Below, in pieces: positions 1 through 64,000 of a stretch of DNA of 64,000 nucleotides. Position numbers and translations under genes: made by a program. Source of the stretch: Candidatus Sulfopaludibacter sp. SbA3 (lineage in GTDB: Bacteria > Acidobacteriota > Vicinamibacteria > Vicinamibacterales > UBA2999); assembly GCA_945903265.1 (NCBI GenBank), contig CAMDNQ010000001.1:1-64000 (forward strand). The letters are read 5' to 3'. Under the pieces are notes generated by a model. It made no database searches and had not been told where the DNA came from. It saw only the letters and a list, made by a program, of their open reading frames with translations. Every line of letters starts with the position of its first letter. Within the stretch, counting starts at the first letter, position 1.

Positions 1-12
1 GCGCGACGAGCC

Positions 13-33
13 GGGCTAACGGTGGGCTAACGG
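13..33. repeat. Tandem 10-bp direct repeat next to the attachment site
   Basis: GGGCTAACGG occurs at 13-22 and again at 24-33 (11-bp period), and the pair is bracketed by two copies of CGCGACGA. It lies about 100 bp inside the putative integrative-element end defined by the tRNA fragment at 137-193. Tandem short direct repeats near an att site are typical of integrase arm-type or excisionase sites, but that role is inferred. The rest of 1-136 holds no convincing gene, only a small hairpin CGCTG-TTT-CAGCG at 100-112. Confidence 0.45.
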
Positions 34-136
34 CGCGACGAATGTGCCTGAAAAGGGCTGCACTGCCATGAAGCGCGATCGCTAGGGATTTCCTGGGATC
101 GCTGTTTCAGCGCGTGCCACCCCTTTTCGCCCGGAA

Positions 137-193
137 GGACTTAAAATCCCGGGACCCGAAAGGGTCGTGTGGGTTCGACCCCCGCCCCCGGCA
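137..193 (+). other. 3' fragment of tRNA-Leu(UAA), probable attR site
   Basis: The segment matches the 3' half of a bacterial tRNA-Leu. It has the end of the anticodon stem, loop CTTAAAA (anticodon TAA at 142-144), a long variable arm with stem GACCC/GGGTC, T-arm GTGGG-TTCGACC-CCCGC (169-185), acceptor strand CCCCGGC (186-192) and discriminator A193. CCA is not encoded. The 5' half is absent: no GCCGGGG acceptor strand or D-arm lies upstream, and pairing in the anticodon stem breaks at 135-136. A fragment running from the anticodon region to the 3' end is the classic footprint of tyrosine-integrase insertion into a tRNA gene. The intact tRNA and the element would lie to the left of the window. 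Confidence 0.75.
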
Positions 194-253
194 CTCATGC
201 CGCCCGTCAATGGCCTTTCCGATTGGGTACCCCTTAAATTGACGGTATTAAAT

Positions 254-262
254 TGGTATAGT
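254..262 (+). promoter_or_regulatory. Possible extended -10 promoter for the receiver gene
   Basis: TGGTATAGT at 254-262 has the form TG-N-TATAGT, an extended -10 element in an AT-rich patch (231-262) that stands out in this GC-rich window. No good -35 box sits 17 bases upstream; TTGACG at 239-244 is too close (12 bases). It would start transcription near 269, about 58 bases before the preferred start of the downstream gene. Confidence 0.35.
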
Positions 263-326
263 CGCCGTATTCAGTGAGTGGCACGCGACTCGTAGGGCCG
301 CGCTCTTCATGGCGGAGGAGTTTTCC

Positions 327-719
327 TTGAGTCGAGAGTTCCGCACAATCTTGCTCGTCGACGACTTTTCGGATGCCCTGGAAATGTATGAGGAGTACCT
401 CACGTTCAAGGGCTACCGGGTCGTCACCGCCGCTGACGGTCCCTCAGCGATCAACGCCGCGCAAGAACACCAGCCAGATCTCATATTGATGGATCTACAG
501 ATGCCCGTCATGAATGGGACTACGGCGTTGCAGATTCTGCGCTCGGACCCACGGTTCAACCACGTTCCCGTCGCCGCGCTCACGGCCCATGCCATGGAAG
601 ATGAACGTATCGCGGCCTTGCTTGCAGGTTTTGACGCAGTGATCCCGAAACCGTGTCTGCCCGATGAACTGGTGGTCGCCGTCGAACAACTGCTCGCGAC
701 GCCCCGCGAAGTGTCCTAG
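327..719 (+). CDS. Single-domain response regulator (CheY-like receiver)
   Basis: A stand-alone receiver domain with no output domain. In numbering from the upstream ATG at 309, the acidic pair is D18/D19 (LLVDD), the phospho-acceptor is D62 (LILMDLQMP), the conserved Thr is T92 and the Lys is K114 (PKP). I prefer the TTG at 327 because GGCGGAGGAG at 311-320 sits six bases before it, whereas the ATG at 309 has no Shine-Dalgarno. This shortens the protein from 136 to 130 aa without touching the domain. Such proteins relay phosphate to, or regulate, histidine kinases. No kinase is adjacent, so it is an orphan. It is the first chromosomal gene to the right of the putative integration site. Confidence 0.85.
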   Translation: MSREFRTILLVDDFSDALEMYEEYLTFKGYRVVTAADGPSAINAAQEHQPDLILMDLQMPVMNGTTALQILRSDPRFNHVPVAALTAHAMEDERIAALLAGFDAVIPKPCLPDELVVAVEQLLATPREVS

Positions 720-731
720 GAGCCGCGTCGG

Positions 732-1091
732 TTAATTCAGCGCTATCGAGCTGACGGCTATCTTCGAACCGCTCACAGCTCCCGTGACGGTGACCTTGAA
801 GTCCTTGTCTTTCCGCGATGATTTGCTGAGTTCGAGGGCGAGTTCATTGCCTTTCGAATCCAGCTCCATCATTTTCTTGTCTGCCAGAACCAGCGTGTAT
901 CCGCTCTTGATGCACCCGTCCATCAGGTTGCACATACGTGTGTGATTCTCTACGTAGCCAGGCTCCGTCGCGTGCCCTTTGGCGCAGACGGTATCGACCA
1001 GGTGGCCGCTGATCTTCTGACTCGTGGATTGGCTGGTGGCCACGCCGCTGAACGCAATCGCGAAAACACACGTGAGCATGATGTTCTTCAT
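732..1091 (-). CDS. Small exported OB-like protein
   Basis: A 119-aa protein with an N-terminal signal peptide (hydrophobic stretch at about residues 4-20, cleavage after VATS or SQS inferred). AAGGAG precedes the ATG at 1091 and fixes the start. The mature part contains three cysteines in the stretch TVCAKG...RMCNLMDGCIKSGY, then alternating beta-like segments (GYTLVLADKKMMELD, FKVTVTGAV, KIAVSSIAL). This resembles small acidobacterial exported proteins with an OB-like barrel and a Cys-rich N-terminal half. The function is unknown. It may be the last gene of an operon of exported proteins reading from 3315 down (44 bp after the NHL gene). Confidence 0.75.
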   Translation of the reverse strand: MKNIMLTCVFAIAFSGVATSQSTSQKISGHLVDTVCAKGHATEPGYVENHTRMCNLMDGCIKSGYTLVLADKKMMELDSKGNELALELSKSSRKDKDFKVTVTGAVSGSKIAVSSIALN

Positions 1092-1135
1092 CGCTCGCTC
1101 CTTATGCAGACCACAACCGGATGTGATTGGAACCC

Positions 1136-2380
1136 TCAGCGCGCCGCCGCACCGACGAGAAACTCCGGATTCGCGGCCGCGCGGGGGCGGAACTTCTGCG
1201 CTCGCCCATTGTCGACCTCCGCCACGTAAACGTTGCCCGCCTCGTCGACGCTGAGTCCGTGAACGCCCCAGAGGCCGCCGGGCCACGGCCCAAAGGCACC
1301 CCACGCGTAGATCAGGTTCCCGTCCAGATCGTATTTGACAATTTTCGACGACTCGCGATCGACAACCCACAGGTGCCGGTCCTGCGAGAGGTGCACGACG
1401 AGGCCTTCGGCGGACGGCGCCCGGCCGATGGACCACTGATCGAGGAACGTCCCGTGCTCGTCGAACACCTGGATGCGCCGATTGAGGCGATCGTTGACGT
1501 ACACGCGGCGCGTGTCCGGGTCGGTCGCAATACCGTGCACTTCGTTGAAGTAGCCGGGCCGGGTGTCGTTGGGCGGCGTGCCCTTCTGTCCCCAGGCCGT
1601 CTGATACCGTCCTTCGGCGTCGAACCGGACAACGCGGCTGTTGATGTAGCCGTCGGCCACGAACAGCGTGCTGTCGGGCAGCCACCAGAGGGCAGCAGGC
1701 CGCGCGAAGTGCGTGGCGTCCTCGCCCGGCACCTTCGGCGTGCCAAGTGTCTGCACCAGCTTCGATCCGTCGTTCGAGAATTTGTAGATGGCGTGGCCGA
1801 AGTCATCGACGACCCAGACGTGCTTCTCGGGATCGTACGGATTGACGTAGATGGAGTGCGGCCGCGTGAAGAGGGAATCCCACTGCGTCCACGTCTCCAC
1901 GATGTCGCCGTCGGCGTTGACGACGAGAATGCAGTGCTCCCAGCGGGCGTCGATGCCGGGACGGCCCGACCAGCTCGGATCGCCCATGCTGGAGAGCGAC
2001 GCGTTGAGGTGCGGACCGTGATCTACCGGGAAGATGAAGCTCGGGCCGATCTGCGGCAGTCGCGTGAACGGCGGACGGGTGACGACAGGCAGCTCACCTC
2101 GCTGCAGCACGAACACGCGGTTTGCGCTGTCGGCGGCGACGCCCGTCACCGTTCCCCACGTCCAGGCATCATGGCCGGGGAGCTGCGACAGCGGCTTCGG
2201 CCAGTCGGGCACCACGTCGTAGGCGCCGAAGAGATCCTGTCCACCTTTTTCACCCGCAACGGCGGCGAACCCGTTTCCGGGCGGCACGGCGTCGGAGGTC
2301 GGACGACCGGGCGTGCGCACCACGAGACCGATCGCAATTCCGATGGCGACCATCGCGATCGCCAACACTATTTTCCGCAT
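1136..2380 (-). CDS. Membrane-anchored NHL-repeat beta-propeller protein
   Basis: A 414-aa protein with an N-terminal hydrophobic anchor or uncleaved signal (about residues 3-20), then a propeller of NHL-type repeats. Recurrent strands such as VFVLQRGE, VWVVDDFGHAIYKF, LFVADGYINSRVVRFDAEGRY, VYVNDRLNRRIQVFDEHGTF, LWVVDRESSKIVKYDLDGNL and VYVAEVDNGRAQKF each end a blade. The fold is shared with peptidyl-alpha-hydroxyglycine alpha-amidating lyases and many extracytoplasmic binding proteins. A lyase function is possible but not shown by any residue I can verify. GGGAG lies upstream of the ATG. It is probably in the same operon as the Tat-exported hydrolase upstream (77-bp gap). Confidence 0.85.
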   Translation of the reverse strand: MRKIVLAIAMVAIGIAIGLVVRTPGRPTSDAVPPGNGFAAVAGEKGGQDLFGAYDVVPDWPKPLSQLPGHDAWTWGTVTGVAADSANRVFVLQRGELPVVTRPPFTRLPQIGPSFIFPVDHGPHLNASLSSMGDPSWSGRPGIDARWEHCILVVNADGDIVETWTQWDSLFTRPHSIYVNPYDPEKHVWVVDDFGHAIYKFSNDGSKLVQTLGTPKVPGEDATHFARPAALWWLPDSTLFVADGYINSRVVRFDAEGRYQTAWGQKGTPPNDTRPGYFNEVHGIATDPDTRRVYVNDRLNRRIQVFDEHGTFLDQWSIGRAPSAEGLVVHLSQDRHLWVVDRESSKIVKYDLDGNLIYAWGAFGPWPGGLWGVHGLSVDEAGNVYVAEVDNGRAQKFRPRAAANPEFLVGAAAR

Positions 2381-2457
2381 CGAATGCTCCCGGCCGGTTC
2401 GGCGTGAACGGGATGCTGCTGCTCCGAAGGAGCAGACAGCATCCGTCTGACTGGACC

Positions 2458-3315
2458 CTACGCCGTCCGATGCGACAGCAGGAAGCTGCGCACGTGACGC
2501 ACCGCCAGCGGAATCTTCGCCGGGGTGTCCTTCCAGGGATACATGCTCATCTGGCCTTTGGGCGCGAGCATCGCGCTTTCGATCGCGACCGGGAGTGAGT
2601 GGCCGGCGGTGTCGTCCGGCAGGACGAGCACCGGCGTCTGACAGCTCTTCACGAAGTCGCGATTGACCGTGAAGATGAAGTCGGGATTGTCGAGGAACAT
2701 CTTCGTCAGGAACCGGTCGGTCTGTTCCTTCGTGATCTCCGGTCGCCGCTTGATGAGCGCATCGCCCCAGCCTGTGGACTGGCTTTCATACAGCGATCGC
2801 GGCAGCTCAGGCCGAAACCCGACCGGCTGCACCGGCACCGCCGCGGCGACACGATTCGGCGCCCGCTTCATGAGATTCCAGATGAAGGGCCCCGCGATGC
2901 AGAAGCCCAGCACGGCGAACTGCTTGACGCCCAGGTGATCCATCAGCCCGAGGTGGTCGTCGGTGTGGGAGTCCCACGGGCGATCGATCTCCAGCGGGCC
3001 GGTGGACTGGCCGTTTGAATGGCGCAGGTCCGCGTAGATACAGCGGAAACTGTCCTTGAAGGCATCGAGCGTGTTGAAAGGATTCCCGCCGCGGATTCCC
3101 GCGATCGTCGAGCCATTCAGCCCGCCGCCCGCGATCAGCAGCAGGGGGAAGCCCGACCCCGTCTCCTCATAACGAATGCGGACATTGCCCTTCTCGTAGA
3201 AGCGCGCGGTCTCTCCGTTCCCGGCCTGCTGCGCGAGCACCGACGGCGTCGCGGCCATGGCCGCCGCCGCGGCGGCGCCCGTTTTCAAGAATTTGCGTCT
3301 GAATTCATCCACCAT
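2458..3315 (-). CDS. Tat-exported alpha/beta hydrolase with Cys at the nucleophile position
   Basis: A 285-aa protein. The N-terminus RRKFLKTG (residues 6-13) followed by an alanine-rich hydrophobic stretch ending LAQQ is a twin-arginine signal. The body is an alpha/beta hydrolase: YEETGSGFPLLLIAGGG (oxyanion region), the nucleophile elbow LGFCIAG with Cys139 where Ser is usual, and a candidate catalytic His in AGHSLP. Cys at the elbow occurs in dienelactone-hydrolase-type enzymes. Here the substrate is unknown, and annotation as a proline iminopeptidase-like hydrolase would be a guess. GGAGGAG precedes the ATG at 3315. It heads a run of three minus-strand genes that all encode exported proteins. 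Confidence 0.85.
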   Translation of the reverse strand: MVDEFRRKFLKTGAAAAAAMAATPSVLAQQAGNGETARFYEKGNVRIRYEETGSGFPLLLIAGGGLNGSTIAGIRGGNPFNTLDAFKDSFRCIYADLRHSNGQSTGPLEIDRPWDSHTDDHLGLMDHLGVKQFAVLGFCIAGPFIWNLMKRAPNRVAAAVPVQPVGFRPELPRSLYESQSTGWGDALIKRRPEITKEQTDRFLTKMFLDNPDFIFTVNRDFVKSCQTPVLVLPDDTAGHSLPVAIESAMLAPKGQMSMYPWKDTPAKIPLAVRHVRSFLLSHRTA

Positions 3316-3432
3316 ACGTTCTCCTCCAGCCTGCTGACGGCAGGCGACTATAACCCAACTAATGCGTGTCGGGGACCTGCCGCACTTTTCGCGTCAGGTC
3401 GGGTTGTCGGGGATAAGGGGAGCGGACGGAGT

Positions 3433-3723
3433 ATGCCCGCGGCGGAACACCTCTTGCTCTACCTAATGGCCATGAAGCTCGGGTATTACGCGCGCCGCGC
3501 CGCGAACGGTGTCATGACGCGGCGCCTGCTTCGCGCCTGGCCGTTCGTCGGCGGTGCTGTCGCCGTGCTGACGATTCTGGGAACGATCAGGAAGAAGGGC
3601 TTCGTCGGCGGGACGGTCGATACGGCGTTGAACGTCGTTCCCTATGTCGGCACCATGAAAAATCTCATCGAAGCCGGCCGGGGCCGCGACTTTATTCCCA
3701 CCCGTACTCGCCTACCGCGCTGA
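3433..3723 (+). CDS. Small membrane-associated protein of unknown function
   Basis: A 96-aa protein, not recognised. It is basic (RRAANGVMTRRLLR) with one hydrophobic segment, FVGGAVAVLTILG, at about residues 38-50, then IRKKGFVGGTVDTALNVVPYVGTMKN, whose small-residue pattern could form a second, weaker membrane helix. The ATG at 3433 is preceded by GGGGAG about ten bases upstream; an in-frame ATG at 3466 is an alternative. Its 3' end overlaps the convergent M1 aminopeptidase gene by 12 bases, and no terminator lies between them. Confidence 0.6.
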   Translation: MPAAEHLLLYLMAMKLGYYARRAANGVMTRRLLRAWPFVGGAVAVLTILGTIRKKGFVGGTVDTALNVVPYVGTMKNLIEAGRGRDFIPTRTRLPR

Positions 3724-6318
3724 CGCCTGATTGGCCAGCCAGGGGGCCATCAGCGGCGACTGCCGCGCCGCGAGGGCGGCGCAGTTGTCGATCCGCTCGA
3801 CCGCCTGCCGCAGGGTGCGTTCGGACGAGGGGACCGGATTCTTCTCGAAAAACTGGCGGACCTCAACCGCGGCTGCCGGCGAGCAGAAAGCGCCGGTCGC
3901 TCCGATGATGCCCGGGATGCCCTGGAACGTTCCGAGCTTCTGCGTGAGTGTCGGCCACTGCGTGCGCACGAAGCTCCACGCGGCATCGCGCGACCACGGG
4001 CGCACGATGAGGCCGGCCAGGAGCGTCCCGGTGTCCTGCGTGCGGACATCAGGTGACATCGCGAAGGCCAGCGTGCGCCTCGTCAGCTCCGGATCGCGGA
4101 ACCACGTCAGCGCGTCGAAGAACCGGTAGTAGTCGTCCGGCTGTGCGGACAGCGTCTTCAACTGCGCCAGATAGGCGTCGTACAACGCCGCGTCGCCGCC
4201 GAGCGCGGCCATGCGGAGCACCGAGCCCGCCAGCGTACCCGGGAGCGCCGATGGATCCGCCATGTACTGCCGTGCAAGCTCGCGTGCGCGCTGCTGCACG
4301 GCGGCGCTCTCGCCCGTCAGGCCGAGCAGCGCGATGAGCTGCGCGCGGCGGCTGTGCCGCTCGTCGGTGTCGCCGCGATCGCCGGGCCATCCAAGCGCGT
4401 CCAGCGCGGGAGCGAAGCGCTCGCGCACCCACGCGTGATACTGCGCGCGCTGGCCGGCAGGCACGATGTCCTCGCCGATGACGGCGAGGCGCCCGGCGAG
4501 GGCGTCGACGACAGCGGCCGTGTCGTCGGTGGCCATCCCGCCGGCGAGATCCAGGTACACACCGATGTCGTGGCGGCCCGCTCGCACCATCCACCATTCA
4601 TCGCCCAGCAGGCCGATGCGCTCCACCGGCTTCAGCCCTGCCGCGCTCTTCGCGAGCGCGCGCACGGCATCGGGCGTGTACTCGGTGAAGTAGTAGCCGC
4701 GGCCGTCGGCGTTGGCGAAGACGTTGTTGCATCCGGGCGCCTGGAGCGTCTGCTGCCGCTGCTCCAGCACCTGGCACCGCGGCGCGCCGTTCGTCTTGAA
4801 GCAGACGGGAACGGCCCAGAGCTGATCCGAGGCGGGCCTCGCCCCCGGCGCGGCCGAGAAGCGCTCCTGCCGCAGTGTGATCTCGGAGTTGGTGCCGGTG
4901 CACCGGCTCTGCACCGTAATCAGCGGTACTCCAGCCTGCTCGATGTAGGCCTTGAGGATGCGATCGATCGGCTGCCCCGTGACACGCGCCATCTCGGCCC
5001 AGAAGTCCTCGCCGGCGGCGTTCGAGAAGGCGAATTTCTTCAGGTACGACGCGATGCCCTTCCGGAACTGATCGGCGCCGACGAAGCCCTCGACCATCCG
5101 CAGCACGCCGGCGGTTTTCTCATAGGCGATGCCGTCGAAGACCTCGTTGATTTCATCAGGGGTCTCGACGTGGATCCGAATCGCCCGCGTGGTCTGGAGC
5201 GCGTCCAGGCCGAGCGCTCCCTGCGTGTCGGCCGCGTCGTCGAGATCGACTTTCCAGTCGGGCCGCCACTGCGCGATCGGCTTGCTGGTAATCCAGGTGG
5301 CGAACCCTTCGTTCAGCCAGATGTCATCCCACCATTTCATGGTGACGAGGTTGCCGAACCACTGATGCGCGATCTCGTGGGAGATGATGCCGGCGACGTT
5401 CTTCTGCGACCCGAGCGAGGCGGTCTTCGGGTCGATGAGCAGCAGGCGCTCGCGGAACGTGATGGCGCCGGCATTTTCCATGGCGCCGGCGGCGAAATCG
5501 GGGACCGCGATGATGTCGAGTTTCCCGAACGCGTACCTGATGCCGAAGTAGTTGTTGAAGAAGGCGAGCTGCTGCTGCGCCGCCTCGAGTGCGAACGCCG
5601 TCAGGCCAAGCTTGTCCGGCGTCGAGCAGACGCGGATCGCGGTGCCATCAGACGTTCCCGATCGGCACACAAAATCGCCGACGATCATCGCGACGAGATA
5701 CGTGGGCATCTTCGGCGTCGTGGCAAACGTGACCGTGTGCTTGCCCCCTTCTGGGCCCGGCGTGTCGGAGAGCTGCGCGCCGTTCGAAATCACGCTGTCG
5801 GCGGCATCCACCATCAGCGACAGCTCGAAGGTGGCCTTGAAATGGGGCTCGTCAAACGAGGGGAACGCGCGGCGCGCATCCGTGGCTTCCATCTGCGTCA
5901 CGGCGTACTTGCGGCCGTTGGCCCGGCTCAGGTAAAACCCACGCAGCTTGTCGTTGAGGATGCCCGTGTACGCGATCTGGATCGACGCCGCTCCGGCGCC
6001 GATCTCCTGGGGCACTGTGAAGGTTGCGGTTTCTGCTTTCGGATCGAGCGAGACCCGCGCGGTCTGCGTGCGCCCTCCGGCGGTGATGGTGACGTCCCCG
6101 AACGTAATTTCAGCCGCGTGGAGCGTCACGCTGCGCGTGACGGCGCGAATATTCACGCGAATCGTTTCCCGTCCACGAAAGGTTTCCTTTTCGAGGTCCG
6201 GCGCAAACCAGAGCGTGTAGTGTTCGGGAACGACCGTCGCGGCGAGCCGCTGCGCCGAGGCAGGCGCTGCCAGAAGCACGGACGGAAGAAAGGCGAAGGC
6301 AACAAGCAGGCGTCGCAT
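3712..6318 (-). CDS. M1 family zinc aminopeptidase, exported
   Basis: An 868-aa gluzincin that removes N-terminal residues from peptides. The exopeptidase motif GAMEN (about residues 278-282) and the zinc site HEIAH-X18-E (His314, His318, Glu337, in HEIAHQWFGN...WLNEGF) are intact, so it should be active. The downstream half is the helical C-terminal region usual in the family (ERAP/PepN type). I chose the ATG at 6318 because it starts a clear signal peptide (RRLLVAFAFLPSVLLAAPASAQ). A longer frame up to 6420 would place 34 polar residues before the signal. The enzyme is therefore probably periplasmic. It is monocistronic, divergent from the lipoprotein gene at 6462. Confidence 0.93.
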   Translation of the reverse strand: MRRLLVAFAFLPSVLLAAPASAQRLAATVVPEHYTLWFAPDLEKETFRGRETIRVNIRAVTRSVTLHAAEITFGDVTITAGGRTQTARVSLDPKAETATFTVPQEIGAGAASIQIAYTGILNDKLRGFYLSRANGRKYAVTQMEATDARRAFPSFDEPHFKATFELSLMVDAADSVISNGAQLSDTPGPEGGKHTVTFATTPKMPTYLVAMIVGDFVCRSGTSDGTAIRVCSTPDKLGLTAFALEAAQQQLAFFNNYFGIRYAFGKLDIIAVPDFAAGAMENAGAITFRERLLLIDPKTASLGSQKNVAGIISHEIAHQWFGNLVTMKWWDDIWLNEGFATWITSKPIAQWRPDWKVDLDDAADTQGALGLDALQTTRAIRIHVETPDEINEVFDGIAYEKTAGVLRMVEGFVGADQFRKGIASYLKKFAFSNAAGEDFWAEMARVTGQPIDRILKAYIEQAGVPLITVQSRCTGTNSEITLRQERFSAAPGARPASDQLWAVPVCFKTNGAPRCQVLEQRQQTLQAPGCNNVFANADGRGYYFTEYTPDAVRALAKSAAGLKPVERIGLLGDEWWMVRAGRHDIGVYLDLAGGMATDDTAAVVDALAGRLAVIGEDIVPAGQRAQYHAWVRERFAPALDALGWPGDRGDTDERHSRRAQLIALLGLTGESAAVQQRARELARQYMADPSALPGTLAGSVLRMAALGGDAALYDAYLAQLKTLSAQPDDYYRFFDALTWFRDPELTRRTLAFAMSPDVRTQDTGTLLAGLIVRPWSRDAAWSFVRTQWPTLTQKLGTFQGIPGIIGATGAFCSPAAAVEVRQFFEKNPVPSSERTLRQAVERIDNCAALAARQSPLMAPWLANQASAR

Positions 6319-6461
6319 GGTGTAACGGTAGATCCGCGCGCGGGGTATGGGCAAGGTTCTCGCACTAGAGCTGGCTACGCTGGTAATCTGGCGCAAATCC
6401 GCACGATTTCTGTGCATCACTAACGGTTTATGTCCGTCCTGAATACGGATGAGGAGGCGAC

Positions 6462-7121
6462 GTGAGGAACTTAGCGAGTGTGCTCGTTGTGACGGGCCTG
6501 TGCGTGGGATGTGGCGGAGGCGAGGCCGAAAGCCCCGAGACCGCCACGGCAGCCGAGAACCCCGGCGCGGCGGCTCCGGCGGCGCCGCGCGCCCCGGCGT
6601 TCCGTGAGATCACGCTGCCGGAGGGCACGACGCTGCAGCTGTCGCTGCAGTCGGCGGTGGCGTCGGATACGAGCCGTCTCGAAGACGCCGTGCGCGCCGA
6701 GCTCCGCGAAGCGGTCGTTATCGACGGGACCACCGTGCTGCCGGCGGGGGCCGAACTCACCGGCATCGTAACGGGCGTCGAACGCTCAGGCCGCGTGCAG
6801 GGACGAGCGCGGGTCGCGTACCGCTTCGACTCGATTTCGAACTCGGGAGAGACCTACGAGGTCACGACGTCGGCGGTGTCGCATCTGGCGCCGGCCACGA
6901 AGGGCGAGGACGCGACCAAGATCGCGGTTGGCGCGGGCGCGGGCGCAGCGATCGGCGCGCTCCTCGGCGGCGGCGACGGTGCTGCGAAGGGCGCGGCGAT
7001 CGGCGGAGCGGCGGGCACCGGCACCGTGCTGGCCACGCGCGGCGAGGAAGTGCGGCTCGGTCCGGGCGCGCGCGTCTCCACCCGTCTGACCGCGCCGGTG
7101 ACGGTCAGGGTTGCCCGGTAG
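6462..7121 (+). CDS. Glycine-zipper lipoprotein-like exported protein
   Basis: A 219-aa protein starting at GTG 6462, which GAGGAG precedes. The N-terminus MRNLASVLVVTGLCVGC looks like a lipoprotein signal, although Cys rather than Leu/Val occupies the -3 position. An Ala/Pro-rich linker follows. Residues about 45-145 form a beta-rich domain (LPEGTTLQLSLQSAV...TVLPAGAELTGIVTGVE...RVAYRFDSI) reminiscent of TrbI/VirB10-like barrels. Next comes a Gly/Ala-rich zipper (GAGAGAAIGALLGGGDGAAKGAAIGGAAG) that may span or associate with membrane. The function is unknown, probably in the envelope. The 3' end overlaps the convergent hydrolase gene by 17 bases. Confidence 0.75.
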   Translation: MRNLASVLVVTGLCVGCGGGEAESPETATAAENPGAAAPAAPRAPAFREITLPEGTTLQLSLQSAVASDTSRLEDAVRAELREAVVIDGTTVLPAGAELTGIVTGVERSGRVQGRARVAYRFDSISNSGETYEVTTSAVSHLAPATKGEDATKIAVGAGAGAAIGALLGGGDGAAKGAAIGGAAGTGTVLATRGEEVRLGPGARVSTRLTAPVTVRVAR

Positions 7122-7977
7122 CGCTCCCGCGCACCTGTTCCACGGTCTTCGTAATTGCCGCCGATACCGCTGCCGCGGTATCGGCGTTCGTTAAAAACGA
7201 CACGCGGTTATCACCGGTCGCGTCGATCCGGACGATGGGCAGTCCATCGCCGGAGGGCGGCGCGGCCCCCTGCACGGTTTCATTCCACTGCGCGAGTTCA
7301 CGCGCCGATTGCGTGAGGTGATCGGGGCGGTTGAGGAACGTTTCGAGGACCCCGGCGGATCCGGCCGGAAGGCCGTCGGTGCGTTCGGACAGCATGTCGG
7401 TCACCCGCAGGATACCGACGCGTGCCAGCCAGGGCGACGCGCGCATCAGCCTCACGCGCCCGCCCTCGTCCCGTCCGGGCGCGGGCACAGGGGCGTCGAT
7501 TAGCACGAGCGCCGCGACGTCCTCGCGGAATCTCGCCGCGTACATGGCCGCGAACGCGGCGCCGAGCCCATGGCCTGCCATGACGAACGGGCCCGATTCG
7601 TCCGCCCCCTCGAGCAGCGCGTGCAGATGCGCGGGCACGTCCGCCGCCGCCAATTCCGCGGTCCCCAGCTCGCTCCACCCGAGGCCAGCGCGATCGTAGC
7701 TGCACACGCGGGTCGTCATCGACACGGCAGGCTGCACCCAGCCCCACGCCGCGGACAGTCCCGCCGCCGGAGCCTCGAGGACGACGACCGGCGTGCCGGT
7801 GCCCGTGCAGTGGATGTGCAACTGGCGGTCGCCGATGTCGATCAGTCTGCCGGGATGCGGGAACCGCCGTCGTTCGAGCGCGGTGGCCACGCCCTGGTAG
7901 GTGGCGCCGAGGAGAACAAGGAAGCCGACGAGGGCTGCGGCCGTGAGGAGGATGCGCCGGGCCTGCGGCGGAATCAC
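7105..7977 (-). CDS. Membrane-anchored alpha/beta hydrolase lacking the nucleophile
   Basis: A 290-aa protein with an N-terminal membrane anchor ([17 protein letters not shown], residues 9-25) and an alpha/beta hydrolase domain ([31 protein letters not shown]). The nucleophile elbow reads AGHGLGAAF, with Gly137 where Ser is expected in GHSLG. The codon is GGG, not a near-miss of a serine codon. Such a protein should be catalytically dead or use another chemistry, suggesting a binding or sensing role. The GTG start overlaps the stop of the upstream sigma-54 activator gene (GTGA), so the two are translationally coupled. It could act as a membrane ligand sensor for that activator; this is inference only. 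Confidence 0.85.
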
Positions 7978-9944
7978 ACGTCGTCCTGCGCCAGCCCGTA
8001 CTTCTCAATCCGTGAATACAGCTGCGCGCGGGTCAGGCCGAGCAGCTTGGCGGCGCGGGTCTTGTTGTAACGGGCCTGCGTGAGCGCCTTCGCCACGAGC
8101 GATCGCTCGATGTCCTCGAGGTTCACGCCGCCCGGCGGCAGGCTCGAGGCGCCGGCCGGCTGCGCGACGCCCAGGCTCTCGCGCGGCACGATGACGGGCA
8201 GGTGTTCGCTGCGGATGTAGCCGCCGTCCGCCAGGATCACCGCACGCTCGATGGCGTTGCGCAGTTCCCGCACGTTGCCTGGCCATGCATATGTCAGCAG
8301 CTGGTCGCGGGCGTCGCGAGCGATGCCCGCCGGCGGCTTGCCGACCGCGCCGCCGATCTCCTGCAGGAACGCGTCGGCGAGCTCGAGGATGTCATCCAGG
8401 CGGTTGCGCAGCGGCGGCAGCGCGATCTCGAAGACGCTGAGGCGGTAGTACAGATCCTCCCGGAACTGGCCGCGCCGCATGGCGCTGTGCAGGTCACGAT
8501 TGGTCGCGGCGACGACACGGATATCCACGTGCGTCGAGCGTGTGCCGCCGAGCCTGACGAACTCGCGCTCCTCGAGCACGCGCAGCAGCTTCGCCTGAAC
8601 GCCGGGCGCCATCTCGCCGATTTCATCGAGGAAGAGGACGCCCCCGTTGGCCTGCTCCATGCGGCCCGGCTTGGCCGAGACGGCGCCTGTGAACGCGCCG
8701 CGTTCGTGTCCGAACAGTTCCGATTCGAGGAGCTGGTCGGGCAGCGCGGCACAGTTGATGGCGATGAACGGTCCCTGTTTCCGCCTCGAGCCCTGATGGA
8801 TGAACCGTGCAATCACTTCCTTGCCGGTGCCCGATTCGCCCGTGAGCAGCACGGTGGTTTCCGTCTGCGCCACGCGCGCCGCCTGGGCGAGCACGTCCTT
8901 CCACTGTGGGGAGTGCCCGATCACGCGCCGGTGTCCCGTGCGCGCCTCCAGCTCGCGCGTGAGCGTGGCGACCTGCGCCTCGAGCTGCGCCGCCGTCTCG
9001 CGGGCCGCCGCGTCGCGGCGCGCGGCCTCGGCCAGCCGCTGGTGCGACAGCGCCAGTGCCAGCAGATCGGCCACCCGCCTCGCGAAGCCAAGGTCGCCGT
9101 CGCTGAAGCGATCGGGCTCGCGGGCGAGCACGAAGAGCGACCCGAACACGCCGGTGCCGAGCGCGAGCGGGACGCGCAGCGCCGATCGCGCGCCGAGCCG
9201 GCGGAAGATCTCTGCGCGGACGCTGGTCGTCTCGACCTCGGCTTCGATGTTGTTGACGACGTACGCGTCGCGGTGGAGCAGGGCGCGCGTGTCGTCGGTG
9301 ATCGGCATCGGCGCCCAGAACTGCGGGTCGTCGATCTGCGCGCCGCTCAGCGCATAGATCCGGATGGACCGGCCGTCCTCGGCCCAGGACGTCAGCGCGA
9401 GCAGGTCGTGTGGCAGACCTTCACGAATGACGTGCGAGACGTCGGCGAAGATGTGGCGGATGTCCAGCGCCCCGGCCATCGTGTGGAGCAGCTTGTCGAG
9501 TGTGTCGAGCCGCTCCCCGCGCACCGCTTCGGTGCTGAGCAGTTCGTCGTACTGCATGGCCAGCGAGAGCAGGTCCGCCACGCTGTCCATCAGCACCTCG
9601 TGCGACGCGCTGAACGCGTCCGGTTCCGTGGAGGTGAACCAGAGCGCGCCGTGCACGGTGGCGCCGTTGCCGACAGTACAGATGATGCGGGATCGGGAGT
9701 CGGTGTCCGGCGGCGGCGTCGTCGCGCCGGCATCGGCAATGCGGTGCCCGGTTTCTTCGAGCTCGCCCGAGGGCCTGGCGACGTACAGGATCAGCGATTC
9801 GGCGCGGTCGAGCCGCAGGACGTGGAGCCGCTGGAAGGGGATGGCGTCATGGAGAATTACCGCCAGCCGCGGGACAAGCGCCGCGAGGGGCGTGCCTTCG
9901 CCAACCACGCGCGCAATCGCGGTTAAAACACCCAGGGAATCCAT
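7974..9944 (-). CDS. Sigma-54-dependent activator, GAF-AAA-Fis
   Basis: A 656-aa bacterial enhancer-binding protein. Residues about 155-300 form a GAF-type sensor domain, with an additional GAF-like stretch at 1-140, and a coiled coil (304-336) follows. The AAA+ core has Walker A GESGTGKE (369-376), the sigma-54-contacting loop GAFTGA (416-421) and Walker B LFLDEIG (437-443). A Fis-type helix-turn-helix (about 612-651) binds DNA. This is FhlA/NorR-like architecture, so a small-molecule signal is expected. The downstream gene is a nucleophile-less hydrolase overlapping it by four bases. The gene is divergent from the MBL gene at 9990, and a TATACT -10-like box at 9974-9979 (minus strand) overlaps the -10 box of that gene. 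Confidence 0.95.
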
Positions 9945-9973
9945 GTCGTGACCTGCTGTACCGGAACCGCGTC

Positions 9974-9981
9974 AGTATAAT
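9974..9981. promoter_or_regulatory. Overlapping divergent -10 boxes
   Basis: TATAAT at 9976-9981 reads toward the MBL gene, and TATACT (minus strand, 9974-9979) reads toward the sigma-54 activator. With a start about 8 bases after TATAAT, the MBL transcript would begin at or beside its ATG (9990). That gene also has no Shine-Dalgarno, consistent with a leaderless mRNA. The -35 regions are weak in both directions. Confidence 0.5.
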
Positions 9982-9989
9982 CCCTGCCC

Positions 9990-10901
9990 ATGCTCGCCTC
10001 AGGCCTTTCCTGGATCGATCTCACGTTCATCGGCCGGCCTCATGCCATCGCGACGGGCGTCATTCAGGGGGGCGGCACGGTGGCGCTCGTCGACCCTGGT
10101 CCGACCACTTGTCTCGAGACGCTCGAGCTCGGCCTGCAGGCGCAGGGAACGCGGCTCTCGGACGTCACGCATCTAATGCTGACGCACATTCATCTCGATC
10201 ACGCCGGCGCGACGGGCACGATCCTGAAGCGGCATCCGGAGATCAAGGTCTTCGTGCACGAGCGGGGCGCGCCCCATGTTGTCGATCCCTCGAAGCTGAT
10301 TGCGAGCGCATCACGGCTGTACGTCGGGCAGATGGAACGGCTCTGGGGTGAGATTCTGCCGGTCCCCGAGAAGAATCTCATCGTGCTGTCCGGCGGTGAG
10401 CGGATCGAGGCCGGTGGCCGCACGTTCGAGACCGCCTATACGCCCGGGCATGCCTCGCATCACGTCTCCTATTTCAACCGCGACAGCGGCGTGGCCTTTG
10501 TGGGTGACACCGCCGGCGTCTGCATCGACGGCGGGTACGTGCTGCCGCCAACGCCGCCGCCCGACGTCGACATCGAGGCGTGGCAGGGGAGTGTCGCGCG
10601 CATCGAGGCGTGGGGACCGCAGACGCTGTTCCTCACGCACTTTGGTCCCGTGAACACGCCGGCACCTCACCTGCGGACCCTGATGGCGAATCTCGACACG
10701 ATGTCCGCGCTCGTGCGGACACGGATGGCCGAGCCCGGATCGAATGACGAGAAGGCGCAGCGCTTCGGCGAGGATCTGATTCTGGAGTGGCGCCGGCAGA
10801 TGCCGGAGGCGCAGGTCGCGTCGTACATCGCGGCCGCGCCCCCGGAGCTGGCGTGGTCAGGGCTGGAGCGTTACTGGAGGAAACGCTCCGCGCAGGCCTA
10901 G
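9990..10901 (+). CDS. MBL-fold metallohydrolase
   Basis: A 303-aa cytoplasmic metallo-beta-lactamase-fold hydrolase. The metal-binding motif THIHLDHAG (residues 65-73) is intact. Later ligands are visible in YTPGHASHHVSYF, FVGDTAG and LTHFGPV, matching the usual binuclear site of the glyoxalase-II/lactonase branch. The substrate cannot be told from sequence. The ATG at 9990 has no ribosome-binding site and sits eight bases after a TATAAT box. The 3' end carries two tandem hairpins (10865-10908) before a convergent PilZ gene. Confidence 0.9.
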   Translation: MLASGLSWIDLTFIGRPHAIATGVIQGGGTVALVDPGPTTCLETLELGLQAQGTRLSDVTHLMLTHIHLDHAGATGTILKRHPEIKVFVHERGAPHVVDPSKLIASASRLYVGQMERLWGEILPVPEKNLIVLSGGERIEAGGRTFETAYTPGHASHHVSYFNRDSGVAFVGDTAGVCIDGGYVLPPTPPPDVDIEAWQGSVARIEAWGPQTLFLTHFGPVNTPAPHLRTLMANLDTMSALVRTRMAEPGSNDEKAQRFGEDLILEWRRQMPEAQVASYIAAAPPELAWSGLERYWRKRSAQA

Positions 10902-10908
10902 CCTGCGC
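10865..10908. terminator. Two tandem hairpins between convergent genes
   Basis: The first stem is GGAGCGTT (10865-10872) with AACGCTCC (10882-10889). The second is GCGCAGGC (10890-10897) with GCCTGCGC (10901-10908), loop CTA, spanning the stop codon of the MBL gene. Neither has a T-run, so they are not classic intrinsic terminators. They could still block read-through or protect 3' ends in both directions. Confidence 0.45.
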
Positions 10909-10920
10909 CCCAGGTCGAAC

Positions 10921-11310
10921 TCAGTGCGTCGTCGTCTTGCGCATCGGGTCCACGAGCAGCCTGAGCGCGTAGCCCTGCGGCGTCCCGGTTGACGACCGAT
11001 ACGGCCCTACCCGATAGACGGCCGAGAGCACCTTCCCATGCTGCAGCACCGCCGGCAGATCCGCGCAGTCACGGCCGGTCCGCTCAATCTGGAGATGCAC
11101 CAGCCGGTAGAGCGGAATCGATGCCGGCACCTGGCATTCGACGAACACGTCCACGTCGCTGACGTCACGGGTGACCACCGACACGAACTTGAGCGCGCCG
11201 CTGGCGTCGCGCCACGTCAGACGGCCGGGAACACGGAGCTTGCGACGGTTGCCGATCCGCGGCTGCGTGCCGGCGACTTGATGCTGGGAATGTACGACGG
11301 TCTGAATCAC
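10921..11310 (-). CDS. PilZ-domain protein
   Basis: A 129-aa protein starting at GTG 11310 (AAAGGGGG upstream). The pattern NRRKLRVPGRLTWRD followed by VTRDVSDVDVFVEC fits the c-di-GMP-binding PilZ signature (RxxxR, then D/NxSxxG). The final Gly of the second motif is replaced (DVSDVD), so c-di-GMP affinity may be altered. There is no other domain. Family members regulate motility, exopolysaccharide or transcription. It is transcribed away from the sigma-54 activator gene at 11492-14440 with a 181-bp spacer. Upstream, GTAACGGTTAC (11325-11335) is a perfect 11-bp palindrome. Confidence 0.7.
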   Translation of the reverse strand: MIQTVVHSQHQVAGTQPRIGNRRKLRVPGRLTWRDASGALKFVSVVTRDVSDVDVFVECQVPASIPLYRLVHLQIERTGRDCADLPAVLQHGKVLSAVYRVGPYRSSTGTPQGYALRLLVDPMRKTTTH

Positions 11311-11474
11311 CCTGGCCCCCTTTAGTAACGGTTACCCATTCCAGTATCAATGCCGGGGCCCATGTCGCTGCTGTCACGTGGCAGTATTGCGCACCGCGTA
11401 ACTGATTGAACTGTATGGAGAACAGGGGCGCAACCTACGTCCTGGCGTGTGCAGACATGGATAGTTTGTATCCA

Positions 11475-11488
11475 CAGGCCTGTATACC
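11475..11488. repeat. Inverted site, distal copy, after the TPR activator gene
   Basis: CAGGCCTGTATACC at 11475-11488 recurs in inverted orientation at 14470-14483 beyond the other end of the same gene. TTTGTATCC also appears on both sides of this copy (11465-11473 and 11496-11504). It could be a binding site of the activator itself. Confidence 0.5.
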
Positions 11489-11491
11489 TGG

Positions 11492-14440
11492 CTACTTTGT
11501 ATCCGCGAGGATATCGAGCTGGAGTCGTCTCATCTTGAGATAGAGGCCGCGGCGCGTGAGACCAAGCACTCGCGCCGTTTCGGAGATATTCCCGCGGCTG
11601 CGTCCAAGTGCCGACTCGATGAGGTCTTTCTCAACCGCCGCGATGGCCGCGGACAGGTTTGTGGGCCTCGCGCCCCCGAACCCCAGACCGGCTGCCGTGC
11701 CGCCACCCTGGTTGGGCGGTGTGGGGGGCGCCGCGAGGTCGGGAGACAGATGATCCGGCTGCACGGCGCCGCCAGGCGCGCTCATCGCGACCGCCCGCTG
11801 GATTTCGTTCCGGAGCTGCCGCACATTGCCCGGCCACCAGTAACGCGCGAACAGATCGAGCGTGGCGGGCGCCAGCTGTACATCCGGCTTGCTCAGCCGT
11901 TCGCACGCTTCGCGCAGGAAGAACGTACTGAGGTGCGGGATCTCGTCGCGCCGCTCGCGCAATGACGGCACGTGAATGCGAATCACGCTCAGCCGATAGT
12001 AGAGGTCCTCGCGGAATTTACCCTCCGCGACGCGCTGTTCGAGGTCCGCGTTGGTCGCGGCCAGCACGCGGACGTCGACCGCCTGAGGCCGGCTCTCACC
12101 AACGGGCATGACCTCGCCCTGCTCGAGAAATCGCAGCAGCTTGGGCTGCACGTCGAGCGGCAGGTCGCCAATTTCATCGAGGAACAACGTCCCCCCCGTG
12201 GCCGATCGGATCAGGCCGGGCTGATCGGTGATGGCGCCCGTGAAGCTGCCGCGGCGGTGTCCGAACAGCTGGCTGTCCGCCATCTCACGGGTCGTCGTCG
12301 TGCAGTTGTACGGCAGGAACATCGCGCCCCGCCTCGGCGACCCGACGTGGATCGCGCGCGCTACGAGGTCCTTGCCGGTGCCGCTCTCGCCGGTAATCAG
12401 CACCGTGAGGTCGTGCCCCTGCAGCCGCTGGATCTGCTCGACGACGCGCGCCATGGCCGCGCTCGCGCAGATGAATCCTGGCAGCAGCGGATCGAGCGGC
12501 CGCTCGTTGATCTGCTCGACCGCCAGGGGCGGCCGCTCGCGTACGCCGCACAGCTCGAATCCCTGCCGCGCCACCGACGCAAACATGCGCAGGCGCCGCG
12601 CCGCGTGTTCCGTCAGCCGGCGTGCCGCGACGATCGTGCAGGTGCGCGGGCCGTCGTAGTCCTTGCCGAGCGGTTCGCTCAGCAGGAGCCCCTCGCCGTA
12701 CTCACGCGTGCCCTGCGCGGCCGCGCGGGCAAGCGCACGCGCCACCTCCTGATCACAGCCGGCAGCGGCGATGACGCGCACGTCGCCTCCGGACACCGCC
12801 GTGAAGACAACCGCCGCGTCGGCCTCAATTGTTTCAATCAGCGCGGTCGCCGTTTCACGCGCCAGCAGGTCGGGAAGAATCGCCGCGTCGACCAGCCGGC
12901 GGATGACGGCTTCATCCTGATCGGTGACCGAGAAGGAAGGTTGCGGGCGTGGCGCTTCGTCGAGCGTAGCCCGGGCGGCCGCCACTTCGGTCAGATCGCG
13001 CTCCGCCCCCAGGGTGGAGAAGATCGCGGACGCCTGCTCCAGATATCGCTCCGCGGCCGGCCGCTGTCCCGCCGCCGCGGCGAGCCGCCCGAGCGCCAGG
13101 TTGCTCAGTGCGGCGTGATAGCGCTCGCCCAGCAGGTCGAAGACGCTCGCACTCTGGGCGAAGTCGTGGTGCGCGGCCGCCGGCCGGTTCGACCGCTCGT
13201 GCACCGCGCCACGGATCCGCAGAAACTCGCCCCACGCTGCGGGCGCGCCGCGCGGCTCGAGACGTCCCTCGCAGAGCTCGAGCCGGCGTTCCGCATCGGC
13301 GATGCGGCCGGCGGCAACCAGCGCCTCGCACGCCGCCAGCTCTGCCTGCAGCGCTTCGGCCGGCGGGACACCGGGCGTCGCGACCAGCTCCTCGGCCATC
13401 GCCACGGCTTCATCGAACGCGGCGCGGCGGATCGCCAGCTTCACGCCCAGCACCCGCAGCGACCACTCGTACCACCGCATCGTCTGGCTGCCATACGCGC
13501 CGTACGCCTCGCTCGCCTGGCGGAGATACTCGCCGGCGCGCTCGTACGATCCGCGCATGAGATGGATCTGCGCCAGCGTGTCGAATACGGCGCCGGTCGT
13601 CTCGTGGAACTGGACCGAGCTGCGGACTTCAAGCGTGCGCGTAAGGATTTTTTCAGCGCGTTCCAGGTCCCCCAGCTGCACGAAGATCTGGCCGAGCGTC
13701 GCCAGCGCGACGGCGAGGCCATGACCCGATCCGAGGTTTTCGTGGAGCCCGACGCTGCGTTCCGCGAGCACGAGCGCCTGGTCGTATCGATGCCGCATCA
13801 ACGCGACGTTGGCCTGGTTGTGCACGATCCCCGCGAGGACGTCGTCTGCGGGAATGGCGACAGCCAGGCGCTCGCCCTGGCGCAGTGCCGCCGTGGCTTC
13901 CTCGTAACGTCCCGACTGTGCCAGGAGAACGGCGGACAAAGAGTGAACGAGCGCGAGATGGCGCCGGTCGCCCGCCGCATGCAGCGCGGAAGCGGCTTCA
14001 GTCAGGTGGTCCCGGAAAATACCCGAATCGCCGACCTGCTTGTAGCAGAGCGCGAGCTCGTAGTGGGCGAGTCCGATGGCGCGCGAGTCGTGCGCCAGCT
14101 CCGCGTGCTTGAGAGCCCGTGCATGCAGCGCGATCGCGCGCGACTGTTCGCCGCGTGCAAACGTCAGCCGGCCGTGCAGCCGCCACAACGCGGACAGCCG
14201 GGCGTCGCTGATGGGCTCGCGGACCGTGGGTGGGCGGCCGAGCGCGGCTCCGGCCTGCGCGAGATCGTCCTGCAGCAGCCAGGCTTCCGCCAGCGCCGTG
14301 CGAACAGCGATTTCGTCCTCGCGGGGCAGCGTGCCGGCGCGCAGGGCGCCGCCAAGCAGTTCGGCGGCTTCAGTGCCGCGTCCCCGTTCGAGAGCAGCGT
14401 TCCCTCGGGCGACCGTCGATTGGATAGATCCGGTAACCAC
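11492..14440 (-). CDS. TPR-containing sigma-54-dependent activator
   Basis: A 982-aa enhancer-binding protein. Residues about 10-495 are tetratricopeptide-like helical repeats, for example [29 protein letters not shown] and [17 protein letters not shown]. About 510-640 is a GAF-like region. The AAA+ domain has Walker A GESGTGKD (684-691), GSFTGA at 731-736 instead of the common GAFTGA, and Walker B LFLDEIG (752-758). A Fis-type HTH follows (about 935-975: [24 protein letters not shown]). The TPR array suggests control by a protein or peptide partner rather than a phosphorelay. The start is GTG 14440 with no clear ribosome-binding site. A perfect palindrome lies 22 bases upstream. Confidence 0.93.
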
Positions 14441-14461
14441 CGTGAAAGGTTTTCGGCGGCA

Positions 14462-14483
14462 GTATACCGGGTATACAGGCCTG
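14462..14483. promoter_or_regulatory. Palindromic operator candidate upstream of the TPR activator
   Basis: GTATACCGGGTATAC (14462-14476) is a perfect 7+1+7 palindrome that overlaps a minus-strand TATACT box and begins 22 bases before the GTG start. Its right arm continues into GGTATACAGGCCTG (14470-14483), the inverse of the site at 11475-11488. Autoregulation by the encoded Fis-type DNA-binding domain is the simplest reading. Confidence 0.5.
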
Positions 14484-14492
14484 GGATCGGAG

Positions 14493-16160
14493 TTAGGGGC
14501 GAGGGGTCAGGAGTGTCGCTGTAACTTGTTGCAGGAACGACGGATCTGGCCCTGGAAGCAGGATAAGCAGGGCGCGGCGGCCGGCGCGATCCAGGGACTC
14601 GAAGTCGCCGACGGCCTGGGCCAATTCCAGTGTCCCAAAGGAGTAAGGGAGTCCGGGAATCGCCAGGTCCTGCGCCGGTTCCGACGCGACGATGACGAAC
14701 ACGCCGGTATTGGGCCCGCCTTTGTGGAGCTGCCCGGTGGAGTGCAGGTAGCGCGGCCCGTAGCCGACGGTTGCCGGGCAGCCCGTCGAGATCCCGATCG
14801 TCTTCTGCAGACGAGCAAGCGCCGGCGCAAACCGTTCGTCATCGGGCGGCAGGTACGCCAGCAGCGAGACGTAATCGCCCGATCGGACGACGTTCAGGAA
14901 GCCGAACGGTCCCGCGGCATCGACAGCCGCTCGTGCCGATCGCGACAGCGCCAGCCGGATGCCTTCCACTGCGCCGTCAGGTTCAGGCACCGGAAGCCGG
15001 CCTTCGCGAACATAGGTATCGAGGAGCACCCGCGTCGCATCCTTGGCCTGCTGCACGTTGGGCTCGTCGAACGGGTTGATGCCGAGCAGCATCCCGGCGG
15101 CCGCGGTGGCGACTTCCCAGCGGAAGAACTCGCCGCCGAGCGCGGCGACGTCGGGTAGGTCGATGCGAAACGTCGGCACGCCCGCCGCGGGTGCCTGCGC
15201 GTGTCCCTGGCCCGCAAGCGTCATGACGACCAGCGCCGTGTCGTCGCCTACCCTGACCTGACTGCCGTCCGCTGTGACCGGCAGCACGCCCTTGCCGTGC
15301 TTCCCGGTGCTCTCAGCGACAAGTTGTTCGATCCAGAGACCGAAGGGCGTCAAGGCCTCCGGCATGGCGAGCGTGAGCTTGTCGCGGCCCTTCGACGCCG
15401 CAGCCGCCATGAACGCGCCGAGCGCGAGCCCGGGATTCCGGCGCGGGTCGTGGTCGGTGCATGCGGCCGCCATTTCTCCGGCGGACGTGAGCATGGCGTC
15501 GACGTCGATACCCATGAGCGCGGCCGGCACCAGTCCGAAGAACGACAGCGCCGAGAAGCGGCCGCCGATGTCGGCCGGATTCAGGAAGAGATCGCGAAAC
15601 CCTTCGGCACGGGCGCGCGTATGGAGAGCAGTGTTCTCGTCGGTGATGGCCACGAAGTGCGAACCGGGATTGGTGACGCCGGAGCTGCGCAGCCGGTGCG
15701 CGGCCTCCGCGGCGAGCGTCGTCAGCTCGATCGTCGAACCTGACTTGCTCGCCATGATGAAGAGCGTGGTCTCGGCACGGGCCATCGCGGATCGAATGGC
15801 GTCGGGATTGACCGAATCGAGGACGCGGAAGCGCGGGAAGCCGGCCGACACCCCGACGACCGTCCGGAGGACTTCGCTCACGAGGCTCGAGCCGCCCATG
15901 CCGAGCAGGACGACGTCGGTGAAGCCGTCGGCTCGGATTGATTCGGCGAACGTGCGGAGCGTCCGGACGTGCGGCTTCATCGCGCCAACCGCGCTGAGCC
16001 AGCCAAGACGATTCGCAATGGTTTTCTGGACGCCGGCATCCGCTGTCCAGACATCGAGCCGGCGGTTCCACAACGCGTCGGCGAAGCGGCTTTGCTCCAG
16101 TCGAAGGTAGGCGTGTTCGAGTGCGGGCGCGAGCGGGCCAGGTTCGACGACGAAGGTCAC
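14493..16160 (-). CDS. pgi: Glucose-6-phosphate isomerase, long bacterial form
   Basis: A 555-aa protein interconverting glucose 6-phosphate and fructose 6-phosphate. Two SIS-type sugar-phosphate sites are visible: LLGMGGSSLVSEVL and MASKSGSTIELTTLA. GGRFSALSFFGLVP and a C-terminal HSTGQLHKGGPNTG match the PGI domain found fused to transaldolase in bifunctional Tal-Pgi enzymes. Here that domain is free-standing, with no transaldolase part. Residues after about 390 extend the family core. It is divergent from the lipoprotein gene at 16184, with 23 bases between start codons. Confidence 0.88.
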   Translation of the reverse strand: MTFVVEPGPLAPALEHAYLRLEQSRFADALWNRRLDVWTADAGVQKTIANRLGWLSAVGAMKPHVRTLRTFAESIRADGFTDVVLLGMGGSSLVSEVLRTVVGVSAGFPRFRVLDSVNPDAIRSAMARAETTLFIMASKSGSTIELTTLAAEAAHRLRSSGVTNPGSHFVAITDENTALHTRARAEGFRDLFLNPADIGGRFSALSFFGLVPAALMGIDVDAMLTSAGEMAAACTDHDPRRNPGLALGAFMAAAASKGRDKLTLAMPEALTPFGLWIEQLVAESTGKHGKGVLPVTADGSQVRVGDDTALVVMTLAGQGHAQAPAAGVPTFRIDLPDVAALGGEFFRWEVATAAAGMLLGINPFDEPNVQQAKDATRVLLDTYVREGRLPVPEPDGAVEGIRLALSRSARAAVDAAGPFGFLNVVRSGDYVSLLAYLPPDDERFAPALARLQKTIGISTGCPATVGYGPRYLHSTGQLHKGGPNTGVFVIVASEPAQDLAIPGLPYSFGTLELAQAVGDFESLDRAGRRALLILLPGPDPSFLQQVTATLLTPRP

Positions 16161-16183
16161 GGGACTACAATGAGCTTATACGG

Positions 16184-16885
16184 ATGCGGCGAATTCTGTG
16201 CCCGGCCATCGTCTTTCTGCTGCTTGCGCTTGCGGGGTGCGGCCAGCCGTCCGCGTCGAGGCCGGATGCCGCGGATGTGGTTGCCGCCGGCTCGGCGTCT
16301 GCACCGCCAGCGTCGCTCGATGCGCCACGTCCCCGCGTGGTCTTTCTGGGCGACAGCCTTACGGCGGGGCTCGGCCTCCCGCGCGAACAATCCGTGCCGT
16401 CGTTGATTCAAGCGCGGCTGGAGGCTGAGGGGTATGCCTACGAGGTCATTAATGCGGGCGTCTCCGGCGATACCTCGGCGGGCGGGCGGCGCCGTCTCGA
16501 CTGGGCGCTCGACGGCGACGTCGAGATTCTGGTGATCGAGCTGGGTGCCAACGACGGCCTGCGCGGACTGCCGGTCGCACAAATGAAGGCGAACCTGGAC
16601 GACATCATCACGCAGGCCAAGGCGCGTGGCATCACGGTGATCCTCACAGGGATGGAGGCGCCGCCGAATTACGGTCCGGTCTATACGGCGGAGTTCCGCA
16701 CGGTGTTCCGCGATCTGGCCGACGACCACGACGTCGCGTTCGTGCCGTTCTTCCTCGAGGGCGTGGCAGGGATCGCGGCGCTGAACAACGGCGACGGCAT
16801 TCATCCGAACGCCGAAGGCGCGAAGGTCATCGAGCAGACCATCTGGCGGGCGCTCGAGCCCGAGCTCGAAAAAGCCGATCGATGA
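16184..16885 (+). CDS. TesA-like SGNH esterase/lysophospholipase, lipoprotein
   Basis: A 233-aa GDSL hydrolase. The lipobox LLALAGC directs it to the membrane as a lipoprotein. Catalytic blocks are present: FLGDSLTAGLGL (block I Ser), NAGVSGDT, ELGANDGLRG (block III Asn) and DGIHPNAEGA (block V Asp/His). It is closest to the TesA/arylesterase group, which hydrolyses acyl esters and lysophospholipids. The ATG at 16184 is chosen because it opens the lipoprotein signal; TACAAT at 16166-16171 may be its -10 box. The stop overlaps the start of the ABC gene (ATGA). The order tesA-ATPase-permease mirrors the tesA/ybbA/ybbP neighbourhood of enterobacteria. Confidence 0.9.
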   Translation: MRRILCPAIVFLLLALAGCGQPSASRPDAADVVAAGSASAPPASLDAPRPRVVFLGDSLTAGLGLPREQSVPSLIQARLEAEGYAYEVINAGVSGDTSAGGRRRLDWALDGDVEILVIELGANDGLRGLPVAQMKANLDDIITQAKARGITVILTGMEAPPNYGPVYTAEFRTVFRDLADDHDVAFVPFFLEGVAGIAALNNGDGIHPNAEGAKVIEQTIWRALEPELEKADR

Positions 16886-17562
16886 TCGAATTGCGCGGCG
16901 TGTCCAAGACGGTCGAAAGCGGCGGCCGCCCGCTGACCATCCTTCATCCACTGGATCTCTCAATTCCGTCGGGCCGGTTTCTGGCAATCGTCGGCCCGTC
17001 AGGCAGCGGCAAATCGACGCTGCTCGGCCTTCTGGCGGGGCTCGACGCCCCCAGCACCGGCGAGATCCTCGTCGACGGCACCGACATCACCAGGCTCGGC
17101 GAAGACGATCTCGCGCGGCTGCGCGGCGAGAAGATCGGCTTTGTGTTCCAGTTCTTCCATCTGGTCCCCTCGCTCACCGCGTTCGAGAACATCCTCGTGC
17201 CGATGGAGATCGCGAAGCGGCGCGACGCAGTCGCGCGGGCACGCCTGCTCCTCGACGAGGTCGGTCTGTTCGATCGCGGCCACCACTATCCGTCGCAGCT
17301 CTCGGGCGGAGAGCAGCAGCGCGTAGCTATTGCCCGCGCGCTCGCCAATGATCCGCCGATCGTGCTGGCCGACGAGCCGACAGGGAATCTCGACTCATCG
17401 ACCGGGCGGCACATCATGGATCTGCTGCTGAACGTCCGGAGTGCGCGCACGTCGACGCTGGTGCTCGTGACGCACGACGCGGAGCTGGCGTCGCTGGCCG
17501 ATGCGAGGCTGACCTTGCGGGATGGGCGTCCGGTCGATGCACCCGTGGAGGCGCTGCGATGA
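16882..17562 (+). CDS. ABC transporter ATPase, LolD/YbbA type
   Basis: A 226-aa ATPase of the MacB/LolD group that works with FtsX-fold permeases. Walker A is GPSGSGKST, the signature LSGGEQQRVAIARAL, and Walker B VLADEPTGNLD with an H-loop VTHD. The ATG overlaps the stop of the TesA-like gene and its own stop overlaps the permease start, so the three are one translational unit. By analogy with YbbAP it may extract hydrophobic molecules or lipids from the inner membrane, supplying or clearing substrates of the lipoprotein esterase. Confidence 0.93.
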   Translation: MIELRGVSKTVESGGRPLTILHPLDLSIPSGRFLAIVGPSGSGKSTLLGLLAGLDAPSTGEILVDGTDITRLGEDDLARLRGEKIGFVFQFFHLVPSLTAFENILVPMEIAKRRDAVARARLLLDEVGLFDRGHHYPSQLSGGEQQRVAIARALANDPPIVLADEPTGNLDSSTGRHIMDLLLNVRSARTSTLVLVTHDAELASLADARLTLRDGRPVDAPVEALR

Positions 17563-20117
17563 TGTTCGTCCTCCGGATGGCGATGCGCGAAATCCGCGCG
17601 TCCTGGCAGCGCCTGCTGTTCTTCTTTATCTGCATCGCGATTGGCGTCGGCTCGATCGTCGCGCTCCGGTCGTTGATCCAGAGCGTCCGCGTCGCGCTGG
17701 CCGGGGAAGCGCGAACCCTGCTCGGCGGCGACGTGGTCGTCTCGACCAATCGTCCCTGGACGCCGGCCGTGCTCGACCGGCTGACGGCGGAGCAGAAGGC
17801 AGGCCGCGTGACCGCGCGGCTCGACACGGCGGAGATTCCGACCATGGTGCGGCCGGCGGATCCGACGATCCCTGGCGCGCGCATGGTGGAGCTGAAGGCG
17901 GTGGGTCCGGAGTTTCCGTTTTACGGCGAGCTGACGCTGCAGGGCGGCCGGTACACGCACGCGATGCTCGCCGGACGCGGTGCGCTCGTGCGTCCCGAGC
18001 TGCTGACGCAGTTCAATCTCGATGTCGGCGACGCCATTCAGATTGGCACCGAGCCGTTCGAGATTCGCGGCGTGATTACCGCCGAGCCCGGTCGGAGGAT
18101 TGGGGCGTTCACGCTCGGCCCGCGAATCGTCATCGACCGCGCGGATCTTGCCGCCACCGGATTGATGACGTTTGGCAGCCGCATCTCCTACCAGCAGCTC
18201 CTGCGCGTGCCGGAACCCGTGGTTTCGGATCTGACCGAGGACCTGCGGGAAGTGTTCGCCAACGAGTTCGTGAACGTGCGCTGGTACCGCCGGACCGAAG
18301 ACCAGATGGGGGAGAACCTCACGCGGGCCGAAAATTATCTCAGCCTGGTGGGCCTCGTCGTCCTCATCCTCGGCGGCATCGGGGTGTCGAGCGTCACGCG
18401 GGTCTTCGTGCAGCAGAAGGTGCGCACCATCGCGATTCTCAAATGCATCGGCAGCAGCTCGCGTCAGATGCTCGGCATCTACATGACGCAGGTGCTCGTG
18501 CTCGGCATGGCCGGCAGTCTTCTTGGCGTGGCGATGGCGGCGGTGGTGATCGCCGCCGTGCCGTCCTTTGTCGGCGATCTCGTGGCGGTGATGAAGGTCG
18601 ACTTCGGGCTGACCGCATCGGCCGTCCTGCAGGGGCTGGCTATCGGGCTCCTCGTGTCGATGCTGTTTTCGTTCGTGCCGCTGCTCGAAGTCCGGCACGT
18701 CAAGCCGTCGCTCCTGCTGCGGCAGGACATTCCGCATCCGGCCGGCATCGACTGGGTGAAGTGGGGCGTGGCGGCCGCGGTGGCGGTCGCGCTCGTCGCC
18801 GTCGCGGCGTGGCAGGCGGGCTCGGTCGAAGTGGGGCTGATGCTCTCGGGCGGCTTCGTCGCGACCGCCGTCATCCTGAACCTGGTGGGCGCCGGCCTCG
18901 TCCGCGCGGTGCAGCCGCTCCGCTACTCGAAGTATTTCGCGCTGCGCCACGCGGTGCTGCATATCGCGCGGCCGGGGAACCAGACGCGCGTCATCCTGCT
19001 CGCGGTCGGCCTGGGCGCGTTCTTCATCCTGGGCGTCCGCAGTCTCCAGGTGAACCTGCTGCGCGACTTCGCCATCCAGGCCGGGCCGAACGCGCCGGAC
19101 ATGTTCCTGATCGATATCCAGGAGGACCAGCGCGCGCCGCTCACCGCGTTCCTCGATGCGTCGAACGGCCCCATTGCGGCCCCGAAGATCATTCCGACCC
19201 TGCGTGCCCGCGTGGTGGGCGTCCGCGGCCAGGACATGGATCTCGACAGCTACGAGCAGACGCGCGGGCGCGGGCTCGCGCGCGAATACACCGTGACCTA
19301 TCGCTCGCAGCTCGAAGCGAACGAGCAGCTGATTGCCGGCACCTGGTGGGGGGATGCGCCGTTCACCGGGCCCGAAGTGTCGATCGAGGAGCGCTTCTCG
19401 GACCCGGACGACGACGGCAACTTCCGTCTGGGCTCGAGGATTCAGGTGGGCGACGAGATGCGGTTCGACGTGCTGGGCCGTGTCATCACCGCGCGCGTGG
19501 CGAGCGTGCGGCGCGTCGACTGGCAGGACTTCCGTGCCGGCGGCTTCATGTTCGTCTTCCGTCCCGGCACGTTCGAGGGAGCGCCGCACACGTACATCGC
19601 CGCGCTCCGGGGGCCGGTCGAGGGAGGCGCCCGCGCGACGATGCAGGCTCAGCTCGTACGCGACTACCCGAACGTCTCCGCGATCGATCTGCGCGAGATT
19701 CTCCAGACCGTTCAGACGGTCGTGAGCAACGTCACGCTCGCCATCACGGTCGTCGGCATGCTCGTACTCGTCAGCGGGGGGTTGATCCTCGTCGGGGCGG
19801 TCTCGATGACGAAGTTCCGGCGCGTCTACGAAGCGGCGATCCTGAAAACACTGGGCGCAAGTGGGAAGCTCATTGCCGCGATGCTGGTCCTGGAGTACGG
19901 CGTGCTCGGTGCCATCGCGGGCACCGTCGGCGCGCTTGGGGCGATCGCGCTGAGCTGGGGCGTGGCGCGGTTCGCGCTGGACCTGCCGTGGCAGCCGGCG
20001 CCCGGCCTCACGATCGCCGGCATCGTCGTGACGTCGCTCCTCGTCGCCACGATTGGCGTCGTCGCCAGCATCGACGTACTGCGCCACAAACCGCTTGCGA
20101 CCCTCCGTGCTGAATAG
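17559..20117 (+). CDS. ABC transporter permease, YbbP-like, two FtsX domains
   Basis: An 852-aa permease with an N-terminal helix (LLFFFICIAIGVGSIVAL), a large periplasmic MacB-like domain, and two FtsX modules (about residues 260-400 and 720-850, with VGLVVLILGGIGVSSV and AITVVGMLVLVSGGLILVG). A central helix group lies near 430-500. The length and double-FtsX layout match YbbP. It partners the ATPase encoded immediately upstream (4-base overlap). The three-gene unit likely handles lipid or lipoprotein substrates at the inner membrane; the substrate is not known. Confidence 0.9.
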   Translation: MMFVLRMAMREIRASWQRLLFFFICIAIGVGSIVALRSLIQSVRVALAGEARTLLGGDVVVSTNRPWTPAVLDRLTAEQKAGRVTARLDTAEIPTMVRPADPTIPGARMVELKAVGPEFPFYGELTLQGGRYTHAMLAGRGALVRPELLTQFNLDVGDAIQIGTEPFEIRGVITAEPGRRIGAFTLGPRIVIDRADLAATGLMTFGSRISYQQLLRVPEPVVSDLTEDLREVFANEFVNVRWYRRTEDQMGENLTRAENYLSLVGLVVLILGGIGVSSVTRVFVQQKVRTIAILKCIGSSSRQMLGIYMTQVLVLGMAGSLLGVAMAAVVIAAVPSFVGDLVAVMKVDFGLTASAVLQGLAIGLLVSMLFSFVPLLEVRHVKPSLLLRQDIPHPAGIDWVKWGVAAAVAVALVAVAAWQAGSVEVGLMLSGGFVATAVILNLVGAGLVRAVQPLRYSKYFALRHAVLHIARPGNQTRVILLAVGLGAFFILGVRSLQVNLLRDFAIQAGPNAPDMFLIDIQEDQRAPLTAFLDASNGPIAAPKIIPTLRARVVGVRGQDMDLDSYEQTRGRGLAREYTVTYRSQLEANEQLIAGTWWGDAPFTGPEVSIEERFSDPDDDGNFRLGSRIQVGDEMRFDVLGRVITARVASVRRVDWQDFRAGGFMFVFRPGTFEGAPHTYIAALRGPVEGGARATMQAQLVRDYPNVSAIDLREILQTVQTVVSNVTLAITVVGMLVLVSGGLILVGAVSMTKFRRVYEAAILKTLGASGKLIAAMLVLEYGVLGAIAGTVGALGAIALSWGVARFALDLPWQPAPGLTIAGIVVTSLLVATIGVVASIDVLRHKPLATLRAE

Positions 20118-20148
20118 ACTAAAATCGTCCGATCCGGAGCCCAGATCG

Positions 20149-20487
20149 ATGAATTTAGAGAGCTACAGGGTCTCACTCCTTCAGAAGCGCAACGAATTGC
20201 TCGGCGGCGCCGCCGGCAAGCCGCTGCAGTGGTCGATGGAGAACAATTCCGGCCGCCAGGGCGACATGGCCGATCAGGCGAGCGGGACCAACGAAGTTCA
20301 CATTTCCCTCAAGCTCAAGCAGACCGACGCGAAGATCCTGCAGGCGATTGAAGAAGCGCTGCAGCGCATCGAGGAAGGCACCTACGGCGTCTGCCGCGAG
20401 TGCGGGGAGCCGATCGCGGAAGCACAGCTCAACGCCATTCCGTGGACGCGCAAGTGCATCGCGTGCAAGGAAAAAGAAAAGGCGTGA
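20149..20487 (+). CDS. DksA/TraR-type C4 zinc finger protein
   Basis: A 112-aa protein. The N-terminal half is helical (coiled-coil-like). The C-terminal half carries CRECGEPIAEAQLNAIPWTRKCIAC, the four-cysteine zinc finger of the DksA/TraR family. The coiled coil is shorter than in E. coli DksA, and the acidic tip residues cannot be verified from sequence alone. Family members bind RNA polymerase through the secondary channel and tune stringent-response transcription. The ATG at 20149 follows GGAG. TAAAAT at 20119-20124 is a possible -10 box, giving the gene its own promoter behind the ABC operon. The next gene follows after 10 bases. Confidence 0.88.
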   Translation: MNLESYRVSLLQKRNELLGGAAGKPLQWSMENNSGRQGDMADQASGTNEVHISLKLKQTDAKILQAIEEALQRIEEGTYGVCRECGEPIAEAQLNAIPWTRKCIACKEKEKA

Positions 20488-20497
20488 AGGACAGGGC

Positions 20498-21004
20498 GTG
20501 AAACAGGACGAATTGCAGCAGGTCCTCACGGCGTTTGCGGCCGATCGCGTGGCACTCCTCGAGCGCCACGAAGCCGGTGCCCGCATCGTCAGCCAGTACG
20601 ACTTCAATAACGCGTATCAATACATCATCAGCCGCGAGGAGACGCAGCTCCAGTGGGTGCAGACCGCGCTGGCGGAGTTCAGCGCGCCCCTGCCGCCGCC
20701 CTCGTCGCCGCTGGCCGTGCCCGAGCTGGCCAAATCGCGCAAGGCCCCGGCACCAGGTGCCTTCCGGGCGATCCTCGATGACGATGCGAAGCAGCTGGCG
20801 GCATTCATCGAGCGCTGGAAGGGACGCGTCGAGACGATGACGCACGCGCGCCACCGGCTGATGCTGAACGTCATCCTGGGCGAGTCGCGCGAGCACGAGC
20901 GCCTCTTCGCACAGGCCGCCGAAGGCCTCGAAGACCTGCTCGGCAAACGCACCGGCGGCGTCGCCCGCCAGGGGAATGTGCTGCCGGTCAGGTGGATGGA
21001 GTGA
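20498..21004 (+). CDS. Helical, possibly ferritin-like protein of unknown function
   Basis: A 168-aa protein starting at GTG 20498 (GAAGGACAG upstream). It is built of long helices with Glu/His-containing segments (ALLERHEAGARIVSQYDFNNAYQYIISREETQLQWVQTALAEF and ARHRLMLNVILGESREHERLFAQAAEGLEDLLG) separated by a Pro-rich linker. The spacing of E/H residues suggests a four-helix ferritin-like fold, but no established family is recognised. It sits between a DksA-type gene and folK, with folK starting directly after its stop codon, so it is probably co-transcribed with both. Confidence 0.7.
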   Translation: MKQDELQQVLTAFAADRVALLERHEAGARIVSQYDFNNAYQYIISREETQLQWVQTALAEFSAPLPPPSSPLAVPELAKSRKAPAPGAFRAILDDDAKQLAAFIERWKGRVETMTHARHRLMLNVILGESREHERLFAQAAEGLEDLLGKRTGGVARQGNVLPVRWME

Positions 21005-21460
21005 TTGCCGCGCGTTGCCATCGCGTTAGGCAGTAACCTCGGCGACCGGCGGCGCTTCCTCGACGAGGCCGCCGCTGCCCTCGCAGCCGTCGTCGACGAC
21101 CTGCACCTCTCGACTTTCCACGAAACCGATCCCGTCGGCGTTGGCGAACAGCCGCGATTTCTCAATGCGGCAGCGATCGGGCGTACCTCGCTCGAGCCGG
21201 GGGACCTGCTGACGGTGATGCTCGAGATCGAGGGCACGCTTGGCCGCGAGCGGCCGCACGCCGGCGCGCCGCGGACGGTCGATCTCGATTTAATCTTGTA
21301 CGGGGATGTCGTGATGAGGGAGCCGGGAATCGAGGTCCCTCATCCGCGATTCCGGGACCGTGGATTCGTGCTGGAGCCGCTGGCGGAGATTGCCGCCGAC
21401 TGGGTTGACCCAGTCAGCGGCAGGTCGATCAGAGAATTACTGCAGGCGCTTCAGGCCTGA
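21005..21460 (+). CDS. folK: 2-amino-4-hydroxy-6-hydroxymethyldihydropteridine pyrophosphokinase
   Basis: A 151-aa HPPK, which pyrophosphorylates 6-hydroxymethyl-7,8-dihydropterin before dihydropteroate synthesis. Visible signatures are IALGSNLGDRRRFLDEA, PRFLNAA and the family motif RPHAGAPRTVDLDLILYGD, with HPRFRDRGFVLEPL near the end. The start is TTG 21005, directly after the preceding stop, with GGATGGAG just upstream as ribosome-binding site. No other folate gene is adjacent. Its 3' end overlaps the convergent RND pump gene by 10 bases. Confidence 0.95.
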   Translation: MPRVAIALGSNLGDRRRFLDEAAAALAAVVDDLHLSTFHETDPVGVGEQPRFLNAAAIGRTSLEPGDLLTVMLEIEGTLGRERPHAGAPRTVDLDLILYGDVVMREPGIEVPHPRFRDRGFVLEPLAEIAADWVDPVSGRSIRELLQALQA

Positions 21461-24400
21461 GTCGCCGGCTTGCGCCGCAGCCCGGCCAGCCCCTCTTCGA
21501 ACAGCGTGTAAATCGACGGGACGAGCACGAGCGTGACGACGGTCGAGACGGCCAGTCCGCCAATCACGACGCGCGCGAGCGGCGCCTGCAATTCGCCGCC
21601 TTCGCCAAGCCCGATAGCCATCGGCACCAGGCCGAGCCCGGTGGCGATGGAGGTCATGAGAATCGGGCGCAGACGGCGGCGGCCCGCGAGCTCAACCGCC
21701 TCGCGCAGCGGCATGCCGTCGCGGTGCCGCAGCGTATTGGTGTAGTCCACCAGCAGAATCGCGTTACTGACCACGATCCCCGCCAGCATGATGAGGCCGA
21801 TGAAGGCCTGCATATTGAAGGCGGTGCCCGTGAGCAGCAGGATGCCGACGACGCCAAGGCTCGCGACCGGGATGGAGAACATGATGATGAACGGGTCGCG
21901 CAGCGACTCGTACTGCGACGCCATCACCGCGTAGACGAGCAGGACGGCGAGCAGCAGCACGAGCTGGAGCTGGCGGAACGAGCGCGCCTGTTCCTCGACC
22001 TCGGCCCCGAAGCCGATCGCGAAGTCGGGCGGCACGCGCACTTCGCCCAGCCGCGCCTCCACGGCGGTGATGGCCTCGCTCAGGCTGGTCTCGATGTCGG
22101 CGTTCACGCGGGTAATGCGCTGCATGTTCTTGCGATCGATCTGGACCGGGCCGGTGTCGCGGCCGACCACCATCAGATTGCGGGCCGGCACGACCTGGCC
22201 GCCCGGCGTGCTGACGAGCACGTCGCCGACATCGGACACCTCTCCGCGATCCGCCTCGCGCAGCCGCACGATGACCGGGTACTCGTTGCCGCGCTCGCGG
22301 AACTGCGCCGCCTGCGTGCCGGCGACGTTCGTCTGAATGGTGCTGGCCACGTACTGTGGCGTCATGCCGAGCATGGCCGCCTTCGGGCGATCGATCCGCA
22401 CCGAGATTTCGGGACGGCCCTCTTCGCGCGCCAGTCGCACGTCGGCGATACCGGCCGTGGTCGTCATCACCGCCCGCGCCTCGGCGGCGATGCGGTTGGC
22501 GTCGTCCAGGTCGTCGCCGCGAATTTCGAGCGCGAGCCGGGCATCGCCGTCCCCGCCGCCCAGCATCCGGGCCAGCTGGAAGTTGCCGCCCGCCGGATTC
22601 GCACGCACGATGACGCCCGGCAGGCCGGTCAGCTGACGCCGGAGCTCCTGCGCGATCTGGTCGCTCGAGCGTTCACGCTGGTCGCGCGGCTTGAGCCGGA
22701 TGTTGATGGTTCCGCGGTTCGTGTTGCCGCCACCGCCGAATCCGCCGCCGCCACCACCGCCGTTGGTGATGAGCGTTTCGGCTTCCGGCACGTACTGCCG
22801 GACCATATCCTCGAGGCGCAGCATCACTTCCTCGGTCCGCTCGACGCGCGTGCCGATCGGCAGCTCCGCGTTCACGTTCACTTCGCCCTCGTCGGTCTGC
22901 GGCAGCAGTTCGTTGGAGAGCATCGGATAGAGGAACGCGGCCAGGACCACCGACGCGGCCGCGAGGCCGATGACGGTCGGCCGGTGCGCGAGCGAGACGT
23001 GGAGGAAGCGACGATAGGTCTCGTCGATCCCGTCGAGGAACCGCTCGCTCGTGTTGAAGAATGCGCCGAGGATCCCGCTGCGCGCCGCTTCCTGCTCCGG
23101 CGTCTTCAGCCAGCGCGAGCAGAGCACCGGCACGATCGTGACGGCGACGAAGAGCGACATGATGAGCGAAAACATCACCACGAACGACAGCTGTCCGAAC
23201 AGGATGCTCGAGATGCCCGACAGGAAGAGCAGCGGCACGAACACCGCGATGTGGGTGAGCGTCGAGGCCAGAATCGCGGACCAGACTTCCTCGCTGCCGT
23301 CGATGGCCGCGGTCATCCGATCCTTGCCCATGTGCAGATGCCGGTGGGTGTTCTCCAGGACGACGATCGCCGCGTCGACGACCATGCCTATGCCGAGCGC
23401 CAGGCCGCCGAACGTCATCGTGTTCAGGGTGAAGCCGCCGAAGTAGAGCAGCGCGAACGTGCCGATGACCGACACCGGAATCGAGGTGCAGACGATCAGG
23501 GTGGAACGGAAGTCGCGCAGGAACGCGAAGATGATGAGCACCACCAGGAAGCCGCCGATCATCGCGTGCTCCTGGACGTTGTTGATCGCGCGCTCGATGA
23601 ACGTGGCCTGGTTGTTGGTCACGAGGACGCGGATCCCGGGGACTTCCCGGTTGATGCGTGCGACTTCTTCTTCGACGCCGTTGGCGACCGCCACCGTGTT
23701 CTGGCCGGTCTGCTTGCTGACCTGCATGCGGACACCGGCGCGTCCATCAATGCGCAGGAACTGTCGCCGATCCTCGGTCGAATCGATGACTTCCGAGATG
23801 TCGCGCATGTAGATCGGGACGCCCTGGCGGATCATGACCACGATGTTGCGGATGTCGTCGAGATTCTGGAACTCGCCCTGGCTGCGCACCAGGTAGGTCG
23901 CGTCGCCCTGGGTCACTTCGCCAAGCGGCACGTTCTGGTTCTCCTGGCGGAGCACCTGCACCACGCGGTCGACCGACAGGTTGAGCGCCGTAATCTTTTC
24001 CTTCGACAGCTCCACGTGAATCTGACGGCGCAACCCGCCGTTGACCGTGACCGCGGCGACGCCGGGCGCGCGCTCCATCCGCGGCGCCAGCTCGTTCTGC
24101 GCGATCTCCCGCAGCGTCACCGGATCGAAGTCGCCCTCGACGGCGAGGTTGATGATCGGCTGCGCGTTGGCGTCGGCCTTGAAGATCTGGGGCGGATCCG
24201 CGTCCTCCGGGAGCCGGCCGCGCACGCGATCGATGCGGCTGCGCACCTCGTCCAGCGCTTCCGCCATGTCGGTGCCCCAGCCGAAGTTCAGTCGGACCTG
24301 GCTGCGGCCTTCCGACGAGGAGGAATTCACCTGCTCGACGCCCGGAACGGCGCTCGCTGCCTGTTCGAGCGGGCGGGTGACCAGCTGCTCCATTTCGAGC

Positions 24401-24567
24401 GGCCCGACACCCGGGTAGTTCACCGTGACGCTGATGGTGGGGAAGCCGAACTCCGGCATGAGGTCGACCGGCAGGCGTGTGAGCGAGATGGCGCCCAGGA
24501 TCACGATGACCCCGCTCAGCATGAACATGGTCACCGGCCGTTGAATCGCGAGACGAGGGATGCTCAT
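21451..24567 (-). CDS. RND efflux pump inner-membrane transporter (HAE1 type)
   Basis: A 1038-aa proton-driven exporter, the inner-membrane part of a tripartite pump. The N-terminal helix ([18 protein letters not shown]), [10 protein letters not shown]-type motif, porter domains, and helix-4 motif [20 protein letters not shown] with its conserved Asp are present. The duplicated second half is complete ([12 protein letters not shown]...[13 protein letters not shown]). The ATG at 24567 follows GGAGAG and begins [12 protein letters not shown], the usual family start. One periplasmic loop carries a poly-Gly run ([18 protein letters not shown]), unusual for the family. It is last in the operon Spy-like/TolC/adaptor/pump. 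Confidence 0.95.
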
Positions 24568-24613
24568 ACGCTCTCCGTCGATGACGCGCACGCGACAGCG
24601 TGCGCTCTAACCG

Positions 24614-25999
24614 TTATGGGGTCCCCGAGCTTGCCGCGGGAGCGGCACCCTGGCCGCGCCGCCCGCCGGCACCGGCCCGTCCGCCCCGACGTCCTTCGGT
24701 CGCCGCACCGTCTCCCGAGCTTGTCGAGGGACCCTCCGCCTGAGCGCGGCCACCGCTGCCGCCGTTGTTGACCGAGGCCGCGCCCGCGACAATCACGCGA
24801 TCGCCGTCGTTGAGCGCAGCGGCGCCGGTCGTGACTACGCGCTCGCCCTCCTCGACGCCGTCCAGGATTTCGGTCCGCTCATCCTCTTCGATTCCGACGG
24901 TCACCGGCCTGAACATCACGGTGTCGTTCTCCGCCGCCACGAACAGCCCGCGCCGCCCGCCGGTATCCACCAGGGCATTGGTCGGGACGGTGAGCGCATC
25001 CTTGCGCTGATCGGTCGTGACGGTGACCCGGGCATACATCCCTGGCTTCAGTCGGAACCCCGGGTTGGGGATCTCGATCTCGACAGGAGCCGTGCGCGTC
25101 GACGGATCGAGCACCGGCGACACCCGCGCGATGCGTCCGACGAACATCTCGCCCGGGTACGCGTCCACCTCGACCCGCGTGTCGTCGCCCGCCTGAATCT
25201 GCGTGAGGTCCTTCTCGACGATGTTGGCGACCAGCCTGACGCGGCCGATGTCGACCACGTCTACGATGGGCGCGTTCTGGCTGACGAAGGCACCCGGATC
25301 GGCGGCGCGCCGCGCAATGAAGCCGTTGACGGGGGAGACGATCGTCGTGTTCTGGACCTGGATCCGCAGCTCCTCGAGCCGCGACATCGACTGGTTGTTC
25401 TGCGCCCGTGCCAGATCAAGCTGGGCGACCGCCGCCGAATAGCGCGCCTCGGTATCGTCGAGCGTCTGCTTCGGCAGCAGCTGGCGTGCAAAGAGGTTGC
25501 GCGAGCGGTCCGCGTTCGTCTGGGCGAGCTGCAGGTCCGCCTCACGCTGGCGGATGGTGGCCTTGGAGACCTCGAGCGCGGACTCCTGCTGCTTCAGCTG
25601 CTCCTGCAGCTCGAAGTCCTCGATCTTGGCGATCCGCTGGCCGCGCCGCACCTGGTCGCCGAGCCGCACGTAGATATCCTGCATGCGCCCGCCAACGCGT
25701 GGCACGACCGCGACGGTGGCGTCGCCAATCAGATTGCCCACCACGACGAGCTGCTGCGACACCGACCCCTTCGAGGCGGTTGCCACTTCGACAGTGAGTG
25801 GACCGGCGCCGCCGCGCCCGCCACGTCCGCCGCCGCGGCCGGCATTGGCGGCCCCGCGGCCGCCTCCGCGTCCGGCTGCGCCGGCGCCACCCGCGGCCTG
25901 CACGTCGGCGGCCTGCGCTGGTTCGCGGCTGAACCAGACGTAGTACATGACCACAGCGGCCGCGATGACGAGCGCACTGATCACAAGAATCTTTTTCAT
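24614..25999 (-). CDS. RND pump periplasmic adaptor (membrane fusion protein)
   Basis: A 461-aa AcrA/MdtA-type adaptor with an N-terminal membrane segment (ILVISALVIAAAVVMYYVWF). The lipoyl/hairpin region contains RVGGRMQDIYVRLGDQVRRGQRIAKIEDFELQEQLKQQESALEVSKATI, followed by VSPVNGFIARRAADPGAFV and the beta-barrel and membrane-proximal domains. Two Gly/Arg-rich regions are unusual: about residues 38-68 between the anchor and the first domain, and the last 40 residues. The C-terminal low-complexity tail includes PSTSSG, encoded by a short repeat at 24714-24730. It links the TolC-like channel (upstream gene, 6 bases away) to the RND pump. Confidence 0.93.
   Translation of the reverse strand: MKKILVISALVIAAAVVMYYVWFSREPAQAADVQAAGGAGAAGRGGGRGAANAGRGGGRGGRGGAGPLTVEVATASKGSVSQQLVVVGNLIGDATVAVVPRVGGRMQDIYVRLGDQVRRGQRIAKIEDFELQEQLKQQESALEVSKATIRQREADLQLAQTNADRSRNLFARQLLPKQTLDDTEARYSAAVAQLDLARAQNNQSMSRLEELRIQVQNTTIVSPVNGFIARRAADPGAFVSQNAPIVDVVDIGRVRLVANIVEKDLTQIQAGDDTRVEVDAYPGEMFVGRIARVSPVLDPSTRTAPVEIEIPNPGFRLKPGMYARVTVTTDQRKDALTVPTNALVDTGGRRGLFVAAENDTVMFRPVTVGIEEDERTEILDGVEEGERVVTTGAAALNDGDRVIVAGAASVNNGGSGGRAQAEGPSTSSGDGAATEGRRGGRAGAGGRRGQGAAPAASSGTP
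24714..24730. repeat. Short dispersed repeat inside the adaptor gene
   Basis: CCCGAGCTTGTCGAGGG (minus strand CCCTCGACAAGCTCGGG) resembles a family of short repeats that I recall as frequent in environmental bacterial genomes and that translates as PSTSSG in one frame. Here it sits in frame in the disordered C-terminal tail. A related copy with TCC instead of AA in the middle is at 59066-59082. Confidence 0.5.
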
Positions 26000-26005
26000 G
26001 AAGGG

Positions 26006-27727
26006 TTAGTTGCCGCCGCCCGCGTTGATGGCGGTGATGCCGCCGCCGCGGTTGGCCGGCGCTTCCTGGACACGCTGATAGTCGACGAGCGCCCGGCGAT
26101 AGTCGAGCAGCGCCCGCAGCTCAGAGTTCTGCGCGGTCGCCAGATCGCGCTGCGCCTGGACGACGAAGAAGTTCGTCGAGAGTCCGACCTCGAACCGGCT
26201 CTGTTCGGCGCCGAGGCGGGTTTCCGCGAGCTCGCGGGCGACGGCGGCCGCCTGGTACCGGGTGAGCCCGTTCTCGACCTGCAGCGCGGCGTTGGTGACG
26301 TCGGTGGCGACCTGCAGCTCCAGCGCACGCAGCTGCGCGGCCGACTGGCTCAACTGGATGCGCGCCCTGGCGTAGTTCGCATCCGCGGCGCTTCCGCCGA
26401 TCGGATAGGACATGTTCAACGCCACGTTCCAATTGGGGTAGTCACGGCCCGTCAGTGTGCGGAGCGCGTCGCCGTATCCACCGGGAACCGTGCCGACGAT
26501 CCTGCTGCCGAGTCCGCTGCCCTCGCGCTGAAAGAACGTGCCGCCGAGTCCCTGCGCGCCATAGCTCGTCGTCAGATCGAGAGCCGGCAGCGTCTGGTTC
26601 CGCATGAAGCGCATCGTCGTGTCGTTCGCGCTGATCTGCCGGCGGGCCTGTTCGAGATCGGTCCGGGCTTCGAGCGCCTTGCGCACCGCCCCTTCGACGT
26701 CGAGCGGCTCGGGTGCAAAGACGGGCCGGTCGGCCGGATTCAGTGACGCGCGCCACAACGGGTCGTCGGTGCCATTGACGATGAGGCGCTTGAGCGCGAG
26801 CTCAGAGGTGCGCCATGTCGCCTCCGCCTGTGCGAGCACCTGGCGCCGCGTGGCGGCTTCCGCCTGCGCCTGCACCACGTCGAGCGGCGCCATCGTGCCG
26901 ATCTCCACGCGCGTCTGGTTGTCCTCGACGAGCTTCTGGGCCAGCGTGAGGGAGCCGCGCACCACCTCGACCGCCTCGATCGCGTACAGCAGCTCCCAGT
27001 ACGCATTGCGTACCGCCGCGAGCGTCGTCGCGATGGTGCCGCGCAGCTGAATCTCCGAAACCTCGCGGTTGAGCGACATCACGCGCAGCTGCTGGCGGTT
27101 GTTGTCGATGAGGAACCCGCGCAGCAGCGGCTGCGTGTAGGCGAAGTTGAAGTTCGACGTGAACGTCGGGTTGAAGTTCGCGAAGATGTTCGACGTGACC
27201 TGCTTGCGATTGTTGAAGTTGAAGAGGACGTCGCCTCCGCCCCACGGCAGCAGCTGGCTGATGCCGGCGTTGTAGTCGGTGGTGTCGTTCTGGACGATCG
27301 TGCCGCCGTTCAGCTGGTTCGTGGGCGGCTGGACGGTCGCCCGCTGGTTGAACTGCGACGTCGCGAGCGGCTGATACGCGGCGCGAATCCGCGCGATGTT
27401 GAGATCGAACGTCTGCGGGTTGAGCCGCTCCACCGCGAGCTCGAGATTGCGTTCGAGGGCGCGCGTCGTCGCCTCCTGCAGCGTCAGATCGACCTGCGTC
27501 CCTGGCGTCGGCGGCGCCGCCGTGGGACGGGTCTGTTCTTCGGCGCGCGCCGCGACGAACTGCTGCGCGGCGACACGGGCGATGTCAGTGAGGCGCGACG
27601 CCTCCGATGGCGGTTGCTGCGCGGCCAGCGGCTGGCCGACGGCGGCGAGGGCCAGCACGAGCGCCGCGCGTCCGACGCCGCGCAGGCCACGGGCAGATGG
27701 TGTGAAACGACAAGCACGGTATGTCAT
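26006..27727 (-). CDS. TolC-family outer-membrane efflux channel
   Basis: A 573-aa protein with an N-terminal signal (VGRAALVLALAAVGQPLAAQ). TolC-type repeats follow: LTLQEATTRALERNLELAVERLNPQ near residue 80 and NALKRL/LGAEQSRFEVGLSTNFFVVQAQRDLATAQNSELRALLDYRRALVDYQRVQ near 510-555. Long helices with heptad patterns fit the periplasmic tunnel. It is about 100 residues longer than E. coli TolC, mostly at the N-terminus (residues 25-75). It forms the exit duct for the downstream adaptor and RND pump. It follows the Spy-like gene by 22 bases. Confidence 0.93.
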   Translation of the reverse strand: MTYRACRFTPSARGLRGVGRAALVLALAAVGQPLAAQQPPSEASRLTDIARVAAQQFVAARAEEQTRPTAAPPTPGTQVDLTLQEATTRALERNLELAVERLNPQTFDLNIARIRAAYQPLATSQFNQRATVQPPTNQLNGGTIVQNDTTDYNAGISQLLPWGGGDVLFNFNNRKQVTSNIFANFNPTFTSNFNFAYTQPLLRGFLIDNNRQQLRVMSLNREVSEIQLRGTIATTLAAVRNAYWELLYAIEAVEVVRGSLTLAQKLVEDNQTRVEIGTMAPLDVVQAQAEAATRRQVLAQAEATWRTSELALKRLIVNGTDDPLWRASLNPADRPVFAPEPLDVEGAVRKALEARTDLEQARRQISANDTTMRFMRNQTLPALDLTTSYGAQGLGGTFFQREGSGLGSRIVGTVPGGYGDALRTLTGRDYPNWNVALNMSYPIGGSAADANYARARIQLSQSAAQLRALELQVATDVTNAALQVENGLTRYQAAAVARELAETRLGAEQSRFEVGLSTNFFVVQAQRDLATAQNSELRALLDYRRALVDYQRVQEAPANRGGGITAINAGGGN

Positions 27728-27749
27728 GAAATTGTGGTGGAGCCGACGC

Positions 27750-28205
27750 CTACCGCTGCTGCCGATTGGGCGTCCGATTCCGATTTCGCTGGGTCTCTTC
27801 AGCCAGCGCGGTAAATTTGGCCCACTGGTCCGCGGTCAGCGCCCGGCGCATCCGCAACAGCATCATCGTCCGCGTCTTATTCAGCTCACCCCGGGCGACT
27901 TCGACCACGCCGACGTGCTGCATGACCGTCGCGTCGTCGCCGGTTTCAATGAACTGTTCGAGTTGATCTTCGGCCTGATCGAGCGCCTGCATGCGCTCGC
28001 GCAGGGTCGGCTGGATCTTCTGGAAGATCGATTCGAGCCGCATGCTCTGTTCGCTGGTGAGGCCCAGTTCCTTGCGGAACCGGTCGTCCTGCCACCACTT
28101 GCCGCGCTGGGCGAAGGCCGGCGCGGCGCACAAGGTCAGCAGCACCAGGGCCGCGACGCAGCGGACGCCCACAGCCTTCATCATCAGGTTTTTCGGGACT
28201 TTCAT
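27750..28205 (-). CDS. Spy/CpxP-like periplasmic protein
   Basis: A 151-aa exported protein with signal peptide (VAALVLLTLCAAPAFAQ). The mature part is helical and shows the tandem pattern of Spy/CpxP/LTXXQ proteins: WWQDDRFRKELGLTSEQSMRLESIFQKIQPTL and MMLLRMRRALTADQWAKFTALAEE. Family members act as ATP-independent chaperones or metal/stress sensors in the periplasm. It is first in the operon with the tripartite pump, so it probably senses or buffers the envelope stress that the pump relieves. It is divergent from the sigma-54-driven gene at 28335. Confidence 0.85.
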   Translation of the reverse strand: MKVPKNLMMKAVGVRCVAALVLLTLCAAPAFAQRGKWWQDDRFRKELGLTSEQSMRLESIFQKIQPTLRERMQALDQAEDQLEQFIETGDDATVMQHVGVVEVARGELNKTRTMMLLRMRRALTADQWAKFTALAEETQRNRNRTPNRQQR

Positions 28206-28286
28206 CGGTAACTGTCTGAGAATACGGCCAGGCTCCGGTGCCCGTTTACTGCTCTCGCTTCAATTGAGCACGAATAATAGCGCGTC

Positions 28287-28301
28287 TGGCACGTCGCTTG
28301 C
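28287..28301 (+). promoter_or_regulatory. Sigma-54 promoter (-24/-12)
   Basis: TGGCACG-TCGC-TTGC at 28287-28301 is an exact match to the core sigma-54 consensus TGGCACG-N4-TTGC, and the base before it (C) also fits. The predicted start is near 28313, leaving about 22 bases of leader with GGAGGAGG at 28323-28330. It drives only the 83-aa exported protein at 28335. No obvious enhancer palindrome is seen in 28206-28286. Confidence 0.85.
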
Positions 28302-28334
28302 CCCAGGCCTGAACAGCGTGACGGAGGAGGCTGA

Positions 28335-28586
28335 ATGAGACGAATTGGCTCGGTTCTGCTCGTGCTGGGGTTGCTCGCGACGGGGGTCGTCCTCGCGGCG
28401 CAACAGGGATTTACCGTTCGTGGCCGGATTGGGGCGACGGACCAGGAGGCGCAGGAGGGGTATTTCGCGGTCGACAACCAGACCATGATCGTCGTGAAGC
28501 CGGGCAGCGAGCTCCACGGCTACCTGCGATCGCGGGTCGGCCAGCGGGTACGGATCTCGATCGAGCCGGAGAGCGGATCGAACTAA
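28335..28586 (+). CDS. Small exported beta-rich protein under sigma-54 control
   Basis: An 83-aa protein with signal peptide RRIGSVLLVLGLLATGVVLAAQ. The mature part of about 60 residues is beta-rich (FTVRGRIGATD, GYFAVDNQTMIVVKPGSELHGYLRSRVGQRVRISIEPE), OB-like in pattern, with no cysteine. The function is unknown. It has a perfect Shine-Dalgarno and sits 34 bases after a near-consensus sigma-54 promoter, so its expression must depend on an enhancer-binding protein. The divergent neighbour is the Spy-like/RND operon, which raises the possibility of a shared envelope-stress role. Its stop abuts the stop of the convergent ispH gene. Confidence 0.8.
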   Translation: MRRIGSVLLVLGLLATGVVLAAQQGFTVRGRIGATDQEAQEGYFAVDNQTMIVVKPGSELHGYLRSRVGQRVRISIEPESGSN

Positions 28587-29762
28587 CTACGGGTTCGCGA
28601 TCCGCTCGAGCCGCCGGATGGCGGCATCCACCAGGTTGTCGGGCGTCGAGGCGCCCGACGTCAAGCCGACCGTGAGCGCGCCGGCGGGCAGCCAGCCGGC
28701 GGTCACCACTTCTTCGGGACGTCCGACGGGCTTATGGCGGATTTCGTCGGCCGATATCAGGCCGTCCGGATCCGCGATGTGGAACGTGCGCACCTGCTTC
28801 GCGCAGATGCGCGCGAGGTTGCAGGTGTTGCTGCTGTTCAACCCGCCAATCACGATCATCAAGTCGACGTGCTGGTCGGCCAGCAGCGCGCTCACCGCAT
28901 CCTGGCGGTCCTGGGTCGCGCTGCAAATGGTATCGAAGGTCCTGAAGCGCGTCGTCAGCTCGGCGTCGCCATGGCGATCACGGACGGCCGCGCGGAACAT
29001 CTCGCCGATCTCGAGCGACTCCGAGCTCAACATCGTGGTCTGGTTGGCGCAGCCGATGTGCTGCAGGTCGCGGTCCGGATCGAAGCCGGGCGAGACGGCC
29101 TTCTCGAAACGGGCCAGGAACGCGTCGCGGCTGCCCCCGGACCGGATGTAATCGCAGACGGCGCCCGCCTCGGCGTGGTCGAGGACGATGAGGTACCGGC
29201 CGCTGCCGGCATGAAGCGCCTGCGAGGCGGTCGCCCGCGTCTCTTCGTGCCAGTACTTGCCGTGAATGATCGACGTGAAGCCGTCCTCGGCGTAGCGTTT
29301 CACGTTCTTCCAGACGTTCAGTACCGAGCCACAGGTGGTATCGACGAGGATGCACCCGCGCTCCTGCAGTTCCTCGAGCAGCTCGATGGTGACGCCGAAC
29401 GCGGGGAGGATGACGACTTCGTCCGGGGTGAGGCGGTCGATGGTTTCACCCGCGTCCGACAGGAAGCGGATGCCCTGGCCCCGCAGCTCGTCGTTCACGT
29501 GCGGGTTGTGGATGATTTCGCCGGTGAGATAGACGGTCCGATCGGGAAAGCGGCGGCGCGTCTGGTAGGCGTAGTCGACTGCGCGGTCGACGCCGTAGCA
29601 GAACCCGAACTCACGGGCCAGATGGACCGTCAGGCGTCCGGACGCATAGGTGAAGTCTGCGTTCTTGATGCTCTCGATCAGGTCGCTGTGGTAGCTCTCG
29701 GCGAGGACGCCGGCGACTTCGTGTTTGAGATCGAGGCCTTTTCGGAAAATCAGCGGGGGCAC
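28587..29762 (-). CDS. ispH: 4-hydroxy-3-methylbut-2-enyl diphosphate reductase
   Basis: A 391-aa [4Fe-4S] enzyme of the last step of the MEP isoprenoid pathway, giving IPP and DMAPP. The three cluster cysteines are in EFGFCYGVDRAV, LVDTTCGSVLNVW and LNSSNTCNLARIC. His motifs IIHNPHV and IIHGKYWHEET are present. It is the longer IspH form (about 390 versus 310 aa), with an N-terminal extension of about 45 residues. The start is GTG 29762, overlapping the TAG of the upstream anti-sigma gene by one base (TAGTG). This couples isoprenoid synthesis to an ECF sigma cassette. Confidence 0.95.
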   Translation of the reverse strand: MPPLIFRKGLDLKHEVAGVLAESYHSDLIESIKNADFTYASGRLTVHLAREFGFCYGVDRAVDYAYQTRRRFPDRTVYLTGEIIHNPHVNDELRGQGIRFLSDAGETIDRLTPDEVVILPAFGVTIELLEELQERGCILVDTTCGSVLNVWKNVKRYAEDGFTSIIHGKYWHEETRATASQALHAGSGRYLIVLDHAEAGAVCDYIRSGGSRDAFLARFEKAVSPGFDPDRDLQHIGCANQTTMLSSESLEIGEMFRAAVRDRHGDAELTTRFRTFDTICSATQDRQDAVSALLADQHVDLMIVIGGLNSSNTCNLARICAKQVRTFHIADPDGLISADEIRHKPVGRPEEVVTAGWLPAGALTVGLTSGASTPDNLVDAAIRRLERIANP

Positions 29763-30271
29763 TACTGCGCCGCAATCTCCCAGACAAGCGGAGTGAGATC
29801 GTCAAGCGGCCGCAGCGCGGAGCCGCCCGTCGTTTCGATCGCGATCTCCATCTGGCCCAGGAATTCCTCTTCTGACATCGTGGTCGAGACGGCCTGGAGC
29901 GTCGGCTGCAGGCTGCCGCTTGCGATCGCCGCCGACGGGATCGCCCGGATGCCGCCCGGCAGATCGTGCGCGAGGTGGCCGGCGGCGACGCCGATCAGCA
30001 GTCCGGCGGCCGCGGCGCCCGCGACCCAGCGCATGCCCGGACGCGCGCGCAGGGCCGGCCGGGTCGGCTGCGCATTCGGGAACGCGATGACCTGTCCCGG
30101 CCGCGTTTCTTCCTCGATACGGCGGAGAATGTGCGCGTGCTGGCGCGCCAGACGTTCGTCCGTGAACACGACGTCGGCTTCGGCCCGGAGGACGGCCGAG
30201 ACGTCGTCCATCAACCGTTCGTCAGACAGTGTCTCCGAAGGGGTTTCCGAAGGGGCCCCGGGGATTTTCAT
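29762..30271 (-). CDS. Putative membrane anti-sigma factor
   Basis: A 169-aa protein with an N-terminal cytoplasmic helical region (DERLMDDVSAVLRAEADVVFTDERLARQHAHILRRIEEE), one membrane helix (WVAGAAAAGLLIGVAAGHLA, about residues 82-101) and a periplasmic tail. The gene order and the 4-base overlap with the upstream ECF sigma gene (ATGA) make an anti-sigma role likely. The zinc-binding HxxxCxxC motif of common ZAS anti-sigmas is absent, and there is no Cys at all. It would therefore be a zinc-free anti-sigma, or another membrane partner of the sigma factor. Confidence 0.7.
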   Translation of the reverse strand: MKIPGAPSETPSETLSDERLMDDVSAVLRAEADVVFTDERLARQHAHILRRIEEETRPGQVIAFPNAQPTRPALRARPGMRWVAGAAAAGLLIGVAAGHLAHDLPGGIRAIPSAAIASGSLQPTLQAVSTTMSEEEFLGQMEIAIETTGGSALRPLDDLTPLVWEIAAQ

Positions 30272-30936
30272 CGTTCGTGTACCAGCAGGGTGCGCAGCTT
30301 GCGCATTGCGCGGAACAGGTGGACGCGAACGGTCGCTTCGCTGAGGCCGAGCGCCTGGCTCACTTCGCTCGTGCTCTGGTCGGCAATCTGGCAGAGGGTA
30401 AAGACTTTGCGCTGCCGATCGGGTAACTCCTGGACGGCGGCCATGATCACGCGGCCACGCTCACTGGCCAGGAGCCGATGCTCGGGCGTCGGCTGCGGAG
30501 CGACGGGCTCGTATGGAATGCCGTCGCTACCCGACGGCGTCGGCACGATCCAGCGGAGCCGGCGCGCCCGTGCCTTCTGAAGGTCGAGACAGCGGTTGAC
30601 CAGGATGCGCGTGAACCACACCTCGAAGGGCAGTTCCTCGCGATAGCTCGTAATGTGCGTGAAGACCTTGACGAATGCGTCCTGTACGGCCTCATCGGCA
30701 TCCTGCACGTCCCTCAAATACTGGTAGGCGATGCGGCCGGCACGCCGCTGGAGGTTCGTGACCAGGAGGGCGAATCGTTCACGCGCCGCATCACGCTTGC
30801 CCGCGACGACCAGCGCCTTGACGTCGGCCGCCACCGCCGAATCGGCGGACAGCGTGATTCCCGGCTGTGGCGCTGCGTGCGCCGAAGCCGCGGACGTCAC
30901 CGGGGCGATCGACCGTTGCGAGGTCGTTCTAGGCAT
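30268..30936 (-). CDS. ECF (RpoE-type) RNA polymerase sigma factor
   Basis: A 222-aa group 4 sigma factor. Region 2 is FALLVTNLQRRAGRIAYQYLRDVQDADEAVQDAFVKVFTHITSY, and region 4 is LPDRQRKVFTLCQIADQSTSEVSQALGLSEATVRVHLFRAMRKLR, a clear HTH. An N-terminal extension of about 55 residues (Ala/Ser-rich) precedes region 2. The start is ATG 30936; a longer frame reaches 31041 but would cross the divergent pckA promoter. The stop overlaps the anti-sigma start. A TATAGT box lies about 40 bases upstream on the minus strand. Confidence 0.92.
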   Translation of the reverse strand: MPRTTSQRSIAPVTSAASAHAAPQPGITLSADSAVAADVKALVVAGKRDAARERFALLVTNLQRRAGRIAYQYLRDVQDADEAVQDAFVKVFTHITSYREELPFEVWFTRILVNRCLDLQKARARRLRWIVPTPSGSDGIPYEPVAPQPTPEHRLLASERGRVIMAAVQELPDRQRKVFTLCQIADQSTSEVSQALGLSEATVRVHLFRAMRKLRTLLVHER

Positions 30937-31011
30937 GAATACGGCTGTTTCTGAGGCGTGTTTACAGGTGCAATTACTATACCTCACGTCCCCGGAACCC
31001 CTTGCCGCGGG

Positions 31012-31041
31012 TTGACTTGCGTCCAACCCGGCCGGTACCAT
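31012..31041 (+). promoter_or_regulatory. Promoter of pckA
   Basis: TTGACT (31012-31017), an 18-base spacer and TACCAT (31036-31041). Transcription would start about 3-6 bases before the ATG at 31053. No Shine-Dalgarno precedes that ATG, so the mRNA is probably nearly leaderless. Confidence 0.55.
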
Positions 31042-31052
31042 TCTGGTCCCCT

Positions 31053-32651
31053 ATGGCCATTCACGTTGAGCGCGCGCGCGGTCTCGAATCCGTCGGTATT
31101 CTGCGATCCGGACACGTCCACTGGAACCTCAGCACCCCGACGCTCACGGAGATATCGCTGACGCGTCGCGAAGGGCAACTGGCCGCCGACGGGCCGCTGG
31201 TCGCGCGCACCGGTCAGCACACCGGCCGTTCGCCCAACGACAAATTCGTCGTCAAGGAACCCTCGAGCGAAACGCACGTGCACTGGGGCGATGTGAACCG
31301 GCCGCTGGATCCGGCGAAGTTCGACGCGCTGCACAAGGACCTCGTCGCCTATCTGCAGGACAAGGAGCTCTTCGTCCTCGACGCGTGGGCCGGTGCCGAC
31401 CCGGCGTATCGCCTGCCGATCCGCGTGGTGAACGAATACGCGTGGCACAACATCTTCGCGCGCAACATGTTTCTGCCGGAGAACGATCCGGCGAAGCGCG
31501 CGGAACACGCGCCCGAGTACACCGTCATCGATGCGCCGAACTTCAAGGCCGACCCCGCGAAGCACGGATCGCGGACCGAGTCGTTCATTTTCGTGAACTT
31601 CGGCAAGAAGCTCGTGCTGATCGGCGGCACCAGCTACGCGGGCGAAATCAAGAAGTCGATCTTCTCCATCCTGAACTACACGCTTCCGCTGCAGGGCGTG
31701 CTGTCCATGCACTGCTCGGCGAACGTCGGCGCCGGGGGCGACACGGCGCTCTTCTTCGGGCTGTCGGGCACGGGGAAGACCACGCTGTCGAGCGATCCCG
31801 TGCGGCAGCTGCTCGGGGACGACGAGCACGGGTGGAGCGATACGGGCGTCTTCAACTTCGAGGGCGGCTGTTACGCGAAGATGATCAAGCTGTCGCCCGA
31901 GGCCGAGCCGCAGATTTACGCGACCACGAAGCGCTTCGGGACGATCCTCGAGAACGTCGTCATGGATCCCGACACCCGCAAGCTCGATCTCGACGACCAG
32001 TCGCTCACCGAAAACACCCGCGGCTCCTACCCCCTCGAATTCATCGACAACGCGATTCTCACCGGAACGGCCGGGCATCCGACGAACATCGTGATGCTGA
32101 CGGCGGATGCCTACGGCGTGCTGCCGCCGATCTCCAGGCTGACGCCCGATCGCGCGATGTATCACTTCCTGTCCGGATACACGGCCCGCGTGGCGGGCAC
32201 CGAGAAGGGGGTCACTGAGCCGAAAGCCGTGTTCAGTACCTGTTTCGGCGCGCCGTTCCTGCCGCTGAACCCGAACGTCTACGCAAAAATGCTCGGCGAG
32301 AAGATCGCCACGCACAAGGCGCGCGTCTGGCTGGTCAACACCGGGTGGACGGGCGGACCGTACGGCGTCGGCAAGCGCATGAAGATCGCGCACACGCGCG
32401 CCATGATCAACGCCGCCCTGGCAGGGCAGCTGGACAAGGTGCAGTACCGGACGGACCCGGTCTTCAACGTCGAAGTGCCCACAAGCTGCCCGGCCGTCCC
32501 CGAGGAAGTGCTCGATCCCCGGAAGACCTGGCCCGACGGCAAGGCCTACGACGAGCAGGCAAAAAAGCTGGCGACGATGTTCGTCGATAACTTCAAGCGG
32601 TTCGAGAAGGATGTGCCGGCGGCGGTCAAAGACGCGGGGCCGCGAACATAG
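31053..32651 (+). CDS. pckA: Phosphoenolpyruvate carboxykinase (ATP)
   Basis: A 532-aa enzyme converting oxaloacetate plus ATP to PEP and CO2, the entry to gluconeogenesis. The kinase-1a P-loop GLSGTGKTTLSSDP and metal site LLGDDEHGWSDTG, plus the upstream RTGQHTGRSPNDKF and the substrate-loop segment GGTSYAGEIKKSIFSILNY, identify the ATP type rather than the GTP type. The ATG at 31053 is chosen from promoter spacing and family N-termini; a TTG at 31002 would overlap the promoter. It is divergent from the ECF sigma gene and followed by a 97-base hairpin-rich spacer before gatB. Confidence 0.96.
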   Translation: MAIHVERARGLESVGILRSGHVHWNLSTPTLTEISLTRREGQLAADGPLVARTGQHTGRSPNDKFVVKEPSSETHVHWGDVNRPLDPAKFDALHKDLVAYLQDKELFVLDAWAGADPAYRLPIRVVNEYAWHNIFARNMFLPENDPAKRAEHAPEYTVIDAPNFKADPAKHGSRTESFIFVNFGKKLVLIGGTSYAGEIKKSIFSILNYTLPLQGVLSMHCSANVGAGGDTALFFGLSGTGKTTLSSDPVRQLLGDDEHGWSDTGVFNFEGGCYAKMIKLSPEAEPQIYATTKRFGTILENVVMDPDTRKLDLDDQSLTENTRGSYPLEFIDNAILTGTAGHPTNIVMLTADAYGVLPPISRLTPDRAMYHFLSGYTARVAGTEKGVTEPKAVFSTCFGAPFLPLNPNVYAKMLGEKIATHKARVWLVNTGWTGGPYGVGKRMKIAHTRAMINAALAGQLDKVQYRTDPVFNVEVPTSCPAVPEEVLDPRKTWPDGKAYDEQAKKLATMFVDNFKRFEKDVPAAVKDAGPRT

Positions 32652-32659
32652 TTCACCCT

Positions 32660-32747
32660 TCTATGTGCTCTCTGCTCGGTTCGTGTTCAGGTTCGGGAGC
32701 AGTCGAACGTGAACGTGAACACGAACTGAGAAGCGAGAAGAGAGAAG
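32660..32747. repeat. Long imperfect inverted repeat in the pckA-gatB spacer
   Basis: GTTCGTGTTCA (32679-32689) pairs exactly with TGAACACGAAC (32716-32726). Flanking CT-rich (32660-32678) and GA-rich (32727-32747) arms extend the pairing imperfectly, and GTGAAC is repeated in tandem within the right arm. The structure would include the GAGAAG ribosome-binding region of gatB. There is no T-run, so it is not a standard terminator; it could modulate gatB translation or act as a processing site. Confidence 0.6.
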
Positions 32748-32748
32748 C

Positions 32749-34200
32749 GTGAACGCCATCCGCTACGAACCCGTCATCGGTCTCGAGATCCACTGCCAGC
32801 TCCAGACACGGACGAAGATCTTCTGTGGCTGCAGCACCGCGTTTGGCGCACCCCCGAACTCCCATGTGTGTCCCGTCTGTCTCGGACTGCCGGGCGCGCT
32901 GCCGGTCCTGAACCGGCAGGCGGTGGATTTCGCCATCCGGGCCGCGCTCGCCCTGGGTTGCGAGGTCCAGAGCGAATCGATCTTCGCGCGCAAGAATTAC
33001 TTCTATCCGGATCTCCCCAAGGGTTATCAGATCTCGCAGTACGAGCGGCCGCTCGCGCTCGGCGGATCGCTCACGATTGCGGCGGGCGGCGGCAAGCGCG
33101 TGGGGCTCACGCGCATTCATATGGAGGAGGACGCAGGCAAGTCGCTGCACGAAGGCTTCCCCGACTCCGATCGCCGGACGTATCTCGACTACAACCGCAG
33201 CGGGGTTCCGCTCATCGAGATCGTCAGCGAGCCGGACATGCGATCCGCCGCCGAGGCCTCGGAGTTCTTCGCGAAGCTGCGCGACATACTCGTCTGGATC
33301 GGCGTCAACGACGGCAACATGGAGGAGGGCAGCCTCCGCTGTGATGCCAACGTCTCGGTGCGGCCGGTGGGGCAGACCGCGTTCGGCGTGAAGACGGAGG
33401 TGAAGAATCTCAACTCCTTCCGCTACGTGCACAAGGCGATCGAGTACGAGGTGGATCGCCAGGTCGATCTGCTCGACGGCGGCGGGCGCGTCGTCCAGGA
33501 GACCCGGCTGTTCGACTCGACGGGCGGCGCGACGCATTCCATGCGGAGCAAGGAAGAGGCGCACGACTACCGGTACTTCCCGGAGCCCGATCTGCCTCCG
33601 CTCGTGGTCGACGCAGCCCGAATCGAGCGGGCGCGGGCGGCGATGCCGGAGCTGCCCGAGGCGCGGCGCGCGCGCTTCATTGCCGCATATGGGCTGCCCG
33701 AGTACGACGCCGGAGTCCTGACGCAGTCGGCGGCGCTTGCGCAGTATTACGAGCAGGTCGCGCGTGAGGCCGGCAATCCCAAGGCGGCCAGCAACTGGGT
33801 CATGGGCGAGCTGCTGCGCACGTTGAAGGAGCGCGGCGCCGAGATCGCCGACGTCCCGCTGGCGGCCGGCGCACTGGCCGGCCTCATCAGACTCGTCGAC
33901 AGCAACGTCCTCAGCAGCTCCACGGCGAAGGACGTGTTCGCCAGGATGTATGACTCGGGCCGCAGTGCGGATGATATTGTCTCGGCAGAAGGCCTGGCGC
34001 AGATGGACGATGAATCCGCGCTGCACGCGATCGTCCGGGACGTGATGACGGCAAATCCGGATGCGATCGCGCAGGTGCGCGCCGGGAAGAACAACGCGTT
34101 CGGCTTTCTGGTCGGCCAGGTCATGAAGCAGAGCGGCGGCAAGGCCAATCCAAAAATCGCCAACCAGCTGCTCAAGCGCGAGCTCGACGGCACGCCATGA
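32749..34200 (+). CDS. gatB: Asp/Glu-tRNA amidotransferase subunit B
   Basis: A 483-aa subunit of GatCAB, which amidates Glu-tRNA(Gln) and/or Asp-tRNA(Asn). Family signatures are EPVIGLEIHCQLQTRTKIFC, CGCST...CPVCLGLPGALPVLN, NYFYPDLPKGYQISQY, the zinc/kinase region, and the C-terminal tail domain with LASNWVMGELL-type sequence (KAASNWVMGELLRTLK). The start is GTG 32749 with GAGAAG upstream. gatA and gatC are not in the window. The stop overlaps the start of ftsE by four bases (ATGA), an unusual partnership that seems purely transcriptional. Confidence 0.96.
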   Translation: MNAIRYEPVIGLEIHCQLQTRTKIFCGCSTAFGAPPNSHVCPVCLGLPGALPVLNRQAVDFAIRAALALGCEVQSESIFARKNYFYPDLPKGYQISQYERPLALGGSLTIAAGGGKRVGLTRIHMEEDAGKSLHEGFPDSDRRTYLDYNRSGVPLIEIVSEPDMRSAAEASEFFAKLRDILVWIGVNDGNMEEGSLRCDANVSVRPVGQTAFGVKTEVKNLNSFRYVHKAIEYEVDRQVDLLDGGGRVVQETRLFDSTGGATHSMRSKEEAHDYRYFPEPDLPPLVVDAARIERARAAMPELPEARRARFIAAYGLPEYDAGVLTQSAALAQYYEQVAREAGNPKAASNWVMGELLRTLKERGAEIADVPLAAGALAGLIRLVDSNVLSSSTAKDVFARMYDSGRSADDIVSAEGLAQMDDESALHAIVRDVMTANPDAIAQVRAGKNNAFGFLVGQVMKQSGGKANPKIANQLLKRELDGTP

Positions 34201-34856
34201 TCGAAACGCAGCATCTGTCCAAGTTGTACAGCCGGGGTTTGTACGCCCTGCGCGATCTCACGATCAACGTCGCCAAAGGCGAGTTCGTGTTCCTCACGGG
34301 CCCGAGCGGCGCGGGCAAGTCGACCTTGCTTCGCCTGCTGCTGCTCCAGGAGCGCCCGAGCGAAGGCGAGATCTTCGTCAACGGACACAATCTCGCCACG
34401 CTGTCGCGCAGCGATATCCAGGAGTACCGGCGCGGCATCGGGTTCATCTTCCAGGACTTCAAGCTCATTCCGACGCGCACGGTGCTCGAGAACGTCTCGT
34501 TCGTTCCCGAGGTGCTTGGCGTGCCGGCGGCGCAGCAGAAGCGCCGCGCGTTCCAGGTGCTGAAGTGGGTGGGCCTGCAGCACAGGATGAACGCGCTGCC
34601 GCAGGACCTGTCCGGAGGCGAACAGCAGCGGGTCGCGATTGCCCGGGCGCTCGCGAGCGAACCCGTGCTCCTGCTGGCCGACGAACCGACCGGCAACCTC
34701 GACCCGGATCTCTCGCTCGAAATCATGAACCTGCTGCGTGAAGTGAATGCGGGCGGCACCACCGTACTGGTGGCGACGCACGACCGCGAGCTCATTCGCC
34801 TGGTGGGCCGCCGGACGATTACGCTCGACGGGGGCCACATGGTGGAGGTCGCGTGA
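34197..34856 (+). CDS. ftsE: Cell division ATP-binding protein FtsE
   Basis: A 219-aa ATPase of the FtsEX complex, which activates septal peptidoglycan hydrolases. It has TGPSGAGKSTLLRLLLLQERPSEGEI (Walker A), LSGGEQQRVAIARAL (signature), LLADEPTGNLDPDLS (Walker B) and an H-loop (ATHD). The N-terminus MIETQHLSKLYSRGLYALRDLTINVAKGEFVFLTG is typical of FtsE. The ATG overlaps the gatB stop and the TGA overlaps the GTG of ftsX. Confidence 0.96.
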   Translation: MIETQHLSKLYSRGLYALRDLTINVAKGEFVFLTGPSGAGKSTLLRLLLLQERPSEGEIFVNGHNLATLSRSDIQEYRRGIGFIFQDFKLIPTRTVLENVSFVPEVLGVPAAQQKRRAFQVLKWVGLQHRMNALPQDLSGGEQQRVAIARALASEPVLLLADEPTGNLDPDLSLEIMNLLREVNAGGTTVLVATHDRELIRLVGRRTITLDGGHMVEVA

Positions 34857-35740
34857 GGGCGATCGATTACGCGCTTCGGGAAGGGTGGGCCAGTCTCTGG
34901 CGCAGCCGCGGCTCGAGCGCCTTTGCGATTCTGGCGATCGCGCTCGCCATGATCGTGATGGGAACGCTGCTCCTGGTGACCTGGAACGTCGAGCGGCTGC
35001 TGGCGCAGTGGGCCTCGGCCGCGGAGTTCTCCGTGTATCTCCGCGACGATGCCTCGTCTGAGCAGCGGGGGGCGATTGAGACGGCGATCGACAGCAGCGG
35101 CGTGGTCGAGCAGCGCGAGTATGTCTCCAAAGCGGACGCGATCGGCCGGTTCCGCCGCGAGTTCGCCGAACTGGCGTCGCTGACAGAGAGCTTCGAGGAC
35201 AATCCGTTTCCGGCGTCGCTCGAGATCCGCATCCGGCCCGATGCCGAACAGGATGGCCGCGCCGGGGCGCTCGTCCAGCAGGTGGCGGGATTACCGGGCG
35301 TCGCGGATGTCCGGTACGACCGGGAGTGGATCGGGCGGCTGGCGGCGGGCCTCTCCGCGATCCGCGGCGCGGGTCTGCTCCTCGCGGTGGTCATGGCGCT
35401 GGCCGCTGCGCTGACGGTGGCGAGTGTCGTCCGGCTGGGAATGAACGCCAGGCGCCAGGAAATCGACATCATGCAACTGGTGGGATCACCCATCGCTTTT
35501 ATCCGCGGACCGTTCATCGCGGAGGGCGTCCTCCAGGGAGGCCTCGGGGCGCTCACGGCGACGGCGTTTCTGTGGCTCGGGTTGCGCCTGGTGTCCGCGT
35601 GGTGGGGGACGGAGCTTTCCGCCCTCTTCGACGGCGGATCGATTGAGTTTCTTCCTGCGAGACTGGCGGCGGCGCTGGTGACGGGCGGGATGGCGGTCGG
35701 CGGCCTCGGCGGATTTGCCGCCTCCCGGCACGCGATTTAA
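34853..35740 (+). CDS. ftsX: Cell division membrane protein FtsX
   Basis: A 295-aa permease-like partner of FtsE. Helix 1 is FAILAIALAMIVMGTLLLVTW. A periplasmic domain of about 130 residues (EFSVYLRDDASSEQRGAIETAI...YVSKADAIGRFRREF...NPFPASLEIRIRPDA) follows, then three helices (LLAVVMALAAALTVASVVRL; GLGALTATAFLWLGL; LVTGGMAVGGLGG). This is the standard four-helix FtsX layout. The start is GTG 34853, overlapping the ftsE stop (GTGA). Confidence 0.95.
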   Translation: MRAIDYALREGWASLWRSRGSSAFAILAIALAMIVMGTLLLVTWNVERLLAQWASAAEFSVYLRDDASSEQRGAIETAIDSSGVVEQREYVSKADAIGRFRREFAELASLTESFEDNPFPASLEIRIRPDAEQDGRAGALVQQVAGLPGVADVRYDREWIGRLAAGLSAIRGAGLLLAVVMALAAALTVASVVRLGMNARRQEIDIMQLVGSPIAFIRGPFIAEGVLQGGLGALTATAFLWLGLRLVSAWWGTELSALFDGGSIEFLPARLAAALVTGGMAVGGLGGFAASRHAI

Positions 35741-35769
35741 CGCGTGATTCGCGGCGGTGGCCGGCCGGA

Positions 35770-35799
35770 TTGACAGGCTCGAATGGGGCTCGCTACACT
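35770..35799 (+). promoter_or_regulatory. Sigma-70-type promoter
   Basis: TTGACA (35770-35775), an 18-base spacer and TACACT (35794-35799). The -35 is a perfect consensus. GAGGG at 35801-35805 serves as ribosome-binding site for the ATG at 35818. It probably starts the long co-directional run that continues to RNase R. Confidence 0.7.
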
Positions 35800-35817
35800 T
35801 GAGGGAAATCACAGCCT

Positions 35818-36129
35818 ATGGCGCTGGCAAGGAACCGGGTGTCACGCTTTCTCTCCGATTCTCGTCCACAGGCAGAGCCTACCTTTTTTTCCCTGACCAA
35901 CTTCTACCGCGAAGAATTCGTGAAGTGCCAGCGGTGCATCGATGCGCACCGTGAGTACTATTCGGAGCGCACGATCGCCGAGGTCGAGAACGCGCTCACC
36001 AAGGTGCTCGGGCAGCTCGATCACCTGTGCGCCAAGGAGGACGCCGACAAGATCGTCAGCCGGCTCCTTCAGCAGTTCGACACCCTGACCCGCCTCTCCG
36101 TCTGGTCCGACCCCCGACAGATTCACTGA
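35818..36129 (+). CDS. Small helical protein of unknown function
   Basis: A 103-aa protein, not recognised. The N-terminus is basic (ARNRVSRFLSDSR), followed by a helical body with CQRC (about residues 37-40) and CAKEDADKIVSRLLQQFDTL. There is no signal peptide. The two cysteines of CxxC plus a later Cys/His do not form a complete recognisable zinc site. It has a strong promoter and a good ribosome-binding site. Its stop is embedded in the sequence CTGA that probably starts the glycerate kinase gene, so the two are coupled. Confidence 0.75.
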   Translation: MALARNRVSRFLSDSRPQAEPTFFSLTNFYREEFVKCQRCIDAHREYYSERTIAEVENALTKVLGQLDHLCAKEDADKIVSRLLQQFDTLTRLSVWSDPRQIH

Positions 36130-37466
36130 CAGTTCCACCCGAAGATTCCCGACAGCACCTCACGTCCGTCATCCGCGCGGCGCTCGCGGCGGTTGATGCC
36201 GGTCGTCTGATTCGGGGCGCCGTCGTGGCTCCCGATGTGGAGCGCGCGCTGCGCGGTGCGGCTGCCGTGGACGTCATTGCGGCGGGGAAGGCCGCGGGGC
36301 CGATGCTGGGCGCGTTTGTCGCGGCGGCGCCGCACTCGCTCCGCCAGGCGATCGGCATGGCCGCGCAGGATGCGCCGGCGCTGCCGCCTCTCGCACGCTG
36401 GCATCGGACCGTTCACCCCGTTCCCGATGAGCGAAGCGTCGCCGCGGCGCGCGACGCGCTTGACACCGCCACGGCGGCCGGCCGCGACGATCTGCTCGTC
36501 CTCCTGCTGTCCGGAGGCGCATCGTCCATCATGGCGCTGCCCGTGGACGGTGTGACGCTGGCCGACAAGCAGCAGACCTCGAAGCAGCTTCTGTCGCTCG
36601 GGGCCGAAATCCACGATCTCAACACCGTGCGCAAGCACCTCTCGAGCATCAAGGGCGGCCGTCTGGCGGCGGCGCACGCCGGGCGGACGATCACGCTCGC
36701 GTTGTCCGATGTCGTCGGCGACGACCTGTCGTCGATCGGGTCAGGACCGACAGTGCCCGATCGGACCACCTACGCTGACGCGCTCGCCGTGCTGGACTCG
36801 TACGGGGGGAGGAGCGCGTTTCCGACGCGAGTCGTCCAGCATCTGATGCGGGGAGCGAGCGGCGCGGTGCCCGAATCGCCGAAACCGGGAGACCCTCGCC
36901 TCGCCCGATCGCACGCCACGGTCATTGGCGGGATCCGTACGGCCATGAATGGTGCCCGCGACGCAGCGGAATCACTTGGCTACGTCGTCCACATGATCGA
37001 CACGCCAGTCACCGGAGAGGCGAGCGTCGCCGCGGCCGAACTGCTGGAGTACGTGGGGCGGATTCCAGAGCTCGGGGAGCGTTCATCGAGCCGTGGATCC
37101 GCCGGCCGTCCGGGTCTGTGCATCATCTCCGGTGGAGAAACGACCGTGCGCACGGCCGGATCGGGAAAGGGAGGCCGTAACCAGGAATTCGCGCTGGCGC
37201 TGACCCGCGGGCTCGATCAGCTGGGCTCCGATGTCGTTGCCGCGAGCGTGGGCACCGATGGTGTCGACGGTCCTACAGATGCGGCTGGGGCCCTCGTCGA
37301 CTCAACGACCGTCCGACGCGCGATCGCGGCCGGGGCTGGCGACGTCGAGCGCTATCTTCGCGAACACAACAGCTATCTCTTTTTTGACCGGCTCGGTGAT
37401 TTGATTCGCACCGGGCCCACCGGCACGAATGTCGGTGACTTGCACGTGGTACTTGTAGGGTCTTGA
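36126..37466 (+). CDS. Glycerate 2-kinase, DUF4147/MOFRL type
   Basis: A 446-aa kinase phosphorylating D-glycerate to 2-phosphoglycerate. The N-terminal DUF4147 domain is evident (VIAAGKAAGPMLGAF; LLVLLLSGGASSIMALPVDGVTLADKQQTSKQLLSLGAEIHDLNTVRKHLSSIKGGRL; LALSDVVGDDLSSIGSGPTVPD). So is the C-terminal MOFRL domain (ISGGETTVRTAGSGKGGRNQEFALALTRGLD...GTDGVDGPTDAAGALVD). The start is unclear: no ATG, GTG or TTG lies at the expected place. A CTG at 36126 overlaps the upstream TGA (CTGA) and gives a normal family length. A GTG at 36027 would overlap the previous gene by 103 bases. Confidence 0.88.
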   Translation: MTVPPEDSRQHLTSVIRAALAAVDAGRLIRGAVVAPDVERALRGAAAVDVIAAGKAAGPMLGAFVAAAPHSLRQAIGMAAQDAPALPPLARWHRTVHPVPDERSVAAARDALDTATAAGRDDLLVLLLSGGASSIMALPVDGVTLADKQQTSKQLLSLGAEIHDLNTVRKHLSSIKGGRLAAAHAGRTITLALSDVVGDDLSSIGSGPTVPDRTTYADALAVLDSYGGRSAFPTRVVQHLMRGASGAVPESPKPGDPRLARSHATVIGGIRTAMNGARDAAESLGYVVHMIDTPVTGEASVAAAELLEYVGRIPELGERSSSRGSAGRPGLCIISGGETTVRTAGSGKGGRNQEFALALTRGLDQLGSDVVAASVGTDGVDGPTDAAGALVDSTTVRRAIAAGAGDVERYLREHNSYLFFDRLGDLIRTGPTGTNVGDLHVVLVGS

Positions 37467-37507
37467 CGGTATGGTCGGTCTCAGGACTGAGCTAGGTTAA
37501 GATCAAG

Positions 37508-37741
37508 ATGTTGCCCACTGTGTCTTTCGGATTGCTTGGCGCCGCTGCCCTCATGTTCCTGTTAAGTGAGCGGTCAGCGTACGCCTACATCGATCCCGGC
37601 ATGGGGAGCCTTGCGTATCAGACGGCGCTTTCGTTGCTCCTGGGTCTTGGACTCATGCTGCGGCAGTCCCGCCACGCCATCGCGCGGTTCGTCAGGCGCC
37701 TTCGGGGTCTTCCAGCTGCGCCGGACGACACTCAACACTGA
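37508..37741 (+). CDS. Small membrane protein with YIDPG motif
   Basis: A 77-aa protein with an N-terminal hydrophobic segment or signal (VSFGLLGAAALMFLLSERSAYA), then AYIDPGMGSLAYQTALSLLLGLGLML (second membrane helix) and a basic cytoplasmic tail (RQSRHAIARFVRRLRG). The AYIDPGxGS motif at the start of the second segment recurs in small membrane proteins beside polysaccharide and glycan-modification genes. The function is unknown. It precedes a NoeA-like methyltransferase by 14 bases and a membrane phosphatase-fold enzyme, and probably belongs to the same envelope-modifying cassette. Confidence 0.75.
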   Translation: MLPTVSFGLLGAAALMFLLSERSAYAYIDPGMGSLAYQTALSLLLGLGLMLRQSRHAIARFVRRLRGLPAAPDDTQH

Positions 37742-37755
37742 TCCAGACTGAGTCC

Positions 37756-39096
37756 GTGCCATCGGAAAGACTTCCTGGCTCTTTCCGCGATCCTGCCGGC
37801 CATGTCTTTGTTGCCGATGGGATTCTCTACCGCCGAATTGAACCAGCTGGCGCCGAGGCCTATCGGACGCTCATGCAGTCCGGGCTGTACGCCCCCTTGG
37901 TCGCAGATGGCGATCTGTTACCTCACGACGAGATGGAGCCTGGGACCATCCGCCCCGAGCGGATTCCGATGGTCTCGTATCCCTACGAATGGTGCTTCTC
38001 GCAGCTTCGCGACGCGGCGCTGCTGACACTGCGCGTGCAGCGCCGCGCGATGGCGTTCGGGATGTCGCTCAAAGACGCCAGCGCGTACAACGTCCAGTTC
38101 CGTTGCGGACGCCCCGTCTTCATCGACACGCTGTCGTTTGAGCCGCGCCGCCCTGGACCATGGCTCGCCTATCGCCAGTTCTGCGAGCACTTCTACGCGC
38201 CGCTTCTGCTCTGGAGCCTGGGCGATGCACGGCTTGCGCGCCTTGGACAGTCCTTCCTCGACGGTGTTCCGCTGGACCTGGCGTCCACGCTCTTGCCGAA
38301 GGGTTCGTGGCTGCGGGCAGGTCCGTTGCTGCACGTTCACCTTCACGCCGCCGCCGCAGCGCGTCTGGCGCGGCGGACCGGCGCGCGCCCGCAGGTTGCC
38401 GCCAGCGGACGGGGCATTGAGGGATTGCTCGATAGTCTCGACCGGGCGGTGGCCGCGACGCGGTGGGCTCCTGACAGTTCCTGGACGAAGTATTACGGCG
38501 CGGACTGCAGCTACGACGGCGACGCGCTTGCGCAAAAGGTCGAGGCCGTCACGGCGTGGATCCAGCAGGTTGGGCCGACCGCGGTGTGGGATCTCGGGGC
38601 AAACACGGGCCTCTTCAGTGCGATTGCCGCGCGGGACGCCGCGCTGGTCGTCGCGTTCGACGCCGACCCGGCCTGCGTTGAAAGAATGTACAGGGACGCG
38701 CGAAGCTCGCGGCTCCCGCTGCTGCCGCTTGTCATGGATCTGGGCGCGCCCAGTCCGGCGATTGGCTGGGCCAACGAAGAACGGATGACGCTCGAGCAGC
38801 GCGGCCCCTCGGCACTCGTCCTTGCGCTGGCCCTCGTACACCATCTGGCGATCGGCAACAACGTCCCGCTCCCCGCCATTGCCGCGTATCTGGCGCGCCT
38901 GGCCCGGCGACTGATTATCGAGTTCGTGCCGAAGTCGGACTCCATGGTTCAGCAGATGCTCGCAGGCCGTGACGATGTCTTCCCCGATTACACGCAGGAA
39001 CAATTCGAGCAGGCGTTCGACGCGCACTTCATCATCGATGCGCGTCAGACGGTCGGGGCCTCTGGCCGGGTGCTGTTCCTGATGACGCTGCGATGA
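37756..39096 (+). CDS. NoeA-like SAM-dependent methyltransferase
   Basis: A 446-aa protein starting at GTG 37756. The N-terminal half (about 1-230) contains a kinase-like-looking patch FGMSLKDASAYNVQFRCGRPVFIDTLSFE, as in NoeA-related nodulation proteins. The C-terminal half is a Rossmann methyltransferase with motif I VWDLGANTGLFSAIAARD and VVAFDADPACVERMYRDA. NoeA-like proteins are implicated in modification of glycan signals or surface polysaccharides; the acceptor here is unknown. The stop overlaps the ATG of the next gene (ATGA), so it is translated together with the phosphatase-fold enzyme. Confidence 0.8.
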   Translation: MPSERLPGSFRDPAGHVFVADGILYRRIEPAGAEAYRTLMQSGLYAPLVADGDLLPHDEMEPGTIRPERIPMVSYPYEWCFSQLRDAALLTLRVQRRAMAFGMSLKDASAYNVQFRCGRPVFIDTLSFEPRRPGPWLAYRQFCEHFYAPLLLWSLGDARLARLGQSFLDGVPLDLASTLLPKGSWLRAGPLLHVHLHAAAAARLARRTGARPQVAASGRGIEGLLDSLDRAVAATRWAPDSSWTKYYGADCSYDGDALAQKVEAVTAWIQQVGPTAVWDLGANTGLFSAIAARDAALVVAFDADPACVERMYRDARSSRLPLLPLVMDLGAPSPAIGWANEERMTLEQRGPSALVLALALVHHLAIGNNVPLPAIAAYLARLARRLIIEFVPKSDSMVQQMLAGRDDVFPDYTQEQFEQAFDAHFIIDARQTVGASGRVLFLMTLR

Positions 39097-40577
39097 TCAT
39101 GTGGAGGCGGCTGCTCATCTCCGCGTGGCTTGGGTTCGCCCTCGCCGGCCTCTTCTTCTATCCGCTCGCCGTCGCGCTCGGCAGCGAGAGCTTCTATCTC
39201 CAATGGCAGCCGCGCGACAGCGTGGAAATGGCGGTTGCCTGGATGGTGCTCGCGATGCTCCTCGGCATCGCCGTATTTCATCTGTGGGGCCGGTCGACGC
39301 GCGCGGCGGCAGCGGCGCTGCTGGCCATCAGCGTGGTGCCGCTGGCGTCGTTTGCCTCGGGCTTCGCCCGGCAGCTGCCGTTCGACGATCTGCTGAGAGG
39401 CGTGTGGGAGAGTCGGGCGGTGGCGATCGGTGTGCCGGCGGGTGTGATGCTGCTCGCAGGCTCCGTGTTCGTACGGTCACCTCTCAGCTTCTCCCGGTGG
39501 CTTCGGCGGCTGTTGATTGTGCTGTCCCCGGTCTCACTTGTGGTCCTGGCCGCGCTCATCACATCGTCCTCGGGCCGCTCGACCGTCACGGCTATGACTC
39601 GACCAGCGCCGGCTCCGGTAAGTGGCGAGACCGGCTGCGCGCCGATGCTGGCGCTGCTCTTCGACGAGCTCTCTTTTTCATATCTCTATGACGCCGACGG
39701 AAAAATACGGCGCGAGTTCCCGGCGATTGAGGCTCTGGCGAACGCCGCCGTGAACTACACGTCCGCAGAGGCGCCATCCGGGGAAACCCTGGTGTCGCTG
39801 CCGGCTCTGCTGGCGGCCCGGCACGTGCGCGACATTCGAGTCGAGGACGACAGGCTGCTCGAGTTGACGGAGGATGGCCGCCTCGTCGCATTCAACGCGA
39901 CCGATGGCAACGGATTGTTCGGCACGGCCAGGCGGCTCGGTTTCACAACCGAAATGGCGGGATACTATTTACCCTACTGCGAGCTTCTCGGCGATCTGGT
40001 CGACAGGTGTCAATCGCTGAGCTTTTACAATGTCTCCACGGCGGGCGACGGATTCTCGCCGGCCAACGCGGCGCTGACCACATTGGTGCTGTGGCCGCGG
40101 CAGTTTCCGTTTGGTGTGTTCAAGAACCTGGCGTTCGGGCCGCTTCAACGCGACCTGGTGGAAGACACTGCAGAGTTCGCTCTGCGCCCGATGACGGCGG
40201 CGCCTCCGCTGTTTCGTTTCGTCCACTTCAGCGTGCCGCATTTGCCGTTCGTGTTTGGTCCTGATGGATACGATCCGCCGTTTGACCCGCTGCGAACGTC
40301 GCCGGACACGGAGTACGTCAGACAACTGCAGTATGTCGATCGCCTCGTCGGCGACGCCGTCGGGGCCCTCCGCAGGTCCGGACTCTATGAGTCCTCGACC
40401 GTGGTACTCCTTTCGGATCATGGCTTCAGGTTCGGCGGTCGTGAGCAACGCCGGCTGCAGATACCGTTCATTGCCAAGATGCCCCATCAGGACACGCGCA
40501 TCGACATGGCCTCTCCCGTCCGCGGCGAGATACTCCTCAAGCGCGTACTGGAGCAGTCGTGCGGTCTGAAGTCATGA
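39093..40577 (+). CDS. Membrane alkaline-phosphatase-superfamily enzyme
   Basis: A 494-aa protein with about four N-terminal membrane helices (residues 5-30, 45-65, 70-90, 135-155), then a periplasmic alkaline-phosphatase-superfamily domain. Metal-site motifs are LLFDELS, HFSVPHLPF and LLSDHGFRFGG. The nucleophile is probably the Thr in SGETLVSLPALLA, as in phosphoethanolamine/phosphoglycerol transferases rather than Cys-type sulfatases. Transfer or removal of a charged group on a surface glycan or lipid is likely. Both ends overlap neighbours by four bases: the methyltransferase upstream and RNase R downstream. Confidence 0.82.
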   Translation: MIMWRRLLISAWLGFALAGLFFYPLAVALGSESFYLQWQPRDSVEMAVAWMVLAMLLGIAVFHLWGRSTRAAAAALLAISVVPLASFASGFARQLPFDDLLRGVWESRAVAIGVPAGVMLLAGSVFVRSPLSFSRWLRRLLIVLSPVSLVVLAALITSSSGRSTVTAMTRPAPAPVSGETGCAPMLALLFDELSFSYLYDADGKIRREFPAIEALANAAVNYTSAEAPSGETLVSLPALLAARHVRDIRVEDDRLLELTEDGRLVAFNATDGNGLFGTARRLGFTTEMAGYYLPYCELLGDLVDRCQSLSFYNVSTAGDGFSPANAALTTLVLWPRQFPFGVFKNLAFGPLQRDLVEDTAEFALRPMTAAPPLFRFVHFSVPHLPFVFGPDGYDPPFDPLRTSPDTEYVRQLQYVDRLVGDAVGALRRSGLYESSTVVLLSDHGFRFGGREQRRLQIPFIAKMPHQDTRIDMASPVRGEILLKRVLEQSCGLKS

Positions 40578-42838
40578 GTTCACGCGACGAGATTCTTCGC
40601 ATCATCCGCGACACCGTCCACCATCCGGCCACCGCACGAGAGCTTGCCCAGATCCTCAAGATTCCCCGCGAAGAGCGCAGCAGCTTCAAGCGCCAGCTGG
40701 AGGCATTCGTCACCGACGGCGTTCTCCTCAAGATTCGGGGCAATCGGTACGGACTGGCCGAGAAGATGGACCTCGTGGTCGGCCGGCTTCAGTCCAATCC
40801 GCGCGGGTTCGGCTTCGTGGTGCCCGAGCAGCGCGACAACGACAGCAAGGACGTCTTTGTCGCCTCGCCGAATCTGATGGAGGCGATGCACGGCGATCGG
40901 GTGGTGGCCCGCATCGAGCGGCAGTCCGATCGGGGTCCCGAAGGACGCATCATTCGCATCCTGGAGCGCAGCCAGCAGACCCTGGTGGGACGGTTCGATC
41001 TCGACGGTTCGAAGATGGGTTACGTGGTGCCGTTCGACAAGCGGATTCTGACGGACGTCCATGTGCCGACGGGCGAGTGGTCGTCAGCGGAGCCCGGCGA
41101 GATGGTCCTGGTAGAGATCACGCGCTGGCCGACGGCCGCACGCGGACCGATCGGCCGCGTGGTGGAAGTGCTGGGACGGATCGAGGAACCTGGCGTCGAC
41201 ACCCAGATCATCATTCGCAAGCACGGCATTCCCGACGTTCACTCCGAAGAAGCCGTGGCGGAGGCGACGCGGATTGGCACCGCCGTCAAGGAGCGCGACA
41301 TCCGCGGGCGCACCGATTTTCGTGCGGTAACGACCGTCACCATCGACGGCGAGCACGCGCGCGACTTTGACGATGCCATCACGATCGAGCTGCTGCCGAA
41401 CGGGAGCTACTGGCTCGGCGTCCATATCGCGGACGTCTCGCACTACGTGGAGGCCGGCAGCGCGCTCGACGAGGAAGCCTACGAGCGGGGCACCTCGGTC
41501 TATTTCCCGGAGCGGGCGGTCCACATGTTCCCGTCAGAGCTCGCGACGGGGCTCTGCAGCCTGAACCCGCATGTCGACCGGCTCGTGCAGTCGTGCCTCA
41601 TGGAGGTCGATCGCCGCGGCACCGTCGTCCGCTACGAGATCCACGACGGCGTCATCAACAGCGACGCGCGCATGACGTACACGGCGGTGAACGATATCCT
41701 CACCGATCGCAACCCTGCGACGCTCGCACAGTACGTCGGGCTGGTGCCGATGTTCGAGCAGATGCACGAGCTGTTCGAGATCCTCCACGCGCGACGGCGC
41801 CGCCGGGGCTCGGTTGATTTCGACCTTCCCGAGACGGAGCTGGTGCTGACGGAGTTCGGCCAGATCGAGGCGATTCTTCCGTCCGAGCGCAACGTCGCGC
41901 ACCGGATCATCGAGGAGTTCATGCTCCTCGCCAACGAGACGGTCGCCGCGCACCTGGTCAACAACGACGCGCCGGCCTTGCACCGGGTCCACGAGCCGCC
42001 CGACGAAAAAAAGACGCTCGATTTCGACGAGTTCATTTCCACGTTGGGCTTCAGTCTCGGCGCCCACGGCCGCGCGCTGCGCCCGAAGCATTTTCAGAAG
42101 CTGATCGATCGCATCAAGGGCACGCCGGTGGAGCGTCCGATCGCCGCGCTGATGCTGCGGACGATGCAGAAGGCCCGATACGATCCGGAGTCGCTCGGCC
42201 ACTTCGGCCTGGCGGCGGAGCATTACACGCACTTTACGTCGCCGATTCGCCGGTACCCCGACCTCGTCGTCCATCGGGCGCTGCGCGAAGTCCGGCATTC
42301 GACGATCTCGGACGCGCGGCGCGAGGAGCTCGACGACGAGCTGCCGGACATCGCCAAGCACACGTCGGAGATGGAGCGGCGCGCGGACGAGGCCGAGCGC
42401 GAGCTGCTGCAATGGAAGAAAGTCCGTTTCATGGCGGACAAGGTCGGCGACGAGTTCCACGGCTTTGTCACCGGTGTGGCGGCCTTCGGTCTCTTCGTCG
42501 AACTGATCGAACATTTTGTCGAAGGCCTCGTGCACATCTCGAGCATGGCCGACGACTACTACCGGTACATCGAGCAGCAGCACATGCTCCGTGGCGAAAA
42601 CACGAAGCGCCTCTTCCGGTTGGGCGACAAAGTCACCGTTCAGGTCGTACGCGTGGACATGGAGCGCCGGCAGGTGGACCTGGGGCTCGTGGACATCCTG
42701 GAGACGATGCGGCGGGAGGAGCAGCCCCGGGGGCGGGTGACGAGTAAGGTGAAACCGAAGATCGACCGCCGCCGCAAGGCTCAGCGTCCGGGACGCCGCG
42801 AGCGTACGGCGAAGAAAAAGGGCGGTCGGCGGCGCTAG
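40574..42838 (+). CDS. rnr: Ribonuclease R
   Basis: A 754-aa 3'-5' exoribonuclease for structured RNA. An N-terminal winged-helix segment (DEILRIIRDTVHHPATARELAQILKIP) precedes cold-shock domains. The RNB catalytic domain follows (DGEHARDFDDAITIE; FTSPIRRYPDLVVHRAL), then an S1 domain (FHGFVTGVAAFGLFVELIEHFVEGLVHISSM). The Lys/Arg-rich tail (RRRKAQRPGRRERTAKKKGGRRR) is typical. The ATG at 40574 overlaps the upstream stop (ATGA). The translational link to an envelope enzyme is unusual for this gene. Confidence 0.96.
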   Translation: MSSRDEILRIIRDTVHHPATARELAQILKIPREERSSFKRQLEAFVTDGVLLKIRGNRYGLAEKMDLVVGRLQSNPRGFGFVVPEQRDNDSKDVFVASPNLMEAMHGDRVVARIERQSDRGPEGRIIRILERSQQTLVGRFDLDGSKMGYVVPFDKRILTDVHVPTGEWSSAEPGEMVLVEITRWPTAARGPIGRVVEVLGRIEEPGVDTQIIIRKHGIPDVHSEEAVAEATRIGTAVKERDIRGRTDFRAVTTVTIDGEHARDFDDAITIELLPNGSYWLGVHIADVSHYVEAGSALDEEAYERGTSVYFPERAVHMFPSELATGLCSLNPHVDRLVQSCLMEVDRRGTVVRYEIHDGVINSDARMTYTAVNDILTDRNPATLAQYVGLVPMFEQMHELFEILHARRRRRGSVDFDLPETELVLTEFGQIEAILPSERNVAHRIIEEFMLLANETVAAHLVNNDAPALHRVHEPPDEKKTLDFDEFISTLGFSLGAHGRALRPKHFQKLIDRIKGTPVERPIAALMLRTMQKARYDPESLGHFGLAAEHYTHFTSPIRRYPDLVVHRALREVRHSTISDARREELDDELPDIAKHTSEMERRADEAERELLQWKKVRFMADKVGDEFHGFVTGVAAFGLFVELIEHFVEGLVHISSMADDYYRYIEQQHMLRGENTKRLFRLGDKVTVQVVRVDMERRQVDLGLVDILETMRREEQPRGRVTSKVKPKIDRRRKAQRPGRRERTAKKKGGRRR

Positions 42839-42984
42839 GACTTTTCGGGACCCTCTTTGACGGAATCCTTGAAGTTCTTGATTCCGCGCCCGATCCCGCG
42901 GCCAATCTCCGGCAAACGGTTCGCCCCGAAGATCAGGATGATGATCGCGAGGATGATCAGCAGCTCCGGAATGCCAAGACCCAT
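42835..42984 (-). CDS. tatA: Twin-arginine translocase subunit TatA
   Basis: A 49-aa protein, MGLGIPELLIILAIIILIFG then ANRLPEIGRGIGRGIKNFKD. It has a short N-terminal membrane helix, the FG hinge and an amphipathic helix with the conserved LPxxGxxxG pattern and FK motif. It is shorter than usual TatA (about 60-90 aa), lacking most of the polar tail. AAGGGA precedes the ATG at 42984. The stop overlaps the RNase R stop region by four bases on the opposite strand. Tat substrates exist in this window (Tat signal at 3315-3270). Confidence 0.9.
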   Translation of the reverse strand: MGLGIPELLIILAIIILIFGANRLPEIGRGIGRGIKNFKDSVKEGPEKS

Positions 42985-43087
42985 GTGTTCCCTTCAGGTG
43001 ACAGAGGAGTGAAGGCGGGATTGTACCATGCTCCCTCCAGCGCCCCTCCAGACGGAACGGGATTTGAACTACCTCCACGGTAGCCAT

Positions 43088-43963
43088 ATGACAAAACTGA
43101 TCCCCGTCATCGCGCTGGCGCTCGCGGCCGCCGCAACGCCCGCGGCCCAGCAGGAGCCGCAAGAGGGCGCCTCCGTGAGGTTTTCATCCGGCGTCCAGCT
43201 CGTGGAGGTGTATGCGACCGTGACCGACGCGAAGGGCGAACCGGTCACCGGCCTCCGCCGGGAAGACTTCGACGTGTATGAGAACAATCAGGTGCAGGAC
43301 GTATCGACGTTCGCGGCAGGCGAGTTTCCACTGACCGTCGCGCTCGGCGTCGACCGCAGCTGGAGCATGGCCGGCGCGCCGTTGCGGCTGGCGAAGCAGG
43401 CCTCGCAGAGTTTTCTCCGGCAGTTGAAACCGGTGGACCGCGCGATGGTCGTGGCGATCAGCAGCGAGGCGGACGTCATCGCGCCGCTGACCATGGATCG
43501 TGTCAGCCAGTCTCGCGAGATCGGCGCGCTGGAGCCGTGGAGCACGACAGCGCTGCACGACGCGATCGTCGCAACCCTCGATCGGCTCGAACCCGAGGCG
43601 GGGCGGCAGGCGCTGGTGGTGTTCTCGGACGGCCAGGATCGGTACAGCAAGACGACGACGGCGCAGGTACTGGAGCGGGCACGGCGCAGCAACGCGCTGG
43701 TCTATCCGATCGCGTTCGGGCGGACGCGGCCGCCGCTCCTCGCGGAGCTCGCGGTGCTGACCGGGGGCCGATCGTTTCTCCTCAAGGACCCCCGAGAGCT
43801 CGAGGGGACGCTGGCCCAGATCGCGAAGGAGCTGCGCTATCAGTATCTGCTCGGCTATACCCCCGATGAGTCGGCCGCCGGTGCCGACTGGCGCTCGATC
43901 CGCGTGGTGCTGAAGAAGCCAGGCCTGCGCGTGCGCGCGCGCGACGGCTATTTCGCCAAGTGA
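43088..43963 (+). CDS. Exported VWA-domain protein, acidobacterial VWFA-related type
   Basis: A 291-aa protein with a signal peptide (LIPVIALALAAAATPAAQ). After a short beta domain (VQLVEVYATVTDAKGEPVTGLRREDFDVYENN), the VWA fold starts with MIDAS motif DRSWS (DxSxS), followed by VVFSDGQDRYS. The C-terminus RYQYLLGYTPDES...IRVVLKKPGLRVRARDGYFAK is the standard end of the VWFA-related family that is abundant in Acidobacteriota. The role is probably extracytoplasmic adhesion or assembly. The ATG at 43088 is chosen because it opens the signal; an earlier in-frame ATG at 43028 has no signal. Confidence 0.85.
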   Translation: MTKLIPVIALALAAAATPAAQQEPQEGASVRFSSGVQLVEVYATVTDAKGEPVTGLRREDFDVYENNQVQDVSTFAAGEFPLTVALGVDRSWSMAGAPLRLAKQASQSFLRQLKPVDRAMVVAISSEADVIAPLTMDRVSQSREIGALEPWSTTALHDAIVATLDRLEPEAGRQALVVFSDGQDRYSKTTTAQVLERARRSNALVYPIAFGRTRPPLLAELAVLTGGRSFLLKDPRELEGTLAQIAKELRYQYLLGYTPDESAAGADWRSIRVVLKKPGLRVRARDGYFAK

Positions 43964-43979
43964 TCTACAGTTAAGCCCG

Positions 43980-44486
43980 ATGTCTCACCCGGTCGTTCTG
44001 GCGCTCTTCGATGACCCCGCAACGGCGGCAACCGCCGCGCGCGAGCTTCGCGCGCTGGGTGTGGCGCGTGAGCGGGTGTCGATCGTCGCGCGGTCGCACG
44101 ACGAGGAAGGCGCGATTGCACGTGCCTCCGGTGCGTCGCCGGGATCGGAGATCGAGGATTCCGCGAACGCGTCGCGACTCGGGGAGCTCAGTGGCCATCT
44201 GCTCGCCGCAATCGCGCTCGTGATGCCCGGTGTCGGCCCCATCGTCGCTGACGGCCCCCTCGCGGCTAGTCTCGGCGAGGCGGCGGGGCATCTTGCCGGC
44301 GGCCTGGCGCGGACCCTGGAAGCGGCCGGCCTCCCAGCTGACACGGCCGACGCATGGGCCTCGCAGGTGAAAGAGGGGGCGGTGCTGGTGGGGGCGCATG
44401 TCGCCCCGGCGCAGTCAGACGCCGCCCGCGGCGTGCTGGCCGCGGCCGGTGGCCGTCAGGTGACAGTCGGAACGTGGGCGGATTGA
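43980..44486 (+). CDS. YflT/general-stress-17M-like protein
   Basis: A 168-aa protein. The N-terminus VVLALFDDPATAATAARELRALGVARERVSIVAR fits the heat-induced stress protein YflT fold (ferredoxin-like alpha/beta). A Gly/Ala-rich central hydrophobic region (LLAAIALVMPGVGPIVADGPLAASLGEAAG) follows, then a second alpha/beta half ending VLAAAGGRQVTVGTW. Family members are stress-induced proteins of unclear molecular function. It follows the VWA gene by 16 bases and may be co-transcribed with it. Confidence 0.75.
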   Translation: MSHPVVLALFDDPATAATAARELRALGVARERVSIVARSHDEEGAIARASGASPGSEIEDSANASRLGELSGHLLAAIALVMPGVGPIVADGPLAASLGEAAGHLAGGLARTLEAAGLPADTADAWASQVKEGAVLVGAHVAPAQSDAARGVLAAAGGRQVTVGTWAD

Positions 44487-44620
44487 CGTACCCCGTAATC
44501 GAATCCGGCCGTTTTTGTCGAAAAGGCTGCTCAACCCGCGCTGTGGCTGGGGTATCCGTTTTGCAGTTGCGAGGCGCGAGCGCGTTGCGGAAAATGAATC
44601 TGCCAGCGTAGCCGCACCCC

Positions 44621-45496
44621 ATGGCCGTCTCGAACATACCGTCACCCGCGTCTACCCCTCAACAGGGGTATCTCAGCATCCGGTTCGACGACGACCGGCC
44701 GCCGGAGCTCCGGTTCAAACTCGAGCAACCCAAAGCACGCTGGGGCGGGGCGCTGGGCGGCTCGATCATCGGCCACGCTGCGTTTATCGGCTTCTTCATG
44801 CTGCTGTGGTGGGCGATTCCAGACTCGATGCGGGAGGCCGTCCTTCCCGATCAGATTCCGCGACAACTGGTCTGGCTTGCCGAACCAGGTCCCGGCGGCG
44901 GAGGTGGTGGTGGCAACAACCGGCCCGAGCCGCCGAAGCCCGCGGAGCTGCCTGGAGCCGAAAAGATTTCCGTTCCGACGCCGAAGCCCGAGCCGACGCC
45001 AGAACCGACCCCGGAGGAAACTCCGCTCGAGAACCTGCAGATCCCGGTACAGACAATGGCCGCGGCGACGGAGACAACCATCGGCGTGCTCGCACCTGGC
45101 GATGCGTCGTCGCAGTCAACCGGCTCCGGTACCGGCAGCGGCGCTGGTTCGGGTGACGGGTCAGGACTGGGCCAGGGGAGTGGCGGCGGCACGGGCGGCG
45201 GCGTCTATCGGCCTGGCAGCGGCATTGTAAATCCGCGCATCGTGCGCGAAGTGAAGCCGCAATACACCGCGGATGCGATGCGCGCCAAGGTGCAGGGCAC
45301 GGTGCTCCTCGAGTGCGTCGTGCTGCCAGACGGTTCGGTGGGGCGCGTCGAAGTCGTGCGGTCCCTCGATCCGACGTTCGGCCTGGATCAGGAAGCGATC
45401 AAGGCGGCGCGCCAGTGGCGCTTTGTCCCTGGCACCCGCTTCGGCGAACCGGTGGCGGTCCTCGTCACCATCGAACTCACGTTTACCCTTCGCTAA
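44621..45496 (+). CDS. TonB-family energy transducer
   Basis: A 291-aa protein with one N-terminal membrane anchor (GGSIIGHAAFIGFFMLLWWAI, about residues 46-66), a long Pro/Glu/Gly-rich periplasmic linker (EPTPEPTPEET and a run of Gly/Ser repeats GSGTGSGAGSGDGSG) and a C-terminal TonB domain (NPRIVREVKPQYTADAMRAKVQGTVLLECVVLPDGSVGRVEVVRSLD...ARQWRFVPGTRFGEPV). It would couple inner-membrane proton force to an outer-membrane transporter, or act as a periplasmic partner. ExbB/ExbD are not adjacent. The upstream 134-base spacer (44487-44620) holds no gene and no clear ribosome-binding site. Confidence 0.85.
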   Translation: MAVSNIPSPASTPQQGYLSIRFDDDRPPELRFKLEQPKARWGGALGGSIIGHAAFIGFFMLLWWAIPDSMREAVLPDQIPRQLVWLAEPGPGGGGGGGNNRPEPPKPAELPGAEKISVPTPKPEPTPEPTPEETPLENLQIPVQTMAAATETTIGVLAPGDASSQSTGSGTGSGAGSGDGSGLGQGSGGGTGGGVYRPGSGIVNPRIVREVKPQYTADAMRAKVQGTVLLECVVLPDGSVGRVEVVRSLDPTFGLDQEAIKAARQWRFVPGTRFGEPVAVLVTIELTFTLR

Positions 45497-46107
45497 CGCA
45501 GGCGCCGGAAGCGCGAATACTGGAACGACTGCGTCACGTGGTTTGGCGTGACGTGGCTGTGCTTCCGGTTGTCCACGAGTGCGAAGTCGGGTCCAATCTC
45601 GGAGCCGAGGGTGTCGGGCGAGTGGCGCATGACCGGCAGGCCGCTGCAGATCTCGGGGCCGTCCGGCGCGAACGTCGCAATAATCGCCGTCCCGTGCGGC
45701 TTGACCAACTCGTTCAGCCGCCGCATGTAGCGCGCGCGATCGGCTGCGTCGGTCAGGAAATGGAAGACGGCGCGATCGTGCCAGATGTCGACCGGGTCCG
45801 CGGTCCAATCGCCGGTCACATCGGCATCTATCCAGGTCACTGTTCGACCCGCAGGCCCGAGCCGCGTGCGGGTGCGTTCGAGGGCTTCGGCGGAGATGTC
45901 CAGGAGCGTGATGCGCCGCAGGCCCATTGCCAGCAGTCCATCGACGAACCGCGACTCGCCGGCGCCGACGTCGAGCACCGACGTCTCCGGCACAATGCCT
46001 GACGCTTCGACCATCTCGATCGACACGGTGGCCGCCGGCTCGAACCAGCTGACGTGCCGTTCGCCCTTGAGGCGGTAGATCGCGTTCCAGTGGTCCTGCG
46101 GATTCAT
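45493..46107 (-). CDS. Class I SAM-dependent methyltransferase
   Basis: A 204-aa methyltransferase. It begins HWNAIYRLKGERHVSWFEP, as in thiopurine-methyltransferase-like and tellurite-resistance-like enzymes. It has motif I VLDVGAGESRFVDGLL, acidic motif II ITLLDISAEALERT and motif IV-like DIWHDRAVFHFL. It is cytoplasmic with substrate unknown; detoxification by S-methylation is one guess from the family. It overlaps the TonB gene by four bases at the 3' end and lies beyond the groEL terminator. Confidence 0.85.
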   Translation of the reverse strand: MNPQDHWNAIYRLKGERHVSWFEPAATVSIEMVEASGIVPETSVLDVGAGESRFVDGLLAMGLRRITLLDISAEALERTRTRLGPAGRTVTWIDADVTGDWTADPVDIWHDRAVFHFLTDAADRARYMRRLNELVKPHGTAIIATFAPDGPEICSGLPVMRHSPDTLGSEIGPDFALVDNRKHSHVTPNHVTQSFQYSRFRRLR

Positions 46108-46113
46108 GGCGCA

Positions 46114-46150
46114 ATAAAAAAAGGCCGGGTCCCCTAGGGTACCCGGCCTT
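46114..46150 (-). terminator. Intrinsic terminator of groES-groEL
   Basis: Stem AAGGCCGGGT (46121-46130) pairs with ACCCGGCCTT (46141-46150), loop 10 bases. In the minus-strand direction it is followed by a T-run (complement of AATAAAAAAA at 46113-46122). It is the only textbook rho-independent terminator found in this window. Confidence 0.9.
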
Positions 46151-46156
46151 GAAGTC

Positions 46157-46202
46157 GGCGGGTCCGCGCCTCGATGGCTGATGCCTCGGCGCGGGACCCG
46201 CC
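46157..46202. repeat. GC-rich hairpin in the groEL 3' untranslated region
   Basis: GGCGGGTCCGCGCC (46157-46170) pairs, with one bulge, with GGCGCGGGACCCGCC (46188-46202). It lies between the groEL stop and the terminator. It may stabilise the transcript or add to termination. Confidence 0.6.
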
Positions 46203-46217
46203 CTACGTACTGTCCGT

Positions 46218-47855
<1,638 letters not shown>

Positions 47856-47865
47856 CTAACTCCGT

Positions 47866-48159
47866 TTACTTGGACGCGAGAATGGCGAGTACTTCGTCCT
47901 CGCGCATGATGAGGTATTCCTCGCCATCGATCTTGATTTCCTGCCCCGAGTACTTGCCGAACAGGATGGTGTCGCCGTCTTTTACGTCGAGCGGCTGGCG
48001 CGAGCCGTCTTCCTTGAACTTGCCTTTGCCCACAGCCTTGACCTTGCCCTGCTGCGGCTTTTCCTTGGCGGTGTCGGGGATGATGATCCCGCCAACTTTC
48101 TGTTCGCCTTCCTCGATGCGGCTGACGATGATGCGGTCGTGTAGCGGTGTCACTTTCAT
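47866..48159 (-). CDS. groES: Co-chaperonin GroES
   Basis: A 97-aa co-chaperonin. It has MKVTPLHDRIIVSRIEEGEQKVGGIIIPDTAKEKPQQGKVKAVG, the mobile loop and the C-terminal YLIMREDEVLAIL. It caps the GroEL ring. GGAG precedes the ATG at 48159. The leader is about 110 bases and includes the CIRCE operator. Confidence 0.97.
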   Translation of the reverse strand: MKVTPLHDRIIVSRIEEGEQKVGGIIIPDTAKEKPQQGKVKAVGKGKFKEDGSRQPLDVKDGDTILFGKYSGQEIKIDGEEYLIMREDEVLAILASK

Positions 48160-48249
48160 GTGCGTCGACTCCAGACTGGCTCGTGTTGGGTGCGGAGGCG
48201 TGCTCCGCGGCAGAAAACCTATGAAAAACGTGGCTGTGTCCCCTGTGCG

Positions 48250-48276
48250 CTGGCACTCGGGTGGGGCAACTGCTAA
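48250..48276. promoter_or_regulatory. CIRCE operator (HrcA site)
   Basis: CTGGCACTC-N9-AACTGCTAA matches the consensus TTAGCACTC-N9-GAGTGCTAA at 7 of 9 bases in each arm, with the exact nine-base spacer. Its edge touches the -10 box of the groES promoter, the usual place for HrcA repression. hrcA is not in the window. Confidence 0.78.
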
Positions 48277-48304
48277 TTGTAGCTGGTTAGGCGGACCGGC
48301 GCAA
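48276..48304 (-). promoter_or_regulatory. groESL promoter
   Basis: On the minus strand, TTGCGC (48299-48304), a 17-base spacer and TACAAT (48276-48281). Transcription would start inside the CIRCE element. The -35 box lies within the 3' end of the upstream Fis-like gene. Confidence 0.72.
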
Positions 48305-48502
48305 CCGGTACTCGCTTATCTTGCGGCTGAGCGTGTTGCGGTGCATGCCGAGCGCGTCGGCCGCCTTGCAGAGGTTCCCGTCCGTGCGGGCTAGGACGTG
48401 CTGGATGAAGCGCTTTTCGAACTCCCGCTGGGCGTCGTCGTAGCGGACGCCCCGCGTCACCATGTCGTCGATGAGGCGTTCGAGCTGTTCGCGCAGCGGC
48501 AT
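48287..48502 (-). CDS. Small Fis-family DNA-binding protein
   Basis: A 71-aa protein. An N-terminal helix (REQLERLIDDMVTRGVRYDDAQREFEKRFIQHVLARTDG) is followed by a Fis-type helix-turn-helix (NLCKAADALGMHRNTLSRKISEYRL). This is the DNA-binding module of Fis and of sigma-54 activators, standing alone without an AAA+ domain. It could act as a nucleoid-associated regulator. Its ATG overlaps the purC stop (TGATG), so it is made with purC. Its 3' end contains the -35 box of the groESL promoter, linking its transcription to chaperonin expression. Confidence 0.88.
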   Translation of the reverse strand: MPLREQLERLIDDMVTRGVRYDDAQREFEKRFIQHVLARTDGNLCKAADALGMHRNTLSRKISEYRLRRSA

Positions 48503-49401
48503 CAGTGCAGTTCCTTACCGGCCAGCCGCCGGTAGGCTTCCAGATATTTGTCGCGCGTCCGCGCGACCACGTCATCCGGGAGTGAGGGCACCGGGGGCTG
48601 TTTGTTCCAGCGAATCTGTTCCAGGTAGTCGCGGACAAACTGCTTATCGAAGCTCGTCTGCGGACGGCCCGGCTGGTACTGGTCCCTCGGCCAGTAACGG
48701 GATGAATCCGGCGTCATCACCTCGTCAATAAGCAGGATCTCGCCCGACGGCGTCAGGCCGAACTCGAACTTGGTATCGGCCAGGATGATTCCGCATCGCT
48801 CGGCGTGTGCCGCTCCAAACGCGTACAGCTCCATGGTCAGACGGCGCAGCTTCTCCATCAGCGGCGCGCCGACCACGCGTCCGGCCTCCTCCTCGCTGAT
48901 GTTGATGTCGTGGCCGCTGGTCGCTTTCGTGGCCGGCGTGAAGATTGGCTCAGGGAGGCGGTCGGACTCGCGCAGGCCGGCCGGCAGCGCAATCCCGCAG
49001 ACCGCGCCGGTGGCGCCGTAATCCTTCCAGCCCGAGCCCGAGAGATAGCCGCGCGCCACGCATTCCACCGGCACGGGGTTCGTCTTCTTCACGATCATGG
49101 AGCGCCCCGCGAGGATGTCGGCGTGGCTCTGGAGCTCGCGCGGAAAGCGGCGGAAGTCGGTTTCGAGAACGTGGTTCGGGACGATGTGCTGCGTCTGCCC
49201 GAACCAGAACGTTGACAACTGCGTGAGCACCCGGCCCTTGTCGGGGATGCCCGAACCGAGCACGTAGTCAAACGCGGAAATGCGGTCGGTGGCGATGAAC
49301 AGCAGGGTATCGCCGAGGTCGTAGATGTCGCGGACCTTTCCCTTGCGATGCGGAGCAGCGCCGTTAAGCCGGGTTTCGAGAAGGGGAGTCGCGAGAGGCA
49401 C
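48502..49401 (-). CDS. purC: SAICAR synthase
   Basis: A 299-aa phosphoribosylaminoimidazole-succinocarboxamide synthase of purine synthesis. Motifs visible are GKVRDIYDLGDTLLFIATDRISAFDYVL, VPVECVARGYLSGSGWKDY, ADTKFEFGL and LIDEVMTPDSSRYWP. The length fits the longer (about 300-aa) eukaryote-like form. The start is GTG 49401. It is followed with a one-base overlap by the Fis-like gene. No other pur gene is nearby. Confidence 0.97.
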   Translation of the reverse strand: MPLATPLLETRLNGAAPHRKGKVRDIYDLGDTLLFIATDRISAFDYVLGSGIPDKGRVLTQLSTFWFGQTQHIVPNHVLETDFRRFPRELQSHADILAGRSMIVKKTNPVPVECVARGYLSGSGWKDYGATGAVCGIALPAGLRESDRLPEPIFTPATKATSGHDINISEEEAGRVVGAPLMEKLRRLTMELYAFGAAHAERCGIILADTKFEFGLTPSGEILLIDEVMTPDSSRYWPRDQYQPGRPQTSFDKQFVRDYLEQIRWNKQPPVPSLPDDVVARTRDKYLEAYRRLAGKELH

Positions 49402-49495
49402 GCCTACCTGTGGGAAGCGGGCATATTACAGGGACCCTTGAGCGCTCGCAACCGTACGCAACATACCGGCTGTCCCGGCGGGATGGCCTGATATA

Positions 49496-50557
49496 TTGTG
49501 GTTCACATTGCGTAAGCGTACGGTGCTCGTGACCGTTCTGGCGCTTGGGCTCTTCGCCTGGTTCCTGAGTCACGCCAACCTCACGAGCGTCTGGGCGCAG
49601 GTGCGGCGCGCGCGGGTCGATCTGCTGTTTCTTGGCTTCCTGGCTGTCGTGGTGACCTATGTCATCCGAGCCTGGCGCTGGCAGTACCTGCTGCACCCGA
49701 TTGGACCGACGCGGTTCCGGACGGCGTTTCGGACCACAGTCATCGGATTTGCCGCGCTGGGGCTCCTGCCCGCGAGGGCCGGCGACGTGCTGCGGCCGTA
49801 CCTGTTAGCCCGCCAGGAAGGCCTGAGCGTGTCGGCCACGCTCGCCACCATCGTCATGGAGCGGGTGTTCGATCTGGTTGCCGTGCTTACGCTGCTGGCT
49901 ATCTACGTCTGGGGCGTCGGCGCGACGACGACGATTCCGGCGGCGCTGCTGCGGACGATTGAAATTTCGGCGGCGGTCGGCGGACTGGCCGCGGTCGCGC
50001 TGCTCGGCCTGATGTGGGTCGTGGCCACGCATCCCGAACGGATTGGCGATCTTGTCCTGACGGCCGGCCGCGTGCTGCCGACGCGGATCGCGATGAAGGT
50101 GTCGGAGTTTGCGCGGAAGTTCAGCGCGGGCTTTGCCGCGGCGCGGGACCCACGGGCGCTCGCCATGGCGACGGCCTGGTCGTTTCCGTTGTGGGTGGCG
50201 ATTGCGGCGGAAACCTGGCTCGTGACGATCGCGTTCGGCATTGCGATGCCGTTCACCGGGACGTTCCTGCTGCAGGCGCTGCTGGTGATCGGCGTGGCGG
50301 TGCCGACGCCTGGCGCCGTCGGCAGTTATCACGAGGCGTATCGCATCGGCGTCACCACATTTTTCGGCGCGGCGGAGGATGCGGCGGTCGCGGCCGCCAT
50401 CGTGACGCATGCCATCTCGTATGTTCCGGTCGTCCTGACAGGCCTGATCTTCATGGCACAGGACGGCCTCAGCTTCGGGCGGCTTCAGTCGCTCGCCGGC
50501 ACCAGGGAGGTGCCTGACACCGATGAAATGCCCGTTCTGCGCCCATCTCGGCGATAA
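49496..50557 (+). CDS. LPG-synthase-TM / flippase-like membrane protein
   Basis: A 353-aa integral membrane protein with about eight hydrophobic segments and the family features [63 protein letters not shown] and [17 protein letters not shown]. This is the lysylphosphatidylglycerol-synthase transmembrane (UPF0104) fold, which moves or modifies lipids; no catalytic acyltransferase domain is attached, so a flippase-like role is more likely. The start is probably TTG 49496. Its 3' end overlaps nrdR by 35 bases. Confidence 0.85.
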
Positions 50558-50981
50558 GGTCGTCGACTCGCGCGAAAGCAAGGAGGGCGAAGTCATTCGC
50601 CGCCGGCGCGAGTGTCTGGACTGCGGGCGGCGCTTCACCAGCTACGAGCGGATCGAAGAGATCGCCTATATGGTGATCAAGAAGGACGGCAGCCGCGAAC
50701 GATTCGAGCGGCAGAAGCTGGTGGCCGGGCTCCTGAAGGCGGTGGAAAAACGGCCGGTGAGCGCCGCCGCCGTGGAAGGGGTCGCCGATCGCGTCGAGGC
50801 CACCGTCCAGGAACGCCCCGAGAAGGAAATGAGCACCGAGGAAATCGGGGCGCTCGTCATGGAGGAGCTCCGGAGGCTCGACAAGGTCGCCTACGTCCGG
50901 TTCGCCTCGGTCTACCGGCAGTTCGGCGACATTGGCGAGTTCATGGCGGAGCTCAAGGACCTGCTGAACGCCAAGGAATAG
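50523..50981 (+). CDS. nrdR: Transcriptional repressor NrdR
   Basis: A 152-aa repressor of ribonucleotide reductase genes. The N-terminal zinc ribbon is [17 protein letters not shown]...[20 protein letters not shown] (four Cys). The ATP-cone follows ([29 protein letters not shown]), then [10 protein letters not shown]. Length and motifs are standard. The gene starts 35 bases inside the preceding membrane-protein gene. No NrdR box pair was recognised here, and no nrd structural gene is in the window. Confidence 0.97.
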
Positions 50982-50982
50982 C

Positions 50983-53277
50983 TTGGCCCTGACACTCAGA
51001 GATACCACCCCGCGCCCGAAGCCGGTGGCGCCGCTGCCGCGGCGGAGCACTACACCCCGGCGGCGTCCTTTCCGCGACAACACGAAGCTGATCCTGGCGG
51101 GCATCATCGTGCTCGTCGGCGTGCTGGCCGGCATCCTGCTCTTTGCGAGTCGTACGACCACGCTCGCCCCCGACTTCCTCACCGAGGTCGTGCTGTATGC
51201 GCTGTCGGCCACGAACCTCACGATTCTCGTGGTGCTCGTCTTCGTCCTCGCGCGCAACATCCTGAAGCGGCTCGTCGAAAAGCGGCGTGGCCTGCCGTTC
51301 GCGCAGTTTCGCGCAAAGCTCGTGGGCGCGCTGCTCGGGATGACCGTGATCCCGGCCGTCCTCGTGCTCATCGTGGGGAGCGAGCTCATTCGCAACAGCG
51401 TCGACCGCTGGTTCAACGCGCCGATGGACGACGTGCTGACGTCGGCCAACGCGATCGCGGGCGACTATTACCAGGAGCGGCAGCGCCTGGTCACCGTGGA
51501 GGCCGAGCGGCTGGCCACGCTGCTGACCTCGATCGATCTCGCGTCCGCCTCGGAGGCGGCCGTCCGCGCGCGGGTCGAGCAGGACGTCCGCCAGGAACGC
51601 GTGGCACACGTCGACATCTACCGTCTGGAGACTGCCGGCGGCGCGGATCGGCCACTGCTGATTCCGGTCGTCGACCTGGGCGCGCCGTCGCTGCCCGGCG
51701 ATGCGACCCGTGCCGCCGCACTTCGACTCGCGCAGCAGGCGGCGTCGGGCGCGCCTGTTGCGCCGGCGATCGAGCCGCTGCCGAACGGGGGCGATCTGAT
51801 CCAGAGCGCGATTGTGATCCGCTCGCAGGGGAATAACCGCCCGCAGGGCGTCGTCGTCGCCAGCGAGTACGTGCCGGGGCAGTTTGCCGCGCGCGCCCGC
51901 CAGATGACGCAGGCGTTCGAGGACTACCAGCAGCTGCGGGTCCTCAAGCAACCGCTGGCCGGCGTCTACCTGTCGTTCTTCCTGATGCTGACGCTGATGA
52001 TTCTCGTCGCGGCGACCTGGATGGGGCTGTATCTGGCGAAGCGCATCACGCGTCCTGTGCAGGCGCTGGCGCTTGCCGCGAGCGAGATTGGCGCGGGCCA
52101 CCTCGATCACCGCGTGGAGCCGGAGACGCGCGACGAGTTCGGGTCGCTGATTGAAGCGTTCAACCGGATGGCGTCGGATCTGTCCACCAGCCGCCGGCGG
52201 CTCGAACGGTCGTCGATCGAGCTGGAGCGGAAGCACGAGGATGTCGAAGGCCGGCGACGCTACGTCGAGACGATTCTCGAGCGCATTGCGACGGGCGTCG
52301 TCTCGGTCGATACGGCCGGGAACGTGCGGACGCTGAACGCGGCGGCATCGCGCCTGCTGGGACTCGACGCGAGCGCGCACGGGCTCCCGGTGTCGTCCGT
52401 CTTCCGGACGCCGGAGCTGCGGCCGCTCGCGATCTTCATCGACGAGGCGGGGCGCAGCCGCGACGAGGGGCTGCCACAGGAAGTCGCGATTACGCGGGAG
52501 GGCCGCGAGCTCCACCTGTCCGTGATGGCGACGCCGCTTCGCCGTGACGACGGCGTGTCGGAGGGCCTGGTCGTGGTGCTGGACGACGTGACGCCGCTGA
52601 TCCGGGCGCAGAAGGTTGCGGCCTGGCGCGAAGTCGCGCGCCGTCTCGCGCATGAAATCAAGAATCCGCTGACACCGATTCAGCTGTGCGCCGAGCGACT
52701 CCGCCGGCACTTCGGGAGTGCGCCCGCGCAGACCCGGGAGCTCGTGGAGGAGTGCACGACGACGATCGTCGGAGAGGTGGAATCACTCAAGGGACTCGTC
52801 GACGAGTTCTCCCAGTTTGCGCGGATGCCCGCGCCACGCGCGGTCGCAACCGACCTGAACGCGGTGGTGACCGACGTGCTCGGTCTCAATAAGGGCATCT
52901 TCCCGGACGTCGATATGCGTCCGCACCTCGCCGAGGATCTGCCCCGCGTCTCGGTCGACCCCGAGCAACTGCGGCGCGTGCTGATCAATCTGATCGACAA
53001 CGCCGTCGAGGCGATGGAGCGGCACGGCGTCATCGACGTCGAAACCCATCACGCCCGCGCGGATAATCTGGTGCGCATCGTCGTGGCAGACAATGGCCCC
53101 GGCATCCCTGCGAGCGAGCGCGAGAAGCTGTTCCTGCCGTACTACTCGACCAAGAAGCGCGGCAGTGGCCTGGGCCTCGCCATCGTGCGGCGGATCGTGG
53201 CCGAGCATGGCGGGAGCATCGATGTGACCGACAACACGCCGCGCGGCACACGCTTCGCGATCGAGCTGCCCGCCTGA
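50983..53277 (+). CDS. NtrY-like sensor histidine kinase
   Basis: A 764-aa membrane kinase starting at TTG 50983. Helices are at about 37-56, 67-92, 107-130 and 322-348, with a periplasmic sensor between the third and fourth. HAMP (about 349-400), a PAS-like segment (about 425-530), HisKA with the phospho-His in RRLAHEIKNPLTPIQLCAERLRRHF, and HATPase motifs (INLIDNAVEAM; VADNGPGIP; GSGLGLAIVRRI) follow in order. The four-helix layout and the partner gene identify the NtrY type. Its stop overlaps the NtrX-like gene start by one base. Confidence 0.93.
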   Translation: MALTLRDTTPRPKPVAPLPRRSTTPRRRPFRDNTKLILAGIIVLVGVLAGILLFASRTTTLAPDFLTEVVLYALSATNLTILVVLVFVLARNILKRLVEKRRGLPFAQFRAKLVGALLGMTVIPAVLVLIVGSELIRNSVDRWFNAPMDDVLTSANAIAGDYYQERQRLVTVEAERLATLLTSIDLASASEAAVRARVEQDVRQERVAHVDIYRLETAGGADRPLLIPVVDLGAPSLPGDATRAAALRLAQQAASGAPVAPAIEPLPNGGDLIQSAIVIRSQGNNRPQGVVVASEYVPGQFAARARQMTQAFEDYQQLRVLKQPLAGVYLSFFLMLTLMILVAATWMGLYLAKRITRPVQALALAASEIGAGHLDHRVEPETRDEFGSLIEAFNRMASDLSTSRRRLERSSIELERKHEDVEGRRRYVETILERIATGVVSVDTAGNVRTLNAAASRLLGLDASAHGLPVSSVFRTPELRPLAIFIDEAGRSRDEGLPQEVAITREGRELHLSVMATPLRRDDGVSEGLVVVLDDVTPLIRAQKVAAWREVARRLAHEIKNPLTPIQLCAERLRRHFGSAPAQTRELVEECTTTIVGEVESLKGLVDEFSQFARMPAPRAVATDLNAVVTDVLGLNKGIFPDVDMRPHLAEDLPRVSVDPEQLRRVLINLIDNAVEAMERHGVIDVETHHARADNLVRIVVADNGPGIPASEREKLFLPYYSTKKRGSGLGLAIVRRIVAEHGGSIDVTDNTPRGTRFAIELPA

Positions 53278-54665
53278 TGCCTTCGATCCTGATCGTGGAC
53301 GATGAGCCGGGAGTCCGGAGCGCCCTGGGGGGCGTGCTGCGCGACGAAGGCTACGACGTCGACGCGGTCGACAGCGGTGAAGCGTGCCTCGAGCGGCTCG
53401 GCCGCCAGGGGTACGACGTGGTGGTCCTGGACATCTGGCTTCCGGGGATGGACGGCCTGGCGACGCTGACGCGCATGCGCGAACGCCAGATCGATACCCA
53501 GGTCGTGATCATCTCCGGCCACGGCAATATCGAATCGGCGGTGCGGGCCATCAAGATGGGGGCGTTCGACTTCGTCGAAAAGCCGCTCTCGCTCGAAAAG
53601 ACCGTCCTGGTCGTGCGGAACGCGCTCCGCCAGCGGACGCTCGAAGTGGAGAACCGGGCGCTGCGCGCGCGCGTCGATGCGCAGCACCTGATGATCGGCG
53701 AGAGCTACGCGATGGTGAAGCTGCGCGAGCAGGTCGCCATGGCGGCGCCCACCAACGGCCGGGTGTTGATTTTCGGGGAGAACGGGACCGGCAAGGAGCT
53801 CGTCGCCCGCAATATTCATCAGTTGAGCCGCCGCCGGACGGCGACGTTCGTCGAAGTGAACTGCGCGGCCATCCCCGAAGAGCTGATCGAGAGCGAGCTG
53901 TTCGGCCACGTGCGCGGCGCGTTTACGGGGGCCGTGGCGGATCGCCGCGGCAAGTTCGAGGCGGCGCACGGCGGCACGATCTTCCTCGACGAGATCGCCG
54001 ACATGAGCCTGAAGACGCAGGCCAAGGTGCTGCGCGTGCTGCAGGAGCAGGTCATGGAGGCGGTGGGCGGGTCAACGCGCATCAAGGTCGACGCGCGCGT
54101 GCTCGCCGCGACGAACAAGGATCTGATCGCCGAGATTCGTGCCGGCCGGTTCCGCGAGGATCTCTACTTCCGTCTCAACGTCGTGCCGATCTTCGTGCCG
54201 CCGCTTCGCGACCGCCAGGAGGACATCCAGCTGCTGGCGGACCATTTCATGGCGATGCTGGCGCGCGAGTACGGGCGCCGGCCCAAGACGTTCGAAGCCG
54301 ACGCGATCATCGCCCTCAAACAGTACGCATGGCCCGGCAACGTCCGCGAGCTGCGGAACGTCGTCGAGCGGCTGATGATCATGGTGCCGGGCGACCGCAT
54401 CTCGTCGCGGGACCTGTCGTTCCTCGACCAGACGCTCACGTCGGGCGCGCCGCTGCCCGCACCGGTCGCCGCGTCCACGCCGCTCCACGAAGCCCGCGAT
54501 CGGTTCGAGCGTGACTACATCCTCAGGGCCCTGGCGGCGCAGCAGGGCAATATCTCGCGCACGGCCGACCTGCTGGGCATCGAGCGGAGCAATCTGTATC
54601 GCAAGATGCGCAGCTTCGGCATTGCCTCCTCGCGCCGCTCGGAGGACGAGGAGAGCGCGAGTTAG
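53277..54665 (+). CDS. NtrX-like sigma-54 response regulator
   Basis: A 462-aa receiver-AAA-Fis regulator. The receiver has D8/D9, phospho-acceptor D52 (VVVLDIWLP) and K102 (VEKPLS). The AAA+ domain has FGENGTGKELVARNIH (Walker A), GAFTGAVADRRGKFE and TIFLDEIADM (Walker B). The C-terminal HTH is QQGNISRTADLLGIERSNLYRKMRSF. The RGKFE after GAFTGA and the segment DEIADMSLKTQ are typical of NtrX. It is phosphorylated by the kinase encoded immediately upstream. NtrYX systems respond to nitrogen, redox or envelope signals; the targets here are not visible. Confidence 0.94.
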   Translation: MPSILIVDDEPGVRSALGGVLRDEGYDVDAVDSGEACLERLGRQGYDVVVLDIWLPGMDGLATLTRMRERQIDTQVVIISGHGNIESAVRAIKMGAFDFVEKPLSLEKTVLVVRNALRQRTLEVENRALRARVDAQHLMIGESYAMVKLREQVAMAAPTNGRVLIFGENGTGKELVARNIHQLSRRRTATFVEVNCAAIPEELIESELFGHVRGAFTGAVADRRGKFEAAHGGTIFLDEIADMSLKTQAKVLRVLQEQVMEAVGGSTRIKVDARVLAATNKDLIAEIRAGRFREDLYFRLNVVPIFVPPLRDRQEDIQLLADHFMAMLAREYGRRPKTFEADAIIALKQYAWPGNVRELRNVVERLMIMVPGDRISSRDLSFLDQTLTSGAPLPAPVAASTPLHEARDRFERDYILRALAAQQGNISRTADLLGIERSNLYRKMRSFGIASSRRSEDEESAS

Positions 54666-54686
54666 ATTGACGATTGAAGATCGGCA

Positions 54687-55778
54687 TTGAAGATTGACGA
54701 GATTTCCACTCCGGCACTGATCGTCGACGTCGCGGCGATGGACCGGAACATCCGGCACATGGCCGACTTCTTTGCGACCGGTCCCTGCCGGCTGCGGCCC
54801 CACTTCAAGGCCCACAAGACGCCGGAGATTGCGCGCCGCCAGTTGGCCGCCGGATCGTGCACGGGCCTGACGTGCGCCACGGTATGGGAGGCGGAGATCG
54901 CCGCGGAATTCTGCGACGACGTGCTGCTGGCAAACGAGGTGATCGGTCCCGGCAAGTGTGAACGGGTGGCCGCCCTTGCGCGCCGGATTCAGATCACCGT
55001 CGCGGTGGATTCCCCGCAGGGTATCGAGTCGCTCGACCAGGCCGCGAAGGCGGCCGGCGTCCTGATTGGCGCCCTGGTGGACCTCGACGTCGGGCAGCGG
55101 CGCTGCGGCGTGCAGCCGGGCAGGGAAGCGGTGCTGCTGGCGCATCGCATTGCCGGCAGCGGGAATCTCACGCTGCGCGGGGTCATGGGGTACGAAGGCC
55201 ATCTCGTCGCGCTGGAGAACCGCGCCGATCGGGAAGCCCGTACCCGTGCCGCGATCGAGCGGCTCGCCGATACGGCGCGCCTGATTCGTGCGGACGATCT
55301 TCCGTGCGACATCGTGTCGTGCGGCGGAACCGGAACATACGACATCAGCAGCCGGGTTGAAGGTGTGACCGAAGTGCAGGCCGGATCGTATGTGCTGATG
55401 GACAGCGACTACGGGCGGCTGCATCTCCCGTTCGAGCAGGCGTTCTGGGTGCTGGGGACCGTTGTCAGCCGGCCCGAGCCGACGCGCTGCGTGGCCGACG
55501 CCGGGCACAAGTCACAGACCAAGGATCACGGCCTGCCGACGGCGCCCGATCTTCCAGGCGCGGAAGTCGTGTCGCTCAACGACGAGCACGCCACGATCAG
55601 GATTCCGGCGGATTCAGTGGTAAAGGTCGGCGATCGAGTACGGCTTCGTCCCTCGCATACCGACCCGACCATCAATCTTCACGACAGTGTGTACGCGATC
55701 GATGGCGACAGGGTCGTGGACGTCTGGCCCGTGGCGGCGCGCGGTTACGCCGAACACCGCTACAACCCCAGCACGTAG
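54687..55778 (+). CDS. D-threonine aldolase / D-serine dehydratase family enzyme
   Basis: A 363-aa PLP enzyme with an alanine-racemase-like barrel (STPALIVDVAAMDRNIRHMADF; RPHFKAHKTPEIARRQL, with the PLP Lys in HFKAHKT) and a C-terminal metal-binding domain. That domain ends HTDPTINLHDSVYAI, with KSQTKDHG upstream supplying likely metal ligands (His and Cys/Asp). This is the DSD1 group, cleaving D-threonine or D-serine type amino acids. The start is probably TTG 54687 in a short repeat-like spacer (ATTGAAGAT twice, 54674-54695). The 3' end overlaps the convergent transporter by 19 bases. Confidence 0.88.
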   Translation: MKIDEISTPALIVDVAAMDRNIRHMADFFATGPCRLRPHFKAHKTPEIARRQLAAGSCTGLTCATVWEAEIAAEFCDDVLLANEVIGPGKCERVAALARRIQITVAVDSPQGIESLDQAAKAAGVLIGALVDLDVGQRRCGVQPGREAVLLAHRIAGSGNLTLRGVMGYEGHLVALENRADREARTRAAIERLADTARLIRADDLPCDIVSCGGTGTYDISSRVEGVTEVQAGSYVLMDSDYGRLHLPFEQAFWVLGTVVSRPEPTRCVADAGHKSQTKDHGLPTAPDLPGAEVVSLNDEHATIRIPADSVVKVGDRVRLRPSHTDPTINLHDSVYAIDGDRVVDVWPVAARGYAEHRYNPST

Positions 55779-57013
55779 AACATCACCCAGCAGAGCAGCG
55801 CGCCAATCACCGTCATCGAGAACCCCCACATGAGGAGCTTGTTGTATGTGGGTCGGACATCCGCTTCATTCGTGATTCCCGCGAGACACATCGCGCCGGT
55901 CGTCGAGAGCGGTGACATGTCCACCAGGTGCGCGCCGACGTTCATTGATGCGGCGATGGCCGTGGGATCGCCCGCGCCCAGCCGCATGATCAATCCGGGT
56001 ATCGTCGGGATGAACGCGGGCAGCACCACACCCGACGTGCTGCTGTAGACGGAGATGATCGCGGTCACGAAGGCGACCGCAGCCGTGACGGTGACCGGAT
56101 TCGAAATGCGCGCCAGGAAGCCGGTGAACAGATCGAGGCCGCCTGTCCGCTCGAGCAGTGAGATCAGAATGGTCACGCCGCTGACCATGATGATCGGGTA
56201 CCACGGCATCTTGCGGATGGCCTGCTCATGGTCGGCAACACGCAGCGTGGCGAGAATGACCGCCCCCGCAAACGCCGCCATGCCGATGTTCGCGTTGGTG
56301 ATCACGACGAGTGCGAGGACCAGGACGATGACGGCCAGCGTCATCCAGTGGCGTGCCTCGATCGATTCGGCCTGCGGCACGGCATCGGCGCCGCCCGTAA
56401 ACTTCTGACGGAACAGCTTCAGCCCCCCGAGGAGGAAGTAACCGGCGAAGGCCATGATCGCGTGTGCCGCGGCGTTCGTCCAGAACGTCCGGAACTCGAA
56501 TCCGCCAAGGCCAATCCGCTCCATCAGGCCGTTGACGATGATCCCGGTCGGTGCGAACGGAGAGAGCGCACCCGCCTGCGCGCCGTTGCCAACCATGATG
56601 GCCATGAGAAAGGGCGGAATGTTCGCGCGCCCCGCCACCGCCATGCCCATGGGGGCCAGCATCGCAGCGGTCGAAATGTTCCCCGGTCCCATCGACGCGA
56701 TCCCGAGTCCCAGGAAGAAAAACGAAACAGGAATGAGCCCGGTATTTCCCCGGCAGACGCGCAGCGCCTGGTGCGCAATCTTGTCCAGCGTGCCGTTCAG
56801 CTGCGCCTGCGTGAACAGGAGCGTGACGCCGACCAGCGTCAGAAATAGCTGGATCGGAAAGCCGGACACCACCTCGCCGAGCGGCATACCGCCGAAATAG
56901 ACACCGACGATCCAGGCGAACGCGACGGCGAGGACGCCGACGTTCATCCGCGAGAAACAGCTGACGATGATGGCGGTGAGAAGGGCCGCGAGCGAGAGCC
57001 ACGCGAGATTCAT
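55760..57013 (-). CDS. MatC-type dicarboxylate carrier
   Basis: A 417-aa membrane protein with about eleven helices. Signatures of the MatC/ion-transporter superfamily are SCFSRMNVGVLAVAFAWIVGVYFGGMP, GPGNISTAAMLAPMGMAVAGR, SGVTILISLLERTGGLDLFTGFLA and the helical hairpin VYSSTSGVVLPAFIPTIPGLI. It likely imports C4-dicarboxylates or malonate with Na+ or H+. It is the gene before ftcD on the minus strand (30-base gap), but the two have no clear metabolic link. It is convergent with the D-amino-acid enzyme. Confidence 0.85.
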   Translation of the reverse strand: MNLAWLSLAALLTAIIVSCFSRMNVGVLAVAFAWIVGVYFGGMPLGEVVSGFPIQLFLTLVGVTLLFTQAQLNGTLDKIAHQALRVCRGNTGLIPVSFFFLGLGIASMGPGNISTAAMLAPMGMAVAGRANIPPFLMAIMVGNGAQAGALSPFAPTGIIVNGLMERIGLGGFEFRTFWTNAAAHAIMAFAGYFLLGGLKLFRQKFTGGADAVPQAESIEARHWMTLAVIVLVLALVVITNANIGMAAFAGAVILATLRVADHEQAIRKMPWYPIIMVSGVTILISLLERTGGLDLFTGFLARISNPVTVTAAVAFVTAIISVYSSTSGVVLPAFIPTIPGLIMRLGAGDPTAIAASMNVGAHLVDMSPLSTTGAMCLAGITNEADVRPTYNKLLMWGFSMTVIGALLCWVMFYVLGL

Positions 57014-57043
57014 TGCGCGGCATGGTACCCCAACTGTTCGGGG

Positions 57044-57940
57044 CTATGTCTCGCGAAGTTTGTTCTCGAGGATTTGACCTGGCGCGAACGCCGGGAGCTG
57101 CAGATGGCGTGCGGCTGTGGCATCGAGCGCCGCGGCCGGTACCAGGCCGATGATCTCGCTCTCGAGCACAGTCACCCCGTAGCGCGCCGCTTCCTGCTTC
57201 ACCGCATCGAAGACGCGTACCATCGGCGTCTCCTCGTAGTTGGTCAGGTTCATCGAGACCTGCACGATTCCCCGGTGCTCGAGCGCCACCCCCATCGCTT
57301 TCACATGGCGGAAGCCGCCGCTGCTCTGGCGGACCGTCGCTGCGATCTTCTTCGCCACGTCGAGGCGGTCGGTTGCCAGGTTGATGTTGTATGCAATCAG
57401 CGGCATCCGCGCGCCGATCACCGAGGCGCCGGCGCTCGGGTGCGGCGTCGCCGGCCCGAAATCGGGCGCCCAGCCGGGTGATGCCATTTTCGCGGCCAGC
57501 CCTTCGAACTGGCCGCGTCTGATGTCCTCGAGATTCTTGCGCGCCGGGTTGTCCGACGCGTCCTCGTACAGAAAGACAGGCAGTTGAAAGCGCTCGGCTA
57601 CGGCCGCCGCCGTCTCCTTCGCCAGTTGAACGCACTCGGCCATCGTCACCCCTTCAATCGGCACGAAGGGCACGACGTCCACCGCGCCGAGGCGCGGGTG
57701 TTCACCGGAATGTGTCCGCAAATCGATCGCCGGGAGAGCCGCGCCGAACATGGCGAGAACCGCCGCCTTCAAGCCTGCGGCATCGCCAGCCATGGTGATG
57801 ACGGACCGGTTGTGGGCGGTGTCGGATGAAAAGTCGAGCACGCGTACGGCTGGCGTCCGGCGGATGGCCTCGACGATGCCGGCGACAACTTCGGGGCGGC
57901 GGCCCTCGCTGATGTTGGGGACGGACTCGATGATCGGCAC
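57044..57940 (-). CDS. Glutamate formimidoyltransferase
   Basis: A 298-aa enzyme transferring the formimino group of N-formimino-glutamate to tetrahydrofolate in histidine degradation. Motifs visible are ESVPNISEGRRPEVVAGIVEAI, HNRSVITMAGD, HPRLGAVDVVPFVP and LIAYNINLATDRLDVAKKIA. The length matches the transferase domain alone, without the cyclodeaminase. The start is GTG 57940 by comparison with family N-termini; no strong ribosome-binding site is visible. No hut gene is adjacent, so it may also serve in folate one-carbon flow. Confidence 0.92.
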   Translation of the reverse strand: MPIIESVPNISEGRRPEVVAGIVEAIRRTPAVRVLDFSSDTAHNRSVITMAGDAAGLKAAVLAMFGAALPAIDLRTHSGEHPRLGAVDVVPFVPIEGVTMAECVQLAKETAAAVAERFQLPVFLYEDASDNPARKNLEDIRRGQFEGLAAKMASPGWAPDFGPATPHPSAGASVIGARMPLIAYNINLATDRLDVAKKIAATVRQSSGGFRHVKAMGVALEHRGIVQVSMNLTNYEETPMVRVFDAVKQEAARYGVTVLESEIIGLVPAAALDATAARHLQLPAFAPGQILENKLRET

Positions 57941-57974
57941 GGGCAAAGTGTACACGTGGATCTGCTCTAATTCG

Positions 57975-58003
57975 TTGACTGGTGGAGGGTTTTGGCCGAT
58001 AAT
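57975..58003 (+). promoter_or_regulatory. Promoter of the 58028 operon
   Basis: TTGACT (57975-57980), a 17-base spacer and GATAAT (57998-58003). The predicted start is near 58010, 18 bases before the ATG at 58028. It probably drives the run through ftsY. Confidence 0.6.
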
Positions 58004-58027
58004 CCCTCCCGGACCGAACCCATCTAG

Positions 58028-58849
58028 ATGTCCGATCCGCTCCCGACACACCCGCTCCGCGCCCCCGAGCCGCGAGACGATGCGGAACGCGAGGCGCGAA
58101 TTGAGGAGCTCCTCCTCTCCGGACTCGATCACTATTTCGCCGGCCACTACGAACGCGCGATCAGCGTCTGGACGCGGATCGTATTTCTGGACCGGCATCA
58201 CGACCGCGCGCACGCCTATATCGAGCGGGCGCGCAGCGCGCTCGCCGAGCGACAGCGCGAATCCGACGAAATTCTTCACACCGGAGTCGAGGCGTACAAC
58301 GCGGGAGATATCGACCGGGCGCGTGAGCTTCTGACCCAGGCCGTCGAGCAGGGCACCGATGGCGCCGACGTCCTCCTGGGCCGCCTGAATCGTGTAGGGA
58401 CGACCGTGACGACGGCGGTCGATCCGCGTCCAGAACCGCGTGCGCGGATTGCCGGTTCGTACCACCGCGTGCCGCTTGGCCAGCGTCGTCGAGGCTGGAC
58501 TGCGATGGCGCTCGTGGCCTGTGGCGTCGCCGTGACGATGTTGCTTGGCGGCCTGCCACTGGGTACCTGGCTCTCGCAGCCTCAGGTCACTGTGTCCCCC
58601 GCGGCGCCGCAAGCCGTGGTCGAGGAACCTGTCACGCTCGTTCGGCCGTCGGAGACAGCGCTCGCGCGCGCACAGGCGCTCTACGCCGGCGGGCAGCCGC
58701 ACGACGCGTTGCAGGTGCTCGATCGGATCGCGCCGGCCGATCCTCTTCGCCCTGACGCCGATCGGCTGCGCGGCGACATCCAGCGCGGCCTGCTGGCCGC
58801 GGCCGGATTGCCGGTGGGGCCCCAGGTGGAGGGAGCAACCCGCCCGTGA
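58028..58849 (+). CDS. TPR protein with one membrane helix
   Basis: A 273-aa protein with N-terminal tetratricopeptide-like repeats (LLSGLDHYFAGHYERAISVWTRIVFLDRHHDRAHAYIERAR; LHTGVEAYNAGDIDRARELLTQAV), a single membrane helix (TAMALVACGVAVTMLLGGLPLG, about residues 158-180) and a C-terminal TPR-like region (ARAQALYAGGQPHDALQVLDRI). The topology suggests a scaffold with repeats on both sides of the membrane. The stop overlaps the GTG of the RDD gene. The function is unknown; pairing with an RDD protein suggests an envelope complex. Confidence 0.75.
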   Translation: MSDPLPTHPLRAPEPRDDAEREARIEELLLSGLDHYFAGHYERAISVWTRIVFLDRHHDRAHAYIERARSALAERQRESDEILHTGVEAYNAGDIDRARELLTQAVEQGTDGADVLLGRLNRVGTTVTTAVDPRPEPRARIAGSYHRVPLGQRRRGWTAMALVACGVAVTMLLGGLPLGTWLSQPQVTVSPAAPQAVVEEPVTLVRPSETALARAQALYAGGQPHDALQVLDRIAPADPLRPDADRLRGDIQRGLLAAAGLPVGPQVEGATRP

Positions 58850-59850
58850 AATGTCCCAAATGCGAGTACCTCGGGTTTGAGACCGGTGATACGTGCAAGA
58901 ACTGCGGGTACGATTTTTCGCTGATCGGGGACCCGGATAGCGACCCTATCGAAATCGATCTCGATCTGAGGTCCGTCGATTCGGACATGGCGATCGTTCC
59001 CGAGTGGCCGATCCTGCGGATCGACGACGAGCTGAACGACTTCGCGCCGCAGCCGGACCTGGAGCCCCTCGACTCCGCTCGGGACAGGCCGGCGCCGACG
59101 CCCGAGCCTGTCGTGGCGGCCCGCGCACCGGAACCGCCGCTCCCGCTCTTTGCGCCCACGTTCAGCGACGATGACGACGAGCCGCTGATCAAGCTGCCCG
59201 CGGCTCCGCGGCCACCGCTGTCGGTGCGCAGGACGCCGGATACGCCGCGGCTGCGCATGGTGCCGAAGCCCCTTTCAAATCCACGTCGGGCGGCGGCGGA
59301 GGCCGCACCGGTACTCGCGTTCGACGAGGACGAAGAGCCTCGCCATGCGGAACCCGGGCCGCCGGTGGCGGACGAGCCGCAGAGGCGAGTGTCGCGCGTC
59401 TGGGCCGATCCGCAGCTGCCGGTGACCGGCGTCATCAGCCCGCCCGGCACCCGCCTCGCCGCCGCCGCGATCGACCACCTGTTGCTCGGCGGGGTCGATG
59501 TCGTGGTGATGTATTTCACGACCCGTATTGCGGGCCTCACAATGGGCGAGTGGACGACCCTGCCGCCGGCACCGATGCTGTCGTTTCTGTTGATGCTGAA
59601 GCTCTCGTACTTTGCGGCGTTCACGGCTGTGGGCGGGCAGACGATCGGCAAGATGGCGCTGCGCCTTCGTGTCGTGGCGGCGGACCGCACGCCCGTCGAC
59701 GGCGCGACCGCCGTCAGGCGCACGCTCGCAGGCGCCGTGTCTGCGCTGACCCTTGGCCTCGGGTACATCCCCGCGTTTTTCGATACGGAGCGCCGCACGC
59801 TGCACGACCGCCTCGCGCGCACCTGTGTCGTCACACTTCCACCCTCCTGA
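58846..59850 (+). CDS. Zinc-ribbon RDD-family membrane protein
   Basis: A 334-aa protein starting at GTG 58846. The N-terminal zinc ribbon is CPKCEYLGFETGDTCKNCGYDF. A long acidic/Pro-rich linker follows (about 30-185), containing LDSARDRP, encoded by a short repeat at 59066-59090. The C-terminal RDD domain has three membrane helices (RLAAAAIDHLLLGGVDVVVMYF; MLSFLLMLKLSYFAAFTAVGGQTIGKMALRLRVV; LAGAVSALTLGLGYIPAFF). RDD proteins are poorly understood, some linked to ion transport. It overlaps the TPR gene by four bases. Confidence 0.8.
   Translation: MKCPKCEYLGFETGDTCKNCGYDFSLIGDPDSDPIEIDLDLRSVDSDMAIVPEWPILRIDDELNDFAPQPDLEPLDSARDRPAPTPEPVVAARAPEPPLPLFAPTFSDDDDEPLIKLPAAPRPPLSVRRTPDTPRLRMVPKPLSNPRRAAAEAAPVLAFDEDEEPRHAEPGPPVADEPQRRVSRVWADPQLPVTGVISPPGTRLAAAAIDHLLLGGVDVVVMYFTTRIAGLTMGEWTTLPPAPMLSFLLMLKLSYFAAFTAVGGQTIGKMALRLRVVAADRTPVDGATAVRRTLAGAVSALTLGLGYIPAFFDTERRTLHDRLARTCVVTLPPS
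59066..59090. repeat. Short dispersed repeat inside the RDD gene
   Basis: CCCTCGACTCCGCTCGGGAC followed by AGGCC (59066-59090) is related to the element at 24714-24730 (shared CCCTCGAC...GCTCGGG). It translates in frame as LDSARDR and on the opposite strand as CPERSRG, strings I recall as typical of a widespread short repeat. It lies in a disordered linker. Confidence 0.5.
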
Positions 59851-59872
59851 CCCCGGCTCGTCGACGCCGCGC

Positions 59873-60337
59873 ATGAAACGGTTCGCGCTCTTCATTGCGA
59901 CCTGCGGATACCTCGGCTACGCGCCGCTCGCGCCGGGCACCGTCGGTTCTGCCGCGGGCGTCGTGTTGTTCTACGCCATTCGCGCCACCGGCTCCACGAC
60001 CCTCGAGATAGCCGCGATTCTCGTGCTGCTGATCGCCGGCGTCTGGAGCGCGACGATCGCGGAAGAGCACATGGGTGGCCTCGATCCGGGGCCGGTCGTG
60101 ATCGACGAGGTCGCGGGCATGCTGATCACGCTCGCGCTGCTGCCCGTGAATGCGACCGGTGTGATCGCCGCGTTTGTGGTGTTCCGGATTCTTGACGTCG
60201 TGAAGCCATGGCCGGCCGGACGGTTCGAGTCGCTGCGAGGCGGCATCGGTGTCATGGCGGACGACACGATGGCGGCGATTTACGGCAACCTGATCATGCG
60301 AGGGGCGATCGCGGCAGCGCCAGGCTGGTTCGTGTGA
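59873..60337 (+). CDS. pgpA: Phosphatidylglycerophosphatase A
   Basis: A 154-aa membrane enzyme removing phosphate from phosphatidylglycerophosphate to form phosphatidylglycerol. Family motifs are YLGYAPLAPGTVGS, DPGPVVIDEVAGM, FRILDVVKPWPAGRFESLRGGIGVMADDTMAAIYGNL. The ATG at 59873 gives a standard length. The stop overlaps the GTG of cinA. With plsY and gpsA downstream it belongs to a phospholipid-synthesis cluster. Confidence 0.93.
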   Translation: MKRFALFIATCGYLGYAPLAPGTVGSAAGVVLFYAIRATGSTTLEIAAILVLLIAGVWSATIAEEHMGGLDPGPVVIDEVAGMLITLALLPVNATGVIAAFVVFRILDVVKPWPAGRFESLRGGIGVMADDTMAAIYGNLIMRGAIAAAPGWFV

Positions 60338-61593
60338 AGCCGCTCAGACGCGCCGCGATCCTCGCCGTCGGCAGCGAGCTGCTGACGCCGTCAAAGATCG
60401 ACACGAACTCGCTGTATCTCACCGAGCGGCTGAACCTCCTGGGCATCGACCTCGCCTTCAAAAGCATCATCGGCGACGACCGCGACGAGCTGGCCCGCGC
60501 GGTCCAGGTGGCCCTGGAGCGCGTTGACCTGCTGGTGTGCACCGGAGGACTCGGTCCGACCGATGACGACGTGACCCGCGAAGTAGTCGCTGGGGTGCTG
60601 GCCAGGCCGCTGCGCGAGCATGCGTCGATCGCCGACCGCATCAAAGCGCGATTCGAGGGACGCGGCCTGCAGATGCCGGAGATCAACCGCCGGCAGGCGA
60701 TGGTGCCCGAGGGCGCGCAGATCCTCGAGAACACGAAGGGCACCGCCCCAGGACTGTGGATCGAGGAGGGCGACCGGGTCATCGTGCTCCTTCCGGGTCC
60801 GCCACGTGAGCTGAAGCCGATGGTCTCGGCCCTGATGGACGGGCTGCTGAAGGCGAGGGCGTCAGGCGACGCGCTGGTGCGTCGCGTGATCAAGATTACC
60901 GGGCGCACTGAATCGCATACCGAGGAAGCCGTCCGACCGCTGTATGCGGAATGGGCGTCAGAGCGCGTGCCTGTCAGCGCCACCATCCTTGCCTCGCTCG
61001 GCCAGATCGAGCTTCACCTCTCCGCGCGTGGAGCCTCGATCGCCGAAGCGACGACGGCCGTTGATGCGGCTGTTGGCGAGGTGGCGGCGCGCCTCGGTCT
61101 CGATGCGTACAGTCTGGATGGGCAACCGCTGGAGCAGGTCGTCGGGGAGCTGCTGCGCGCGCGGAGCTACCGCATCGCGCTGGCCGAATCGTGCACGGGC
61201 GGACTCATCGCCTCCCGTCTGACCGATGTCGCCGGCAGCTCGGACTATGTGACGCGCGGCGTGGTGGCCTATGCCAACGACGCCAAGACCGATCTGCTCG
61301 GCGTGCCCGCCGCGTTGATTGCCGAGCATGGCGCCGTCAGCGAGGCGGTGGCCGTGGCGATGGCGAAGGGCATTCGCGCGAGCGCGGGCACTGAAGTCGC
61401 CGTCGGCGTCACGGGGATTGCGGGACCCGGCGGGGGAACGCCGGAGAAGCCGGTGGGCACGGTCGCTGTCGCGGCTATTGTCGGCGACACGCTCCGTACG
61501 CGCGTCTTCCGTTTTGTCGGCGATCGCGAGCTGATCAAGTTCCAGGCGTCGCAGGCTGCGCTCGACATGGTGAGGCGGATCCTGCAAGCTTGA
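60334..61593 (+). CDS. cinA: CinA / nicotinamide mononucleotide deamidase family protein
   Basis: A 419-aa two-domain protein. The N-terminal MoCF/COG1058 domain has AAILAVGSELLTPSKIDTNSLYLTERLNLLGI, TGGLGPTDDDVTREVVA and LLPGPPRELKPM. The C-terminal CinA/PncC domain has LAESCTGGLIASRLTDVAGSSDYVTRGVVAYANDAK and GVTGIAGPGGGTPEKPVGTV. It recycles NMN to nicotinate mononucleotide and ADP-ribose. The start is GTG 60334, overlapping the pgpA stop (GTGA). Confidence 0.95.
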   Translation: MKPLRRAAILAVGSELLTPSKIDTNSLYLTERLNLLGIDLAFKSIIGDDRDELARAVQVALERVDLLVCTGGLGPTDDDVTREVVAGVLARPLREHASIADRIKARFEGRGLQMPEINRRQAMVPEGAQILENTKGTAPGLWIEEGDRVIVLLPGPPRELKPMVSALMDGLLKARASGDALVRRVIKITGRTESHTEEAVRPLYAEWASERVPVSATILASLGQIELHLSARGASIAEATTAVDAAVGEVAARLGLDAYSLDGQPLEQVVGELLRARSYRIALAESCTGGLIASRLTDVAGSSDYVTRGVVAYANDAKTDLLGVPAALIAEHGAVSEAVAVAMAKGIRASAGTEVAVGVTGIAGPGGGTPEKPVGTVAVAAIVGDTLRTRVFRFVGDRELIKFQASQAALDMVRRILQA

Positions 61594-61597
61594 TCCG

Positions 61598-62185
61598 GTG
61601 GAGGAACTCGCCGCCGTCACCCTTGCGTATCTCGCCGGATCCATCCCGTTCGCGTTTCTCGCGGCGCGCCGGCGCGGCGTCGATCTACGCCGGTCGGGCA
61701 GTGGCAACGTCGGGGCGACAAACGTCCTGCGCACCAGCGGCGTACCGCTCGCGGTCACCGCGATGGTGCTGGACGCGGTGAAGGGCGCCGTCGCCGTGGT
61801 CATCGCGCAGCGGCTGACGGAGGGGCCCGCCACACCGGTTGCGGCCGGCCTCGCGGCCATCATCGGCCACATCTATCCGGTGTGGCTCCAATTCCGCGGT
61901 GGGAAGGGCGTGGCCACGGCCGCGGGTGTGTTCGGCGTGCTGACGCCGCTGGCACTGGCCGCCGCGATGGGCGTGTTCGTGGTGGCCGTCTTCGTGAGCC
62001 GGTATATCTCGGTGGGATCGGTCGCCGGGGCGCTGACGCTCGCGACAGTGGCCGTCATCGATGACCCGCCGACCGCCGTCGTCGCCGGCGCGATCGTCGC
62101 GGCGCTCGTGATCGTCCACCGGCACCGCGGTAACCTGGCGCGGCTCGCGGCCGGAACCGAACGCCGCATCGGCCAGCGTATTTAG
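61598..62185 (+). CDS. plsY: Glycerol-3-phosphate acyltransferase PlsY
   Basis: A 195-aa membrane acyltransferase transferring acyl from acyl-phosphate to glycerol 3-phosphate. Loop motifs are AYLAGSIPFAFLAARRRGVDLRRSGSGNVGATNVLRTSG, GHIYPVWLQFRGGKGVATAAG and the C-terminal HRGNLARLAAGTERRIG. The start is GTG 61598, four bases after the cinA stop. Its product pathway uses the glycerol 3-phosphate made by GpsA, the next gene. Confidence 0.94.
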   Translation: MEELAAVTLAYLAGSIPFAFLAARRRGVDLRRSGSGNVGATNVLRTSGVPLAVTAMVLDAVKGAVAVVIAQRLTEGPATPVAAGLAAIIGHIYPVWLQFRGGKGVATAAGVFGVLTPLALAAAMGVFVVAVFVSRYISVGSVAGALTLATVAVIDDPPTAVVAGAIVAALVIVHRHRGNLARLAAGTERRIGQRI

Positions 62186-62196
62186 TAGGAGGGCAT

Positions 62197-63195
62197 ATCC
62201 GTCACGTCGTCGTACTCGGGGCCGGAGGATGGGGGACAACGCTCGCCGTCCACCTCGCACGCGCAGGCCATGAACCGCGTCTCTGGGCGCGCGACGCCGC
62301 GCTCGTGGAGGACATGCGCACGCGGCGGGCCAATGCGGTGTACCTGCCAGACGTCACATTTCCCGACGGACTGCGGGTCACGGGCGACCTTGTCGACGCG
62401 GTTCGCGACGCCGACATGCTCGTGGCTGCCGTTCCGTCGCACGGCGCGCGCGCGATTCTCCAGAAGATTTCGAGTCACGTCCGGCCCGACGTCACCGTCG
62501 TGAGCACCGTCAAAGGACTCGAGCAGGACACCCTTCTGCGCATGTCGGAAGTGATCGTGGAGGAGCTCGGCCCGCGTGCGAAAGTCGCCGTCCTCTCAGG
62601 TCCGAGCTTTGCCGCGGAGGTCGCGCGGCAGCTGCCGACCGCCGTCTCGGTCGCGTCGCGCGATGCCGCCGTTGTCGATCAGGTGCAGGCCGATTTCCGC
62701 GCCCCGTATTTCCGGCTGTACGGCACCTCCGATGTCGTCGGCGTCGAGATCGGCGGCGCATTGAAGAATGTGATTGCCATTGCGGCCGGCGTGGCCGAGG
62801 GGCTCGGCCTGGGGCACAACGCGCAGGCGGGATTGATCACGCGCGGTCTTGCAGAAATCACGAGGCTGGCCTGCGCCGCGGGCGCGCAGCGCGACACGCT
62901 CGCAGGTCTTGCAGGCCTTGGCGACCTGGTACTGACCTGCACGGGCGCCCTCAGCCGCAACAGGCACGTGGGGATCGAGCTCGCCCAGGGACGGTCGCTG
63001 ACCGACGTGCTGTCGGGGATGAAGATGGTCGCGGAAGGCGTCCGCACGACGGATGCCGCGCTGGCGCTTGGACAGCGGCATGGCATTGAGCTGCCGATTG
63101 CCGCCCAGGTGGCGGAGCTGCTGAGCGGGCGCAAGGATGCGCGCACCGCGCTCCTCGAGCTGATGCTGCGGCCCCAGCGCGCCGAGGCGGGATAA
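62197..63195 (+). CDS. gpsA: Glycerol-3-phosphate dehydrogenase (NAD(P)+), ATC start
   Basis: A 332-aa dehydrogenase reducing dihydroxyacetone phosphate to sn-glycerol 3-phosphate. The Rossmann motif VVLGAGGWGTTLAVHLARAGHE sits right at the N-terminus, and LSGPSFAAEVARQLPTAV, GVEIGGALKNVIAIAAGVAEGLGLGHNAQAGLITRGLAE and ALAGLAGLGDLVLTCTGALSRN-type sequences follow. The frame has no ATG, GTG or TTG before 62305, which would delete the NAD site. An ATC at 62197, four bases after TAGGAGG (62186-62192), gives the normal family start (M-RHVVVLGAGGWG) and length. The stop of plsY is 12 bases upstream. Confidence 0.93.
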   Translation: MRHVVVLGAGGWGTTLAVHLARAGHEPRLWARDAALVEDMRTRRANAVYLPDVTFPDGLRVTGDLVDAVRDADMLVAAVPSHGARAILQKISSHVRPDVTVVSTVKGLEQDTLLRMSEVIVEELGPRAKVAVLSGPSFAAEVARQLPTAVSVASRDAAVVDQVQADFRAPYFRLYGTSDVVGVEIGGALKNVIAIAAGVAEGLGLGHNAQAGLITRGLAEITRLACAAGAQRDTLAGLAGLGDLVLTCTGALSRNRHVGIELAQGRSLTDVLSGMKMVAEGVRTTDAALALGQRHGIELPIAAQVAELLSGRKDARTALLELMLRPQRAEAG

Positions 63196-63239
63196 TGTCT
63201 GGCTGGTAGTGGTAGTTGGTGGTTGGTGGTTGGTAGTTA

Positions 63240-64000
63240 ATGGGATTTCTTGATCGCCTTCGCGAGGGCCTGAGTCGCACCAAGCAGGAGATCGTCTCGC
63301 GCTTTGACGAGATCGTCGAGCGCGCGGATGCGGAAACCGGGCGCTCGAAGCCGATTGACGTCGATACCGTGGAGGCGCTCGAAGAGCTGCTGATATCGGC
63401 CGACGTCGGGGTCGCCGCGACCGAGCGGATTGTCGGCGCGGTTCGGGCGCGCGCGCACCGTGGTGAGAGCCTGCGCGACCTGGTCAAGGCGGAACTTCTC
63501 GCGATTTTCAGAGCCGTCGATACACCCTCCCAGAATGGCCACGTGCCCCAGGTGACGCTGATTGTGGGCGTCAACGGTACGGGCAAGACGACAACCGTCG
63601 GCAAACTGGCCAATCTGCTGAAGGCCTCCGGGAAAAAGCCGCTCGTGTGCGCGGCCGACACCTTCCGTGCGGCTGCCGTGGAGCAGCTTGCGATCTGGGC
63701 GGACCGTGCCGATGTCGATATCGTGCGCGCGAAAGACGGGTCGGATCCCGCCGCCGTGGTCTTCGACGCCATTCAGTCAGGGCGCGCCCGCGGCCGCGAC
63801 CCGATTCTCGTGGACACCGCCGGGCGGCTGCACAATCGCGCGAACCTGATGAGTGAGCTGGACAAGATTCGCCGTGTGGCGGGGCGAGCGGCCGCGGGCG
63901 CGCCGCACGAAGTACTCCTGGTGCTCGACGCCACCGTCGGGCAGAACGGACTGACGCAGGCGCGTGAGTTCACCAGCGTCGCCGGCGTCACCGGCATTGT
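63240..64000 (+). CDS. ftsY: Signal recognition particle receptor FtsY, partial
   Basis: The first 253 codons of FtsY; the gene runs off the window. The N domain is short (GFLDRLREGLSRTKQEIVSRFDEIV...ALEELLISADVGVAAT) without the long acidic A domain of E. coli. G-domain motifs are GVNGTGKTTTVGKLANLL (G1), ADTFRAAAVEQL (G2) and DPILVDTAGRLHNRANLM (G3), then VLDATVGQNGLTQA. It is the membrane receptor for ribosome-SRP complexes. The ATG at 63240 follows a T/G-rich simple repeat (63203-63238) that leaves no clear ribosome-binding site. Confidence 0.96.
   Translation, partial: MGFLDRLREGLSRTKQEIVSRFDEIVERADAETGRSKPIDVDTVEALEELLISADVGVAATERIVGAVRARAHRGESLRDLVKAELLAIFRAVDTPSQNGHVPQVTLIVGVNGTGKTTTVGKLANLLKASGKKPLVCAADTFRAAAVEQLAIWADRADVDIVRAKDGSDPAAVVFDAIQSGRARGRDPILVDTAGRLHNRANLMSELDKIRRVAGRAAAGAPHEVLLVLDATVGQNGLTQAREFTSVAGVTGI

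Follow-up and report, generated by a model that had tools for sequence, protein, structure and literature searches.

The window analysed here covers the first 64 kb of contig C1; the genome, 98.9% complete, has 3.52 Mb in 45 contigs. Positions 137–193 on the plus strand represent the 3′ half of a tRNA-Leu(UAA) gene. This half opens with GGACTTAAAATCC and closes with CCCCCGGCA; GGA, the loop CTTAAAA, and TCC are followed in it by a long variable arm, the T arm, and CCCCGGCA, with the 3′ strand of the acceptor stem included. Its 5′ limit falls within the anticodon stem, on the 5′ strand (GGA), and the entire anticodon loop is included. The fragment aligns without gaps, over its full length, to the corresponding halves of intact tRNA-Leu(UAA) genes in relatives, with up to 53 identical positions out of 57. 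It is present at 100% identity in a single copy in the 3.5-Mb genome (E=2.7e-27), and the intact tRNA-Leu(UAA) of contig C14 comes next with 81%. The original prediction that only the 3′ half of a tRNA-Leu stands at the start, beginning inside the anticodon stem, has been borne out, as ARAGORN finds no tRNA in the window and no 5′ half precedes the fragment. The 29 bases in front of the core match the orthologous 5′ half from the relative genome G022 at only 9 of 29 positions, which is the chance level. A group I intron or another structured RNA at the window start has also been considered and rejected, with no Rfam match in positions 1–1200 even at permissive E-values.

To the right of the fragment, positions 194–3711 encode a response regulator (309–719, plus strand), a small secreted-type protein (~732–1090, minus strand), an NHL-repeat protein (1136–2380, minus strand), and an alpha/beta hydrolase (2458–3315, minus strand). 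They are followed by a gene for an M1-family peptidase (3712–6420, minus strand), which is the first gene of a conserved right flank. The conservation is evident from G022, a genome of the same family, where contig C10 carries homologues of the C14 genes, one intact tRNA-Leu(UAA), and homologues of the window genes, with order and orientation kept. Nucleotide identity to G022 is 70–78% over the last ~10 kb of C14 and 73–75% over the colinear stretch of the window from 3755 to ~17000; the peptidase, which lies downstream of the intact tRNA in G022, shares 69% amino acid identity. Thus, the arrangement on a single contig in G022, an uninterrupted site, makes C14 and C1 chromosomal neighbours, between which an element has been inserted in the genome studied here. 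Colinearity of the right flank does not reach the tRNA itself, as the segment 194–3711 is missing from the otherwise syntenic G022. All four genes of this segment are without a counterpart there, and no tRNA remnant is found at the far end of the segment. It is chromosomal flank outside the element and represents a separate difference between the two lineages.

The left junction is found on two other contigs. The only intact tRNA-Leu(UAA) of the genome occupies C14:88407-88495, about 150 bases short of the C14 end, and the last 149 bases of C14 are exactly the first 149 bases of contig C43 (10,402 bp), which makes the two contigs contiguous. About 80 bp beyond the intact tRNA, and inside the element, lies the gene of a tyrosine integrase of 419 amino acids (C43:75-1334) with the domains Arm-DNA-bind_3 (PF13356) and Phage_integrase (PF00589). 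It is followed on C43 by genes for AbiEi, AbiEii, a Crp-like regulator, TrbC/VirB2, VirB3, VirB4, CagX/VirB9, and TrbI/VirB10, the last being interrupted by the contig end. VirB4 is thus accompanied by four further proteins of the MPF-T set, and the gene layout is that of the integrase end of an MPF-T/Trb-type conjugative element. Homologues of this VirB4 with 70–71% identity are present in other genomes of the order. The AbiEi/AbiEii pair, a type IV toxin–antitoxin system directly behind the integrase (L051:1213-2975), probably serves to stabilise the element.

The first 136 bases of the window contain a tandem repeat resembling arm-type sites, CGGGCTAACGGTGGGCTAAC, at positions 12–31 on the plus strand, where two GGGCTAAC units stand 11 bp apart, that is, with a spacing of one helical turn. 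An exact copy of this 20-mer is located on the other arm, at L040:254-273 (C43:55-74), in the same direction, and on both sides it is ~105 bp away from the 13-bp core. Among 2000 shuffled pairs of arms, none shared 20 bases, the longest common stretch being 16. Beyond the window copy and the copy in the C14/C43 overlap, the 20-mer does not occur in the bin; the 20-bp repeat has no match in IMG/VR either, and the rest of positions 1–136 has no match elsewhere in the genome. The presence of the repeat in both arms ties the left end of C1 to the C43 element. The repeat probably is the site in attP that is bound by the arm domain of the integrase. In the relative G078, which has a 68%-identical integrase directly downstream of tRNA-Leu(UAA), GGCTAAC stands just ahead of the integrase start codon.

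The end of C43 is not joined to the start of C1 by any contig in the bin, and no other contig end there matches the last 400 bp of the former or the first 140 bp of the latter. This missing link, together with the serial tRNA-Leu(UAA) fragments of some relatives (e.g., G050 and G034), could be taken to mean that positions 1–136 end a second, tandem or degenerate element at the same tRNA and not the C43 element. We consider this improbable: the arm repeat is identical and equidistant from the core on the two sides, as it should be for one attP, and the bin holds neither a second integrase of the C43 kind (at E<1e-60) nor another identical tRNA-Leu(UAA) fragment. Insertion of one element, with its integrase end on C43 and its other end on C1, remains the preferred reading; the right end is assigned to it by synteny and the common arm repeat, without a single continuous contig.

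The origin of the two tRNA halves can be traced by comparison with the uninterrupted allele of G022. This allele is identical to the C14 tRNA at 28 of 29 positions in the 5′ half but at only 46 of 57 from the core onward, while it matches the window fragment at 52 of 57 positions and has the same trailer, CTC, in place of the CCA found on C14. The window half and the C14 half in turn agree at 46 of 57 positions (81%), less than is usual for att repeats, and exactly only over the 13 bases of GGACTTAAAATCC. An intact tRNA-Leu(UAA) had been expected to end in the same 57 bases; the intact gene was indeed found, but the exact repeat is confined to this core (window 137–149, plus strand), the sole junction-adjacent stretch that attL, attR, and the empty site have exactly in common. 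The core consists of the 7-nt anticodon loop CTTAAAA between GGA and TCC. Given how each half matches the G022 allele, strand exchange most likely took place within it. To judge from these sequences, the window half is the original chromosomal 3′ half of the host gene, and the C14 tRNA is a hybrid of the host 5′ half and a 3′ half brought by the element.

The divergence of 19% between the fragment and the intact copy, and the location of the fragment 136 bases from a contig end, would also suit an assembly artefact, or a tRNA-Leu pseudogene or decayed duplicate that has nothing to do with integration. Such an origin is very improbable, however, since the half is well formed and begins at the anticodon loop like a usual attachment core, an integrase adjoins the intact copy, and the two arms have the 20-mer in common; moreover, it is contradicted by G022, in which C14 and C1 are neighbours on either side of a single intact tRNA. 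Although group I introns are classically found in tRNA-Leu(UAA), an intron or split tRNA upstream of the fragment deserves hardly any credence, given that the anticodon loop is complete (GGACTTAAAATCC) with no cut after U34 and that a complete tRNA-Leu(UAA) is present on C14.

We are highly confident that window positions 1–193 constitute the right-hand boundary (attR) of an integrative element, most likely an ICE, in a tRNA-Leu(UAA) gene. According to the proposed mechanism, attP and the tRNA gene would have been recombined by the C43 integrase at the 13-bp core, whose middle is the anticodon loop. The element's own tRNA-Leu 3′ half would have been joined to the host 5′ half at attL on C14, giving a complete hybrid tRNA gene, and the host 3′ half would have been displaced to the far end of the element, where positions 137–193 (plus strand) would be its scar. 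Positions 1–136 (plus strand), up to the contig start at position 1, would then be the right-hand terminal bases of the element, its attP arm on the element side of attR. In its main points, this agrees with the original prediction. The fragment had been regarded as the direct-repeat scar of a tyrosine-integrase element, and an integrase gene was expected between the tRNA copies; it was found at C43:75-1334, directly beyond the C14 tRNA. The intact tRNA and the element had been placed to the left, in accord with C14:88407-88495, the 149-base overlap, and the G022 synteny, which also supplies the order in which the regenerated tRNA stands at one end and the fragment in the same orientation at the other. 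The anticipated relative lacking the element is G022, where one intact tRNA on C10 joins both flanks. The assignment of positions 1–136 to the last bases of the element is upheld by the 20-mer shared with the C14/C43 side and by the chance-level match to the tRNA 5′ half.

The element is regarded as ICE-like because it carries the AbiEi/AbiEii pair and the VirB2-3-4-9-10 cluster, and most likely it is an ICE of the MPF-T/Trb type; its conjugative ability and its present activity are presumed. No coupling protein (T4CP) was detected in the bin with PF02534 or with a coupling-type protein from a related cluster as the query, nor was there a match in the bin to the relaxase families PF03432 and PF08751, the interior of the element being outside the bin. 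Such an absence is what loss of the interior during assembly or binning would lead one to expect, and it is for this reason that ICE status is given as likely. The VirB4-related clusters of G107 and G034 were examined as the source of coupling-protein and relaxase queries. The G107 cluster was rejected as an instance of the same integration module, as it lies near a serine recombinase and tRNA-Met instead.

One of the closest known systems is the anticodon-centred class among the tRNA-gene islands of tyrosine integrases in the Islander database, where 2083 of 3919 islands belong to this crossover class and 3760 leave 3′ fragments (PMC4383910). As in this class, the integrase stands beside the restored tRNA, the displaced 3′ fragment lies in the same orientation at the far end, and the crossover is at the anticodon loop. 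The C43 element departs from the class in that its own 3′ half and the host half that it displaced disagree at 11 of 57 positions and in that its two ends lie on separate contigs. A mismatched half is known from the mycobacteriophage Boilgate/attB-4 type, where attP carries a tRNA 3′ half that yields a functional tRNA at attL even though it is mismatched to attB, and where putative arm-type sites flank the core (PMC10865867). The C43 element resembles it in both respects. Boilgate, however, is a phage using tRNA-Lys(TTT) with a 43-bp core and 5 differences (PMC10865867), whereas here a conjugation-type element uses tRNA-Leu(UAA) with 57 bases and 11 differences. Like the MPF-T ICEs CTn4371 and MlSymR7A (PMC3158045), the element has VirB4 with VirB3, VirB9, and other MPF-T/Trb proteins near the integrase, but in contrast to them only VirB2/3/4/9/10 are visible, with neither coupling protein nor relaxase recovered. 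Overall, this is a clear but ordinary case of a known process, the insertion of an element in a tRNA gene, and, for a bacterial lineage that has received little study, it documents the attachment site of a conjugation-type element with good support. It also indicates that a 13-bp core can be enough even when the tRNA half is otherwise diverged; such elements would thus escape searches that require a long identical repeat.

What the element would have rewritten in the host tRNA-Leu(UAA) amounts to 11 of 57 positions, an encoded CCA, and a G28-U42 wobble. The G-U pair at 28/42 of the C14 tRNA was tried as proof of its hybrid nature and abandoned. It was seen in none of 17 relatives at first, but a set of 45 tRNA-Leu(UAA) genes, this one included, has 22 G-C, 19 A-U, 3 G-U, and 1 C-G pairs, the other G-U pairs coming from two genomes of one genus; the pair is therefore supportive only. 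It may be suggested, tentatively and with more doubt than conviction, that the element takes a diverged tRNA-Leu 3′ half of its own from one bacterial family to another and that, wherever it integrates, half of the only tRNA-Leu(UAA) gene of the host is rewritten. If so, integration would be one way in which hybrid tRNA genes originate and are disseminated in the order.

tRNA-Leu(UAA) is a recurrent target in the order and is used by several unrelated integrases. An intact tRNA-Leu(UAA) and further 3′ fragments on the same strand occur on one contig in G034, G050, G036, G049, and G040, and unrelated tyrosine integrases lie near the gene or a fragment in G040, G034, and G030. In G049, G050, and G036, the tested proteins adjoining the tRNA are not integrases, and these genomes are no more than suggestive as cases of insertion. 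Outside the order, no close relatives of the C43 integrase were found, the best being 33% identical (a Nitrosomonas MAG), with about 30% or less on plasmids.

Several further observations concern tRNA genes and mobile elements in this set of genomes. On G107 contig C9, a large serine recombinase gene (L139:9140-10819) runs into the 3′ end of a tRNA-Met near the C43-related VirB4 cluster; the conjugation modules are related, and the integration enzymes differ. G078 has a second, odd tRNA-Leu(UAA)-like gene with the acceptor GGCCGGG on contig C51 (L089:874-960), where it shares a short stretch with the integrase homologue and an IS91-type transposase; this gene is possibly element-borne. Four further contig ends in G000, the starts of C2, C9, C13, and C15 (loci L042-L045), each lie past a tRNA gene, within 400 bp of its 3′ end. 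The causes of these breaks differ: as read by eye, there is apparently a piece of an IS3-like transposase at C13 and a tuf gene at C15, and the starts of C2 and C9 could be other island sites.
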